A stretch of DNA of 46,275 nucleotides from an uncultured Marinicella sp. (GTDB lineage: Bacteria; Pseudomonadota; Gammaproteobacteria; Xanthomonadales; Marinicellaceae): NCBI GenBank assembly GCA_947502595.1, contig CANNAM010000016.1, positions 1-46,275 on the forward strand, read 5' to 3'. The notes under the pieces are model-generated. The model made no database searches. It saw only the letters and a list, made by a program, of their open reading frames with translations, and was not told the origin of the DNA. Below, one piece after another: positions 1-46,275 of this stretch. A program made the translations under genes and the position numbers. Every line of letters begins with the position of its first letter. The first letter of the stretch is position 1.

Positions 1-1
1 T

Positions 2-77
2 GTCCCCTTCGTCTAGTGGCCTAGGACCCCGCCCTTTCACGGCGGTAACAGGGGTTCGAGTCCCCTAGGGGACGCCA
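2..77 (+). tRNA. tRNA-Glu (anticodon TTC)
   Basis: A complete cloverleaf can be drawn. The acceptor arm GTCCCCT (2-8) pairs with AGGGGAC (67-73). The anticodon stem CCGCC/GGCGG encloses loop CTTTCAC with anticodon TTC at 36-38. The T-loop GGTTCGAGTCC is canonical, and the discriminator G is followed by an encoded CCA (75-77). It decodes GAA/GAG. The promoter lies outside the window, and no strong terminator is visible before the converging ispB gene. Confidence 0.97.
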
Positions 78-128
78 ACATTAAATATTCTGTATATCAG
101 CTCTGATTGCTCAGGTAGGACCTACCAA

Positions 129-1112
129 TTATTGGCTTCGTTGCCAAGCATAATCACATAAAAACAACAAAGCTTCCTTGGCTGCTGATTCAGGCAAGTG
201 AGTTAATTTTAGTTTGGCTTTTGCTGATACGTTCTGAGCTTGTTGTATTGTGTATTGAATGGCGTCTGATGAAATCACCAATTGTTTGATGGCATTGAAA
301 TCAGCTTCGTTTGGGTTGTTGATGGCTTGGGTAATGGTTTGTTTTTGTTGTTGGGTTCCATGCTTCAACAAGTAGATTAACGGCATGGTCAATTTTCCTT
401 CATTGAAGTCATCCCCAAGGTTTTTGCCTAAATCTTCATCATCTGCAGTGTAATCTAAGATGTCATCGGCAATTTGAAAGGCGGTGCCAAGCAGCATACC
501 AAATGCAGCTAAATCATCTTGTAGGTCATCTTTTTCGTCACTGATAACAGCAGCCAGTTGACAAGCGGCTTCAAATAATTTGGCTGTTTTGTTGGCGATG
601 ATGGTGTAGTAGTCTGCTTCAGAGAGTTCAAGATTCCCTACATTGAGTAATTGTTGAACTTCACCTTCAGAAATTTTGTTGGTGGCATTTGAAAGGATCG
701 CCATCACTTGCATATCGTCAGCTTTGACCATCATTTGAAAAGCTTTTGAGTACAGGAAATCTCCCACCAGTACGCTGGCGGAGTTGCCCCATATTTCGTG
801 TGAAGTTTTTTCGCCTCTGCGCATTTCAGATTCATCTACCACATCATCATGTAACAAAGTGGCTGTATGAATCAGTTCAATCACAGCGGCTAAATTAATG
901 GCTTGCTGACCTTTGTATTGTAGTGCGTCTGAAATCAATAACATCAGAATGGGGCGCAAACGTTTGCCACCATTGCTGATGATGTATTCAGCGATTTGAT
1001 TGATTAAAATGACTTCTGAATTGAGCTGCTTACGCAAGTGTTGATTAACTTTTTGCATGCCAGAGTCGGTCAGCTCGAATACATCTTTGATTTGGTGGGT
1101 ATGATTTTCCAT
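129..1112 (-). CDS. ispB: Octaprenyl/polyprenyl diphosphate synthase (IspB)
   Basis: This trans-polyprenyl diphosphate synthase condenses isopentenyl diphosphate onto farnesyl diphosphate to make the ubiquinone/menaquinone side chain. The 327-aa length fits IspB (E. coli about 323). Visible motifs are GGKRLRP (48-54), the first Asp-rich motif DDVVD (89-93) followed by the MRRG arginines, GDF (117-119), NKTAKLF (174-180), the second Asp-rich motif DDILD (216-220) and GKNLGDDFNEGK (229-240). The ATG at 1112 gives the full N-terminus. It converges on the tRNA-Glu and diverges from the MFS gene across about 190 bp, which should hold both promoters. The neighbouring rplU/rpmA genes common beside ispB are not in the window. 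Confidence 0.95.
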   Translation of the reverse strand: MENHTHQIKDVFELTDSGMQKVNQHLRKQLNSEVILINQIAEYIISNGGKRLRPILMLLISDALQYKGQQAINLAAVIELIHTATLLHDDVVDESEMRRGEKTSHEIWGNSASVLVGDFLYSKAFQMMVKADDMQVMAILSNATNKISEGEVQQLLNVGNLELSEADYYTIIANKTAKLFEAACQLAAVISDEKDDLQDDLAAFGMLLGTAFQIADDILDYTADDEDLGKNLGDDFNEGKLTMPLIYLLKHGTQQQKQTITQAINNPNEADFNAIKQLVISSDAIQYTIQQAQNVSAKAKLKLTHLPESAAKEALLFLCDYAWQRSQ

Positions 1113-1300
1113 TGTGGTGCGTAAGTTATGTACGATATTGTGCTTAAAAGTGATTTCAAGTTAGGGCACATTATATATTATATCCACGCTCAATAAAGTC
1201 TGCTGAGGCAGATAGATTAAGTAATTAAGGCATATTTTTATGTGCAGTTAAAATTAACTATAGTGGAGATTGTATAAGTTTGATAACATGCCCCACCATT

Positions 1301-2491
1301 ATGTCTAAGATGAATTCCATAGAAAAAAAATCTGCTTTCGCAATTGCTTTTATGATTGCCTTGCGGATGTACGGCTTGTTCCTGATTCTGCCAATATTCG
1401 CTGTTTATGCAACGGAATTAAAAGGCGCGAGTCCTTTTATGATTGGTTTAGCTATTGGTGTATATGGTCTAACTCAAGCCTTGCTACAAATTCCAATGGG
1501 TTTTTTGTCAGACTTATGGGGCAGAAAGAGGATCATTGCCCTGGGTTTGTGTTTATTTATCCTCGGCTCTGTCATTGCTGCATTGGCTAATGATATATAT
1601 TGGATAGTGGTGGGCCGCTTGATACAAGGCATGGGCGCCATTGCATCCACCGGAATGGCCTTGGTGGCGGATGTATCTAGACCAGAACAGCGCGGTAAAA
1701 TGATGGGTATCATAGGCAGTATGATAGGCTTATCTTTCATGCTGGCTTTTATCACAGGACCTGTATTGGCTGCTCAATTTGGTTTGTCTGGTTTGTTTTG
1801 GTTCATTGCTTTGTTGGCAGTTGCTGCATTGGCTGTACTGATATTTGTTGTTGAAGAGCCGGCCAAATTAAGACCTCGTGATTACCAATTTAAAGAGCTG
1901 TTACACTGTGTAAAGCAGCATCAATTGCTGCTGATGGATTTTGGTATATTTGCTTTGCATGCCAGCATGACTGCATTATTCTTGGTTCTACCTAATATTT
2001 TAATCAGTCAATTTGATTTTGCATTGAGTCGCCACTGGCAGCTATATTTACCCGTTTTATTGTTGTCACTAGGCATTATGATACCGCTTATATTTTGGCA
2101 GGAGAGGCGCAAAAAGCACCTGCAATTAATGAGTTTAGCCTTGTTGTTGTTAGGAGCTAACCTGGCGTTATTTAATCTTCAGCTGTCTGCAATGTGGATG
2201 ATTGCATTGTTATTGGTTGTGTATTTTGGCTTGTTTAATTATTTAGAAGCTTCTATGCCTTCGGCCATTGCAAAATTCGCTGATGAAAAATACCGTGGTG
2301 CGGCCATGGGAGTGTTTGCCACCAGTGAGTTTTTAGGTGCATTCGTCGGTGGTGCTGTTGGGGGTATTTTACTGACAATATCTGCTGCCTATGTGCTGAA
2401 TGCCACGGCGGTTTTATTGCTGCTTGCTGGAATGTTTGGGGTGATAACTGTGCTGTCTCAAAATAAACACATGAGAGAAAAAACCACCTAA
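1301..2491 (+). CDS. MFS transporter, YajR-like, without the C-terminal YAM domain
   Basis: This is an inner-membrane major facilitator protein of about 396 aa with around 12 hydrophobic segments. The conserved MFS A-motif region is seen as GFLSDLWGRKR in the loop after TM2, and GRLIQGMGAIAS follows in TM4. The N-terminal half and the segment with MGVFATSEFLGAFVGGAVGG read like E. coli YajR. E. coli YajR carries an extra cytoplasmic ferredoxin-like YAM domain at the C-terminus. Here the protein stops right after the last TM segment. An upstream TTG at 1280 is in frame and has a GGAG about 12 nt before it. The ATG at 1301 matches the YajR N-terminus better, so the start is uncertain. The substrate is unknown. 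Confidence 0.85.
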   Translation: MSKMNSIEKKSAFAIAFMIALRMYGLFLILPIFAVYATELKGASPFMIGLAIGVYGLTQALLQIPMGFLSDLWGRKRIIALGLCLFILGSVIAALANDIYWIVVGRLIQGMGAIASTGMALVADVSRPEQRGKMMGIIGSMIGLSFMLAFITGPVLAAQFGLSGLFWFIALLAVAALAVLIFVVEEPAKLRPRDYQFKELLHCVKQHQLLLMDFGIFALHASMTALFLVLPNILISQFDFALSRHWQLYLPVLLLSLGIMIPLIFWQERRKKHLQLMSLALLLLGANLALFNLQLSAMWMIALLLVVYFGLFNYLEASMPSAIAKFADEKYRGAAMGVFATSEFLGAFVGGAVGGILLTISAAYVLNATAVLLLLAGMFGVITVLSQNKHMREKTT

Positions 2492-2546
2492 ACTTTTGAA
2501 ATAAAATTTTCCCTTTCAAAGTCCTACTAATTAGGGGATGTTATTC

Positions 2547-3254
2547 TCAGTGTTTAACTTCAATGACAATTGATGTGATGTTGTCTGAACCACCGTTTTC
2601 TAGTGCCAAAATCAGTAGTTGGTCGCCAATTTCTTTGGGGGACAAATGCTTGTTCATGATTTCAGCAATTTTCTCATCATCAACTTCTTCAGTTAAACCG
2701 TCTGAACACAACAGAAATTTATCACCGACTTTGATTTTTCCAGTGGCAACAGCAATCTTTATTTCACTGTTGTCAGTCACCCCCAGCGCTTGTGTCACCA
2801 CATTGCGATGAGGGTGGGATCTGGCTTGATTGGGCGTTATCAGCTCTTGGTCTACCAATTCTTGTACATAAGAGTGGTCAGAGCTGATAGGGATAAGTTC
2901 CTGCTTTGACAGTTTATAAACTCTGGAATCACCAACCCAAGCACACTGGTAGTCTTGGTCCTCAATTTGTAGCATTGCAACAGTGGTGCCCATTGGTAAA
3001 TCACCTGGCTTTTCCATTGAGCTGTTGATGATTTCTTGGTTGGCAGCCAAAATGGCTTGTTCAATTGGGACGTTGTTTTTTACCGAAGAAAGGATGTGAT
3101 CACGCGCCAATGCACTGGCAATTTCGCCGTGATCATGACCGCCCATGCCATCTGCAACTAAAAACAAGCCACTGTTTAAATCAATGCCATAGGTGTCTTC
3201 ATTGTGATCTCGCTTAATCCCTGAATGTGAAATATGCCCCAGTTTTATGTTCAT
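2547..3254 (-). CDS. PP2C-family serine/threonine protein phosphatase
   Basis: This is a soluble single-domain PPM/PP2C phosphatase of 235 aa, of the bacterial Stp/PrpC type, which removes phosphate from Ser/Thr residues using two metal ions. The motifs run in order: RDHNED (15-20), DGMGGHDHGEIAS (35-47, metal-binding Asp35), GTTVAML, WVGDSRVY, SSDHS, LLCSDGLTEEV and the C-terminal GSDNITSIVIEV with the last metal Asp. No membrane segment or sensor domain is present. It is transcribed away from mltF's start, with about 100 bp between them. The usual partner, a Hanks-type Ser/Thr kinase or FHA gene, is not adjacent, so its substrates cannot be inferred. Confidence 0.93.
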   Translation of the reverse strand: MNIKLGHISHSGIKRDHNEDTYGIDLNSGLFLVADGMGGHDHGEIASALARDHILSSVKNNVPIEQAILAANQEIINSSMEKPGDLPMGTTVAMLQIEDQDYQCAWVGDSRVYKLSKQELIPISSDHSYVQELVDQELITPNQARSHPHRNVVTQALGVTDNSEIKIAVATGKIKVGDKFLLCSDGLTEEVDDEKIAEIMNKHLSPKEIGDQLLILALENGGSDNITSIVIEVKH

Positions 3255-3355
3255 TGGTTGATATTGGTTGTAGTTATTTTAATTACTGATGCTGAATGTA
3301 TATCTGATTGTAGCATCTAGTCGATATTATGAAGGGAAAAAAAATGCGCCCTTAT

Positions 3356-4783
3356 TCACAGAATTGAAGGTTGGGTGCCAATGGGACGGCTTTCTTTGTT
3401 GATTTTCCAACTCATTAATTGTCTGTATGTCATGATGTTGTTAACGTATATTACAGCAGTATACCCATCTGCATTACCATATTTTAATTCATGGGCGATA
3501 CTGGGGTTGTTGAGTTTTGCTAAAAAAGGCTCAACTGTAAACCAACTGTCAGGATCTTCTCCTGCACGTTGAGTTAATATTCTGGCGTCTTCTAAGTGCC
3601 CAAAACCAACGTTATACGCAGCCAGTGCAAATAAGGTTCGGTGAGGCTCTGCTATTCGATCAGGTAGTTTATCTTTCATGTGCTGATAGTACCTGATACC
3701 TCCTTCTAAACTTTGTATTGGGTCAGTACGGTCTTCTATGTTCATGTCTTGTGCAGCAGATTCGGTCAACATCATCAGTCCTTTTACTCCAGTAAATGAC
3801 TCTGCATCAACTTCCCAATGAGATTCCTGATAACTAATGGCGGCCAGCATAGCCGGATCAAAATCATGCTGTTTAGCGACAGTAAAAATCATGTTTTTAA
3901 CAGCTGGCCAATTGGTTTGGAGTTTATCGAAAAAAGTCACTGTATTGGCGGTGTCAATGTCCGGTAAATGTTCCATTATCTTTTCTTTCAGTTGTTTTAT
4001 TAAACCGACGTTTTTTGCTTCAACTATAAACCCATCCAATTGTTGCTTGAATTCAGTGCTGCGCTCCTTACGCAGCATGAATGCGGTGTTGGTGTCTGTT
4101 GTGAGTTGGATGGTTTGGTAAATGCCTGGGATGAAGTATTGATAAATATTAATTATTTCAGAATCGGCAAAGGTGTAATCAATTTCTTTGCTGTTAATTT
4201 TTCTGATTAATTCAAACAGTGAAATACCATCCACTGTAGACAGGTTTTCGGGCGCAAAACCTGGTAGGTCATTCAGCACTTCCTTGTAGCTGCTGTTGTC
4301 TAAAATGACTCCTTTTGTGGGTTCGAAATCTTGCAATGAAGTATTGTTTCGATAATTGAAGTGAGTCACTAAATCGATACCAGTTTGACTGATTGGCAGG
4401 GTGAAGTTGTAATCAGTTTGACGTGCTTTGGTGACGGTAAGGTGACCACCAACCAAGTCTAATTTGCCTGCTTTCAAGTCGTTAAACATCGAGCCATTAT
4501 TGTAGTAAACTATGGGCTCAATGGCTAAGTTGTTGGCTTCTGCAAAGCGTTTAATTAGTTGGTATTCATAGCCAATAATGGTGTCGCCTGATTTAAAGTA
4601 AGACAATAAAGATGTTCTGGTCCCAAACTTGATAACGCCCCGTTTATTTATTAGATCCCAATGCGACATCGATACAAAGGGACTGAGCAGCGTAATATAT
4701 AACAGCACGGCAAGAATTGACAAAATCATTGCTTTGAAATGTTTGTTAAAAAAATGCCTAATGATTACAGTTGATTCAGCCAA
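3356..4783 (-). CDS. mltF: Membrane-bound lytic murein transglycosylase F
   Basis: MltF cleaves peptidoglycan glycan strands non-hydrolytically, forming 1,6-anhydro-MurNAc ends. The 475-aa protein has an N-terminal hydrophobic stretch (about 18-36). A periplasmic solute-binding-like domain (SBP_bac_3, about 45-270) follows, with the typical GTRTSLLSY start. The C-terminal SLT domain (about 290-460) has its catalytic Glu in ISYQESHW (E320), then GVKGLMMLT (332-340) and AAYNVGFGHLEDA (388-400). This domain order is the MltF signature. The SBP-like domain in the family binds muropeptides as an allosteric module. It diverges from the DUF6524-like gene over 104 bp. Confidence 0.94.
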   Translation of the reverse strand: MAESTVIIRHFFNKHFKAMILSILAVLLYITLLSPFVSMSHWDLINKRGVIKFGTRTSLLSYFKSGDTIIGYEYQLIKRFAEANNLAIEPIVYYNNGSMFNDLKAGKLDLVGGHLTVTKARQTDYNFTLPISQTGIDLVTHFNYRNNTSLQDFEPTKGVILDNSSYKEVLNDLPGFAPENLSTVDGISLFELIRKINSKEIDYTFADSEIINIYQYFIPGIYQTIQLTTDTNTAFMLRKERSTEFKQQLDGFIVEAKNVGLIKQLKEKIMEHLPDIDTANTVTFFDKLQTNWPAVKNMIFTVAKQHDFDPAMLAAISYQESHWEVDAESFTGVKGLMMLTESAAQDMNIEDRTDPIQSLEGGIRYYQHMKDKLPDRIAEPHRTLFALAAYNVGFGHLEDARILTQRAGEDPDSWFTVEPFLAKLNNPSIAHELKYGNADGYTAVIYVNNIMTYRQLMSWKINKESRPIGTQPSIL

Positions 4784-4887
4784 ATTTATTGTTTTCTAAT
4801 TAAAGGGATCAAATTGATTTTGAGTCTGTATAACTCGTTCAGTGTACATTATAATATTGGTGCTTTGCTATTGGAAACAGGTCGATT

Positions 4888-5295
4888 ATGAATTTGGGTG
4901 GATTTTTACTGCGTTGGTTGTTTACTACTTTGTTGGTGTTGATTACCTTTAATCCAACTGGTTACTCGTTGTTTCATTGGCTTTTGCCTTTGTCTGATGC
5001 ACAATTGCCACTGAAAATTTTAACCGTAATATTTATATTGGGTTGCTACTTTTTTATCTTGTCAGCCACTTTTAAATCTTTGGGTTTGTTAGGTGTAGTC
5101 ATATTGGTGGCTTTTTGTAGCACATTGATTTGGTTGTTTGTGGATCAGGGGTGGTTAGATTTAGCTGATTCTGGCATACTTTCTTGGATCATGATATTCA
5201 TGATTTCAACAGTCTTAGGTATTGGGATCTCTTGGTCTCATGTCAAAAAACGAATCACGGGTCAATTTGACACCGATGATGTGGAGGATAATTAA
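4888..5295 (+). CDS. Small integral membrane protein (DUF6524-like)
   Basis: This 135-aa protein is almost entirely hydrophobic, with three to four predicted TM helices. A short charged tail (KKRITGQFDTDDVEDN) probably faces the cytoplasm. The N-terminus with FLLRWLFTT and FNPTGYSLFHW is what I associate with the DUF6524 family. That assignment is from memory and is not proven. No catalytic motif is visible. Its TAA stop shares its last base with the ATG of the next gene (TAATG), so the two are almost certainly co-translated. Function unknown. Confidence 0.8.
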   Translation: MNLGGFLLRWLFTTLLVLITFNPTGYSLFHWLLPLSDAQLPLKILTVIFILGCYFFILSATFKSLGLLGVVILVAFCSTLIWLFVDQGWLDLADSGILSWIMIFMISTVLGIGISWSHVKKRITGQFDTDDVEDN

Positions 5296-5687
5296 TGAGT
5301 TTAGTCAGTACACCCATGTCGGTTGGTGAGCTATTGGATAAGATCACCATTCTTGAAATCAAAGCCGATAAAATTAAAGACCAAGAAAAATTAAAAAACG
5401 TCAATCATGAGCTTCAATTACTGCGCAATACATGGCAACAGACAGGGTTAATCAGTGGTAAAACTGAAGAACTGAAAAATGCCTTAAAAGCAGTTAATTT
5501 ACGACTTTGGAAAATTGAAGATGACATTCGCATTTTTGAAAAAAATAAAAAGTTTGATGAAGACTTTGTGCAATTGGCGCGCAGTGTATATTTTGAAAAC
5601 GATGAACGTGCAGCGCTTAAAAAACAAATCAATTTGGCTACAGGTTCAGAATTGACTGAAGAAAAATCATACGAGTCATACCAATGA
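5295..5687 (+). CDS. Small soluble helical protein (DUF6165-like)
   Basis: This is a 130-aa, lysine- and glutamate-rich, mainly alpha-helical protein with no signal peptide. The N-terminal phrase SVGELLDKITILEIKADKI is characteristic of what I recognise as DUF6165 proteins. In other genomes these are sometimes near sugar-transfer genes. The start is well supported: ATG 5295 overlaps the preceding stop by one base and has a strong GGAGG at 5283-5287. It forms a two-gene unit with the upstream membrane protein. No catalytic residues stand out and the function is unknown. Confidence 0.8.
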   Translation: MSLVSTPMSVGELLDKITILEIKADKIKDQEKLKNVNHELQLLRNTWQQTGLISGKTEELKNALKAVNLRLWKIEDDIRIFEKNKKFDEDFVQLARSVYFENDERAALKKQINLATGSELTEEKSYESYQ

Positions 5688-5766
5688 CTTGAATCATAAG
5701 TTTTTTTAAGTTAAGTTGATTCAACAATTTTATTGGTGGTTGGTCACATTGGCTGAATAAGGAATT

Positions 5767-6726
5767 ATGGCAAATAAAAGAAGTGACAAAGCAGTAATAG
5801 TGATGACCTTAGGGCTCACTTATGCAGTCTGTATCAGTGTTTTTGCCGTCATCCGCTTATTGAATCAAGAGTGGGGGGTAGCAATCTTGGATTTGTTGCT
5901 GGCTTCAATCGGGTTGTTGGTCTTTTCACATGTTTGGATTTCAGGTAATGCTGAAAAGTACGCATATGTCATTGCAGTTATTTCAATCATTGGAACCATA
6001 GCAACTTTGGTTTTGAAAGGGTCAGGACAAATCTACTGGGCCTACCCATCAGTTGCTATGGTGTTTTATTTGTTGCCAAATAAGCAAGCCCTGTTTTTAT
6101 GGGCCATAGCGGCGCTCACTGTTCTGTTTATATTAAGGGATTTGCCAGCCATCCAGTTGATAACCATCGGCATGACACTATTCACCACCGGATTTTTTTG
6201 TTATTTGTTTTCTGCAAAAATGGCCAGTCAACATGCACGTTTGGTTCACATTGCCTACGAAGATGCGCTGACGCAAGTATTTAACCGCCGTGCCTTTAAC
6301 CGAGATACCAATGAATTGGCTACATCTAATGATACAGAATCAGCGATCATATTTGATTTAGATAAATTCAAGCAAGTGAATGATTTTTTCGGTCATGGTA
6401 TTGGCGATGATGTTCTTAAATCAGCTTCTCAATTCGTTAAGTCCATAATTGGAAAAGAATGCCAAATGTACCGCATTGGTGGTGATGAGTTTGCGCTTTT
6501 GTGTACTGGAAAGGACTTCAACTATACCTATCAATTGGCAAATAAAATACACACTGAGTTCAATCAAAGTGCAGTCAATAAAGAGCATCACATCACACTG
6601 TCGATGGCGGTGGCACAAAAGCACACTGATGAGTCAATCAAAGAATGGTTGGGGCGATTAGACAGTGCCTTGTATCAGGCCAAAAAGTCAGGTCGAAATC
6701 AAGTTGTTAAAGCCATCCGTTATTAA
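5767..6726 (+). CDS. Membrane-anchored diguanylate cyclase (GGDEF)
   Basis: This 319-aa protein probably makes cyclic di-GMP from two GTP. Residues about 10-150 form five or six TM helices with almost no periplasmic loop. A C-terminal GGDEF domain (about 160-317) follows. It has DALTQVFNRRAF, the metal-binding FDLDKFKQVND (196-206) and an intact GGDEF signature (238-242), so it should be catalytically competent. The RxxD inhibitory site expected just before GGDEF is absent. The segment there reads GKECQMYRI, so product feedback inhibition at that site is not expected. The start ATG at 5767 has AAGGA at 5759-5763. It has no partner EAL/PilZ gene nearby. Confidence 0.92.
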   Translation: MANKRSDKAVIVMTLGLTYAVCISVFAVIRLLNQEWGVAILDLLLASIGLLVFSHVWISGNAEKYAYVIAVISIIGTIATLVLKGSGQIYWAYPSVAMVFYLLPNKQALFLWAIAALTVLFILRDLPAIQLITIGMTLFTTGFFCYLFSAKMASQHARLVHIAYEDALTQVFNRRAFNRDTNELATSNDTESAIIFDLDKFKQVNDFFGHGIGDDVLKSASQFVKSIIGKECQMYRIGGDEFALLCTGKDFNYTYQLANKIHTEFNQSAVNKEHHITLSMAVAQKHTDESIKEWLGRLDSALYQAKKSGRNQVVKAIRY

Positions 6727-6816
6727 CATTGCATGATTCAACGGTGTTATGTCAGCATTCTCAGCTTTTGAGAATTAACTTGTGTATCATGGGCACTGAA
6801 TAAAATACGGAATTTC

Positions 6817-9800
6817 ATGGCAAGCAACTCAATCAATCTATATTTCAGTCACTCCGTCGAACAATTGGCCCAAGTGTTGGCTGATCAAGTCATGTTGCAG
6901 CAAGCCAGTGGTTCTATATTTGTTGCGCCAAAGGTATTGGTTCCTAATGCCAATATGCAACGCTATTTGCAATTAACCATGGCTAAAATTAATGGTGTCT
7001 GTGCCCATGTGGATTTTCCTTTTTTGGAAACTGGACTGTTTCAAGCGGTCAATGAATTGCTTGATAAACAGTTTACTCACCTAAGTGGGACAATGGTGGC
7101 ATGGTCCGTGTGGCGCTTGTTACATGATGAAAAGCTGTTGGAAAACCCAGTTTATGCTTCCATCAAAACCTACTTAGGCGGAATCGAATCAGCACAATTG
7201 CTGGCCACCAAGCGTTGGCAGCTCAGTCAAAAGTTGGCCAAGTTAATGCTTGATTATGAAGCCCAGCGGCCTGAAATGGTCCACCAGTGGTTACAAGGTA
7301 AGCAAGTGTTCCACTCCAGTTCAGATACACGTTTGAAACAGTCTGAACAGCTTCAAAAGGACTTGTATTTACGTATTTACAACGCCGAATTCAGTCAACG
7401 CAGCATCACTTTATTCCAGGCTGCATTGAAATTAGAACGCCAACAATACAACAGCACCCAACAAAGTATCCATATTTTCACCCCTTCTAGGTTATCGCAA
7501 TTGCACCGTAAACTGTTGTTGCAGTTGGGGCAGTTTATGAGTATTCACATATATTCGCTCAACGTGTGCTCCGAATATTGGGAGGATTTACAGACTGAGC
7601 AAGAGGTCAGGTGGCAACAGCGCTTGCTAAAATCATATAAGTCACACCCAGTGTCCACAGTGGATAACGATGGCTTGCCCACTGCTGATACAGTAACAGG
7701 AGAAGTGTTTGTTGAGTTGTCATCATTTGCAGATGAAAATGAACTGTTAAAAGCTTGGGGTAAACCGGGACGTGAAGCACTGAAGCTGTTCAGTGAAATT
7801 GAAGTGGATGCCATCCATCACTCAATTGCTTACCAGGATGATTGGCTGATACCGGATTTTTCTGCGGCCCATTCACTGTTGCATGTGCTGCAGTCTAATG
7901 TATTGAATCGCAGTGCCGCAGCAGCACAAATTCAAGCAAAGGATGCGTTGAGTAGTTTGCAGTTTGCTTGTGCTCCTTCCATCATCAGAGAAGTTGAGGC
8001 GGTGTATAACAGTATTTTGTGGAACCTCGAACAAAGTCCTGAATTGGCCCTGAATGAAATAGCGGTGTTGGTCACTGACATGAATCAATACCGTTTTGTA
8101 CTTGAGCAGGTGTTTGAAGAACTTAACCATCAACATCAGTTGCAGCTGTCTTATGCGATTGTCGACAGCTCAGCGGCCAAAGAAAGCCTATATGCCGCTG
8201 CTGTATTGGACTTGTTTACTGTATTGGATGAAGATTTTATTCGATCGTCGGTGTTTAAGTGGTTGGACAACCCTTGTGTGCAAGCGGCCAATCACTTTGA
8301 TGCCAATGATTGGCAAGACTGGTTGTCGGTGGTTGATCAACTCGGCATTTACTGCGGATTTTCTGCTCTGTATCCTGCCAGCCAAGACGATTACAATGTG
8401 GCTGTTGATCAACTGTTTACTTGGCAGCAGGGCTTGAGCCGATTACACCAATCATTGGCCACCGGGTCAGATAATGGCGCGGAGTTTGATGTCAGTGCCA
8501 TAGGGGCTGAGCGCATTGGTCAGCTGAGTGTGTTACTGGAAACCCTTTATCAGTATAAGTTGCGACTGAATCAGGTACAAACAGCCGCTCAGTGGGAGCA
8601 ACAACTGAATCAACTGTTCGACTTATTGATTGCAGTTCCGGCTGACAATCAGCAAGAACACAACATCCAAATGGCATTACAGCAATCATTGCTGAATTTG
8701 GCTGCAGCTGAACCTGATTTGCGCTTAAGTTTTGCTGACATCAAACAGTTCATCAGTCATGAGTTGCAACAATTACCGGCCAGTAAGGGCAGTTACCTGT
8801 CCGGTGGTGTGGTTTGTGCTGCCTTGCAGCCAATGCGACCCATACCTTTTAAATTGACCTATGTTTTGGGTCTGGATGAAAAAACCTTTCCTGGGCAAGT
8901 TCGCCATGAAACTCTGGATTTAACCCAACGATCTAGGCGCATAGGGGACATCAATACCGTTGAAAACAACAACTATTTATTGTTAGAAACGTTGATGTGT
9001 AGCCGTGAAAAGCTGTACCTTTCATACGTAGGAATGGATTTACTGCGAGACGAGATCATTCAGCCATCTCCCGCATTCAGTACGCTGTATCAATATGCAA
9101 CGTCTTTACTTGATTTGAATGCGCTTGACTTGGATTGCCTGCCCATCACTCAATTGCCATTGGATGCCAGTGAGTCTGCGCATTTTGATGGCAGCCAATT
9201 AGAATTGCAGGATTGGGGGGTTAATTATTCTTTTGCCGATTACTTGCTCAAGGTCAATCGGCAACAAGCAGATTGGCAGCCACGCAGTAATGACTTGAGT
9301 CCAGCTCAACTGAGTGCATGGCAGCGCTTACAAGCGGTGAAGTCCCAAGAGCAAGCAGATATTGACAAGGTGCTGAATTTAAAGCAAATGGTCGATACCA
9401 ACAGCAGTTCAGCCTCAGTGATACAGCTGGATGCCCAGCAATTGGCCGACTATTTAAGCAATCCACAGGCTGCGGTATTGCAGCAACTGGGGATTGAAAG
9501 CAAGCACCCAGAAGACCGTTCTTTGGTTGAGCATGAGCCAACACAGTTAACGCCTTTGCTTAAACATGCCATCTTCACAGACAGCATTAAACAATGGTTA
9601 GAGCAGCCACAGACAGCAAATTTGCCAACCATCATCAAGCAACAACACCAGCACCACTTAAGCCTGTCTCAAGCGCCCTTGGCATTGTTTGCTGATTTAG
9701 CTGAATTAGCCAAAGTAGCAGAGCCGCTGAATAAAGCGCTGGTTGATCAATTGGCTGATAAACAAGTTTTGGGGTCATTGAAAGTAGGCCAAGCCAGTAC

Positions 9801-10506
9801 CCAAGCAACGGCGGATTTGGCAGTTGATGGTGTTTTGCTGACTCTAGACAATGGCCAACAAGTCCAAATCAACGGACTGGCTGAACAGCTGTACCAACAA
9901 GCCGGTTATTTAAGTGATCAAGTGGTCATCAGCAGCAGTAAACAATCCGGTGAATGGAATAAAAAACTGATTAAGCCATTCATCAATTGGTGTTTGTGGC
10001 AATTGTCCAATCAGGTTAATGTGGCAGAAGTGTTCAATGTCCACCTGGTGTTTCCTGACAAGTACCAACACATCGAATTCAAACAATGGTATGCAGCCGG
10101 TGCAAGTTTTGCCACAAAACCTGGCATCGAAAGTTACCTGCAAAAACTGGTGCAGCAGTATTTGGCCCTGCCAGCATATTTTTTACCCAGTGATTTATTG
10201 AATGATTTAAAGGTGACAACAAAACCAGAGGTGCCACAAGCAGTGCCTTTTCTTGGAAAGGGCTCCAAAGCCAAGAGCAACCATTATTTGGCCTATGAAC
10301 ATACTGACCTGTGCAGTGAAGACGTTCAAGCAGTGCTTACTAAGTACATGAGCGGTATGCACTGGCCCAGTTACGAAGAAATATTTCAGTTGGTCCAGGT
10401 GCAGCCCAGTGACGACCCGCTAACAACTTATCGACAAAATTTAATGCCACTATTCGCCATGGTAAAAGGCCGGCTTGATGTTGTGGAGCAGGGAGGTCAG
10501 TCATGA
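6817..10506 (+). CDS. recC: Exodeoxyribonuclease V subunit gamma (RecC)
   Basis: This is the structural and Chi-recognition subunit of the RecBCD helicase-nuclease, which processes double-strand DNA ends for RecA-mediated repair. The 1229-aa protein is about 100 aa longer than E. coli RecC (1122). Recognisable segments are the N-terminal SVEQLAQVLA with PNANMQRYLQL and the helicase-like core segment LTYVLGLDEKTFPG (about residues 677-690). Next comes RRIGDINTVENNNYLLLE with LYLSYVG, which corresponds to the RecC region written RPGDRSRRDDDRYLFLE in E. coli. As expected for RecC, the helicase and nuclease catalytic residues are degenerate. Its TGA overlaps the recB start (ATGA at 10503-10506). 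The order is recC-recB-recD with no ptrA between recC and recB. Confidence 0.93.
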   Translation: MASNSINLYFSHSVEQLAQVLADQVMLQQASGSIFVAPKVLVPNANMQRYLQLTMAKINGVCAHVDFPFLETGLFQAVNELLDKQFTHLSGTMVAWSVWRLLHDEKLLENPVYASIKTYLGGIESAQLLATKRWQLSQKLAKLMLDYEAQRPEMVHQWLQGKQVFHSSSDTRLKQSEQLQKDLYLRIYNAEFSQRSITLFQAALKLERQQYNSTQQSIHIFTPSRLSQLHRKLLLQLGQFMSIHIYSLNVCSEYWEDLQTEQEVRWQQRLLKSYKSHPVSTVDNDGLPTADTVTGEVFVELSSFADENELLKAWGKPGREALKLFSEIEVDAIHHSIAYQDDWLIPDFSAAHSLLHVLQSNVLNRSAAAAQIQAKDALSSLQFACAPSIIREVEAVYNSILWNLEQSPELALNEIAVLVTDMNQYRFVLEQVFEELNHQHQLQLSYAIVDSSAAKESLYAAAVLDLFTVLDEDFIRSSVFKWLDNPCVQAANHFDANDWQDWLSVVDQLGIYCGFSALYPASQDDYNVAVDQLFTWQQGLSRLHQSLATGSDNGAEFDVSAIGAERIGQLSVLLETLYQYKLRLNQVQTAAQWEQQLNQLFDLLIAVPADNQQEHNIQMALQQSLLNLAAAEPDLRLSFADIKQFISHELQQLPASKGSYLSGGVVCAALQPMRPIPFKLTYVLGLDEKTFPGQVRHETLDLTQRSRRIGDINTVENNNYLLLETLMCSREKLYLSYVGMDLLRDEIIQPSPAFSTLYQYATSLLDLNALDLDCLPITQLPLDASESAHFDGSQLELQDWGVNYSFADYLLKVNRQQADWQPRSNDLSPAQLSAWQRLQAVKSQEQADIDKVLNLKQMVDTNSSSASVIQLDAQQLADYLSNPQAAVLQQLGIESKHPEDRSLVEHEPTQLTPLLKHAIFTDSIKQWLEQPQTANLPTIIKQQHQHHLSLSQAPLALFADLAELAKVAEPLNKALVDQLADKQVLGSLKVGQASTQATADLAVDGVLLTLDNGQQVQINGLAEQLYQQAGYLSDQVVISSSKQSGEWNKKLIKPFINWCLWQLSNQVNVAEVFNVHLVFPDKYQHIEFKQWYAAGASFATKPGIESYLQKLVQQYLALPAYFLPSDLLNDLKVTTKPEVPQAVPFLGKGSKAKSNHYLAYEHTDLCSEDVQAVLTKYMSGMHWPSYEEIFQLVQVQPSDDPLTTYRQNLMPLFAMVKGRLDVVEQGGQS

Positions 10507-13500
10507 GAACAATCCATTTTACTGACATTCAAGCAGCTGCTGAAGTCAGCTTGCACCAACATGCGGTGATAGAGGCTTCTGCTGGCACCGGTAAAACCTA
10601 TACTTTGATTGAATTGGTGATGCGCTTGCTGCTTGAAGAACGCATGCAAATAGAAAAATTGTTGTTGGTGACTTTCACCGAACAGGCCACCGGTGAGCTC
10701 AAAGCACGCATCCGTGAACGGTTACAAGATGAGCTGAGGCGAGCGACGGATGTTGCGTTGATTGCGCACTTAGAACATAACATTTTACAACTCAATCAAG
10801 CATCGGTTTTCACCATCCACGGCTTTTGTCATGGCGCATTAAGAGAGTTTGCTTTTGAGCAGGGTGCAGTGTTTGAAGCCGAAGTGATCAGTGATTACGA
10901 TGTGTGGAATTTGACGCTGCGTCAAATGAAACGCCAATGGCCTGCAAACCAGCAACTGTTGAAGCAGTTGCAGGCTTATACAGCGGATAAGAAAATAACA
11001 TCCATTGATGATTTGTTGCTGCAATTGGCAGCTCAGTTTAAACCTGAATTTGACACAATTTACCCCAACTCAACTGCACTGAATGTTCAAGATATTATTA
11101 TTGATATCAGAGGCTTATTGGGTTTGTCTTTGGCTGAGTATGAAGCGCAATTTGTCGCACTAAAGGGCTTGAAGAAAACTTCGCATAAAACCCTGTGGTT
11201 GGGTGTTATTGAACCCTTTATCACTGCCTTGCAAGCGGCAGTGGATGCCGAAGACAGTGACGCTCTTATGCAGTTGTTAGCGTCAACGTATACGAATAAA
11301 AAGGACCTTAATGAAGTGTTTTTTAAAGGCTGTCCAGCCATTTATAAAGTTGATCACAAAGACGCTTTCGCGGGCGTCAATTTGCAGTCGTCAGCCCAAT
11401 TGTTTGAGCTAATAACTGGGTTGAATGAGGTTTGGGAAAGCATTCAAAGCCACCAGCAGGGGCTGAAATATTCGGCCATCCCTGAGTTGTTAAATGAGTT
11501 GGTGCAACGCAGTCAGCACTATAAATTAGACCGTGGCTTGCTCAGTTATGACGACATGATTGTACGTCTGTGGCAACAATTGCGCCAAGAGGGAGGGCTG
11601 CCACAGGCTGATCAGTTGTTAAGTCGTGCATTAAGGGATAAATACCAAGTGGCCATCATCGATGAGTTTCAAGACACCGATATCAGGCAATGGCAAATAT
11701 TTGAGCAACTGTTCCTCAAAGCATCGGGCAGTCAATCAAATGGACCTGATCACCGCTTGTGGGTGATTGGCGACCCCAAACAAGCCATTTACGGTTTCAG
11801 AGGTGCAGATTTACATACCTATGAAGCGGCGAAAACCAGCATCATTGAAAGTTACCAAGGAAACGCCTACCGTCTGGGTACCAATTACCGCACTGTTTCA
11901 GGTTTGATAACCGAGTTGAATCGATTTTTTGCCGATGCGGAAAGTGGCTGGTTTCAGCCCGAAGCGGTGCATGTAAAAGCGCCAGATTCGACTCTAATCG
12001 AAATTAACAAACAGCCACAAATAGTTGATAACAAAGGTTTAAGTTATTTCAATTGTCTGTCTGTTGAACAAAGTGATGCCGATACAGTGAAACGTCAGTT
12101 GGCAGAAAAAATTGTGGCCACCATCAAGCATCAAATCATCAACCAAGTGGAAGTTAAGTTAAAAGGCGAGCAGCGCAAGCTCAATGCTGCTGACGTGTGT
12201 ATTTTGGTCAGGGGCAATAAAGACGCTGAATATATCGAGGCGGCTTTACAGCAACAGCATATTCCTTTCACCTTTCATAAAAAGAAAAACCTGTACCAAT
12301 CAATAGAAGCCATACATTTCCATGTTGTACTGACAGCACTGGCCCGGCCGAATGAGATTAAGCGTGTTAACAACGCTTTGTTGACTTTATTTTTTGGCTT
12401 ACAGCCCATGCAACTTGCAGATTTTGCAGCTGAGCAGCTGCCTGCTACAACCGAATTATGGCTCAGTACCAAAGAAGCGGTGCTGGCCAAAGATTGGGTT
12501 AAAGTGTTTGATTTGTTGCTGAATGAAAGTGGCGCCTTATTCAGGGCCAGAAACAACAGCCGACGCTTGGCAAATATCAAACAGTTAAAACAGCAACTGC
12601 TTAAAGCGGCCTTACAAAACAACCTGGGCGCGGATGCTTTGTTGAAATTCTTTCAACAAAAACGTCAACAAACATCCAATGATGAGGACTTACACCACAA
12701 AGACACCGAAAGAAATGCCGTTAAGATCATGACCATGCACATCAGTAAAGGCTTGGAATTCCCGGTGGTGTTTCTGTTTGGGGGCTTTGGTCAAGGTCCT
12801 GGTGATGCGTTTTTACAATTTTACGATGAACAGCGTCAGGGCATGGTATATGACTTGGTTAAACAACACCAGTTAGCGTATGAATCACAGCAACTTAAAG
12901 AGGCCCATCAGTTGTACTATGTGGCCATGACCCGTGCCATATTCATGCTGTTTTTGCCCTATGTAGACCAATCTGAAAACACCATCACCAGGCCAGGCTG
13001 GTATGTAAAAACAGTGATGCAGCGATTAAATGAAACAGGTATGCACCAACAAATACCAGCTGAAAGCAGTGACCAAGTGGTTCATATTGATTCATCACAA
13101 GGGCCAGTTGCAGCTGTAACTTACGATTTAAAACCACCACGGAACTTGTATTCAAGGCGTCGTAATTTAAACTCGTTTTCTTCTTTGAGTCAGCTTAAAA
13201 AGCAAAGCAGCTCCACAGCAATTGCTGCCGATTTCAGTCAAAGTTTGACTGCTGAATTGATCAGTACTGAGGATCGAATCAGGCCAGACAGCAGTGCCCT
13301 GTCAAGCCCACAAATTCCAGGAGGGGTTAAAACCGGACATGTGTTGCATGGTATATTTGAACATGTTGATTTCAAGCAAATCAGTGTGCATGAATCAGCT
13401 GCAGCTGTGTATCAGGATGCCGAGATCATGGCTGTAATTGATCAACAAATGCAGCAGTTTAAATTAGACAACAAAGCATTTGCTGATACAGTTAATAAAG

Positions 13501-14057
13501 GTGCGATGGAATTGAACGCTGAGAAAAAACAACCTTTGGATTACCGGCAGCAGTTTGCTGACTGGGCATGGCATACTTTGAACAAACCATTGGCTGCTCT
13601 GAATGGGCAGTGTTTGGCAGGTATTTCAGCAGCTGATCGTTGTCATGAACTGTCGTTTTTTTGGAACCACGGCACCACGCATTTAACTGGCTTCATTGAT
13701 TTGTTGTTCGCAGTTCCGGGTAACGACGGTGCCACTGATTACTATATTTTAGATTGGAAAAGTAACTACAGTGCCAATGGCTACAGTCCTGCCGTGTTGT
13801 CAGATGAGGTGATGACCCAACACCAATACCACTGGCAGTATCAGTTGTATGCTTTGGCGGTGCAAAGTTGGTTTGATGCGCTAAACTTAAAAAACGCCCG
13901 TTTAAAAGGCGCAATATATGTGTTTTCTAGGGGCATTAACTGCCATGAAGCTGTACAGAATGGCGTGTTCTATGATGATTTCAGTGACCACAGCTGGCAG
14001 TTGGCAGACATCAAAACAGAGTTGTTGCAGATTGACCAATTTGGAGTGAAGTCATGA
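10503..14057 (+). CDS. recB: Exodeoxyribonuclease V subunit beta (RecB)
   Basis: RecB is the 3'-5' SF1A helicase and the sole nuclease of RecBCD. The 1184-aa length matches E. coli (1180). The Walker A motif EASAGTGKT lies at 24-32 and motif II IIDEFQDTD at about 384-392. GDPKQAIYGFRGADLHTYE and a KIMTMHISKGLEFPVVF-type motif V follow. The C-terminal nuclease domain is intact: His949 in GHVLHG, Asp1066 in TGFIDLLF, and Asp1084 and Lys1086 in LDWKSN. These correspond to E. coli H956, D1067, D1080 and K1082. It overlaps recC upstream and recD downstream by ATGA, which points to translational coupling of the three subunits. Confidence 0.96.
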   Translation: MRTIHFTDIQAAAEVSLHQHAVIEASAGTGKTYTLIELVMRLLLEERMQIEKLLLVTFTEQATGELKARIRERLQDELRRATDVALIAHLEHNILQLNQASVFTIHGFCHGALREFAFEQGAVFEAEVISDYDVWNLTLRQMKRQWPANQQLLKQLQAYTADKKITSIDDLLLQLAAQFKPEFDTIYPNSTALNVQDIIIDIRGLLGLSLAEYEAQFVALKGLKKTSHKTLWLGVIEPFITALQAAVDAEDSDALMQLLASTYTNKKDLNEVFFKGCPAIYKVDHKDAFAGVNLQSSAQLFELITGLNEVWESIQSHQQGLKYSAIPELLNELVQRSQHYKLDRGLLSYDDMIVRLWQQLRQEGGLPQADQLLSRALRDKYQVAIIDEFQDTDIRQWQIFEQLFLKASGSQSNGPDHRLWVIGDPKQAIYGFRGADLHTYEAAKTSIIESYQGNAYRLGTNYRTVSGLITELNRFFADAESGWFQPEAVHVKAPDSTLIEINKQPQIVDNKGLSYFNCLSVEQSDADTVKRQLAEKIVATIKHQIINQVEVKLKGEQRKLNAADVCILVRGNKDAEYIEAALQQQHIPFTFHKKKNLYQSIEAIHFHVVLTALARPNEIKRVNNALLTLFFGLQPMQLADFAAEQLPATTELWLSTKEAVLAKDWVKVFDLLLNESGALFRARNNSRRLANIKQLKQQLLKAALQNNLGADALLKFFQQKRQQTSNDEDLHHKDTERNAVKIMTMHISKGLEFPVVFLFGGFGQGPGDAFLQFYDEQRQGMVYDLVKQHQLAYESQQLKEAHQLYYVAMTRAIFMLFLPYVDQSENTITRPGWYVKTVMQRLNETGMHQQIPAESSDQVVHIDSSQGPVAAVTYDLKPPRNLYSRRRNLNSFSSLSQLKKQSSSTAIAADFSQSLTAELISTEDRIRPDSSALSSPQIPGGVKTGHVLHGIFEHVDFKQISVHESAAAVYQDAEIMAVIDQQMQQFKLDNKAFADTVNKGAMELNAEKKQPLDYRQQFADWAWHTLNKPLAALNGQCLAGISAADRCHELSFFWNHGTTHLTGFIDLLFAVPGNDGATDYYILDWKSNYSANGYSPAVLSDEVMTQHQYHWQYQLYALAVQSWFDALNLKNARLKGAIYVFSRGINCHEAVQNGVFYDDFSDHSWQLADIKTELLQIDQFGVKS

Positions 14058-16030
14058 AGTTTCAGGTCACAGCACAGCATTTGGCCCATGTATTTGATGG
14101 TTTGAACTTAAACCATGAACGGGTGTTGAGTCACTTGAGTTTAGACTTGGGTCATGTGCAATTGCTGCGTGATTGTTACCAAGCATGGGAAACTGCCGAT
14201 GAACAATTTTGGCTGGTGTTACTGGCTTTAGTTGATGCGGTGAACCAAGGGTCTTTGTGTTTGGATTTAAAACAGCCTTCGGTACAGCAAAAGTTACAAA
14301 GGTTAGGTGTCGAGCAAGTTTCAGAGTTGATGCGATCGATTGATTGGTCTGAGCTGCATTTGCAGCAAACAGCCATCCTACACTGTGAAAATGACTGTTT
14401 GTATTTTGCCAAATACCGGCAGTTAGAACAGCAGTTGCAAGGCGCTTTAGAACGCTTGTTGAGAGACTACGCGGGGCCTGAATTCACCGCACAGCAGGTG
14501 GCAGCAGCGGCTCGCCAAGTCACCGATGAACTGAGTTTTGAGCACATTGAAGCCCGACAGGTGCTGGCCATTGTCATCAGTTTGTTACAGCCTTTTGGCA
14601 TCATATCTGGCGGCCCAGGCACAGGAAAAACCACCATCATGAGCTCAGTGTTGCGTGCCTTGATGTTATTAGGTTATCGACCGGAAGATGTGGTGTTGGC
14701 AGCGCCCACTGGGCGAGCGGCCAACCGCATGACTGAATCATTGCATGAAGTTTTGAGTCAGCACATCAAGGTGGTTGCCAATACCGATCAAGGTTTGATG
14801 GACCTTGAGGCCAAAACCATCCATCGGTTGTTGGGTGCGCGAGCTGGTTGGCGTGGTTTTCAATACGGTGCACACAATTTGGTGAATTGTAAATTGTTGG
14901 TGGTGGATGAGGTGTCAATGGTTGATGCGGCCTTGATGCGCCAGTTGCTGCAAGCTGTACCATTGGATTGTCGGGTGATTCTGTTGGGTGATCAGTTTCA
15001 GTTACCTTCGGTGGACTCTGGCGCAGTGCTGGCTGATTTAATGCCGCCGGTAGGCACCACAGACCAGTACAGTGAGTCGATGTGTCAAAACTTGGCCTTG
15101 GCACTGGATGGTTTTGCCTGTAAGTCGACTTTGATGGCAGAACTGACGCCGGTGAACACCGCACACCTGTTGACCGACCATGTGGCTGTTTTAACTGTGT
15201 CTAAACGCTGTCAACCTGACATTGCAGCGCTTAGTGAGCTCGTTCGGCAAGGACGCGCTGAGCAAATGTTTGAGTCAGACTTGTTACAAATTGCTGCAGA
15301 GGATTTCGTTGAGCAAACGGTTGAAGGCGTCTATTTTATGGCTGCAGATTCAGACTTTAAAACTTGGCAACGCAACTATTTAAACTGGATTAAAAGCCAT
15401 TATTTTGCCCAATCAACTGATTTCAAAGCCTTAATAAAGCAGCTGCATGGGTTCGATGAAACCCAATTGACCCAATACCAAACACCACTAACACAAATTT
15501 TTAAGTTGATTAACAGCAACCGCATTTTGACCTTGGTTAATGAATCAACGGTAGGCAGTGTGCAAATCAATGAACATATCACCGCTCTAATGAAACAGCA
15601 GTTGGGCGTTTCAGGTATGCAAAACAGGTACCATGGTTCAGTCATCATGCTGGGTCAAAACAATACAACTTTAGGTTTGTTCAATGGTGATGTGGCGATT
15701 CTGTTGGCATCCAATAACGGTCAATTGCGTGCAGTACTGCCACACCAAGGCGGCTTTATATCACACTCCATCCATGTGTTGCCGCGCTTCACTTCAGCCT
15801 ATGCCATCACTGTGCACAAAAGCCAAGGCTCTGAATTCCAACATGTGTTGATGCCTTTGCCAGAAGATGAAAATCACCGCTTATTAACCCGTGAAATCAT
15901 CTATACCGGTATGACACGGGCCAAACAATCTGTCGGTATCTATGCCGCTCCAGAGGCTTTAAAAATGGCGGTTAAACGACAAACTAGCAGACACAGTGGT
16001 TTGCGCTTTTGGTACAATCAAGCACCTTAA
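14054..16030 (+). CDS. recD: Exodeoxyribonuclease V subunit alpha (RecD)
   Basis: RecD is the 5'-3' SF1B helicase of RecBCD, which drives the fast strand and switches at Chi. The 658-aa protein is slightly longer than E. coli RecD (608). The Walker A motif GGPGTGKTT lies at about 186-194, followed by AAPTGRAANRM, the Walker B-type VVDEVSMVD, LLGDQFQLPSVDSGAVLAD and motif V/VI with AITVHKSQGSEF and TGMTRAKQSVGIY. An N-terminal RecB-binding region (1-130) precedes the motor. The ATG at 14054 overlaps the recB stop. The VOC gene starts 22 nt downstream, so it may belong to the same transcript. Confidence 0.95.
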   Translation: MKFQVTAQHLAHVFDGLNLNHERVLSHLSLDLGHVQLLRDCYQAWETADEQFWLVLLALVDAVNQGSLCLDLKQPSVQQKLQRLGVEQVSELMRSIDWSELHLQQTAILHCENDCLYFAKYRQLEQQLQGALERLLRDYAGPEFTAQQVAAAARQVTDELSFEHIEARQVLAIVISLLQPFGIISGGPGTGKTTIMSSVLRALMLLGYRPEDVVLAAPTGRAANRMTESLHEVLSQHIKVVANTDQGLMDLEAKTIHRLLGARAGWRGFQYGAHNLVNCKLLVVDEVSMVDAALMRQLLQAVPLDCRVILLGDQFQLPSVDSGAVLADLMPPVGTTDQYSESMCQNLALALDGFACKSTLMAELTPVNTAHLLTDHVAVLTVSKRCQPDIAALSELVRQGRAEQMFESDLLQIAAEDFVEQTVEGVYFMAADSDFKTWQRNYLNWIKSHYFAQSTDFKALIKQLHGFDETQLTQYQTPLTQIFKLINSNRILTLVNESTVGSVQINEHITALMKQQLGVSGMQNRYHGSVIMLGQNNTTLGLFNGDVAILLASNNGQLRAVLPHQGGFISHSIHVLPRFTSAYAITVHKSQGSEFQHVLMPLPEDENHRLLTREIIYTGMTRAKQSVGIYAAPEALKMAVKRQTSRHSGLRFWYNQAP

Positions 16031-16052
16031 AAACTGGTAACTGAGGGTGATT

Positions 16053-16439
16053 ATGCAAAAGGTCAGAGGAGTAGGTGGTTTGTTTTTTCAGTGTGAAGAG
16101 CCTGAGAAGCTAGCGGCTTGGTACCAAAAATATTTAGGTATACAACTGGATGGTGATACCTATGGCATGTTCAATCCCAATGACGCACAAACTCTAGATA
16201 GAACCGTTTGGAGCACTTTCAGTAAAGACTCTGATTACTTTGCTCCATCAAAACAAGCATTTATGTTCAACTTTATTGTTGATGATGTGGCCGCCATGAT
16301 TGCACAAGTGGTCGAAGGTGGTGCTACCCAAGCCGGTGAAATTGTCAAAGAATCCTATGGTGATTTTGGCTGGTTTATTGACCCAGCTGGATTCAAAGTT
16401 GAACTGTGGATGCCCAAATCATTTGAGACAACAGAATAA
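16053..16439 (+). CDS. VOC-fold (glyoxalase/bleomycin resistance-like) protein
   Basis: This small cytoplasmic protein of about 128 aa has a vicinal oxygen chelate fold. The N-terminal half has FFQCEEPEKLAAWYQKYLGI, and the C-terminal beta-strand pattern GDFGWFIDPAGFKVELWMP is the usual end of a YdeN/glyoxalase-like VOC domain. The E in VELW is the usual C-terminal metal ligand. I cannot assign a substrate. A GTG at 16047 is in frame. The ATG at 16053 is preferred because GAGGG (16043-16047) then sits 5 nt upstream. proC starts only 4 nt after the stop. Confidence 0.85.
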   Translation: MQKVRGVGGLFFQCEEPEKLAAWYQKYLGIQLDGDTYGMFNPNDAQTLDRTVWSTFSKDSDYFAPSKQAFMFNFIVDDVAAMIAQVVEGGATQAGEIVKESYGDFGWFIDPAGFKVELWMPKSFETTE

Positions 16440-16443
16440 ATAC

Positions 16444-17274
16444 ATGAAAACGATCAAAGACGTACGCATCCGTTTTATAGGTGCGGGAAATATGGCAGCC
16501 AGTATTATGGGTGGCTTAATCAATAAAGGCATGGGTGCCAGTCAAATCACTGCCAGTGACCCAGGGCCGGATCAACGTGCATACATTGAGAAACAATTCA
16601 ATATTCAAAGCTTCAGTGAAAACAATGCGCACTTTGGTATGCCGGACATGGTTATCATTGCGGTTAAACCACAAATCATGAAACAAGTGCTACAAGATGT
16701 GGCGGTCAGTATTCGCAGCGCCTATCCATTGTTGATTTCAGTGGTGGCAGGAATTACCAGCCAACAGATCAACCAATGGTTACAAGCTGATTTGCCGGTG
16801 GTTCGCACCATGCCCAATACCCCGGCTTTGATTGGACAGGGCGCTATTGGCATGTATGCCAACACATTTGTCAGTGCAGAGCAGTTAACCTTAACCGAAC
16901 AGGTGATGGCTGCTTTAGGCACCTCAATTTGGGTTGATGAAGAAAGCCAAATCGATGCCGTGACGGCTTTGTCTGGCAGTGGTCCTGCTTATTTCTTCAT
17001 GTTCATGGAGTACCTACAACAGGCCGCGCAAAAACTGGGTTTAAGTGCAGCTGATGCAACTTTACTGGCAAAAAAAACCGCCATGGGTGCGGCGATGCTC
17101 GCTGACAACAGCACCGAAAGCTTACAGCGACTGAAAGACCGTGTGACTTCACCCAATGGCACCACGGCAGCAGCACTAGAAAGTTTTGATGCCAGTAACA
17201 TCCAGCAAGTCATCGAACTGGCCCTGATTGCAGCGCATGAGCGCTCTGTTGAACTGTCGAAGGAATTTGATTAA
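16444..17274 (+). CDS. proC: Pyrroline-5-carboxylate reductase
   Basis: ProC reduces pyrroline-5-carboxylate to proline with NAD(P)H in the last step of proline synthesis. The 276-aa protein starts with a Rossmann fold (IRFIGAGNMAASIMGG, about residues 8-23). It contains VRTMPNTPALIGQGAIGM and the family signature SGSGPAYFFMFMEYL, and ends with VTSPNGTTAAALESF. The reading frame is open upstream to 16300. That stretch overlaps the VOC gene in another frame and has no ProC similarity, so ATG 16444 is the start. No Shine-Dalgarno is visible, and the gene probably depends on translation of the VOC gene 4 nt upstream. Confidence 0.95.
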   Translation: MKTIKDVRIRFIGAGNMAASIMGGLINKGMGASQITASDPGPDQRAYIEKQFNIQSFSENNAHFGMPDMVIIAVKPQIMKQVLQDVAVSIRSAYPLLISVVAGITSQQINQWLQADLPVVRTMPNTPALIGQGAIGMYANTFVSAEQLTLTEQVMAALGTSIWVDEESQIDAVTALSGSGPAYFFMFMEYLQQAAQKLGLSAADATLLAKKTAMGAAMLADNSTESLQRLKDRVTSPNGTTAAALESFDASNIQQVIELALIAAHERSVELSKEFD

Positions 17275-17284
17275 GCCGATTTTT

Positions 17285-17334
17285 AAATCCAGCTGTCTGA
17301 AATAAGTGCCACAGGGCACTGCGAGGGATTTTTT
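17285..17334 (+). terminator. Possible rho-independent terminator after proC
   Basis: An outer stem AAATCC (17285-17290)/GGATTT (17326-17331) encloses an inner hairpin GTGCC-ACAG-GGCAC (17306-17319), and a run of six T follows (17329-17334). The two-part stem has large internal loops, so this is a tentative call. It would separate proC from the helicase gene. Confidence 0.35.
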
Positions 17335-17431
17335 GTTAATCACCAACTCAGAAAGCTGTTGAATATTCACATCAATCTATCTTGACTCCTTTATAATGGT
17401 CGGTTGTTAGTGATTTTTGTTGGCTTATTAG

Positions 17432-20400
17432 ATGTTAAAGACCCCCATCAGCTTCAAAGGACCGGCCGGTCAAATTCAGCATTTTTTCGCTGAAAAAGTG
17501 ATATATCAGGCCACCACATGGTTGCTGAATGGCCAGCTGAGTGCTTGGTCACATAACAGTGTTTCCCAAGTGTCCAGAGCCCAAGTCAGGGATGAAGCTG
17601 GTCAGTTGTTGCATGTCAGCATGCTGTGGCCGATTGAAAAACAAGCAGTTGAGAATTCAGAACCCTTGGGCACTTGTACTTGTGGCCTGCCACAACCATG
17701 TGTACACCTAGCAGCCTTGACTGTTTACAACAAAGCCAAGCTGGACCAACTGCCACCATTCACCCAACAAGTCAAAGCCCTGCGTGACATTAATAGCACG
17801 TTTATGGCATGGCTAAGCCGACAACAACATGACCCATTTCCGAATATGGCAAGGCACCGAGTTATTTATGTGCTGGATCAAACCAAGGATGGCAAAATCA
17901 AGGTCAGCTTGTTCAAAGCTTATTTAACTCAGGAAGACCGCTACGAAGTGAAGGCTGCTATTGACAGCAGTCTGTATTTTAAAAAACAACTGCCTAAGTT
18001 TGTCAGTTTGGCCGACCAGTATGTGCTGTATCAAATGAACCAAAATGGTTTGGCCAAAGTGCATCAATTCACCCTTGACAGCAGTGGTGATAAGGCCGAA
18101 ACCAAGTCGTATGAGTCAATGCTGGTGATGATGCTGAAAACCCAAAGGTGCTTTTGGAAAGCCAGTTACCGGCCGCCCATCAGTTTCCATGAAGTAAGTG
18201 AAAAGCTGCCTGCTTCGGCCATTAGTTTAACTGCAAACCTGCAGTTTTTGGTAACTGAAAATGCGGCCAATTTAAAAGTTTCACAGCCAAGCAAGCCACA
18301 AAACTTAAGTCAGTATACTGACCTTGAAGTGAGTTTATACCTCACCACCTCACCCATCAGTTTGGATTGGAATGCACTGCCGGTACAGCAAATTGATGTG
18401 GCGCAACCGCATTTTTTGCTCGGTCAAACATCATTTGATTTGCAAGATTTAATCAGTGGTGCGGTGGTGGTCAGTGCTGAACAATTAACAGCGGTTGCGG
18501 CTGCCTGTTATCAAATTCAAAAGTTACCCTCAATATGGGCTGAGTTTGAACCTCCAATCAGTCAATACTTCCACGTCAATGACCGCCATGCTGGTGATGA
18601 TTTTACCGCCATTGCACCGCTATTGGTGGCCTTACAGGAAATGGATTGGCAGGTGGACATAGCGCCTGAATACCGTTTAAATCACCTTTCTGTAGATCAG
18701 TGGTATGTTGATGTTAAGCCAACAGCACAGCACAGCAAAGGCGCTGAGGGCGGTTGGTTTGATTTGCAAATTGGTATTGAGGTCAATCAACAGAAATTTA
18801 ATTTGGTACCTTATCTGATCAAAGCCATAAAAACCGGTGGCTTTGATGCAATCAAACAGGAACTGATGATTCAATTAGACCAAGGTGTTAATGTAGGGGT
18901 GGCCAAAGAGCAGCTGCAACAAATCATCGCCACCATCAGTGAATTATATGACGCCAAAACTGGGGTAGCGAAAAGCAAGGGCGAGTCATTGCTGTTGAAC
19001 CAACATCAGTTGCTGCGCATGGCACAAGCAAAGCAACAACTAGAGTCTGCTTTGCAAATCAATCAGTCACCATTGAATTGGTTGGGTAGTGACGAAATTC
19101 AGCAGCAAGCTGCCGCCTTACAAAACATCAGTCAATTGGAGCTGTTGTCAGCACCCAAGGGCTTGCAAGCACAACTCAGGCCTTACCAACAAGAAGGCTA
19201 TTCTTGGTTGATGTTTTTGGCCTCACACCAACTGCATGGGTTATTGGCAGATGACATGGGTTTGGGTAAAACACTGCAAACCTTGGCCTTTATACAAGCA
19301 CAAAAAACTGCCAACCCACAGGTGCCCACTAGCGTGATAGTGGCTCCCACCAGTTTGTTGGGTAATTGGTCTGCGGAAGCGGCTAAATTCACCCCAGATT
19401 TAAGGGTGGGCATAATGACAGGAGCCAGTCGGCAAAGCATGTACCAAGCCTTCGATCAATATGATTTGATTGTGACCAGCTACGGCATAATCAGTCGTGA
19501 CTTTGTTGATTTGAACCAACAAAAAATACACCTGTTGGTGTTGGATGAAGCCCAAGCCATTAAAAACCGCAAAACCCAAGTGGCGCAGATCATCAAACGT
19601 TTATCCGCTCAGCATCGGCTGTGTTTAAGTGGCACACCCGTTGAAAATCATTTGGGTGAATTGTGGTCTATTTTCGACTTTTTGATGCCAGGTTTTCTGG
19701 GCAGTGAAAAACAATTTCAGCAACACTATCAATGGCCGATTGAAAAACAAGCTGACGAACAAAAATTAACTGAGCTACAAACCCGGTTGGCGCCCTTTAT
19801 TTTACGCAGAACCAAAGCTGAAGTGGCCAAAGAGTTACCGGATAAAAGTGAAATCATTAAATACATCGATCTGGAAGAATCACAGGCCACGGTTTATGAA
19901 AGTATTCGTTTGACCATGGCTGAAGAAATTCGCCAAGCAGTAAAAAGCCAACAGAACAACCAAATATTGATCGGTAATGCCTTGTTGCGCTTGCGCCAAG
20001 TGTGTTGTCATCCTCAGTTGGTTCAACTTGAATCAGTTGAGTCCAATGCACAATCAGCCAAATTGAACTGGTTACTTACCGCTTTGCCTAATTTGGTAGA
20101 AGAGGGCAGAAGGGTGTTGATTTTCTCCTCTTTTACCAGCATGTTGAAAATCATTGCCAATGAGTTAGAACAACTGCAGATTGATTATTTCAAACTGACA
20201 GGCAGCACCTCCGCAGCCAAACGGACTGAGTACATCAAAGGTTTTCAAGCCTTAGAAAAGTCGGTGTTTCTGATCAGCTTAAAGGCCGGTGGAGCTGGCA
20301 TTAATTTGACCGCAGCTGATACAGTTATTCATTATGACCCGTGGTGGAACCCGGCTGCAGAACAGCAAGCCAGCGACCGGGCACATCGCATAGGCCAGGA

Positions 20401-20569
20401 CAAGCAAGTGTTTGTGTACAAGCTGATCACCCGTGGCACAGTTGAAGAAAAAATTCACAACCTACAACAACAAAAATCACTGCTGGCAGACAATGTATTG
20501 GCCGCCAACAGTCCCATCAGTGAAGTTTTGGGACAACACCAATGGCAGGATTTGTTGGCACCATTCTGA
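17432..20569 (+). CDS. SNF2-family DEAD/DEAH-like helicase with SWIM zinc finger
   Basis: This is a Swi2/Snf2-type ATPase of 1045 aa that is expected to translocate on duplex DNA and remodel bound protein. An N-terminal SWIM zinc finger is visible as CTCGLPQPCVHLA (about 82-94). A long middle region precedes the motor. The first RecA-like lobe carries DDMGLGKTLQT (about 607-617, Walker A), a DEAQ box in LDEAQAIKN (705-708) and SGTPVENHLGELWSIF. The second lobe carries IFSSFTSMLKII, KAGGAGINLTAADTVIHYD and ASDRAHRIGQ (motif VI). This layout matches bacterial SNF2/HepA-like proteins with a SWIM domain. It is not RapA, which lacks SWIM. The cellular role is not established. Confidence 0.92.
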   Translation: MLKTPISFKGPAGQIQHFFAEKVIYQATTWLLNGQLSAWSHNSVSQVSRAQVRDEAGQLLHVSMLWPIEKQAVENSEPLGTCTCGLPQPCVHLAALTVYNKAKLDQLPPFTQQVKALRDINSTFMAWLSRQQHDPFPNMARHRVIYVLDQTKDGKIKVSLFKAYLTQEDRYEVKAAIDSSLYFKKQLPKFVSLADQYVLYQMNQNGLAKVHQFTLDSSGDKAETKSYESMLVMMLKTQRCFWKASYRPPISFHEVSEKLPASAISLTANLQFLVTENAANLKVSQPSKPQNLSQYTDLEVSLYLTTSPISLDWNALPVQQIDVAQPHFLLGQTSFDLQDLISGAVVVSAEQLTAVAAACYQIQKLPSIWAEFEPPISQYFHVNDRHAGDDFTAIAPLLVALQEMDWQVDIAPEYRLNHLSVDQWYVDVKPTAQHSKGAEGGWFDLQIGIEVNQQKFNLVPYLIKAIKTGGFDAIKQELMIQLDQGVNVGVAKEQLQQIIATISELYDAKTGVAKSKGESLLLNQHQLLRMAQAKQQLESALQINQSPLNWLGSDEIQQQAAALQNISQLELLSAPKGLQAQLRPYQQEGYSWLMFLASHQLHGLLADDMGLGKTLQTLAFIQAQKTANPQVPTSVIVAPTSLLGNWSAEAAKFTPDLRVGIMTGASRQSMYQAFDQYDLIVTSYGIISRDFVDLNQQKIHLLVLDEAQAIKNRKTQVAQIIKRLSAQHRLCLSGTPVENHLGELWSIFDFLMPGFLGSEKQFQQHYQWPIEKQADEQKLTELQTRLAPFILRRTKAEVAKELPDKSEIIKYIDLEESQATVYESIRLTMAEEIRQAVKSQQNNQILIGNALLRLRQVCCHPQLVQLESVESNAQSAKLNWLLTALPNLVEEGRRVLIFSSFTSMLKIIANELEQLQIDYFKLTGSTSAAKRTEYIKGFQALEKSVFLISLKAGGAGINLTAADTVIHYDPWWNPAAEQQASDRAHRIGQDKQVFVYKLITRGTVEEKIHNLQQQKSLLADNVLAANSPISEVLGQHQWQDLLAPF

Positions 20570-20709
20570 ATTGATACAACAACTGTTCAAGGTAGAGCTA
20601 GATGTGCTTATGCTGCTTACATAAATAGCGTTTAAATGTTGGCAATTGTTCACATCATTTTTAGCCCTGTGGTGGTAACATGAGTGCTTTTTAATTGATT
20701 GATAAAATA

Positions 20710-22938
20710 ATGAAGAAGTTAATTAAATGGGTGGTAGGTTTAGTTATAGCATTGGCCTTATTAATGGTTTTGGCGGTATTTCTGCTACCGGTATTCTTTG
20801 ACCCGAATGAACATAAACCACAAATTCAGCAAATGGCAGCAGACAGTATAGGCCGCGAAGTGGTGTTGAATGGGCCCATAGAGTGGTCTGTATTCCCTTG
20901 GCTGGCTATCAATTTAAACGATGTTTCTGTCAGCAACGCACCAGGCTTCAAAGGTGATTACATTGCTGAAGTTGAACAAGTGGCAGTGCGGGTTAAGTTG
21001 TTGCCCTTATTGCGCCAACAAATTCAAATTGGTCAGGTTGAACTGCAGCAACCCAACATCAACTTACAAGTTGCTAGATCTGGCAGTAATAACTGGCAAT
21101 CAATCATGGATCAATTGGCAGATGGTGAAGATTCAACTGCCGATAGCAACGCAGCTATTAACTTAGAAATCGAAGGCATTAACATCAACAGTGGTGTTTT
21201 GTCCTATACCGATTCAGCTGCTGATCTGGAATTACAGTTAACTGCATTAAATTTCACCAGTGCAGCAATCAAGTCTGATGTACCCACACCCATGTCAGTA
21301 AAAGCCAAATTGAGTCTGGCAGCACAACAGTTAGATGGCCAGTTACAAGCAGCGTGGCAGGCTGAGGATGTGGTCAATGGTGGCGGCATGAAAATGACTT
21401 TCAGTCAGTTGAAATTCAAAGGCCACTCTGCAGCGGTACCATTGAGTTTCGACACATCAGGTCAAGTTGAACTGGACTTGGCTCAGGACACATTAACAGT
21501 CGAAAGTTTGCAATTGGCTTATGGTGTGATGCAGATAAACACACCAGTTAATGGCAAACAATTATCCGGCAACATGGCTTTGTCAGGAGCATTAAAAATT
21601 GCTGAATTTTCATTGGCTGAATTATTTGCCCAAATGGGCTCGCCTTTGGTTAACCAAGCCGACAATGACTTGTCGGGCAACATGAAATGGTCATTAATAG
21701 GTGATCGCTTACAGCTGCAATCTATAGCCATGCAATTGGATGATTCTGGTATCAGTGGTGATGTGGACATCAAAAAACTCAGCCAACTCAATGGCCAGTT
21801 TAATTTAAACGTTGACAGTTTGAATTTGGATCACTACTTACCAAGTGCTGAAGCCGCCAGCACAAGCAGTGACAGTTCAAGTTCAACTGCACTTGATTTG
21901 GGTAAAATGAACGGTCAAATCAACATGCAAAAACTGGTGGCCGCTGGCGTTACACTCACGGACATTACCTTGAATATTCGTACTGATGGCAAGAATTTAA
22001 CTGTAGAACCATTGAAAGCTGGTTTTTACCAAGGCTTGCTCAACACCCGTTTAAAACTGCAGCCTGATAACCGCACAGAAAAACTGCATATCACACATCA
22101 AATGCAAGATTTTCAAGCCGGTGGTTTGTTGACTGATTTGATCGGCAGTGAATATTTAACAGGTTTGGGACAATTGAATGCCGACATCAAAGTTGACCAG
22201 CCTTTCAGTGCAAGGCCGTTGCAAAGTGCCAATGGCAGTGTTTCATACACATTGACTGACGGTGATATTGTCGGTATTGATGTGTTTCAAATTTTGCAGC
22301 AAAGCTTGAGTTTGTTGAATAAAACAGATGCACAACAGGCCAATTCTGAACTGAAAACCGCCTTTGGTTTGATGGAAATCAAAGCCGATATCAACAACGG
22401 CGTATTAAAAACCAACAAGCTGGTTTTGAACTCACCTTATTTCGACCTCAATGGTGCCGTTGAAATTGATTTGGATCAACAAACCATCAAGGGCACCATC
22501 AAGCCGATGTTGACCAACATTCCGCAAGGGGTCTTGAATAAGAATTTTGAAAAACTGATTGATGTCAGAATACCCGTTAAATTATCTGGCCAGCTATTGG
22601 AACCAAATATCTCGATTGATCTGGCTGCATTGGTTTTGGCCACCCAGCAAGCTAAAATTGATGAGAAAAAAGCCGAACTCAAAGAAGATTTGTTTGATGC
22701 CATTTTGGGCAGTAAAAAAGAGTCAACTCAGGCTAAGGACAACACAGCGGCAGAGGGTGAAGCCGCAGAGGGCGATGCTGCAGAACCAGAGTTAACCGAC
22801 AGAGAAAAGAAACGGGCCGAAAAAGACCAACTTAAACGTGATTTATTGGAAGGCTTGTTTAAGTCAAAGAAAAAACCCAAGGAAGCTCAAGAAGAACAGG
22901 CAGAGCCCACTGATGAGGGTGATGGTGGTGGTAATTAA
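20710..22938 (+). CDS. AsmA-family membrane-anchored protein
   Basis: This inner-membrane-anchored periplasmic protein of the AsmA/TamB-like group is about 742 aa. The family is now linked to phospholipid transport between membranes. One N-terminal TM helix (about 5-28) is followed by a typical AsmA start with IGREVVLNGPIEWSVFPWLAI and LPLLRQQIQIGQVELQQPNI. The AsmA C-terminal domain shows DIVGIDVFQILQQ and VLKTNKLVLNSPYF. The last 80 or so residues are a low-complexity Ala/Glu/Lys tail. A TTG at 20695 is in frame, but ATG 20710 gives the usual lysine-rich start before the TM. No clear Shine-Dalgarno is visible. It converges with uvrC. Confidence 0.9.
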   Translation: MKKLIKWVVGLVIALALLMVLAVFLLPVFFDPNEHKPQIQQMAADSIGREVVLNGPIEWSVFPWLAINLNDVSVSNAPGFKGDYIAEVEQVAVRVKLLPLLRQQIQIGQVELQQPNINLQVARSGSNNWQSIMDQLADGEDSTADSNAAINLEIEGININSGVLSYTDSAADLELQLTALNFTSAAIKSDVPTPMSVKAKLSLAAQQLDGQLQAAWQAEDVVNGGGMKMTFSQLKFKGHSAAVPLSFDTSGQVELDLAQDTLTVESLQLAYGVMQINTPVNGKQLSGNMALSGALKIAEFSLAELFAQMGSPLVNQADNDLSGNMKWSLIGDRLQLQSIAMQLDDSGISGDVDIKKLSQLNGQFNLNVDSLNLDHYLPSAEAASTSSDSSSSTALDLGKMNGQINMQKLVAAGVTLTDITLNIRTDGKNLTVEPLKAGFYQGLLNTRLKLQPDNRTEKLHITHQMQDFQAGGLLTDLIGSEYLTGLGQLNADIKVDQPFSARPLQSANGSVSYTLTDGDIVGIDVFQILQQSLSLLNKTDAQQANSELKTAFGLMEIKADINNGVLKTNKLVLNSPYFDLNGAVEIDLDQQTIKGTIKPMLTNIPQGVLNKNFEKLIDVRIPVKLSGQLLEPNISIDLAALVLATQQAKIDEKKAELKEDLFDAILGSKKESTQAKDNTAAEGEAAEGDAAEPELTDREKKRAEKDQLKRDLLEGLFKSKKKPKEAQEEQAEPTDEGDGGGN

Positions 22939-22988
22939 TTGCTGGTTTTAGAGCAAAAATACAGGCAGTGGCTTGATTGAACATCGGT

Positions 22989-24821
22989 TCATGGGTTGCT
23001 GCCTTTGCTGTGCAAGAACTGGTAGATCACTTGGGCCATTTTTTCACTGATGCCGCTGACCAGTTTAATTTCATCTAAGCCGGCTTTGTTCAAACCTTGA
23101 ATGCCGCCAAAATGTTTAAGCAGCTGATTCCTTCGTTTGGTGCCAATCCCAGGAATGTCTTCCAAGGTTGAAGTATTGCGTGATTTTTTATAGGCTTTGC
23201 GGTGGCTTTTGATGGCAAATCTATGGGCTTCATCGCGGATGTATTGTATCATCAAAGACAACAAGCCATGACTTTCCGGCTTTATGAACTGTTTGGTGTC
23301 CGGCAGGTAAATCCTTTCCTCACCTGCAGTTCGGTGATCATCTTTGGTAACACCAATGACTCGAATACTGGTGATGTCTTGTGCCTCCAGGATGGCCAAA
23401 GCTTGATTCACTTGTCCTTTGCCGCCATCGATCACAAAAACATCTGGGTAAGTCAGTTTACTTTTTTTGATTGAGGCCAAGCGCTTTTCTATCACTTGGC
23501 GCATGGCAGCATAGTCATCAGCTGCAGTGATGTTTTCCATGATGTATTGCCGGTACATTTTTTTCACCGCACCCTTGTCATCGAACACCACGCAAGAAGC
23601 GCGGGTGTGCTCACCCATTTGATGACTGATGTCAAAGCATTCAACCCGCTTAGGCGCTTGTTCAAAGCCCAGTTCTGTTTGCCACAAAGCCCACTTATTT
23701 TGCCACGTTTGGTATTTATTGGCTTTGATGGTCAAAGCATTTTGCATGTTTTCTTCGGCTTGTCTGAGTAACTTCAAACGATTGCCTTTGGGTTTTGAAG
23801 TGACAAACACTTTTTTGCCTTTAATGGCTGACAAGATGTCCGTGATTTCAGCTTTGTTACTTGGGTCGATGTTGCACAATATGGCATCGGCAGTGATTTG
23901 GTCGTCATAATACAGACCCAGAAATGCATACAGGAATTCAGCCAAAGTGGTTTCTTTGGGGGCTGAGGGGTAGTGGTTGCGGTAACCCATAAACTGACCA
24001 TTGCGCACCGTGCCAACAGTGACAATGTATAAATTGTTTTGCTGAGCCACCGTAACCACATCGAAATTATCATCGGGCTGCATTTCCACCGATTGTTTGG
24101 CTTGTATCATGCGAATGGCTTTGATTTGGTCACGGATACTGGCAGCTTGTTCGTAGTGCTGTGCATTGGCAGCCTGTTCCATGCGGTGCATCAGAGAGTC
24201 CACCACTTGATTGGATTTGCCTTCGATAAAATCAAAGGTATATTGCAGTTGCTGTTGGTATTCAGCCGGTGTGACATAGCCTACACAGGGCGCAGTGCAG
24301 CGGTTGATTTGGTGTTGTAAACAAGGCCGTGAACGGTTTTGGAATGTGCTGTTATTGCATTGCCTGACTTTGAATACTTTTTGTAAAAAATGCAATGAAT
24401 TACGCACGTAGTTGGCGCTGGGAAAAGGGCCGAAATAACGGCCTTTGCCATGTTTTTTGCCACGCCTGAATTCAATCAAGGGAAATTCATCTTCATTCAC
24501 TGAACAGTAAATATAAGGGTAACTTTTGCCGTCTTTTAACAGCACATTGTACTTAGGGCTGTGCTTTTTGATCAGCTGGTTTTCTAACAACAAGGCTTCG
24601 GCTTCAGAGCGGGTGATATGAAACGCCATGTGATCAATGGTCGCCACCAATGCCATGGTTTTGTTGTCTTTGGCTTGGCCGGTGAAGTAGCTTGCCACTC
24701 GATTTTTTAACACCCGAGCCTTGCCAACATAGATCACTTCGTTGTCAGCGTCAAACATCTGGTAAACGCCTGGCAGCTTTGGTAAGTCTTGGACAAATTT
24801 TTGGTGGTTAAAGGTTGGCAT
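22989..24821 (-). CDS. uvrC: Excinuclease ABC subunit C
   Basis: UvrC makes both incisions around a lesion in nucleotide excision repair. The length is 610 aa, the same as E. coli. The N-terminal GIY-YIG domain (about 14-95) has LPGVYQMFDADNEVIYVGKA for the 3' cut. A cysteine-rich region with CNNSTF...CLQHQINRCTAPC follows. The UVR domain (about 205-240) is the UvrB contact. The RNase H-like domain carries ECFDISHQMGE and VIDGGKGQVNQA for the 5' cut, and tandem HhH motifs (LEDIPGIGTKRRNQLLKHFG) end the protein. It lies 18 nt downstream of moaE on the same strand, so it is probably the last gene of the kdkA-moa cluster. Confidence 0.97.
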   Translation of the reverse strand: MPTFNHQKFVQDLPKLPGVYQMFDADNEVIYVGKARVLKNRVASYFTGQAKDNKTMALVATIDHMAFHITRSEAEALLLENQLIKKHSPKYNVLLKDGKSYPYIYCSVNEDEFPLIEFRRGKKHGKGRYFGPFPSANYVRNSLHFLQKVFKVRQCNNSTFQNRSRPCLQHQINRCTAPCVGYVTPAEYQQQLQYTFDFIEGKSNQVVDSLMHRMEQAANAQHYEQAASIRDQIKAIRMIQAKQSVEMQPDDNFDVVTVAQQNNLYIVTVGTVRNGQFMGYRNHYPSAPKETTLAEFLYAFLGLYYDDQITADAILCNIDPSNKAEITDILSAIKGKKVFVTSKPKGNRLKLLRQAEENMQNALTIKANKYQTWQNKWALWQTELGFEQAPKRVECFDISHQMGEHTRASCVVFDDKGAVKKMYRQYIMENITAADDYAAMRQVIEKRLASIKKSKLTYPDVFVIDGGKGQVNQALAILEAQDITSIRVIGVTKDDHRTAGEERIYLPDTKQFIKPESHGLLSLMIQYIRDEAHRFAIKSHRKAYKKSRNTSTLEDIPGIGTKRRNQLLKHFGGIQGLNKAGLDEIKLVSGISEKMAQVIYQFLHSKGSNP

Positions 24822-24839
24822 ACTTACAGATATAGGGTG

Positions 24840-25268
24840 TCATGGCTTGGCTTCAACCCAACCTGATTCACCGTCGCGGTAAAATTCATTTTTCCAAATA
24901 GGCACTGTGGCTTTGGTTTGGTTCAAGATATACTCACAGGCTGCAAATGCCGCTTGGCGATGGTCGGCAGATACACCGATCCAAATTGCTACATCACCCA
25001 CTTGCAAGCGGCCAACACGATGACAACAACAGGCGGCATTGATGTCGAATTTTTGCATGGCAGCATCGATGATGGCATTGCCTACTTGTAAGGCCAGTTT
25101 TTCATGAGCTTCATAGTGTAATTCTAGCACCGCTTTACGGGGGGTATCAGCGGTGCAGTTGTGGTTCCTTACCCAACCTTCAAAACTGACGAAGCCGCCA
25201 CTTTGCGGGTTGTCAACTTGTTGTTTCAAGTTATTGATGTCAATGCTTTTATTGCTTATGCTGAACAT
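24840..25268 (-). CDS. moaE: Molybdopterin synthase catalytic subunit (MoaE)
   Basis: MoaE binds cyclic pyranopterin monophosphate and, with thiocarboxylated MoaD, inserts the dithiolene sulfurs of molybdopterin. The length is 142 aa. The conserved blocks are GGFVSFEGWVRNHN (the Arg of the pterin pocket), HRVGRLQVGDVAIWIGVSADHR (the catalytic His-Arg) and VPIWKNEFYRDGESGWVEAKP, with the active-site lysine in PIWK. The ATG (25266-25268) directly abuts the TGA of moaCD with no spacer. The MoaD partner would be the C-terminal domain of that fusion. Confidence 0.95.
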   Translation of the reverse strand: MFSISNKSIDINNLKQQVDNPQSGGFVSFEGWVRNHNCTADTPRKAVLELHYEAHEKLALQVGNAIIDAAMQKFDINAACCCHRVGRLQVGDVAIWIGVSADHRQAAFAACEYILNQTKATVPIWKNEFYRDGESGWVEAKP

Positions 25269-26048
25269 TCAGCCGCCTGCTGCAGGAGGGAGGAAGCCCA
25301 GCACATCCCGGTCATTAAGCAGGTCGTTCCATTGGGCAAAGTTGTCATTCAGTATGGGTTTGATGGTGGCAGTAGCAGCTGTGCAGTTGTGGGTTGCGCA
25401 TAAGTCTAAATAAACCGCTTCAATGCTGGTGGTGTTATTTGGAATTTTATACTGCAGTGGTTGTTGGCTGAAGGTTGATTGCAGTTGGCCGTAGAACTCA
25501 ATCGTAATTTGCCCACTTGCTTGTTCAGAACCTGGTGTCTGGTCACTGCTAAAATCAGCGCGACCACCTGATTTAGCCAACAGCCGTGTTTCAGTAATGA
25601 GGATGTTGTGACTCAAGGCTTTGCACATGTCGTAGATGGTCAGCGCGGCTACAGAGGCACCGGTCAAGGCTTCCATTTCAACCCCAGTTTTACCAGAGGT
25701 TTTACATTCGCAATTAATAATAAGGTCTTGATTATTATCTACATTTATCACTATCTTGCAGTTGTCCAAAGCCAATGGATGGCAAAATGGAATCAGTTCA
25801 TGGGTTTGCTTCGCTGCCATCACCCCAGCAATGATGGCGGTCTGAAACACCGGGCCTTTTTTACTGTTTATTTCGAAACCTTCACTTGCATGCGCTTGAT
25901 GAAGTGCGGCTTTTACAGCAGCCGGTAACAGCACCTTGGTTTGTGCAGTTGCGGTGCGACTGGTGATTGGTTTGTCACTGACATCAACCATGCTTGGGTT
26001 GTTGTGTTGGTCAATGTGGCTCAAGGTTTTATCGGTATCTGGTTTCAT
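25269..26048 (-). CDS. moaC: MoaC-MoaD fusion (cyclic pyranopterin monophosphate synthase plus molybdopterin synthase sulfur carrier)
   Basis: One uninterrupted 259-aa ORF carries two molybdopterin proteins. Residues about 8-166 are MoaC, which converts the MoaA product into cyclic pyranopterin monophosphate. They show MVDVS (20-24), AAKQTHELIPFCHPL, TGKTGVEMEALT-type sequence and the active-site YDMCKA with Asp140 and Lys143. Residues about 180-259 are a ubiquitin-like MoaD domain (ITIEFYGQL through DRDVLGFLPPAAGG) that ends exactly in the Gly-Gly needed for thiocarboxylation. The linker (about 166-179) is Ser/Gln/Gly-rich. No ATG, GTG or TTG codon lies in the linker, so a separately initiated MoaD is unlikely. 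It sits 9 nt after moaA and abuts moaE. The sequence shows an intact fusion, with no split or frameshift. Confidence 0.93.
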   Translation of the reverse strand: MKPDTDKTLSHIDQHNNPSMVDVSDKPITSRTATAQTKVLLPAAVKAALHQAHASEGFEINSKKGPVFQTAIIAGVMAAKQTHELIPFCHPLALDNCKIVINVDNNQDLIINCECKTSGKTGVEMEALTGASVAALTIYDMCKALSHNILITETRLLAKSGGRADFSSDQTPGSEQASGQITIEFYGQLQSTFSQQPLQYKIPNNTTSIEAVYLDLCATHNCTAATATIKPILNDNFAQWNDLLNDRDVLGFLPPAAGG

Positions 26049-26057
26049 GGTGTTTCT

Positions 26058-27086
26058 CTAGCCGCCAATCACAAACATTTCGACCTTAGGTAAAGTGTTT
26101 TGTTTGGCGCTGGTGCGTTGTGCAGAATATTGGTCTTGGCGGTGCTGCCAAATGGTGCTGATGGCAGTCAACAATTCATCAGGTTGGTCAATCAGTGTTT
26201 TGATGCTGCGACCTTGGTTGGCGAATAAGCAGGTATAAATTTCCCCTTGGGTACTGAGTCTGGCACGGTTGCAGTCTTGACAAAACGGCTCGCTGATAGA
26301 AGAGATCAGACCAAACTCACCCAGCCCGTCATCAAAAACATAACGACTGGCTACTTCTCCAATGTGGTTGGCAGGTTTAGGGCTGAATGGCCAACGTGCT
26401 GCGATCATCTGCAGCACTTGTTTGGACTGATAGACCTGTTCAGCTTGCCACCCATTGAGGTTGCCCACATCCATAAACTCAATGAATCTGACCACCACGC
26501 CAGTGCCACGGAAGTGCTCAAGCATGGGTATGATTTGGTCTTCGTTGACTCCTTTTTGCACCACACAATTGACTTTGACTTGTTTGATTTCAGTTGCTAA
26601 GCACTTTTCAATGCTGTTCAGAATGTTATTTAGCGGGTACTGACTGCCAGTAATTTGGGCGAATTTATCTGCCTCCATGGCATCCAAACTGATGGTGATG
26701 CGGTCCAGTCCAGCGCTGACTAAATCTGCCAACACAGGATTTAATAAGCCGGCGTTGGTGGTCAAAGCCACTTCTTCTATGCCTTTGATGCTTTTTATCT
26801 TTCGTATCAGATTTGATAGGTTTTTACGCAACAAGGGTTCACCACCTGTTAGTCTGATTTTATTGACACCCAATTGCGCAAAAGCTTTTACCACTGCTGT
26901 GATTTGAGTGAAGCTGAGTTGTTGTTCACTTTGACTGTGTTGGCGCATCACCTCAACATGTTCTGCAGGCAAGCAGTAGTTGCAGCGAAATTGGCAACGG
27001 TCTGTCAGAGAAATGCGCAAGTCTTTCAGCGGTCGCTGTAATTGGTCTAGGACAGGTGGGTTGGCCGCATCAGCCATGGTAGCCAT
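26058..27086 (-). CDS. moaA: GTP 3',8-cyclase (MoaA)
   Basis: This radical SAM enzyme converts GTP to 3',8-cyclo-7,8-dihydro-GTP, the first step of molybdopterin synthesis. It is 342 aa from the ATG at 27086. The SAM-cluster motif CxxxCxxC is at Cys31, Cys35 and Cys38 (DRCQFRCNYC), and TGGEPLLRK follows. The second, substrate-binding cluster is in FCQDCNRARLS and the Cys of EIYTC. The C-terminus ends in Gly-Gly, as in E. coli MoaA. The gene starts inside the end of kdkA. TTG 27089, ATG 27086 and ATG 27077 are all possible, with no decisive Shine-Dalgarno. Translation is probably coupled to kdkA. Confidence 0.95.
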   Translation of the reverse strand: MATMADAANPPVLDQLQRPLKDLRISLTDRCQFRCNYCLPAEHVEVMRQHSQSEQQLSFTQITAVVKAFAQLGVNKIRLTGGEPLLRKNLSNLIRKIKSIKGIEEVALTTNAGLLNPVLADLVSAGLDRITISLDAMEADKFAQITGSQYPLNNILNSIEKCLATEIKQVKVNCVVQKGVNEDQIIPMLEHFRGTGVVVRFIEFMDVGNLNGWQAEQVYQSKQVLQMIAARWPFSPKPANHIGEVASRYVFDDGLGEFGLISSISEPFCQDCNRARLSTQGEIYTCLFANQGRSIKTLIDQPDELLTAISTIWQHRQDQYSAQRTSAKQNTLPKVEMFVIGG

Positions 27087-27774
27087 CAAGCAAGGACTGC
27101 CATTGTTGGCTTAATTGTTCCGTGTGCTTATTGTCACTGACTTTTTCAACCGATCTTTTCAATCGATTCATATTGTCTTGTTGCCATTGTGTTTTAGGGG
27201 TTCGAACCTCGCCTTTATCAAAGTCAATTATAAAAGCTTGGTCATCATTCAATAAAATATTGTGTGCATTGAGGTCAGAGTGGTAGATGCCGTTGTGGTG
27301 GTATTGGGCAATGGTGGTGCCAATTTTATGCCATATACTTAAGCTCATAGGATCGTCGCTGCTGATGGCTTGAGCCAGTGTCATTTTGTGTTGAATGTGT
27401 TCCATAATCAGGTCATTGCGGTAAAACAAACCTTTTTTAACAATCAATGCAGCCACTGGTTTGGGACTGGGTAAGTCCAACTGTTGCAGTTTATTGAGTA
27501 ACTGGTACTCGCGGTAGGCACGGGTATTTTCTAGGCCGGTCCAAAAGTAACGGTCACGATTGAGCTTGGCATACAAGCCTCCACGGAAGTAGTGCCGTAT
27601 CACCCATTTACCCCATTCGGCTTTGATGACCCAGGTAGAGCCACGGCCAGAATTGGCTCCCAGTAAGCGACCTTGATTCATCCAGTAGTCTTGCTCAAAC
27701 CATTGTTGATTGACTTCATCTTTCAATGAATCTGAGGTGATGATTGAAAGATTATTTTTTTTGATTGTGTGCAA
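27070..27774 (-). CDS. kdkA: 3-deoxy-D-manno-octulosonic acid kinase
   Basis: KdkA phosphorylates the KDO residue of the LPS inner core at the inner face of the membrane, using ATP. Recognisable blocks are GRGSTWVIKAEWGKWVIRHY, FRGGLYAKLNRDRYF, a YREYQLLNKL helix, PSPKPVAA, the kinase catalytic loop HSDLNAHNILL and IDFDKG, and the C-terminal NMNRLKRSVEKV. The frame is open upstream to 27888. Those extra residues do not look like KdkA and overlap the divergent gene, so I place the start at the TTG at 27774 (about 234 aa, the family's usual size). That start has no good Shine-Dalgarno and is uncertain. The gene overlaps moaA at its 3' end. Confidence 0.85.
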   Translation of the reverse strand: MHTIKKNNLSIITSDSLKDEVNQQWFEQDYWMNQGRLLGANSGRGSTWVIKAEWGKWVIRHYFRGGLYAKLNRDRYFWTGLENTRAYREYQLLNKLQQLDLPSPKPVAALIVKKGLFYRNDLIMEHIQHKMTLAQAISSDDPMSLSIWHKIGTTIAQYHHNGIYHSDLNAHNILLNDDQAFIIDFDKGEVRTPKTQWQQDNMNRLKRSVEKVSDNKHTEQLSQQWQSLLDGYHG

Positions 27775-27887
27775 GTTGTTGGCTTGGTCGATGATAGAAT
27801 GGCTTATTTTAAATGATTTAGCTGATGACAACAAACCCAAGTTCAAAACCACAGCCAAATCCGCAGAAAACTCAATACAATCAGTCA

Positions 27888-28904
27888 ATGAAAATTTGTA
27901 TCTTTCGCTTGTCTGCCATAGGTGATGCGACGCATGTTGTGCCGGTGGTAAAAACTTTACAAAAACATTTCCCCAACGCCCAAATTACGTGGGTGATAGG
28001 TCAGCTTGAGCATAAACTGCTGCAGGGCTTGCCGGGAGTTGAATTTATTGTGTTCAATAAATCCAGTGGTTGGCAAGGTGTAAAAGCCTTGCGCAAACAA
28101 TTACAAGGAAGGTGTTTTGATGTGTTGTTACAGATGCAGTTGTCGCTGCGGGCCAATTTGGTGTCCAGGCTGATTAAAGCCAAACGACGCATTGGTTTTG
28201 ATCGACACCGCTCCAAAGAGCTGCATGGCTTGGCAGTCAACGAGCGCATACCTTATTTAAAAGACTGTCATGTGCTTGATGGCTTCATGCAGTTTGCAAC
28301 TTACCTGGGTTGTACAGATAAATTAATGGATTGGCACATTCCTGTCAGTGATGAAGATCAGCAATTTGCCACGCAATACATTGATGGCAATAAAAAAACC
28401 TTGATCATCAGTCCTTGCTCAAGCCATGAGTTGCGAAATTGGTCAGTTACTAAATATGCAGCATTGATAGATGCAGTGGTAGAAACACTGCAGATGCAGG
28501 TTATTTTAACCGGCGGACCAGCAGCCAAAGAACAGGCTTTTGTGGCTGCAATAGCCACCACAAGTCATCATCCAGTGCTTAATTTGGCAGGTAAGGACAC
28601 CTTGAAACAACTGCTGTGTTTGCTCGAACAAGCAGATTTGGTGGTTTCTCCAGATTCGGGGCCTTTGCATATGGCCGGTAGTGTGGGCACACCAGTGATT
28701 GGTTTATTGGCTGCCAGTAATTACCAAAGATCAGGTTCCTACCAATTTCCAGAGTTGACCGTTGACTTGTACCCAGAGGCTTGTCAGAAATTCCTCAATA
28801 AATCGGTGGATGAAGTTAAATGGGGCACCAAAACAGAGTTTGAAGGCGCTATGGATTTGATTACTGTCGAAGCGGTGATGCACAAAGTTAAGACTTTATT
28901 TTAA
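27888..28904 (+). CDS. Glycosyltransferase family 9 protein (LPS heptosyltransferase-like)
   Basis: This GT9 enzyme of about 338 aa probably transfers a heptose or related sugar from ADP-heptose to the LPS inner core at the cytoplasmic face. The N-terminus ICIFRLSAIGDATHVVPVV is the classic GT9 start. ISPCSSHELRNWSVTKYAAL and DSGPLHMAGSVGTPVIGL form the nucleotide-sugar pocket. The frame stays open to an ATG at 27825, but GT9 proteins begin at MKICIFRLS, so 27888 is chosen. It is divergent from kdkA, which acts on the same LPS region. That fits an inner-core role, but I cannot tell WaaC from WaaF by eye. Confidence 0.88.
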   Translation: MKICIFRLSAIGDATHVVPVVKTLQKHFPNAQITWVIGQLEHKLLQGLPGVEFIVFNKSSGWQGVKALRKQLQGRCFDVLLQMQLSLRANLVSRLIKAKRRIGFDRHRSKELHGLAVNERIPYLKDCHVLDGFMQFATYLGCTDKLMDWHIPVSDEDQQFATQYIDGNKKTLIISPCSSHELRNWSVTKYAALIDAVVETLQMQVILTGGPAAKEQAFVAAIATTSHHPVLNLAGKDTLKQLLCLLEQADLVVSPDSGPLHMAGSVGTPVIGLLAASNYQRSGSYQFPELTVDLYPEACQKFLNKSVDEVKWGTKTEFEGAMDLITVEAVMHKVKTLF

Positions 28905-28949
28905 CTGTCACTGCTGATGGTGAGTCAAAAGTTCGTTACAGGTGTGTAG

Positions 28950-29366
28950 TTACCAAACGTAAATCACCCTGGCATCAACCAAAGGGTGGGCATAATCCAA
29001 TTCACCAATTTTCTTATTGACCATGCGTTTAACTTGCCCAGTAACGGTGACGGCTTTGCGCATAAAGCTGGCTGGTTCCAAAAAAGTAGGCTTACAAGCA
29101 ATAAAACGTCCTTGGTCAATGCGTACACGCCTGGAGGGTCTGCCTACTTCATCAGCCACTTTGGCACGGATGGTTAAACAGCTGTGTTTTTCAGTGTTTT
29201 CTACATCAACCACAAAACCAGTCCAGCGGATGTTGAGGTCTTTGATGGGTTTGGTTTGATAGGCCCTGGGGCTGATGTCACTGAAGTTCCCACGCAGTGG
29301 TTGTGGTGGTTGAACACAAGCACTTAAAAGCAGTGTAGATAAGGTGATAGTAAGCAGTTTTTTCAT
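28950..29366 (-). CDS. Slp-family outer-membrane lipoprotein
   Basis: This lipoprotein is about 138 aa. The signal peptide MKKLLTITLSTLLLSAC has lipobox LLSAC with the lipidated Cys at residue 17. The mature part shows the Slp-type pattern: IRWTGFVVDVENTEKHSCL, then GRPSRRVRIDQGRFIA, a FLEP segment, AVTVTGQV and GELDYAHPLVDARVIYVW. E. coli Slp is a starvation-inducible outer-membrane lipoprotein of unclear function. The frame is open to 29405, but the extra residues are not signal-like, so ATG 29366 is used. It converges with the GT9 gene. Confidence 0.85.
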   Translation of the reverse strand: MKKLLTITLSTLLLSACVQPPQPLRGNFSDISPRAYQTKPIKDLNIRWTGFVVDVENTEKHSCLTIRAKVADEVGRPSRRVRIDQGRFIACKPTFLEPASFMRKAVTVTGQVKRMVNKKIGELDYAHPLVDARVIYVW

Positions 29367-29481
29367 GGTCAAATAAGTTGTGTCAATCTTCATTATTATC
29401 ATCATATAACTTGAATAGCAGCTGAATCAAGCGCAAATATTTAACTTGTAGAATTCAAACCTAAGCAGCCTTGATGGGATT

Positions 29482-29742
29482 TCAAGCTTGACTCAGTAAG
29501 CCATTCATCAATACAACGGTGCCAACAAACAACGCCACCAAAAAGCAAAAGCCGATGAATTCAGCAAAAAAATGCCACACCAACGACCAAGTATGGCTGT
29601 GCTTATAAGCCAAATGAGCAATCAAAATGGTTGCCATGCTGGTCAATAAAACATAGGCCAGCCAATTAGGCATGGCGAGGATTAAAAAGCTGCCACCTAG
29701 TAACAAAAAAGTGGTGATAACTGGAGTGATTGATTTAATCAT
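29482..29742 (-). CDS. Small hypothetical integral membrane protein
   Basis: This 86-aa protein has three predicted TM helices (about 5-25, 27-45 and 58-83). The short connecting loop is rich in His, Ser and Lys (YKHSHTW). There is no recognisable domain or catalytic residue. The start is the ATG at 29742. It is divergent from recQ across about 150 bp and lies 115 bp upstream of the slp-like gene on the same strand, so it could share that gene's transcript. Function unknown. Confidence 0.65.
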   Translation of the reverse strand: MIKSITPVITTFLLLGGSFLILAMPNWLAYVLLTSMATILIAHLAYKHSHTWSLVWHFFAEFIGFCFLVALFVGTVVLMNGLLSQA

Positions 29743-29896
29743 AATATGCCCTTAAGTGAATGAATGACTTAATTAAATCACCGGTGTTTCGCAAAACATG
29801 AGAATGGCTAAAAATATGGGTTGTTCTGTATCACGTTGGCAAAGAAATATTACAATTATTTGAATATTAGCTGGTGGATGGTTTAAAATCATTAGA

Positions 29897-32011
29897 ATGT
29901 GTGCAGCTAAAAATATATTAAAAGAAGTCTTTGGTTACGACCAATTTCGCAATCAACAAGCCGAAATTATTGACGCCATAGTTAATGGTGAAGATGCTTT
30001 GGTTTTGATGCCGACAGGTGGTGGTAAGTCCTTGTGTTTTCAGATTCCTTCCATCGTAAGGAAAGGAGTTGGCGTGGTGGTTTCACCGTTGATTGCATTG
30101 ATGCAAGATCAGGTCAATGCTTTGCAACAACTGGGTGTAAAAGCAGCCTATATCAACTCAACCTTATCTGCCAGTGAGGTCAGTGAGGTAGAACATCAGG
30201 CCAGAACAGGTGTGTTAGACATGTTGTACTTGTCGCCAGAAAGGTTGGTCGGTGAGGAAACCCAAGCCTTTTTAAAAACCATTGATGTGGCCTTGTTTGC
30301 CATAGATGAAGCCCATTGTGTGTCGCAATGGGGTCATGATTTCAGAAAAGAATACCAACAATTGTCGGTATTGCACGAACGTTTTCCAGACATTCCACGC
30401 ATTGCATTGACCGCCACAGCAGATCAAAAAGTTCGGGCTGAAATAGTCAAAGAATTACAGTTGGATGGCGCGAAAATATATGTGTCCAGTTTTGATCGGC
30501 CTAACATCACTTACGCGATTGAAGAACAGGAAAATGGTAAACAACAATTGTGGCGTTTTATCAATGACAACCACCGCAATGATGCGGGCATTGTTTATTG
30601 TTTATCACGTCGTAAAGTCGAGACTGTAGCCAGCTTTTTGTCTGGCAAAGGCCGCAAAGCACTGCCGTACCATGCTGGCTTATCCGGCAGGGTCAGGGCC
30701 AACAACCAAAGCCAATTTTTACGTGAAGACGGGGTGATAATTGTTGCCACCATCGCTTTTGGGATGGGCATAGATAAGCCCGATGTCAGGTTTGTAGCGC
30801 ATTTCAGCATGCCAAAAAACATTGAATCTTACTACCAAGAGACTGGCCGTGCAGGTCGAGATGGCAAAGCTTCGAATGCTTGGATGGCATATAACTATAA
30901 AGATGTGGTGATGCAGCGGCAATTTATTCGTGACTCAGATGCTGCTGATGAACATAAAAATGTATTACACAATAAATTAGATTCATTGGTCGATTTGTGT
31001 GAACAGTTGGACTGCAGAAGACAAACATTGTTGAAATATTTCGATGAGCCTTTGGCTGAGCCTTGCGGTAATTGTGATAATTGTTTGAACCCACCAGAAA
31101 AAATTGATGCCAGTAAAGAGGCCCAAATGGCTTTGTCAGCAGTTTACCGCACCGAGCAACAATTCGGCATCATGTATTTGATTGATATTTTATTGGGTCA
31201 TGATGGTGATGAACGGGTGGCCAAACTCAAGCACCATGAACTGAATGTCTTTGGTCTCGGTAAAGACCATGTAAAAACCTGGTGGCGTCGTTTGTACCGC
31301 CAATTAATCAGCCAAAGCTACCTAGATGTTGAACCAGAATTTGGTTCCTTGAAACTCACAGATAAATCCAAAGCCATTTTAAAAGGTGAAGAATCCTTCT
31401 ATTTGCGGGATGTGGTCAAAGCCAAAAACAAGACCAAGAAAGCCGATGAGGTGGACTTAGGTCGACATGATCAAATCTTGTGGGAAGCATTGAAAAAATT
31501 AAGAATGGACTTGGCTTCTGATCAAGGCGTACCGCCGTATGTGATTTTCAGTGATGCATCGTTACTGGAAATGGTGAAGAAACGACCTGTAGAGGGTGAA
31601 AAATTCATGTATATTTCGGGTGTGGGTGAGTACAAGTTGGCCAAGTATGGTGAAGAGTTTATTCAAGTAATTAAAGCCAATCCATTACCTAAAAAACTGG
31701 ATAACCGGCTTGATGATGAGGTCAACGTTTCCCTGGATCACTTTTTAGAACATAAATCGGTAGAAACAGTGGCTGAGGTTTTGGGCATTAATATCAACAC
31801 GGTTTATATGCACCTGTCGAAAGCCATTGCTGTCGGCTTGGTAGACAAAAAGGACGTCACTGGTTTAGTCGATGCTGACATTGATTACATCATTCAAATG
31901 GCCGAAATGACTGGTTATTTAGAAGAGAAAAAACTCAAGCCGGTGTTTGATGCCTTGGACGGTATGTATGATTACGGCACTTTGCGCTGCGTATTGGCTG
32001 AGTTAGAGTAA
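29897..32011 (+). CDS. recQ: ATP-dependent DNA helicase RecQ with extra C-terminal helix-turn-helix domain
   Basis: RecQ is a 3'-5' helicase acting at stalled forks and in recombination. The 704-aa protein has FGYDQFRNQQ, Walker A PTGGGKS (39-45), a DEAH box (137-140) in AIDEAHCVSQWGHDF, and motif VI QETGRAGRDG. The four zinc-binding cysteines are Cys368, Cys390, Cys393 and Cys396, with another Cys at 373. A winged-helix RQC region and an HRDC domain (about 520-600) follow. E. coli RecQ is 609 aa. The extra C-terminal 90 or so residues contain HKSVETVAEVLGININTVYMH and end in YDYGTLRCVLAELE. This resembles the HTH domain found at the end of longer RecQ proteins. Confidence 0.95.
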   Translation: MCAAKNILKEVFGYDQFRNQQAEIIDAIVNGEDALVLMPTGGGKSLCFQIPSIVRKGVGVVVSPLIALMQDQVNALQQLGVKAAYINSTLSASEVSEVEHQARTGVLDMLYLSPERLVGEETQAFLKTIDVALFAIDEAHCVSQWGHDFRKEYQQLSVLHERFPDIPRIALTATADQKVRAEIVKELQLDGAKIYVSSFDRPNITYAIEEQENGKQQLWRFINDNHRNDAGIVYCLSRRKVETVASFLSGKGRKALPYHAGLSGRVRANNQSQFLREDGVIIVATIAFGMGIDKPDVRFVAHFSMPKNIESYYQETGRAGRDGKASNAWMAYNYKDVVMQRQFIRDSDAADEHKNVLHNKLDSLVDLCEQLDCRRQTLLKYFDEPLAEPCGNCDNCLNPPEKIDASKEAQMALSAVYRTEQQFGIMYLIDILLGHDGDERVAKLKHHELNVFGLGKDHVKTWWRRLYRQLISQSYLDVEPEFGSLKLTDKSKAILKGEESFYLRDVVKAKNKTKKADEVDLGRHDQILWEALKKLRMDLASDQGVPPYVIFSDASLLEMVKKRPVEGEKFMYISGVGEYKLAKYGEEFIQVIKANPLPKKLDNRLDDEVNVSLDHFLEHKSVETVAEVLGININTVYMHLSKAIAVGLVDKKDVTGLVDADIDYIIQMAEMTGYLEEKKLKPVFDALDGMYDYGTLRCVLAELE

Positions 32012-32202
32012 GCAATTACTTGTGTTGTGTATTCTGCACACCACCAGCGATTAAGCTGTCGGCTAAATTAAGGTTTTTGTCTACCTGAATCAGCTGTTTT
32101 AAGAGTTGTACTGTCATGCGGTAAAATAATCCTGTATGATAAATAAGGTGCAGACCCTATGTTAAGCAATGTTTCAAGGATTCAACGAAATAAACAAAGA
32201 CA

Positions 32203-34374
32203 ATGAACCATCCACTTAAACGTAAAGACCTGTTGATAATCTGTGTTGTTGGTGTCATAGCTGCCACAGTCAATTTATTCAGGCTGCCGTTGTTTTTCGA
32301 GTCTGAGTTTGTTTTTGGTCCGGCTTTGGTGTTACTGGTCGCGGTATTCAGAGGACCATGGGTTGGGCTGTTAACCAGTGCCATAGCCAGCTTGCCTCTG
32401 GCTATGGCGTGGGGCAGTTTCTGGTCTACACTGACTTTTGGTTTAGAAGCTTGGGTTGTCGGCTATATTTGCGCGCACAAAAAAATCAATGTCATGCTGG
32501 TGGTCATTTTTTACTGGTTGTTTATCGGTATGCCAATCTCATGGTATGCCATATCTAGCTATGGACAAGTTCTAGATTCACACCGCACTTCAATTCTAAT
32601 TAAACAACTGACCAATGGTATTTTGTATGCTCATGTGACTGCATTGTTGTTGTACCTGCCTAAAATAAGGAAATTGTTAAGGCGCAACGTTAAGCAACAC
32701 ATGTTTTCTATCAAAGAACAGTCGTCCTATGTGATTTCTATTTTACTGATTACAGTGGGTATCTTGTTTTTTTTCTATGCGTTCAACTTAACCATTAAAA
32801 ACAGCAGTGATAAATTCAGTATTGAACACCAAATGAGACACAACAGTCTGGCTACCAGCATGAATTTGTTTTTAACACGAAAAATCAGTGTGTTGAATGA
32901 ATTTAAATACACTTTGGCAAGTGTTTGGGACAATGAGAACAGGAGGGCTGAATTTCTACTTCAGTTCAATTCAAGGTACCCTGAGTTTAAAACCATGCTG
33001 GTAGCAGATGCTCAAGCCAATTTAATCCACTCATCACCAGCAGCATTGGTGGCCAATGTTAAGGCGCAAAATGAATCCATTAATATTTCCGATCGTGACT
33101 ATTTTAAATCCGCCATCAACAGTGATGAGGTCTATGTCTCACCTGGGTTTATCGGCAGGGGATTTGGCAATAGCATCATTTCAGCTGTCAGTGTTGGGAT
33201 TCCTGATCTCAGCAACGAAAGCCAAAATGTAGGTGTTTTGGAAGGTTCTTTTATATTGGACTCTTTGAATGAATTTCAACGTTTTGTCGATGTCGTAGGC
33301 GGTGATGTGGTTGGTTTGCTTTTAGACCAAGATGGCAATGTTTTGTTGTCTTCAGAGGGCCTGGTGTTGAAAAGCTTAGAGCCCATTGAAATGCAGCATG
33401 TTGCGGCCAGTGTCTATCAGAATGATTTGGTCAGCATCAAACAAGATGATAGCAAGGACTTGGAAAATACTTATTATTATTACGGTGAAACTCAGTTTGA
33501 TTGGAACTGGAAGTTAATAACCTTACAGAACGAGTCCAGGTATGCCACGGTGGTTGAAAAAACTTTGGTGTATTTTGCCATTGCTATTGTGTTGATGGTT
33601 TTGATTGCTGAATTGTTGGCCCATTTAATCAGTCATCGGTGGTCGTATTCAATGCAAAAACTGAATCAAATGGTTGAGTCTGATGAAGGTTTTAATGGTG
33701 AGATTACGGATTTCGAAAACAACGAAAGATTGCCGGCTGAAGTGATTAACTTATTCCATGAAATCAAAAACAGTCGCCAAGAAATTGAAAGTATAAACAA
33801 AAGTTTGCAAGACACCGTAGCGGAAAGAACAGAAAAGTTGCACTTGGCCAATATTCAACTGAATAAAATGGCTCGCCAAGATTCACTGACCCAACTTGAA
33901 AACCGCCGGGTGTTCACTGAAACCTTGAATGATTTATGGGCAGCCAGCCAAAACAATTTACAGGTTTTGTCTATGCTTATTATTGATGTAGACAACTTTA
34001 AAAAAGTCAACGACACCTATGGACACCCAGCAGGTGATGCGGTTTTGATTCAATTGGCTGAAGCATTAAAGACATTCAAAAAACCATCAATTAAAAGCCT
34101 GTCACGCTTAGGTGGTGAAGAATTTTGTTTGTTGCTGGTAGATTGTGAACATCCCGATGCAGAACAACTGGCTGAGGACATTCGTCATACCATCGAGCAA
34201 AAAACATTTTTGATTGGCACAGATAAAAGGATACATATTACAATATCTATTGGCCTGGCCAGTATCAATGCCACCAAATACACAGCTGATAAATTGTATC
34301 AAGCTGCTGACAGTGCGCTGTATGAGGCCAAAGATGCAGGTCGAAATGCCGTTAAAGGTGTAATGCTTTTGTAA
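32203..34374 (+). CDS. Membrane diguanylate cyclase with CACHE-like sensor domain
   Basis: This is a 723-aa sensor protein. An N-terminal multi-TM block (about 8-155) is followed by a further TM helix (about 175-196). A large extracytoplasmic segment (about 197-445) with INISDRDYFKSAINSDEVYVSP is typical of dCACHE ligand-binding domains. Then come a TM helix (about 450-472), a HAMP-like linker, a predicted coiled coil (ESINKSLQDTVAERTEKLHL) and the GGDEF domain. That domain has DSLTQLENRRVF, IIDVDNFKKVND and an active-type GGEEF (637-641). The expected RxxD inhibitory site before it is not present. The ligand is unknown. It ends 4 nt from the converging gene. Confidence 0.92.
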   Translation: MNHPLKRKDLLIICVVGVIAATVNLFRLPLFFESEFVFGPALVLLVAVFRGPWVGLLTSAIASLPLAMAWGSFWSTLTFGLEAWVVGYICAHKKINVMLVVIFYWLFIGMPISWYAISSYGQVLDSHRTSILIKQLTNGILYAHVTALLLYLPKIRKLLRRNVKQHMFSIKEQSSYVISILLITVGILFFFYAFNLTIKNSSDKFSIEHQMRHNSLATSMNLFLTRKISVLNEFKYTLASVWDNENRRAEFLLQFNSRYPEFKTMLVADAQANLIHSSPAALVANVKAQNESINISDRDYFKSAINSDEVYVSPGFIGRGFGNSIISAVSVGIPDLSNESQNVGVLEGSFILDSLNEFQRFVDVVGGDVVGLLLDQDGNVLLSSEGLVLKSLEPIEMQHVAASVYQNDLVSIKQDDSKDLENTYYYYGETQFDWNWKLITLQNESRYATVVEKTLVYFAIAIVLMVLIAELLAHLISHRWSYSMQKLNQMVESDEGFNGEITDFENNERLPAEVINLFHEIKNSRQEIESINKSLQDTVAERTEKLHLANIQLNKMARQDSLTQLENRRVFTETLNDLWAASQNNLQVLSMLIIDVDNFKKVNDTYGHPAGDAVLIQLAEALKTFKKPSIKSLSRLGGEEFCLLLVDCEHPDAEQLAEDIRHTIEQKTFLIGTDKRIHITISIGLASINATKYTADKLYQAADSALYEAKDAGRNAVKGVMLL

Positions 34375-34378
34375 CTGC

Positions 34379-35638
34379 TTAATTTTCTGCTTCAGCAAAG
34401 CATTGGTCAGGATTGACAGCGGATTTATCACCTTGAGTTAGTTTTTTTGAATAGTTCAATTCAGCGAGTTGAATCAGCATCTCGAGTTCACTGGTGACTT
34501 GCGTAGAAATGTTTTGCCATGCCTGGTCAAAATAGTTGTCAATAAAATATTTTTCAGCTGTTAAATCTGTAACGCATTGATAAGATTGGCGGAATTGGTC
34601 ATTCAGCTGTTTGGCTGCATTGATACCTTGTGCATCGCGTTCTAACTCATAGGTAGCGATCAACAGCGCATGACCGACGCCCATAGCTGTGACTGAATTA
34701 CTCTTTTGAATCATGGTTTCTGCGATGTTGCGACAACCAGGTACTGCGCCAATGTGTGACTGGCAGTAATTCAAGATGGCTCGGTAGGGTGTTGAATCAA
34801 TTAAGTGGGTGTACGAGAATTTGATGTGGGAGGGCATATACTGTGGCATCAATTCATCCAGTTGGGCTTTCTTCTCAGGTGACAGGCCTGATAGCTTGCG
34901 GTAATCTTCAATCATGTTGGAAACGGCTGATGCGGGGATCGGGTTGTTGATGATGAATTCATCAATCAAAGCAGCCATTTCTTGACTGATGCCTTGCGGT
35001 ATTTGACTGTGTTTGCTGGCAGCCATCAGTTTAAATATTTGGGTCATTAATTGGTTGTCTTTGGCCTGTTGAGCCAGTGCAAATGGACGCAGGTAACTTT
35101 GTAAATTTTCAGTGTCCTGTTGCATGCGTTTTTCAAGCAATAGATTGGCATGACAGTACTCAGCGATTTCATCAGTAAAACACACATTGTTTAGGACACT
35201 TAAAGTTGCTGCTGATAGCTTAGGCTGGGCAATCAATTGATTAAGTGAATGCGCCAAGGGCTGAAAATCCAAGTTGCTCAGCGCATCCAATTGGGTTGGC
35301 TTGTTTTGTATTGTTGCCATCAATTGCGCGTTTTTAACATCACTGACCATTTTGGCTAAGGTCATGGCCTTGGAAAAGTCATCATCTGAGTTCAATAAGA
35401 ACTCATTGAGTTGGTTGTTCCAAGCCATAAATTCAACTTCTGAAGTTTGGCGTTCAAGGGATTTTTCGCTGAATATAACCGCCATATCCTGGTTTAAATT
35501 GTCTTCAGAATATGTGCTTTTGTTATTTTTGACTTCGGCTTTGTTATCGACAGTTATATCGGTTTCAGGTTGGGATGTTTGGGCATGGGCAGTGCAGGCC
35601 AATAATGCCAACACAATGCTTGTTGATGCTAGTTTCAT
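34379..35638 (-). CDS. Secreted protein of unknown function
   Basis: This is a protein of about 419 aa with a clear Sec signal peptide (MKLASTSIVLALLACTAHAQ, cut probably after AHA). The mature part is helix-rich and acidic. It has two or three cysteine pairs, such as NVCFTDEIAEYCHAN and YCQSHIGAVPGC, suggesting disulfides in the periplasm. I recognise no domain. The frame is open to 35785, but that part overlaps recN and is not signal-like, so ATG 35638 is the start. It lies 43 nt after recN on the same strand, so it may be co-transcribed. It converges with the CACHE-GGDEF gene with a 4-nt gap. Confidence 0.75.
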   Translation of the reverse strand: MKLASTSIVLALLACTAHAQTSQPETDITVDNKAEVKNNKSTYSEDNLNQDMAVIFSEKSLERQTSEVEFMAWNNQLNEFLLNSDDDFSKAMTLAKMVSDVKNAQLMATIQNKPTQLDALSNLDFQPLAHSLNQLIAQPKLSAATLSVLNNVCFTDEIAEYCHANLLLEKRMQQDTENLQSYLRPFALAQQAKDNQLMTQIFKLMAASKHSQIPQGISQEMAALIDEFIINNPIPASAVSNMIEDYRKLSGLSPEKKAQLDELMPQYMPSHIKFSYTHLIDSTPYRAILNYCQSHIGAVPGCRNIAETMIQKSNSVTAMGVGHALLIATYELERDAQGINAAKQLNDQFRQSYQCVTDLTAEKYFIDNYFDQAWQNISTQVTSELEMLIQLAELNYSKKLTQGDKSAVNPDQCFAEAEN

Positions 35639-35681
35639 ATTTTTATTTCCAGGGTGTATTGTGGTGCAAGGCCGACTCAAG

Positions 35682-37343
35682 TTATGAGCCTGTTTTAAGG
35701 AATTCTTTGGCTTGTGCCAGGGTGGCAGCGGTGATGTTCTGCCCGCCAGACATGCGCGCCAATTCCTCAATGCGTTGCGGTTCACTTAAATGGGCGATTT
35801 TAGAAGTGGTGTATTGGCCTTGACTGGATTTGCTGACCAATAAATGGTCGTGTGCGTGTCCAGCCACTTGCGGCAAGTGCGTCACCGCAAAAACTTGGTT
35901 ATTCAGGCTCAGTTGTTGCATGATGTTACCCACTTTTTCTGCCGTGGCACCACCAATTCCTGTGTCCACTTCGTCGAAGATAAAGGCTTGCTTGTTGTCC
36001 TGCTGTTGGGTGCTGACTTCAATGGCCAGCGAAATCCTTGACAACTCACCACCTGAAGCCGTTTTGTTCAATGGCTGGGCTTTTTGGCCTTTGTTGGCAG
36101 CAATCATGAATTCAACATGGTCATTGCCCAGATTTTTGGGCTTGGCATCACTTTGGTGGTTAACCGCAATGCTGAAATCCGCTTCGGGTAAACCCAAGTC
36201 ACGAATCATACTGGTTATTTTTCTGGCCAATGATTTGGCCGCTTGCTGTCGTTGTTCAGACAGCTGTTTGGCTGCTTGTTGGTAGGCTTGTGTGGCCTGA
36301 TCCAGTTGTTGGTTCAGCTGTTGTTGTTGGTTGGCTAAATCTGCATGCGTTGCTAAAGTGTTGGCCAAATCCTGGTGTTGTTGAAACAACAGTTCAGGCA
36401 TCACGTTTTGTTTTCGCGCGACATGATTTATTTGTTCCAAACGGGCTTCAATTTGGCTCAGGTTATCCGGATCGTTGTCGATAGTTTCTGACACGGCTTG
36501 TAGCTGTTGATGGGCCTCATTGATGTTAATCAACGATTCTTCCAGCATTTGTACAATAGCACTGAAATCATACCCTTTGGCTGAGTTTAAACGTGCAATC
36601 AGCTGCGCCAATTGGGCCTCAACATTGTGTTCATTTTCACTGATGGTCTGAATGGCATGGTCTAAAGTAAGCGTTAAATCTTGGGCGTGGGCAGCAGTTT
36701 TCAGTGACTGATGCAAAGTTTCATATTCATCATCGGTTAACGCCAATGACTCAAGTTCATCCAATTGGTATTGCAGCAGCTGAACCTGTTCTTTGCCCAT
36801 AGAACCGGCCGTCATTAAATCTGTGATGGCTTGTTCAATGCGCTGAATTTCCTTCACTGCTTCTTGGGTTTGTTTCAGCAGTAACTCATGGTCACCAGAC
36901 TGGTCTAGAATCAACAATTGGTTGTGGTTTTTTAACAACCTGATTTGATCATGCTGGCCATGAATTTGAACCAAATGTTGACTGAGTTCTTTAACCAAGC
37001 CAGAAGGAGTGGGGCGACCATTGACCCATTGTTTGCTGCGACCTTGTTGGTTGATGGTGCGTCTGATGATCAACTGGTGGTTGTTGAGCAAATCCTGTTG
37101 GGTCAGCCAATTTTGTGCCAGTTTGTTGTTTTCAATATTGAATTCAGCAATGATTTCTGCCTGTTCCGCAAATGGGCCAATGGCTTGTGTGTCTGCACGG
37201 TTGCCCAATGCCAAAGACAAAGCGCCAATGATGATGGACTTACCAGCCCCGGTTTCACCAGTAAACACCGACATTCTAGGGTCGAAGTCTATTTCTAAAT
37301 GGTCAATCAGAACAAAATTTTCAATGTACAAAGATTGCAGCAT
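35682..37343 (-). CDS. recN: DNA repair protein RecN
   Basis: RecN is an SMC-like ATPase that acts early at double-strand breaks. The 553-aa length is exactly family size. The N-terminal IENFVLIDHLEIDF is followed by Walker A GETGAGKS (29-36), long coiled-coil arms (about 160-370) rich in Gln and Leu, the ABC signature TASGGELSRISLAIEV, and Walker B AFIFDEVDTGIGGATAEKVG. The divergent grpE lies 108 bp away. In many gammaproteobacteria recN is LexA-controlled, but I see no convincing LexA box between recN and grpE. Confidence 0.96.
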   Translation of the reverse strand: MLQSLYIENFVLIDHLEIDFDPRMSVFTGETGAGKSIIIGALSLALGNRADTQAIGPFAEQAEIIAEFNIENNKLAQNWLTQQDLLNNHQLIIRRTINQQGRSKQWVNGRPTPSGLVKELSQHLVQIHGQHDQIRLLKNHNQLLILDQSGDHELLLKQTQEAVKEIQRIEQAITDLMTAGSMGKEQVQLLQYQLDELESLALTDDEYETLHQSLKTAAHAQDLTLTLDHAIQTISENEHNVEAQLAQLIARLNSAKGYDFSAIVQMLEESLININEAHQQLQAVSETIDNDPDNLSQIEARLEQINHVARKQNVMPELLFQQHQDLANTLATHADLANQQQQLNQQLDQATQAYQQAAKQLSEQRQQAAKSLARKITSMIRDLGLPEADFSIAVNHQSDAKPKNLGNDHVEFMIAANKGQKAQPLNKTASGGELSRISLAIEVSTQQQDNKQAFIFDEVDTGIGGATAEKVGNIMQQLSLNNQVFAVTHLPQVAGHAHDHLLVSKSSQGQYTTSKIAHLSEPQRIEELARMSGGQNITAATLAQAKEFLKTGS

Positions 37344-37393
37344 AGACAGAAGTAACTAATTTGCTAAATGACTTTTAATTTTAACCATCCTGC

Positions 37394-37421
37394 CTTGAAA
37401 AGTCATCTCTAAACACCATAT
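37394..37421 (+). promoter_or_regulatory. Sigma-32 (heat-shock) promoter for grpE
   Basis: The -35 element CTTGAA (37394-37399) is separated by 14 nt from a -10-like CACCATAT (37414-37421). This is close to the heat-shock consensus CTTGAAA-N13/14-CCCCATNT. Transcription would begin about 20-25 nt before the grpE ATG at 37452. The match is strong, but activity has not been shown. Confidence 0.75.
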
Positions 37422-37451
37422 CTCAGCCATTATTAACTCGTACTACTGATT

Positions 37452-38075
37452 ATGACTGAAGAAAACGGTAAGCCAACTGAAAATGATGTTGATTTAAACG
37501 ATTTAGCTTTTGATCAAGACGCCAACCAATTTGATGATGGCGATGAAATCATTGCTGAGTTGGATGACAGTGAGCTGTCAGCCTTAGAACAAATGCAGGC
37601 CAAGATTGAAGCACTGAATGCAGAGCTTGAAGCAACCAAGGCTCAGCTGAAACAAAAAGATGAAGAGATTCTGCGGGTTGCAGCTGAAGGCATGAATTTA
37701 CAAAAACGCTCACAACGAGATTTGGACAACACCCGTAAGTTTGCCAATGACAAAATCATCAAAGCCATGATTCCTGTGATGGACAGCTTTGATAAGGCTT
37801 TGGAAGTGATTGACGATGAAAATTGTGAACTCACCATTGAAGCGATGATTGAGGGTACCCAAAACACCCACAAAATCTTTGCCAAAGTGCTAGAAGACAA
37901 CGGCATAGAAATCGTTAATCCATTGGGTGAACAATTTGATCCGGAAATTCATGAAGCCATGAGCATGGTGGCCTCACCTGAGCATGAAAAAAACACCATA
38001 GTTAATGTGTTTCAAAAAGGCTATTTATTGAATGGCCGTGTGATTCGGGCAGCCATGGTAGTGGTCGCACAATAA
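37452..38075 (+). CDS. grpE: Nucleotide exchange factor GrpE
   Basis: GrpE is the co-chaperone that releases ADP from DnaK. The 207-aa protein has an acidic, low-complexity N-terminus (about 1-55) with the long dimerising helix of GrpE behind it (LEQMQAKIEALNAELEATKA). The conserved RDLDNTRKFANDKIIKAMIPVMDSFDKAL block and the C-terminal beta domain (NPLGEQFDPEIHEAMSMV, YLLNGRVIRAAMVVVAQ) are intact. It is read from the sigma-32-type promoter and followed by dnaK after 182 bp. Confidence 0.95.
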   Translation: MTEENGKPTENDVDLNDLAFDQDANQFDDGDEIIAELDDSELSALEQMQAKIEALNAELEATKAQLKQKDEEILRVAAEGMNLQKRSQRDLDNTRKFANDKIIKAMIPVMDSFDKALEVIDDENCELTIEAMIEGTQNTHKIFAKVLEDNGIEIVNPLGEQFDPEIHEAMSMVASPEHEKNTIVNVFQKGYLLNGRVIRAAMVVVAQ

Positions 38076-38111
38076 CCATGACAGGTCATTGATTTAAGCG
38101 TGAATCATTCA

Positions 38112-38139
38112 CTTGAATTAAATCAGATTGACCTTAGAT
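38112..38139 (+). promoter_or_regulatory. Possible second heat-shock promoter ahead of dnaK
   Basis: CTTGAA (38112-38117) is a perfect sigma-32 -35 element. At the right spacing only a weak -10-like CCTTAGAT (38132-38139) is present. It could give dnaK a promoter of its own in the grpE-dnaK gap. Low certainty. Confidence 0.35.
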
Positions 38140-38202
38140 AGTGGTCATAGAAACATGTCGCATCAGCACCAAGCCGCTGTGATAGAACAAATCTGAAGGG
38201 CA

Positions 38203-38220
38203 TGCCAGACCCGTCTGGCA
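38203..38220. repeat. Perfect inverted repeat between grpE and dnaK
   Basis: TGCCAGAC (38203-38210), CC, and GTCTGGCA (38213-38220) make an 8-bp perfect dyad, or a 7-bp stem with loop CCCG in RNA. Only CTTTC follows, so it is a poor terminator. It sits about 37 nt before the dnaK start, in the untranslated leader. It could be an mRNA-processing or stabilising hairpin. Function unproven. Confidence 0.6.
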
Positions 38221-38257
38221 CTTTCAATCAAGAACAAAATATTTAGAGGTTTTAAAA

Positions 38258-40183
38258 ATGTCAAAAGTAATAGGTATAGATTTAGGCACAACCAATTCCT
38301 GTGTCGCAATCATGGAAGGCAATGACATCAAAGTCATTGAAAACTCCGAAGGTGATCGAACCACACCATCCATTGTGGCTTTCACCGAAGACGGTAAATC
38401 AATTGTTGGTCAGTCGGCTAAAAGACAAGCCGTCACCAACCCAGAAAACACATTGTTTGCTATCAAACGTTTGATTGGTAGAAAATTCAATGAAGATGTG
38501 GTTAAAAAAGACCAAGACATCGTGCCATATAAAATTGTCGGTGCCGACAATGGTGATGCATGGGTAGAAGTGCGTGGTAAAAAAATGGCGCCACAAGAAA
38601 TTTCAGCCCGTATTTTAGAAAAAATGAAACAAACAGCTGAAGATTATTTGGGTCAAGAAGTGACGCAAGCGGTTATCACCGTACCTGCTTATTTCAATGA
38701 CTCACAACGTCAAGCAACCAAAGACGCCGGTAAAATCGCTGGTTTGGAAGTTAAGCGCATCATCAACGAGCCCACTGCAGCTGCATTGGCTTATGGCATG
38801 GACAAAAAAGGTGGTGATCGCACCATCGCGGTTTATGACTTAGGTGGTGGTACATTTGATATTTCTATCATTGAAATTGCTGACATCGATGGCGAGCAAC
38901 AATTTGAAGTATTGGCGACCAATGGTGATACATTCTTGGGTGGTGAAGACTTTGATAACCGCGTGATGGATTATTTAGTCGCTGAGTTCAAAAAAGACCA
39001 AGGCGTTGATTTGAAAAACGACCCATTGGCTTTACAGCGTTTAAAAGAAGCTGCTGAAAAAGCAAAAATTGAATTGTCTACTTTAGATCAAACTGAAGTG
39101 AACTTACCTTACATCACAGCAGATGCTTCAGGTCCTAAGCACATGAATGTGAAAATCACCCGCTCTAAATTAGAGTCGTTGGTTGAAGATTTGGTGAAAA
39201 GAACCGCAGCTCCTTGTGAAATTGCGATTAAAGATGCAGGCATTTCATTGAGCGAAATTTCTGATGTGATTTTGGTTGGTGGTCAAACCCGTATGCCAGC
39301 TGTACAAGCCATTGTAGAACAAACATTTGGTAAAAAACCTCGCAAAGACGTGAACCCTGATGAAGCTGTGGCCATGGGTGCAGCCGTACAAGGTGGCGTA
39401 TTGTCTGGTGATGTGAAAGACGTGTTGTTATTAGACGTGACACCATTGTCATTGGGTATTGAAACCATGGGCGGTGTGATGACTAAGTTGATTGAGAAAA
39501 ACACCACGATTCCTACCAAGGCATCACAAGTGTTCTCAACCGCCGAAGACAACCAGTCGGCAGTTACCGTACATGTCTTACAAGGTGAGCGTGAAGTGGC
39601 TTCTGCCAATAAATCATTGGGTCAGTTCAACCTAGAAGGTATTGCTGCAGCACCGCGTGGCATGCCACAAATTGAAGTGGCTTTTGATATTGATGCCAAC
39701 GGTATCATCCACGTGTCAGCCAAAGACAAAGCCACTGGTAAAGAGCAACGCATTGAGATCAAATCGGGTTCAGGTTTGTCTGACGAAGAAATTGAAAACA
39801 TGATCAAAGATGCTGAATTGAACGCCGACAAAGACAAGGCTTTCAAAGAGTTGTCACAAGCCAGAAACTCAGCTGATGCCATGACTCATACAGCCAAGCA
39901 AATGTTGGATGAGCACAAGGAAATCATTGATGACGGTGAAAAATCTGCCATTGAAGCAGCCATTGAAACTGCTGAAAAAGCCGCCAAAGGCGACGACAAA
40001 GCAGCCATCGATTCTGCGGTAGAAGCTTTACAAGCAGCCACCCAACCAGTGATGCAAAAAGTGGCCCAAGCGGCTCAAGCGCAACAAGGTGGCGAAGCGC
40101 CAGCTGGTGAAGCAGCAGCCGATCAAGGTGATGATGTGGTTGATGCCGAGTTTGAAGAAGTCAATGACGAAGACAAGAAGTAA
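38258..40183 (+). CDS. dnaK: Molecular chaperone DnaK (Hsp70)
   Basis: DnaK is the ATP-driven chaperone for unfolded proteins and works with DnaJ and GrpE. The 641-aa length is standard. The ATPase domain opens with [17 protein letters not shown] and has [14 protein letters not shown] and [13 protein letters not shown]. The substrate domain (about 390-510) includes [18 protein letters not shown]. The C-terminal tail ends in an acidic [13 protein letters not shown] with the EEV-type motif. The start ATG at 38258 has AGAGG at 38245-38249. Grouping with grpE and dnaJ is typical. Confidence 0.98.
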
Positions 40184-40222
40184 GTTCTGACTGATTGAAT
40201 GATCAAATTCAGTTGATAACAT

Positions 40223-40254
40223 GCCGCTTTGGGTTATAGCCCAAGGCGGCTTTT
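40223..40254 (+). terminator. Rho-independent terminator between dnaK and dnaJ
   Basis: A GC-rich hairpin, GCCGC-T-TTGGG with loop TTATAG then CCCAA-G-GCGGC, gives an 11-bp stem with one T-G pair (40223-40250), followed by TTTTAAATTTT. This is a good intrinsic terminator or attenuator. It would reduce readthrough from dnaK into dnaJ and make DnaJ less abundant than DnaK. Confidence 0.8.
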
Positions 40255-40278
40255 AAATTTTAGCAAACATACAATACC

Positions 40279-41421
40279 ATGGCACAAAAAGATTTATACG
40301 AAATTCTAGGGATTCAGAAGTCAGCGACCCAAGCTGAAATCAAGAAAGCTTTTAAACGCACTGCAATGAAATACCATCCAGACAGGAATACGGATGACCC
40401 TTCAGCACAGGACAAGTTCAAAGAAGCTCAAATGGCGTATGAAATACTGAAAGATGACAGAAAGCGCCAAACTTATGACCAATATGGTTTTGATGCTGTC
40501 ACTGGCCAAGGTGGTGGTCCCGGTGGATTCGGTGGTGGCTTTCAAGGCGATGTTGGTGATATATTTGGTGATATCTTCAGTGACATCTTTGGTGGCGGAC
40601 GCCGTGGCGGCGGTCGTTCATCAGGTCCACAACGTGGCCGCGATGTGCAAATTGAAATGACTGTTGAGCTGGAAGAAGCCATCAACGGTGTGAACAAGGA
40701 AATCAACATCCCTACCATGGTGGCTTGTGAGCCTTGCAACAGCACTGGTTCAAAAGACGGTGAGACCAAAACCTGTCAAACCTGTAACGGCATCGGTCAA
40801 GTGCGCATGCAACAAGGCATGTTCTCAGTGCAACAGGCGTGTCCAGACTGTCGTGGCCAAGGTTCTATTATCAGCAACCCTTGTGATGAATGTCATGGCC
40901 AAGGTCGGCGTCAAGAAAACCGCAAGCTGAATGTCAAGATTCCAGCAGGTGTAGATCAAGGTGACCGCATTCGCTTATCTGGCAAAGGCGAAGCAGGGCC
41001 CAAAGGTGGTCCGGCAGGTGATTTGTATGTTGATATTCATGTGTTGCCACATGATATATTTGTGCGTGAAGGCGATTCATTGTTCTGTGAAATGCCAATC
41101 GATTTCACCACCGCATGTTTGGGTGGCGAAATTAAAGTACCAACCTTATCAGGTGAAGTAAAACTTAAAGTGCCAACTGAAACCCAAACCGGTAAGCAGT
41201 TCAGGTTGCGCGGCAAAGGCGTCAAGTCAGTGCGTTCACACAGCACCGGTGATTTGTTTTGTAAGGTCAAGGTAGAAACGCCGGTTAACCTGTCTGCAGA
41301 GCAAAAAGACTTGTTAGAAAAATTGTCGCAAACCATCAAAGACGCCGGTGATAAAAACAACCCGCAACGCAAAGGTTGGTTCGACAACGTAAAATCCTTT
41401 CTGGATAAAATGACCGGCTGA
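40279..41421 (+). CDS. dnaJ: Chaperone protein DnaJ (Hsp40)
   Basis: DnaJ is the co-chaperone that delivers clients to DnaK and stimulates its ATPase. The 380-aa protein has a J-domain with HPD (33-35), a Gly/Phe-rich linker (about 73-115), and a zinc-finger domain with four CxxCxGxG-type repeats ([32 protein letters not shown]). The C-terminal client domain contains [20 protein letters not shown]. Its TGA shares its last base with the dapB ATG (TGATG), so dapB is translated from the same message. Confidence 0.97.
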
Positions 41422-42209
41422 TGACCCAAGCAATCGAAATCATAATTTCTGGCGTTTCCGGCCGAATAGGGCGCCGCTTGCTGAAGCTGATTTTGGCGGA
41501 TGGCCAAACTGCGCAACCCCAATTTAAACTGGTGGCTGGTTTGGTGTCCCCAGGCAGCCAATACTTGGGGCGTGATTTGGGTGATTTAGTTGGCGCCAAT
41601 GCCACCGGCATCCAAGCGGTTGAGAGCTTGGCCGAAGTCAAAGCCGATGTGGTGATAGACTTTTCCCAACCAGCTGGTTTTGATGAGTTGGTGGATTATT
41701 GTGTGCTCCAACAAACCGCCTTGATCAGCGGCACCACCGGCTTGAATCAAGACAGTTTTGATCGCATTGGCCAAGCCTCTAAATACATACCAGTGATGTG
41801 GACTTCAAACTTTTCATTGAACATCCAAATCTTGAAAAACCTGCTACAAATGGTCAAACAGACCAATCCCAAAGGTAAGTTCAGCATCACCGAAACACAT
41901 CATGTGCACAAAAAGGATGCGCCTTCTGGGACCGCCATTTCTCTGGCCCAAGCAGTTGATCCACAAAGCAAAATGATTAAAACCGCTGCCGCATCCTACC
42001 AACTGGGTGAGGTTGCCATACACGCCATCCGTACCGGTGAAGTACCTGGCACCCATGAAGTCACAGTTAAACTACAAGATGAAACACTGACCTTCAAACA
42101 CCAAGCCCATGATCCAACCATCTTCGCCCAAGGCGCCCTCGACGCCGCCCAATGGATTCACGGCAAACCCATCGGCTTCTACGACCTCAACGCCGTACTA
42201 CTGGGTTAA
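41421..42209 (+). CDS. dapB: 4-hydroxy-tetrahydrodipicolinate reductase
   Basis: DapB reduces hydroxytetrahydrodipicolinate with NAD(P)H in the lysine and diaminopimelate pathway, feeding peptidoglycan synthesis. The 262-aa length is near the family norm. The N-terminal nucleotide fold is GVSGRIGRRLLKLI (about 10-23). The family motif ETHHVHKKDAPSGTA carries the catalytic His/Lys. The C-terminal region has GEVPGTHEVTVKL and TIFAQGALDAAQWI. It follows dnaJ with a one-base overlap, an order also seen in other gammaproteobacteria. Confidence 0.96.
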   Translation: MTQAIEIIISGVSGRIGRRLLKLILADGQTAQPQFKLVAGLVSPGSQYLGRDLGDLVGANATGIQAVESLAEVKADVVIDFSQPAGFDELVDYCVLQQTALISGTTGLNQDSFDRIGQASKYIPVMWTSNFSLNIQILKNLLQMVKQTNPKGKFSITETHHVHKKDAPSGTAISLAQAVDPQSKMIKTAAASYQLGEVAIHAIRTGEVPGTHEVTVKLQDETLTFKHQAHDPTIFAQGALDAAQWIHGKPIGFYDLNAVLLG

Positions 42210-42247
42210 AACCACTTCAGTGGCATAATTTATAAAACAAGACCAAA

Positions 42248-42289
42248 CCCAGATCTTTAGCCTGCGCTCCGCTGCGCTCAAGATGCCAG
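42248..42289. repeat. Type-A palindromic repeat, copy A1
   Basis: This 42-bp unit begins CCCAGATCTT and contains GCGCTCCGCTGCGC. Its arms ATCTT/AAGAT are inverted around paired GCGC blocks. It lies 39 bp after dapB. Compared with copy A2 the tail is degraded (AGATGCCAG). Confidence 0.85.
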
Positions 42290-42318
42290 TCCTGCGTGAT
42301 GCCAGACTCCAAAAAAAG

Positions 42319-42360
42319 CATGTCATTGCGAAGGAGCGAAGCGACTGTGGCAATCTCCCA
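42319..42360. repeat. Type-B palindromic repeat, copy B1
   Basis: This unit begins CATGTCATTGCGAAGGAGCG and continues through GCGACTGTGG to CAATCTCCCA. Outer arms ATTGC/GCAAT form an imperfect palindrome. The next copy, B2, starts 69 bp downstream in the same orientation. Confidence 0.9.
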
Positions 42361-42387
42361 ACGCCAACGCAATACCAAATAAATAAA

Positions 42388-42430
42388 CATGTCATTGCGA
42401 AGGAGCGAAGCGACTGTGGCAATCCCCCAA
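42388..42430. repeat. Type-B palindromic repeat, copy B2
   Basis: Same core as B1, with one variant near the end (CAATCCCCCAA). It is followed by GCCAACGCAATCCTAAA, which also follows B4, so the flank was copied with the repeat. Confidence 0.9.
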
Positions 42431-42469
42431 TGCCAACGCAATCCTAAACAATCACCACACCAACTCAAA

Positions 42470-42524
42470 CCCAGATCTTTCGACTGCGCTCCGCTGCGCT
42501 CAAGATGACAGGGAATCCTGTCAT
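42470..42524. repeat. Type-A palindromic repeat, copy A2, with perfect terminal hairpin
   Basis: This is the same type-A unit as A1, in a better-preserved form (AGATCTTTCGACTGCGCTCC). It extends into a perfect 8-bp stem: ATGACAGG (42505-42512), loop GAAT, CCTGTCAT (42517-42524). A1 starts 222 bp upstream. Confidence 0.9.
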
Positions 42525-42546
42525 TCAGGGTAAAACTAAAAATAAA

Positions 42547-42589
42547 CATGTCATTGCGAAGGAGCGAAGCGACTGTGGCAATCTCCCAA
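42547..42589. repeat. Type-B palindromic repeat, copy B3
   Basis: Identical core to B1, in the same orientation, 228 bp downstream of B1. It is followed by AGCCAACGCAATCCC. Confidence 0.9.
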
Positions 42590-42615
42590 AGCCAACGCAA
42601 TCCCAAATAAATAAA

Positions 42616-42655
42616 CATGTCATTGCGAAGGAGCGAAGCGACTGTGGCAATCTCC
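42616..42655. repeat. Type-B palindromic repeat, copy B4
   Basis: Identical core to B2, 228 bp downstream of it and 69 bp after B3. The flank reads GATGCCAACGCAATCCTAAA. It closes the repeat array. Confidence 0.9.
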
Positions 42656-42660
42656 TGATG

Positions 42661-42920
42661 CCAACGCAATCCTAAATAAACACAGCCTTTCAGCCCTGCA
42701 CAGCACCTGTCCCGCTAATGTGTGAGACAAACAACCGGAAATTATTTTTCCCCATCCAAATAACCACCAAAATGCCAACACCATCCATCCACTCTAAAAC
42801 GCCACAACCACTTCCGTCACAAAACTGACAAAAATTGCCCAACTACCAATCAAGGCCCAACCTAAATCACAGCCCATACACCAAAGCAACAATCCAGCTC
42901 ATGGTAAGACTTCGGTTAGA
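42661..42920. other. Gene-free, strand-asymmetric spacer before hsdM
   Basis: No convincing gene is present. The plus strand is rich in C and A and poor in G. Read on the minus strand it gives short hydrophobic fragments (such as LGWALIGSWAIFVSFV) broken by stops in every frame I tried. It may be a decayed membrane-protein gene or just biased spacer DNA. Confidence 0.4.
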
Positions 42921-42931
42921 CAATTTGTGCA

Positions 42932-42960
42932 TTGAAATGCATCTTTGAATTAGGTATATT
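42932..42960 (+). promoter_or_regulatory. Sigma-70-type promoter for hsdM with overlapping dyad
   Basis: TTGAAA (42932-42937), a 17-nt spacer and TATATT (42955-42960) match the vegetative consensus well, about 40 bp before the hsdM ATG. The perfect dyad TGCATT-GA-AATGCA (42928-42941) covers the -35 box and could be an operator. Binding is not shown. Confidence 0.6.
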
Positions 42961-43001
42961 GAATAACTTCAGTGTGAATCATAAAAGGGAACCAAAAAGG
43001 C

Positions 43002-44570
43002 ATGACCGAAGACCAAAAGAAAAACCTCGAAACACAACTTTGGGGCATCGCCAACTTACTGCGTGGCAAAATCTCTGCCGATGATTACCGAGACTACATC
43101 CTCGGCTTCATCTTCTTTAAATACCTGTCAGAAAAACAATACCTCTACGCCAATGAATTACTCGAGGGCGAAGACGTTACTGAATACACGCTTGTCACCG
43201 ACTCAGAAACCCTTAAAGCCATCGAAGAAGAATCGGTACTGAAACTCGGTTACTACCTGGCACCCAATGAACTGTTCAGAATCCTGGTCGCAAAAGGTCA
43301 ATCACAAGTTGACGACGAATCTAATTACATACTTGAAGAACTCCAAGCGGTACTGAACCACATCGAGGACAGCACCCGCAACACCGAATCCGAAGAAGAT
43401 TTCAATGCCTTGTTCGAAGACCTCGATCTACAATCGAATAAACTCGGTCGCACGGTCAAAGCCCGCAACGACATCGTGGTAGAGATTCTGGGCTTCTTAA
43501 GTAAGATTGATTTTAAACTGAATGAAATTGAATCCGATGTACTCGGTGATGCCTATGAATATTTAATCGCCAAGTTCGCCGCCGGAGCAGGGAAGTCAGC
43601 CGGAGAATTCTACACGCCACAAAAAGTCTCGAAGATTCTCGCCAAGCTGGTCACCACCGGTAAAGACCGCTTGCGCTCGGTTTACGATCCGACCTGTGGC
43701 TCAGGCTCCTTGTTACTGCGTGTGGCGCGTGAAGCCGAAGTGGCTGAATTCTATGGTCAGGAACTGAACCGCACCACCTATAACTTGGCACGCATGAACA
43801 TGATTCTGCACGACGTGCATTACCGTGATTTCGATATCCAACAAGAAGACACCTTAGAAGAACCCAAACATTTAGACATGCGCTTTGAAGCCGTGGTGGC
43901 TAACCCGCCATTCTCAGCCCATTGGAAATCCAGCGCCAACCCACTGAACGACTCAGACGAACGCTTCAGTCCCTACGGCCGACTGGCACCCAAGACCAAA
44001 GCCGATTACGCCTTCCTCACCCACATGCTACACCAGCTGGATGATAACGGCATCATGGCCTCAGTCTTCCCCCACGGCGTGCTGTTCCGTGGTGCGGCCG
44101 AAGGCACCATCCGCGAATACATCATCAAACAAATGAACGCCCTAGATGCCGTTATCGGTTTACCCGCCAACATCTTCTACGGCACATCGATACCGACCTG
44201 TATCTTGGTGCTGCGAAAAGACCGCCAGCCCAACGACAAAGTCGTCTTCATCGACGCCAGTGGCGAAGGCCATTACATCAAAGAAGGTAACCAAAACGCG
44301 CTGCGTGATGAAGACGTGGATTTAATCATTGAAACCTACAGAAAACGGATTAGCAAAGACAAATACAGCCACGTCGCGACCTTGGCCGAAATCGCCGAGA
44401 ACGATTACAACCTTAATATCCCAAGGTATGTCGATACTTTTGAGGAAGAAGAAGCGGTAGATTTAAAAGTCGTATCAGATGAGCTCAAAAAAATTGATGC
44501 TGACCTAGAACAAACTAATCAAGAAATTGCCAAGTTCTGCAAGGAATTGGGCATTCCTACACCGTTTTGA
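43002..44570 (+). CDS. hsdM: Type I restriction-modification system methyltransferase subunit (HsdM)
   Basis: This is the N6-adenine methylase subunit of a type I R-M enzyme. It forms M2S with HsdS and, with HsdR, the restriction complex. The 522-aa protein starts with an HsdM N-terminal helical domain (TQLWGIANLLRGKISADDY). SAGEFYTPQKVSKILAKLV and the SAM-binding DPTCGSGSLLL (229-239) follow. The catalytic NPPF (301-304) and FPHGVLFRG are intact, so methylase activity is plausible. Codons favour C in the third position more than in most of the window, which suggests a different origin. The TGA overlaps the hsdS ATG (TGATG). No hsdR is visible, and it may lie beyond the right edge. Confidence 0.96.
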   Translation: MTEDQKKNLETQLWGIANLLRGKISADDYRDYILGFIFFKYLSEKQYLYANELLEGEDVTEYTLVTDSETLKAIEEESVLKLGYYLAPNELFRILVAKGQSQVDDESNYILEELQAVLNHIEDSTRNTESEEDFNALFEDLDLQSNKLGRTVKARNDIVVEILGFLSKIDFKLNEIESDVLGDAYEYLIAKFAAGAGKSAGEFYTPQKVSKILAKLVTTGKDRLRSVYDPTCGSGSLLLRVAREAEVAEFYGQELNRTTYNLARMNMILHDVHYRDFDIQQEDTLEEPKHLDMRFEAVVANPPFSAHWKSSANPLNDSDERFSPYGRLAPKTKADYAFLTHMLHQLDDNGIMASVFPHGVLFRGAAEGTIREYIIKQMNALDAVIGLPANIFYGTSIPTCILVLRKDRQPNDKVVFIDASGEGHYIKEGNQNALRDEDVDLIIETYRKRISKDKYSHVATLAEIAENDYNLNIPRYVDTFEEEEAVDLKVVSDELKKIDADLEQTNQEIAKFCKELGIPTPF

Positions 44571-45664
44571 TGGGCGCTGTAATGGATACAGAAAAGTTGA
44601 TTCCAAGTTTAAGGTTTAAGGAATTTGGGGATGCATGGGTTAAAGATAGAGTCGATAGCTTTGTTAAAAGGGAAAATAATCCTGTAAAAGTTGACAAAGA
44701 ACTAAAATATAAACAAATAGGCATTCGTTCTCATGGTAAAGGAATCTTTCATAAAATTGCTGTTACAGGTAAAGAACTAGGCAATAAAAGAGTTTTCTGG
44801 GTACATCCAGATGCTTTTATTGTGAATATTGTATTCGCATGGGAACAAGCTGTTACTAAATCATCACAACTTGAAAAAGGTTTTATAGCATCTCACCGAT
44901 TTCCAATGTTTGTACCGCTAAAGAATAAATCTGATTTAAAGTTTTTGCTGTATTTCTTTCTAAGACCAAAAGGAAAGCACATATTAGAATTAGCTTCACC
45001 TGGAGGTGCTGGCAGAAATAAAACTTTAGGCCAAAATGAATTCGCTAAATCTAAAATAATTGTTCCCAGTTTGAAAGAACAACAAAAAATCGCCAACTTC
45101 CTCACCGCCATTGATCAACGCATCATCTTACTTAAACAAAAAAAAGCCGCCCTAGAACTATACAAAAAAGGCCTGATGCAAAAAATCTTTAGTCAGAAGA
45201 TTCGGTTCCGAGATGATGATGGAAAGGGTTTTTCTGATTGGGTGGAGATTAAGTTAGGCGATATAGGAAATACATTAAATGGACTGACAGGAAAGACCAA
45301 AGAAAATTTTGGACGGGGTAAACGATATATTCAATATACACAAATTTTTAAAGGTTCAAAAATTAATATTGATGAGTGTGGATTAGTTGAAATTTCAAGT
45401 AATGAAAAACAAACTCTTTTAAATAAAGGTGATGTTTTATTTACAACATCTTCTGAGACACCACATGAGATTGGTATTTCATCAGTTATAGTTGATGATA
45501 TTGATGAGATTTACTTGAATAGTTTTTGTTTTGGATATAGGCAAACAGAAAATACTTACCTGCCTGAGTTTTCCCAATTCTTTTTTAGAAGCGCAAATGT
45601 TAGAAAAGAAATTATAAAACTGGCTCAAGGTAGTACACGCTTCGGTAATCCCCCCGAAAAATAG
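44570..45664 (+). CDS. hsdS: Type I restriction specificity subunit (HsdS), C-terminally truncated by an IS insertion
   Basis: HsdS selects the DNA target through two target-recognition domains. The protein starts RFKEFGDAWVKDRVD and TRD1 runs to about residue 165. The central conserved helices (about 165-210) have LKEQQKIANFLTAIDQRI. TRD2 starts at about 218 (WVEIKLGDIG) and reaches LAQGSTRF, the usual approach to the second conserved helix block. That block is missing. After Phe358 the frame enters IS sequence and stops at 45662-45664, leaving 364 aa where about 410-430 would be expected. TRD DNA is AT-rich, but the central conserved block uses C-ending codons like hsdM. TTG 44567 and ATG 44582 are alternative starts. 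The product probably cannot form a normal M2S complex. Confidence 0.88.
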   Translation: MGAVMDTEKLIPSLRFKEFGDAWVKDRVDSFVKRENNPVKVDKELKYKQIGIRSHGKGIFHKIAVTGKELGNKRVFWVHPDAFIVNIVFAWEQAVTKSSQLEKGFIASHRFPMFVPLKNKSDLKFLLYFFLRPKGKHILELASPGGAGRNKTLGQNEFAKSKIIVPSLKEQQKIANFLTAIDQRIILLKQKKAALELYKKGLMQKIFSQKIRFRDDDGKGFSDWVEIKLGDIGNTLNGLTGKTKENFGRGKRYIQYTQIFKGSKINIDECGLVEISSNEKQTLLNKGDVLFTTSSETPHEIGISSVIVDDIDEIYLNSFCFGYRQTENTYLPEFSQFFFRSANVRKEIIKLAQGSTRFGNPPEK

Positions 45665-45713
45665 CTGACGTCAAAAGTAGAATTTTCTTATAATTAGTTT
45701 TAAGGAGAATTTT

Positions 45714-45980
45714 ATGAAAACATCAAGATATTCAGACAGCCGAATATTGGCTATCATCAAACAAAATGAATCAGGTGTACCTGTGCCAGAGTTGTGTCGT
45801 GAACACGGCATGAGCTCAGCTACGTTTTACAAATGGCGAGCAAAATATGGAGGAATGGATGCATCGCTGATGAAACGAATGAAAGAGCTTGAGGATGAGA
45901 ATCGTCGTTTGAAAAAGATGTATGCTGAAGAACGTTTAAAAGCTGAGATGGTTCAAGATGCACTATCAAAAAAGTGGTAA
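45714..45980 (+). CDS. IS3-family transposase OrfA (helix-turn-helix DNA-binding protein)
   Basis: This is an 88-aa protein with an HTH domain (SRILAIIKQNESGVPVPELC, then HGMSSATFYKWRAKYGGM) and a C-terminal leucine-zipper-like coiled coil (MKELEDENRRLKKMY). OrfA binds the IS ends and supplies the N-terminal part of the OrfAB transposase. A strong AAGGAG (45702-45707) sits 6 nt before ATG 45714. It ends at TAA 45978-45980, just after the slippery site used to make OrfAB. Confidence 0.93.
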   Translation: MKTSRYSDSRILAIIKQNESGVPVPELCREHGMSSATFYKWRAKYGGMDASLMKRMKELEDENRRLKKMYAEERLKAEMVQDALSKKW

Positions 45981-46015
45981 GGCCGTCTTTTCGTAAACGA
46001 ATGGCTCAGGCGGCC
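45968..46015 (+). promoter_or_regulatory. Programmed -1 frameshift signal of the IS
   Basis: A AAA AAG (45968-45974) lies in the orfA frame as a classic slippery heptamer. Six nucleotides later a stem GGCCG (45981-45985)/CGGCC (46011-46015) with inner TCGT/ACGA can form. Slipping here moves ribosomes into the orfB frame and yields the OrfAB transposase. Confidence 0.75.
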
Positions 46016-46275
46016 ATAGCCAGTTATGACTCGAGCATGAGGTTAGCTTGTGCAGCCTTTGGTATCAGTGAAACGTGTTATCGATATCAAGCTAAATTGT
46101 CCAGTGAAAATGATGAAATTGCTGATTGGTTGATAAAGCTCACAACCAAGGAAACTGATTGGGGTTTCGGCTTGTGCTTTGACTATTTACGCAATGTGAA
46201 GCATTTTGGTTGGAATCACAAACGTGTGTATAGAATCTACTGTGAATTGGCTTTAAACCTCCGTATCAAGCCAAG
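45974..46275 (+). CDS. IS3-family transposase OrfB (partial, runs off the window)
   Basis: In the -1 frame from 45974 the sequence is open to the right edge, about 100 codons. It reads RPSFRKRMAQAAIASYD, then a second HTH_21-like segment (RLACAAFGISETCYRYQ), EIADWLIKL and WGFGLCFDYLRNVKHFGWNH, with KRVYRIYCELALNLRIKP at the edge. This is the pre-catalytic part of an IS3 DDE integrase. The DDE residues lie beyond the window. An internal ATG at 46001 could start a separate OrfB. Confidence 0.9.
   Translation, partial: MVRPSFRKRMAQAAIASYDSSMRLACAAFGISETCYRYQAKLSSENDEIADWLIKLTTKETDWGFGLCFDYLRNVKHFGWNHKRVYRIYCELALNLRIKP

Follow-up and report, generated by a model that had tools for sequence, protein, structure and literature searches.

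A probable in-frame fusion of MoaC and MoaD in a Marinicella genome, and its apparent convergence with a fusion general in another family of the same class

Does a reading frame that joins two proteins of molybdenum cofactor synthesis, MoaC and the sulfur carrier MoaD, encode one working chain, or is it an error of assembly, a precursor that is cut apart or a relic? The window (the whole 46,275-nucleotide stretch of Marinicella DNA that we analysed) contains on its minus strand, at 25269..26048, a single 259-residue open reading frame (ORF) with an ATG start and its stop codon at 25269-25271. The original prediction described this ORF as a complete MoaC domain (with Asp140 and Lys143 present) followed by a MoaD domain ending in Gly-Gly, placed between moaA and moaE, with a linker free of stop codons and of ATG, GTG and TTG; the profile matches, the chain end, a codon listing and the positions of both neighbours on the same strand agree with it throughout (Table 1). 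The ATG of moaE follows directly on the stop codon of the fused ORF. The true start of moaA may lie slightly downstream of the listed TTG; a Kdo/WaaP-type lipopolysaccharide kinase ORF (27070-27888, minus strand) overlaps the listed start of moaA, and moaA may therefore be translated in coupling with it. Elsewhere in the window (6817-16030, plus strand), three overlapping ORFs with Exonuc_V_gamma, UvrD-helicase and AAA/UvrD_C_2 domains stand in the order expected of recC-recB-recD.

Table 1. Coordinates of the fused ORF, its parts and its neighbours in the window
Feature	Position	Strand	Evidence or remark
MoaC domain (residues 1-166)	25551..26048	-	Pfam PF01967; Foldseek to 4pyd/1ekr chains
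Asp140	25631-25629	-	Codon position, MoaC domain
Lys143	25622-25620	-	Codon position, MoaC domain
Linker (about residues 167-178)	25515..25550	-	Codon listing; AlphaFold2 pLDDT <50 at 172-177
MoaD domain (residues 179-259)	25272..25514	-	TIGR01682; Foldseek to MoaD chains
C-terminal Gly-Gly of MoaD domain	25277-25272	-	ORF end PPAAGG-stop
moaE, 142 aa	24840..25268	-	Pfam PF02391, E 7.2e-33; PDB MoaE matches
moaA, 343 aa, TTG start as listed mechanically	26058..27089	-	TIGR02666, E 1.2e-105

The MoaC part matches Pfam PF01967 along the entire profile (residues 20-162, profile positions 1-136/136, E 5.7e-48, 162.8 bits against a cut-off of 27) and exceeds the cut-off of TIGR00581 (162.9 bits; cut-off 141.5). 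Its Asp140 and Lys143 lie within a YDMCK motif that aligns with the solved E. coli MoaC, in whose numbering we take the catalytic pair to be Asp128 and Lys131. The MoaD part is spanned from end to end by the NCBIfam moaD model TIGR01682 (residues 181-259, profile positions 1-80/80, E 1.2e-6), at 29.2 bits and so short of the curated cut-off of 66.15; PF02597 gives 21.1 bits, below its cut-off of 22.5, and the Pfam profile search did not bring the MoaD/ThiS family to E 0.001. One of the fusions from the family f182, introduced below, likewise falls under the TIGR01682 cut-off, at 63.3 bits. The final PPAAGG leaves Gly-Gly free at the C-terminus, and the gene context is that of a MoaD, with moaE as neighbour and MoeB elsewhere in the genome.

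An AlphaFold2 model of the fused protein has a mean pLDDT of 90.9, with residues 172-177 below 50, and a pTM of 0.67 (the alignment used for modelling misplaces the N-terminal parts of separate MoaD rows; the model is confident all the same). Foldseek matched the first domain to MoaC structures (4pyd and 1ekr chains and others, TMt 0.88-0.93) and the second to MoaD-type chains (1vjk, 1nvi_D, the human 5mpo_B, 1fm0_D and 1jwb_D; E 3.9e-4 to 2.8e-3), among them the MoaD of molybdopterin synthases (1nvi, 1fm0, 5mpo) and of the MoeB-MoaD complex (1jwb); by these matches the second domain has the beta-grasp fold of MoaD. The predicted protein is two confident domains with a flexible linker, and its pTM agrees with two rigid domains whose relative placement is not fixed. 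Both domains occurring in one frame at these E-values, together with structural matches to MoaC and to MoaD, is not chance, and a single-chain MoaC-MoaD with both domains apparently intact is supported.

The same frame could have come from an assembly or sequencing artefact, in which one base missing from the linker joined two separate genes. The fusion is seen in one assembly only, and a missing base could send moaC into a frame with early stops, moaD then starting at GTG 25546 or GTG 25516, which share one other frame of the linker. No ribosome-binding site precedes these GTGs, an absence that does not count against alternative starts, most of the relatives' moaD starts lacking one too. Against the artefact stands the scarcity of start codons. 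Past the TTG at 25580, itself in the MoaC part, the frame continues into the MoaD part with no ATG, GTG, TTG or stop codon. Between 25627 and 25440 on the minus strand none of the three frames has an ATG; the nearest (25628, in frame) lies within MoaC, whereas moaD starts with ATG in 13/13 of the relatives listed (ATG being the codon that the script looked for there). Among the relatives, the moaC stop and the moaD start adjoin or overlap, and in L002, L003 and L005 moaD lies in the frame of moaC, after an in-frame stop. In a seven-row MAFFT alignment of the junction, the moaD ATG of the congener L004 stands opposite GGG in the window, with no gap between the two onward into moaD; the alignment needs a one-base gap just upstream of the L004 ATG, as the differing frames of the two genomes require. 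Separate genes would need both a stop and a start, which a single substitution cannot give, and the other long genes of the window show no obvious breaks in the ORF list. Because no ATG lies near the junction in any frame, we regard an artefact as quite improbable. Sequencing error had been named at the outset as what would refute the fusion; it is unlikely, though a missing base combined with a GTG start could still give two genes.

If the junction is genuine, the relatives show how widely it is shared; 45/60 of them match the fused protein. Their moaC and moaD are separate in 28 of the 28 loci parsed, including all 26 parsed from the organism's own family (26/26), 12 of them congeners; in L030, the 29th relative parsed (L002-L030), the MoaC frame likewise ends by itself. 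Like the window, the 12 congeners (L002-L004, L006-L011, L013, L016 and L021) have matches to MoaA, MoaC, MoaD and MoaE inside a stretch of a few kb, with 60-72% identity in MoaC; unlike it, they have moaC closed by a stop codon and moaD as an ORF of its own that begins with ATG. A fusion common to the genus is accordingly rejected, and the present one looks private to its own lineage. No match to the fused protein was found in 5 of the 17 congeners searched (G001, G002, G006, G008 and G011), and the genus may have seen a loss or a gain of molybdenum cofactor synthesis. Farther afield, the MoaC frame ends by itself in all of the best 80 loci (80/80) on wider genome contigs (7 of them recognized with a looser motif), and in one of 66 plasmid records a place reached a coverage of 80% or more, the annotation giving moaC and moaD as separate genes there.

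The original prediction did not regard MoaC-MoaD as a common form, a view that does not hold in one other family of the same class, f182 (probably the Halomonadaceae), which spans 24 genera. Matches were found in 144 of the 151 f182 genomes searched, the other 7 having none, and all 144 (144/144) carry a MoaC-MoaD fusion. A single match without a stop codon extends over both domains to the final residue in 133 of them; the other 11 have single frames with longer linkers, ending in Gly-Gly in 10, with the eleventh closed after a longer stretch of sequence. The first met, in class genomes G667 and G759, were found through their long frames. The f182 fusions share with the window the domain order, a C-terminal Gly-Gly (in those read) and a flexible-looking linker, and differ in that the linkers are 11 to 76 residues longer in the 59 measured (108-173 residues from the Gly-Gly motif of MoaC to the chain end, vs 97 in the window). 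In L185 and L220 (genome G779) the linker has a run of near-identical five-residue repeats of the PSAAQ type, with a similar run in L188, which suggests that f182 linker length varies through repeat expansion. We considered whether R in place of K in the conserved GGKS motif, at the end of MoaC, marks a fusion, and rejected this, since the separate MoaC of L132, L137 and L139 carry GGR.

Our survey of class, order and phylum took in the matches listed and the stretches fetched for their long open frames (the criterion of one match through both domains missed two f182 genomes). A phylum sample of 398 genomes gave 328 with a match; among the matches listed, at least 8 are stop-free through both domains, all of them f182. 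Twenty class stretches were parsed and 2 are fused, both f182; nine further ones (L196-L204) yielded 7 with separate genes and 2 unparsed. From 50 order and 10 phylum stretches, 58/60 were parsed (2 unparsed) and none is fused to MoaD, 56 ending soon after MoaC and 2 having long basic tails. In L227 and L231, MoaC continues at its C-terminus into about 70 residues of basic low-complexity sequence, with no MoaD. Outside the survey lie G299 (its match at a contig end), most long-frame phylum rows, the weaker order matches, L115, L119 and the own-family genome G018. In the checked part of order, class and phylum, no MoaC-MoaD fusion was found beyond f182 and the window.

The two sets of fusions do not share an origin by the phylogeny of MoaC. 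The window branches with 12 congeners (support 98) in a tree of 62 rows. A tree of 94 rows puts it with 18 separate MoaC (99) and away from the 36 fused f182 rows, of which two are repeats; this larger tree needs 4 changes of state, 2 of them forced by well-supported branches. Both are quick trees, with SH-aLRT support only. An approximately unbiased (AU) test on 51 rows, thinned by hand from the 94 with long-branch and duplicate rows left out, rejected a single clade for the 20 fusions together (p 9e-40), and with it a single ancestral fusion for all; a clade made up of the 19 f182 fusions was not rejected (p 0.51). On the question raised with the prediction, whether such fusions form a clade, those of f182 are compatible with one and that of the window stands outside it. 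These MoaC sequences place the origin of the MoaC-MoaD fusion in at least two lineages of one class independently. The fused rows of the f182 genus g370 (L195 and L206-L210) stand near Shewanella-type separate MoaC in both quick trees, possibly reflecting a further fusion origin or a transfer.

A MoaD part that is a decaying remnant, in a genome that is losing the pathway, would also be compatible with the weak MoaD profile scores and with the 5/17 congeners without a match. Against its two nearest congeners the window has 46-51% identity in MoaD and 67-72% in MoaC, and its MoaC end branch measures 0.39, vs 0.15 and 0.16 for its sisters. The window has more changes of its own than the sister has in 17/20 comparisons for MoaC (usually by a few), 13/20 for MoaA, 11/20 for MoaD and 5/20 for MoaE, a weak test in which the 20 comparisons per protein (L002 or L004 as sister, with 10 outgroups each) are not independent; the MoaD excess is clear against three outgroups (for example, 13 against 4) and absent against the others. 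By this weak test the window copy seems to have changed somewhat faster in part of the operon, with MoaD not outstanding as decaying.

The organism's own assembly (64 contigs, 99.78% complete) holds no second, separate moaD or thiS-like locus that searches with the fused protein and PF02597 could find (the PF02597 match to the fused locus is itself below cut-off), a check that the original prediction had called for. MoaB lies on contig C4, and contig C1 carries MoeA next to a MoeB that is extended at its N-terminus. This MoeB gene (L125:2190-3242, plus strand) directly follows moeA, and its extension is an apparent rhodanese, as read from the sequence and from a match to the longer MoeB model NF006444; proteins of the MoeBR type carry the rhodanese at the C-terminus, the reverse of the order here. 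Three molybdoenzyme families were searched for. The sole PF00384 match is a 777-residue protein beside an apparent complex I subunit, read by eye as NuoG; PF02738 found none in the assembly; and PF00174 found MsrP, with MsrQ adjoining (L205:671-2235, minus strand, contig C19). The NuoG-like protein aside, MsrP-MsrQ is the only likely molybdoenzyme from these searches, and that it comes from PF00174 alone is a further point for decay. The pathway nevertheless appears complete with a client enzyme, probably MsrP. With the partner genes present, the PPAAGG end intact, the fold confident and the unique MoaD changes in excess in only 11/20 comparisons, decay is very improbable.

We consider it likely, at roughly three chances in four, that the ORF is genuine, two neighbouring genes of the operon having fused in frame within this lineage, and that it works as one chain. 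A stop and a start would have been lost and the frames made to coincide, so that ribosomes make a single chain. Its MoaC part would form cyclic pyranopterin monophosphate as usual, judging from the family match and the conserved residues, with the MoaD part hanging on a flexible linker of about 12-18 residues. From the known chemistry of MoaD, the free Gly-Gly would be adenylated by the genome's rhodanese-MoeB and then take up sulfur, and the charged, tethered MoaD would enter MoaE without proteolysis. The gain would most likely be co-translation at a fixed ratio, or the change near-neutral; channelling is not required. The fused architecture is evidently tolerated, because it is present in 144/144 matched f182 genomes. 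The weak MoaD scores (TIGR01682 and PF02597 below cut-off), a MoaD more diverged than MoaC, the long MoaC end branch and the single assembly count against this reading.

The fused chain could instead be made and then cut in its linker, or an internal start could yield MoaD as well, in either case leaving free MoaD as the working form. The linker is predicted to be flexible, the in-frame ATG 25628 and TTG 25580 near the end of the MoaC domain could start a longer MoaD, and fusions of MoaD with MoaE need cleavage (MoaX, PMC4326299). The reason for cutting MoaX, a blocked Gly-Gly, does not hold here: with MoaD at the end of the chain, its Gly-Gly is already free and no cut is required. Neither ATG 25628 nor TTG 25580 has a clear ribosome-binding site before it by eye, which says little, most of the 13 relatives' moaD starts being the same. 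We think this route unlikely. The fused ORF is in any case not a MoaX-type cleaved fusion, its MoaE being a separate ORF and its MoaD C-terminal.

The original prediction suggested a possible channelling of substrate to MoaE. If the single chain works as such, it might have been selected because cyclic pyranopterin monophosphate, the product of MoaC, would pass straight to the MoaD-MoaE synthase, by channelling or in a metabolon. The two steps are consecutive, and at least two independent origins, with presence throughout the matched f182 genomes, suggest benefit or stable tolerance. The pTM of 0.67 and the disordered linker, however, give no fixed domain placement; the range of 108-173 residues after the MoaC motif in f182, vs 97 here, argues against precise geometry; and genes adjoining in an operon fuse readily. 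Selection for channelling is therefore doubtful. It is improbable, if conceivable, that the convergent fusions build a particle, in which a MoaC hexamer carries six tethered carriers and MoaE dimers, taking two carriers each, cross-link the hexamers; the unstable pyranopterin intermediate would then stay local. With at least two independent origins and generality in one family, the fusion allows one to test directly whether MoaC and molybdopterin synthase gain from being close together, and whether MoaD has to be free to move between MoeB and MoaE.

No description of a MoaC-MoaD fusion was found in the literature searched (most subscription journals being outside its scope), the passages of PMC11237513, PMC1779556 and PMC6147048 (the last treating fusions of molybdoenzymes) make no mention of one, and none of the NCBIfam models matched by the MoaC-MoaD proteins of the window and f182 is a MoaC/MoaD fusion model. 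As far as these searches go, the chain in the window is a convergent example of an undescribed architecture that all matched f182 genomes share. Related joinings are known. In passages of PMC11237513, archaeal MoaC is fused with itself, with MoaE and with MoaB, and MoaD with MoaE and MoeB; a passage of PMC1779556 has MoaD fused with MoaE and perhaps with aldehyde ferredoxin oxidoreductase. One close comparison is MoaX, as described in PMC4326299: like the protein in the window it is a single-chain fusion of the cofactor pathway that includes MoaD, but its Gly-Gly is internal and must be freed by cleavage for activity (a point made for MoaD-MoaE also in a passage of PMC11237513), whereas in the window Gly-Gly is the chain end. 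The MoaC/MoaB, MoaC/MobA and MoaC/MOSC proteins of NCBIfam models and the archaeal MoaC-MoaE, MoaC-MoaB and MoaC-MoaC fusions in the passages of PMC11237513 join MoaC to a pathway domain, as here; the window differs from them in that the partner is the sulfur carrier, a natural case of the carrier of molybdopterin synthase permanently tied to the enzyme of the preceding step with its Gly-Gly still free.
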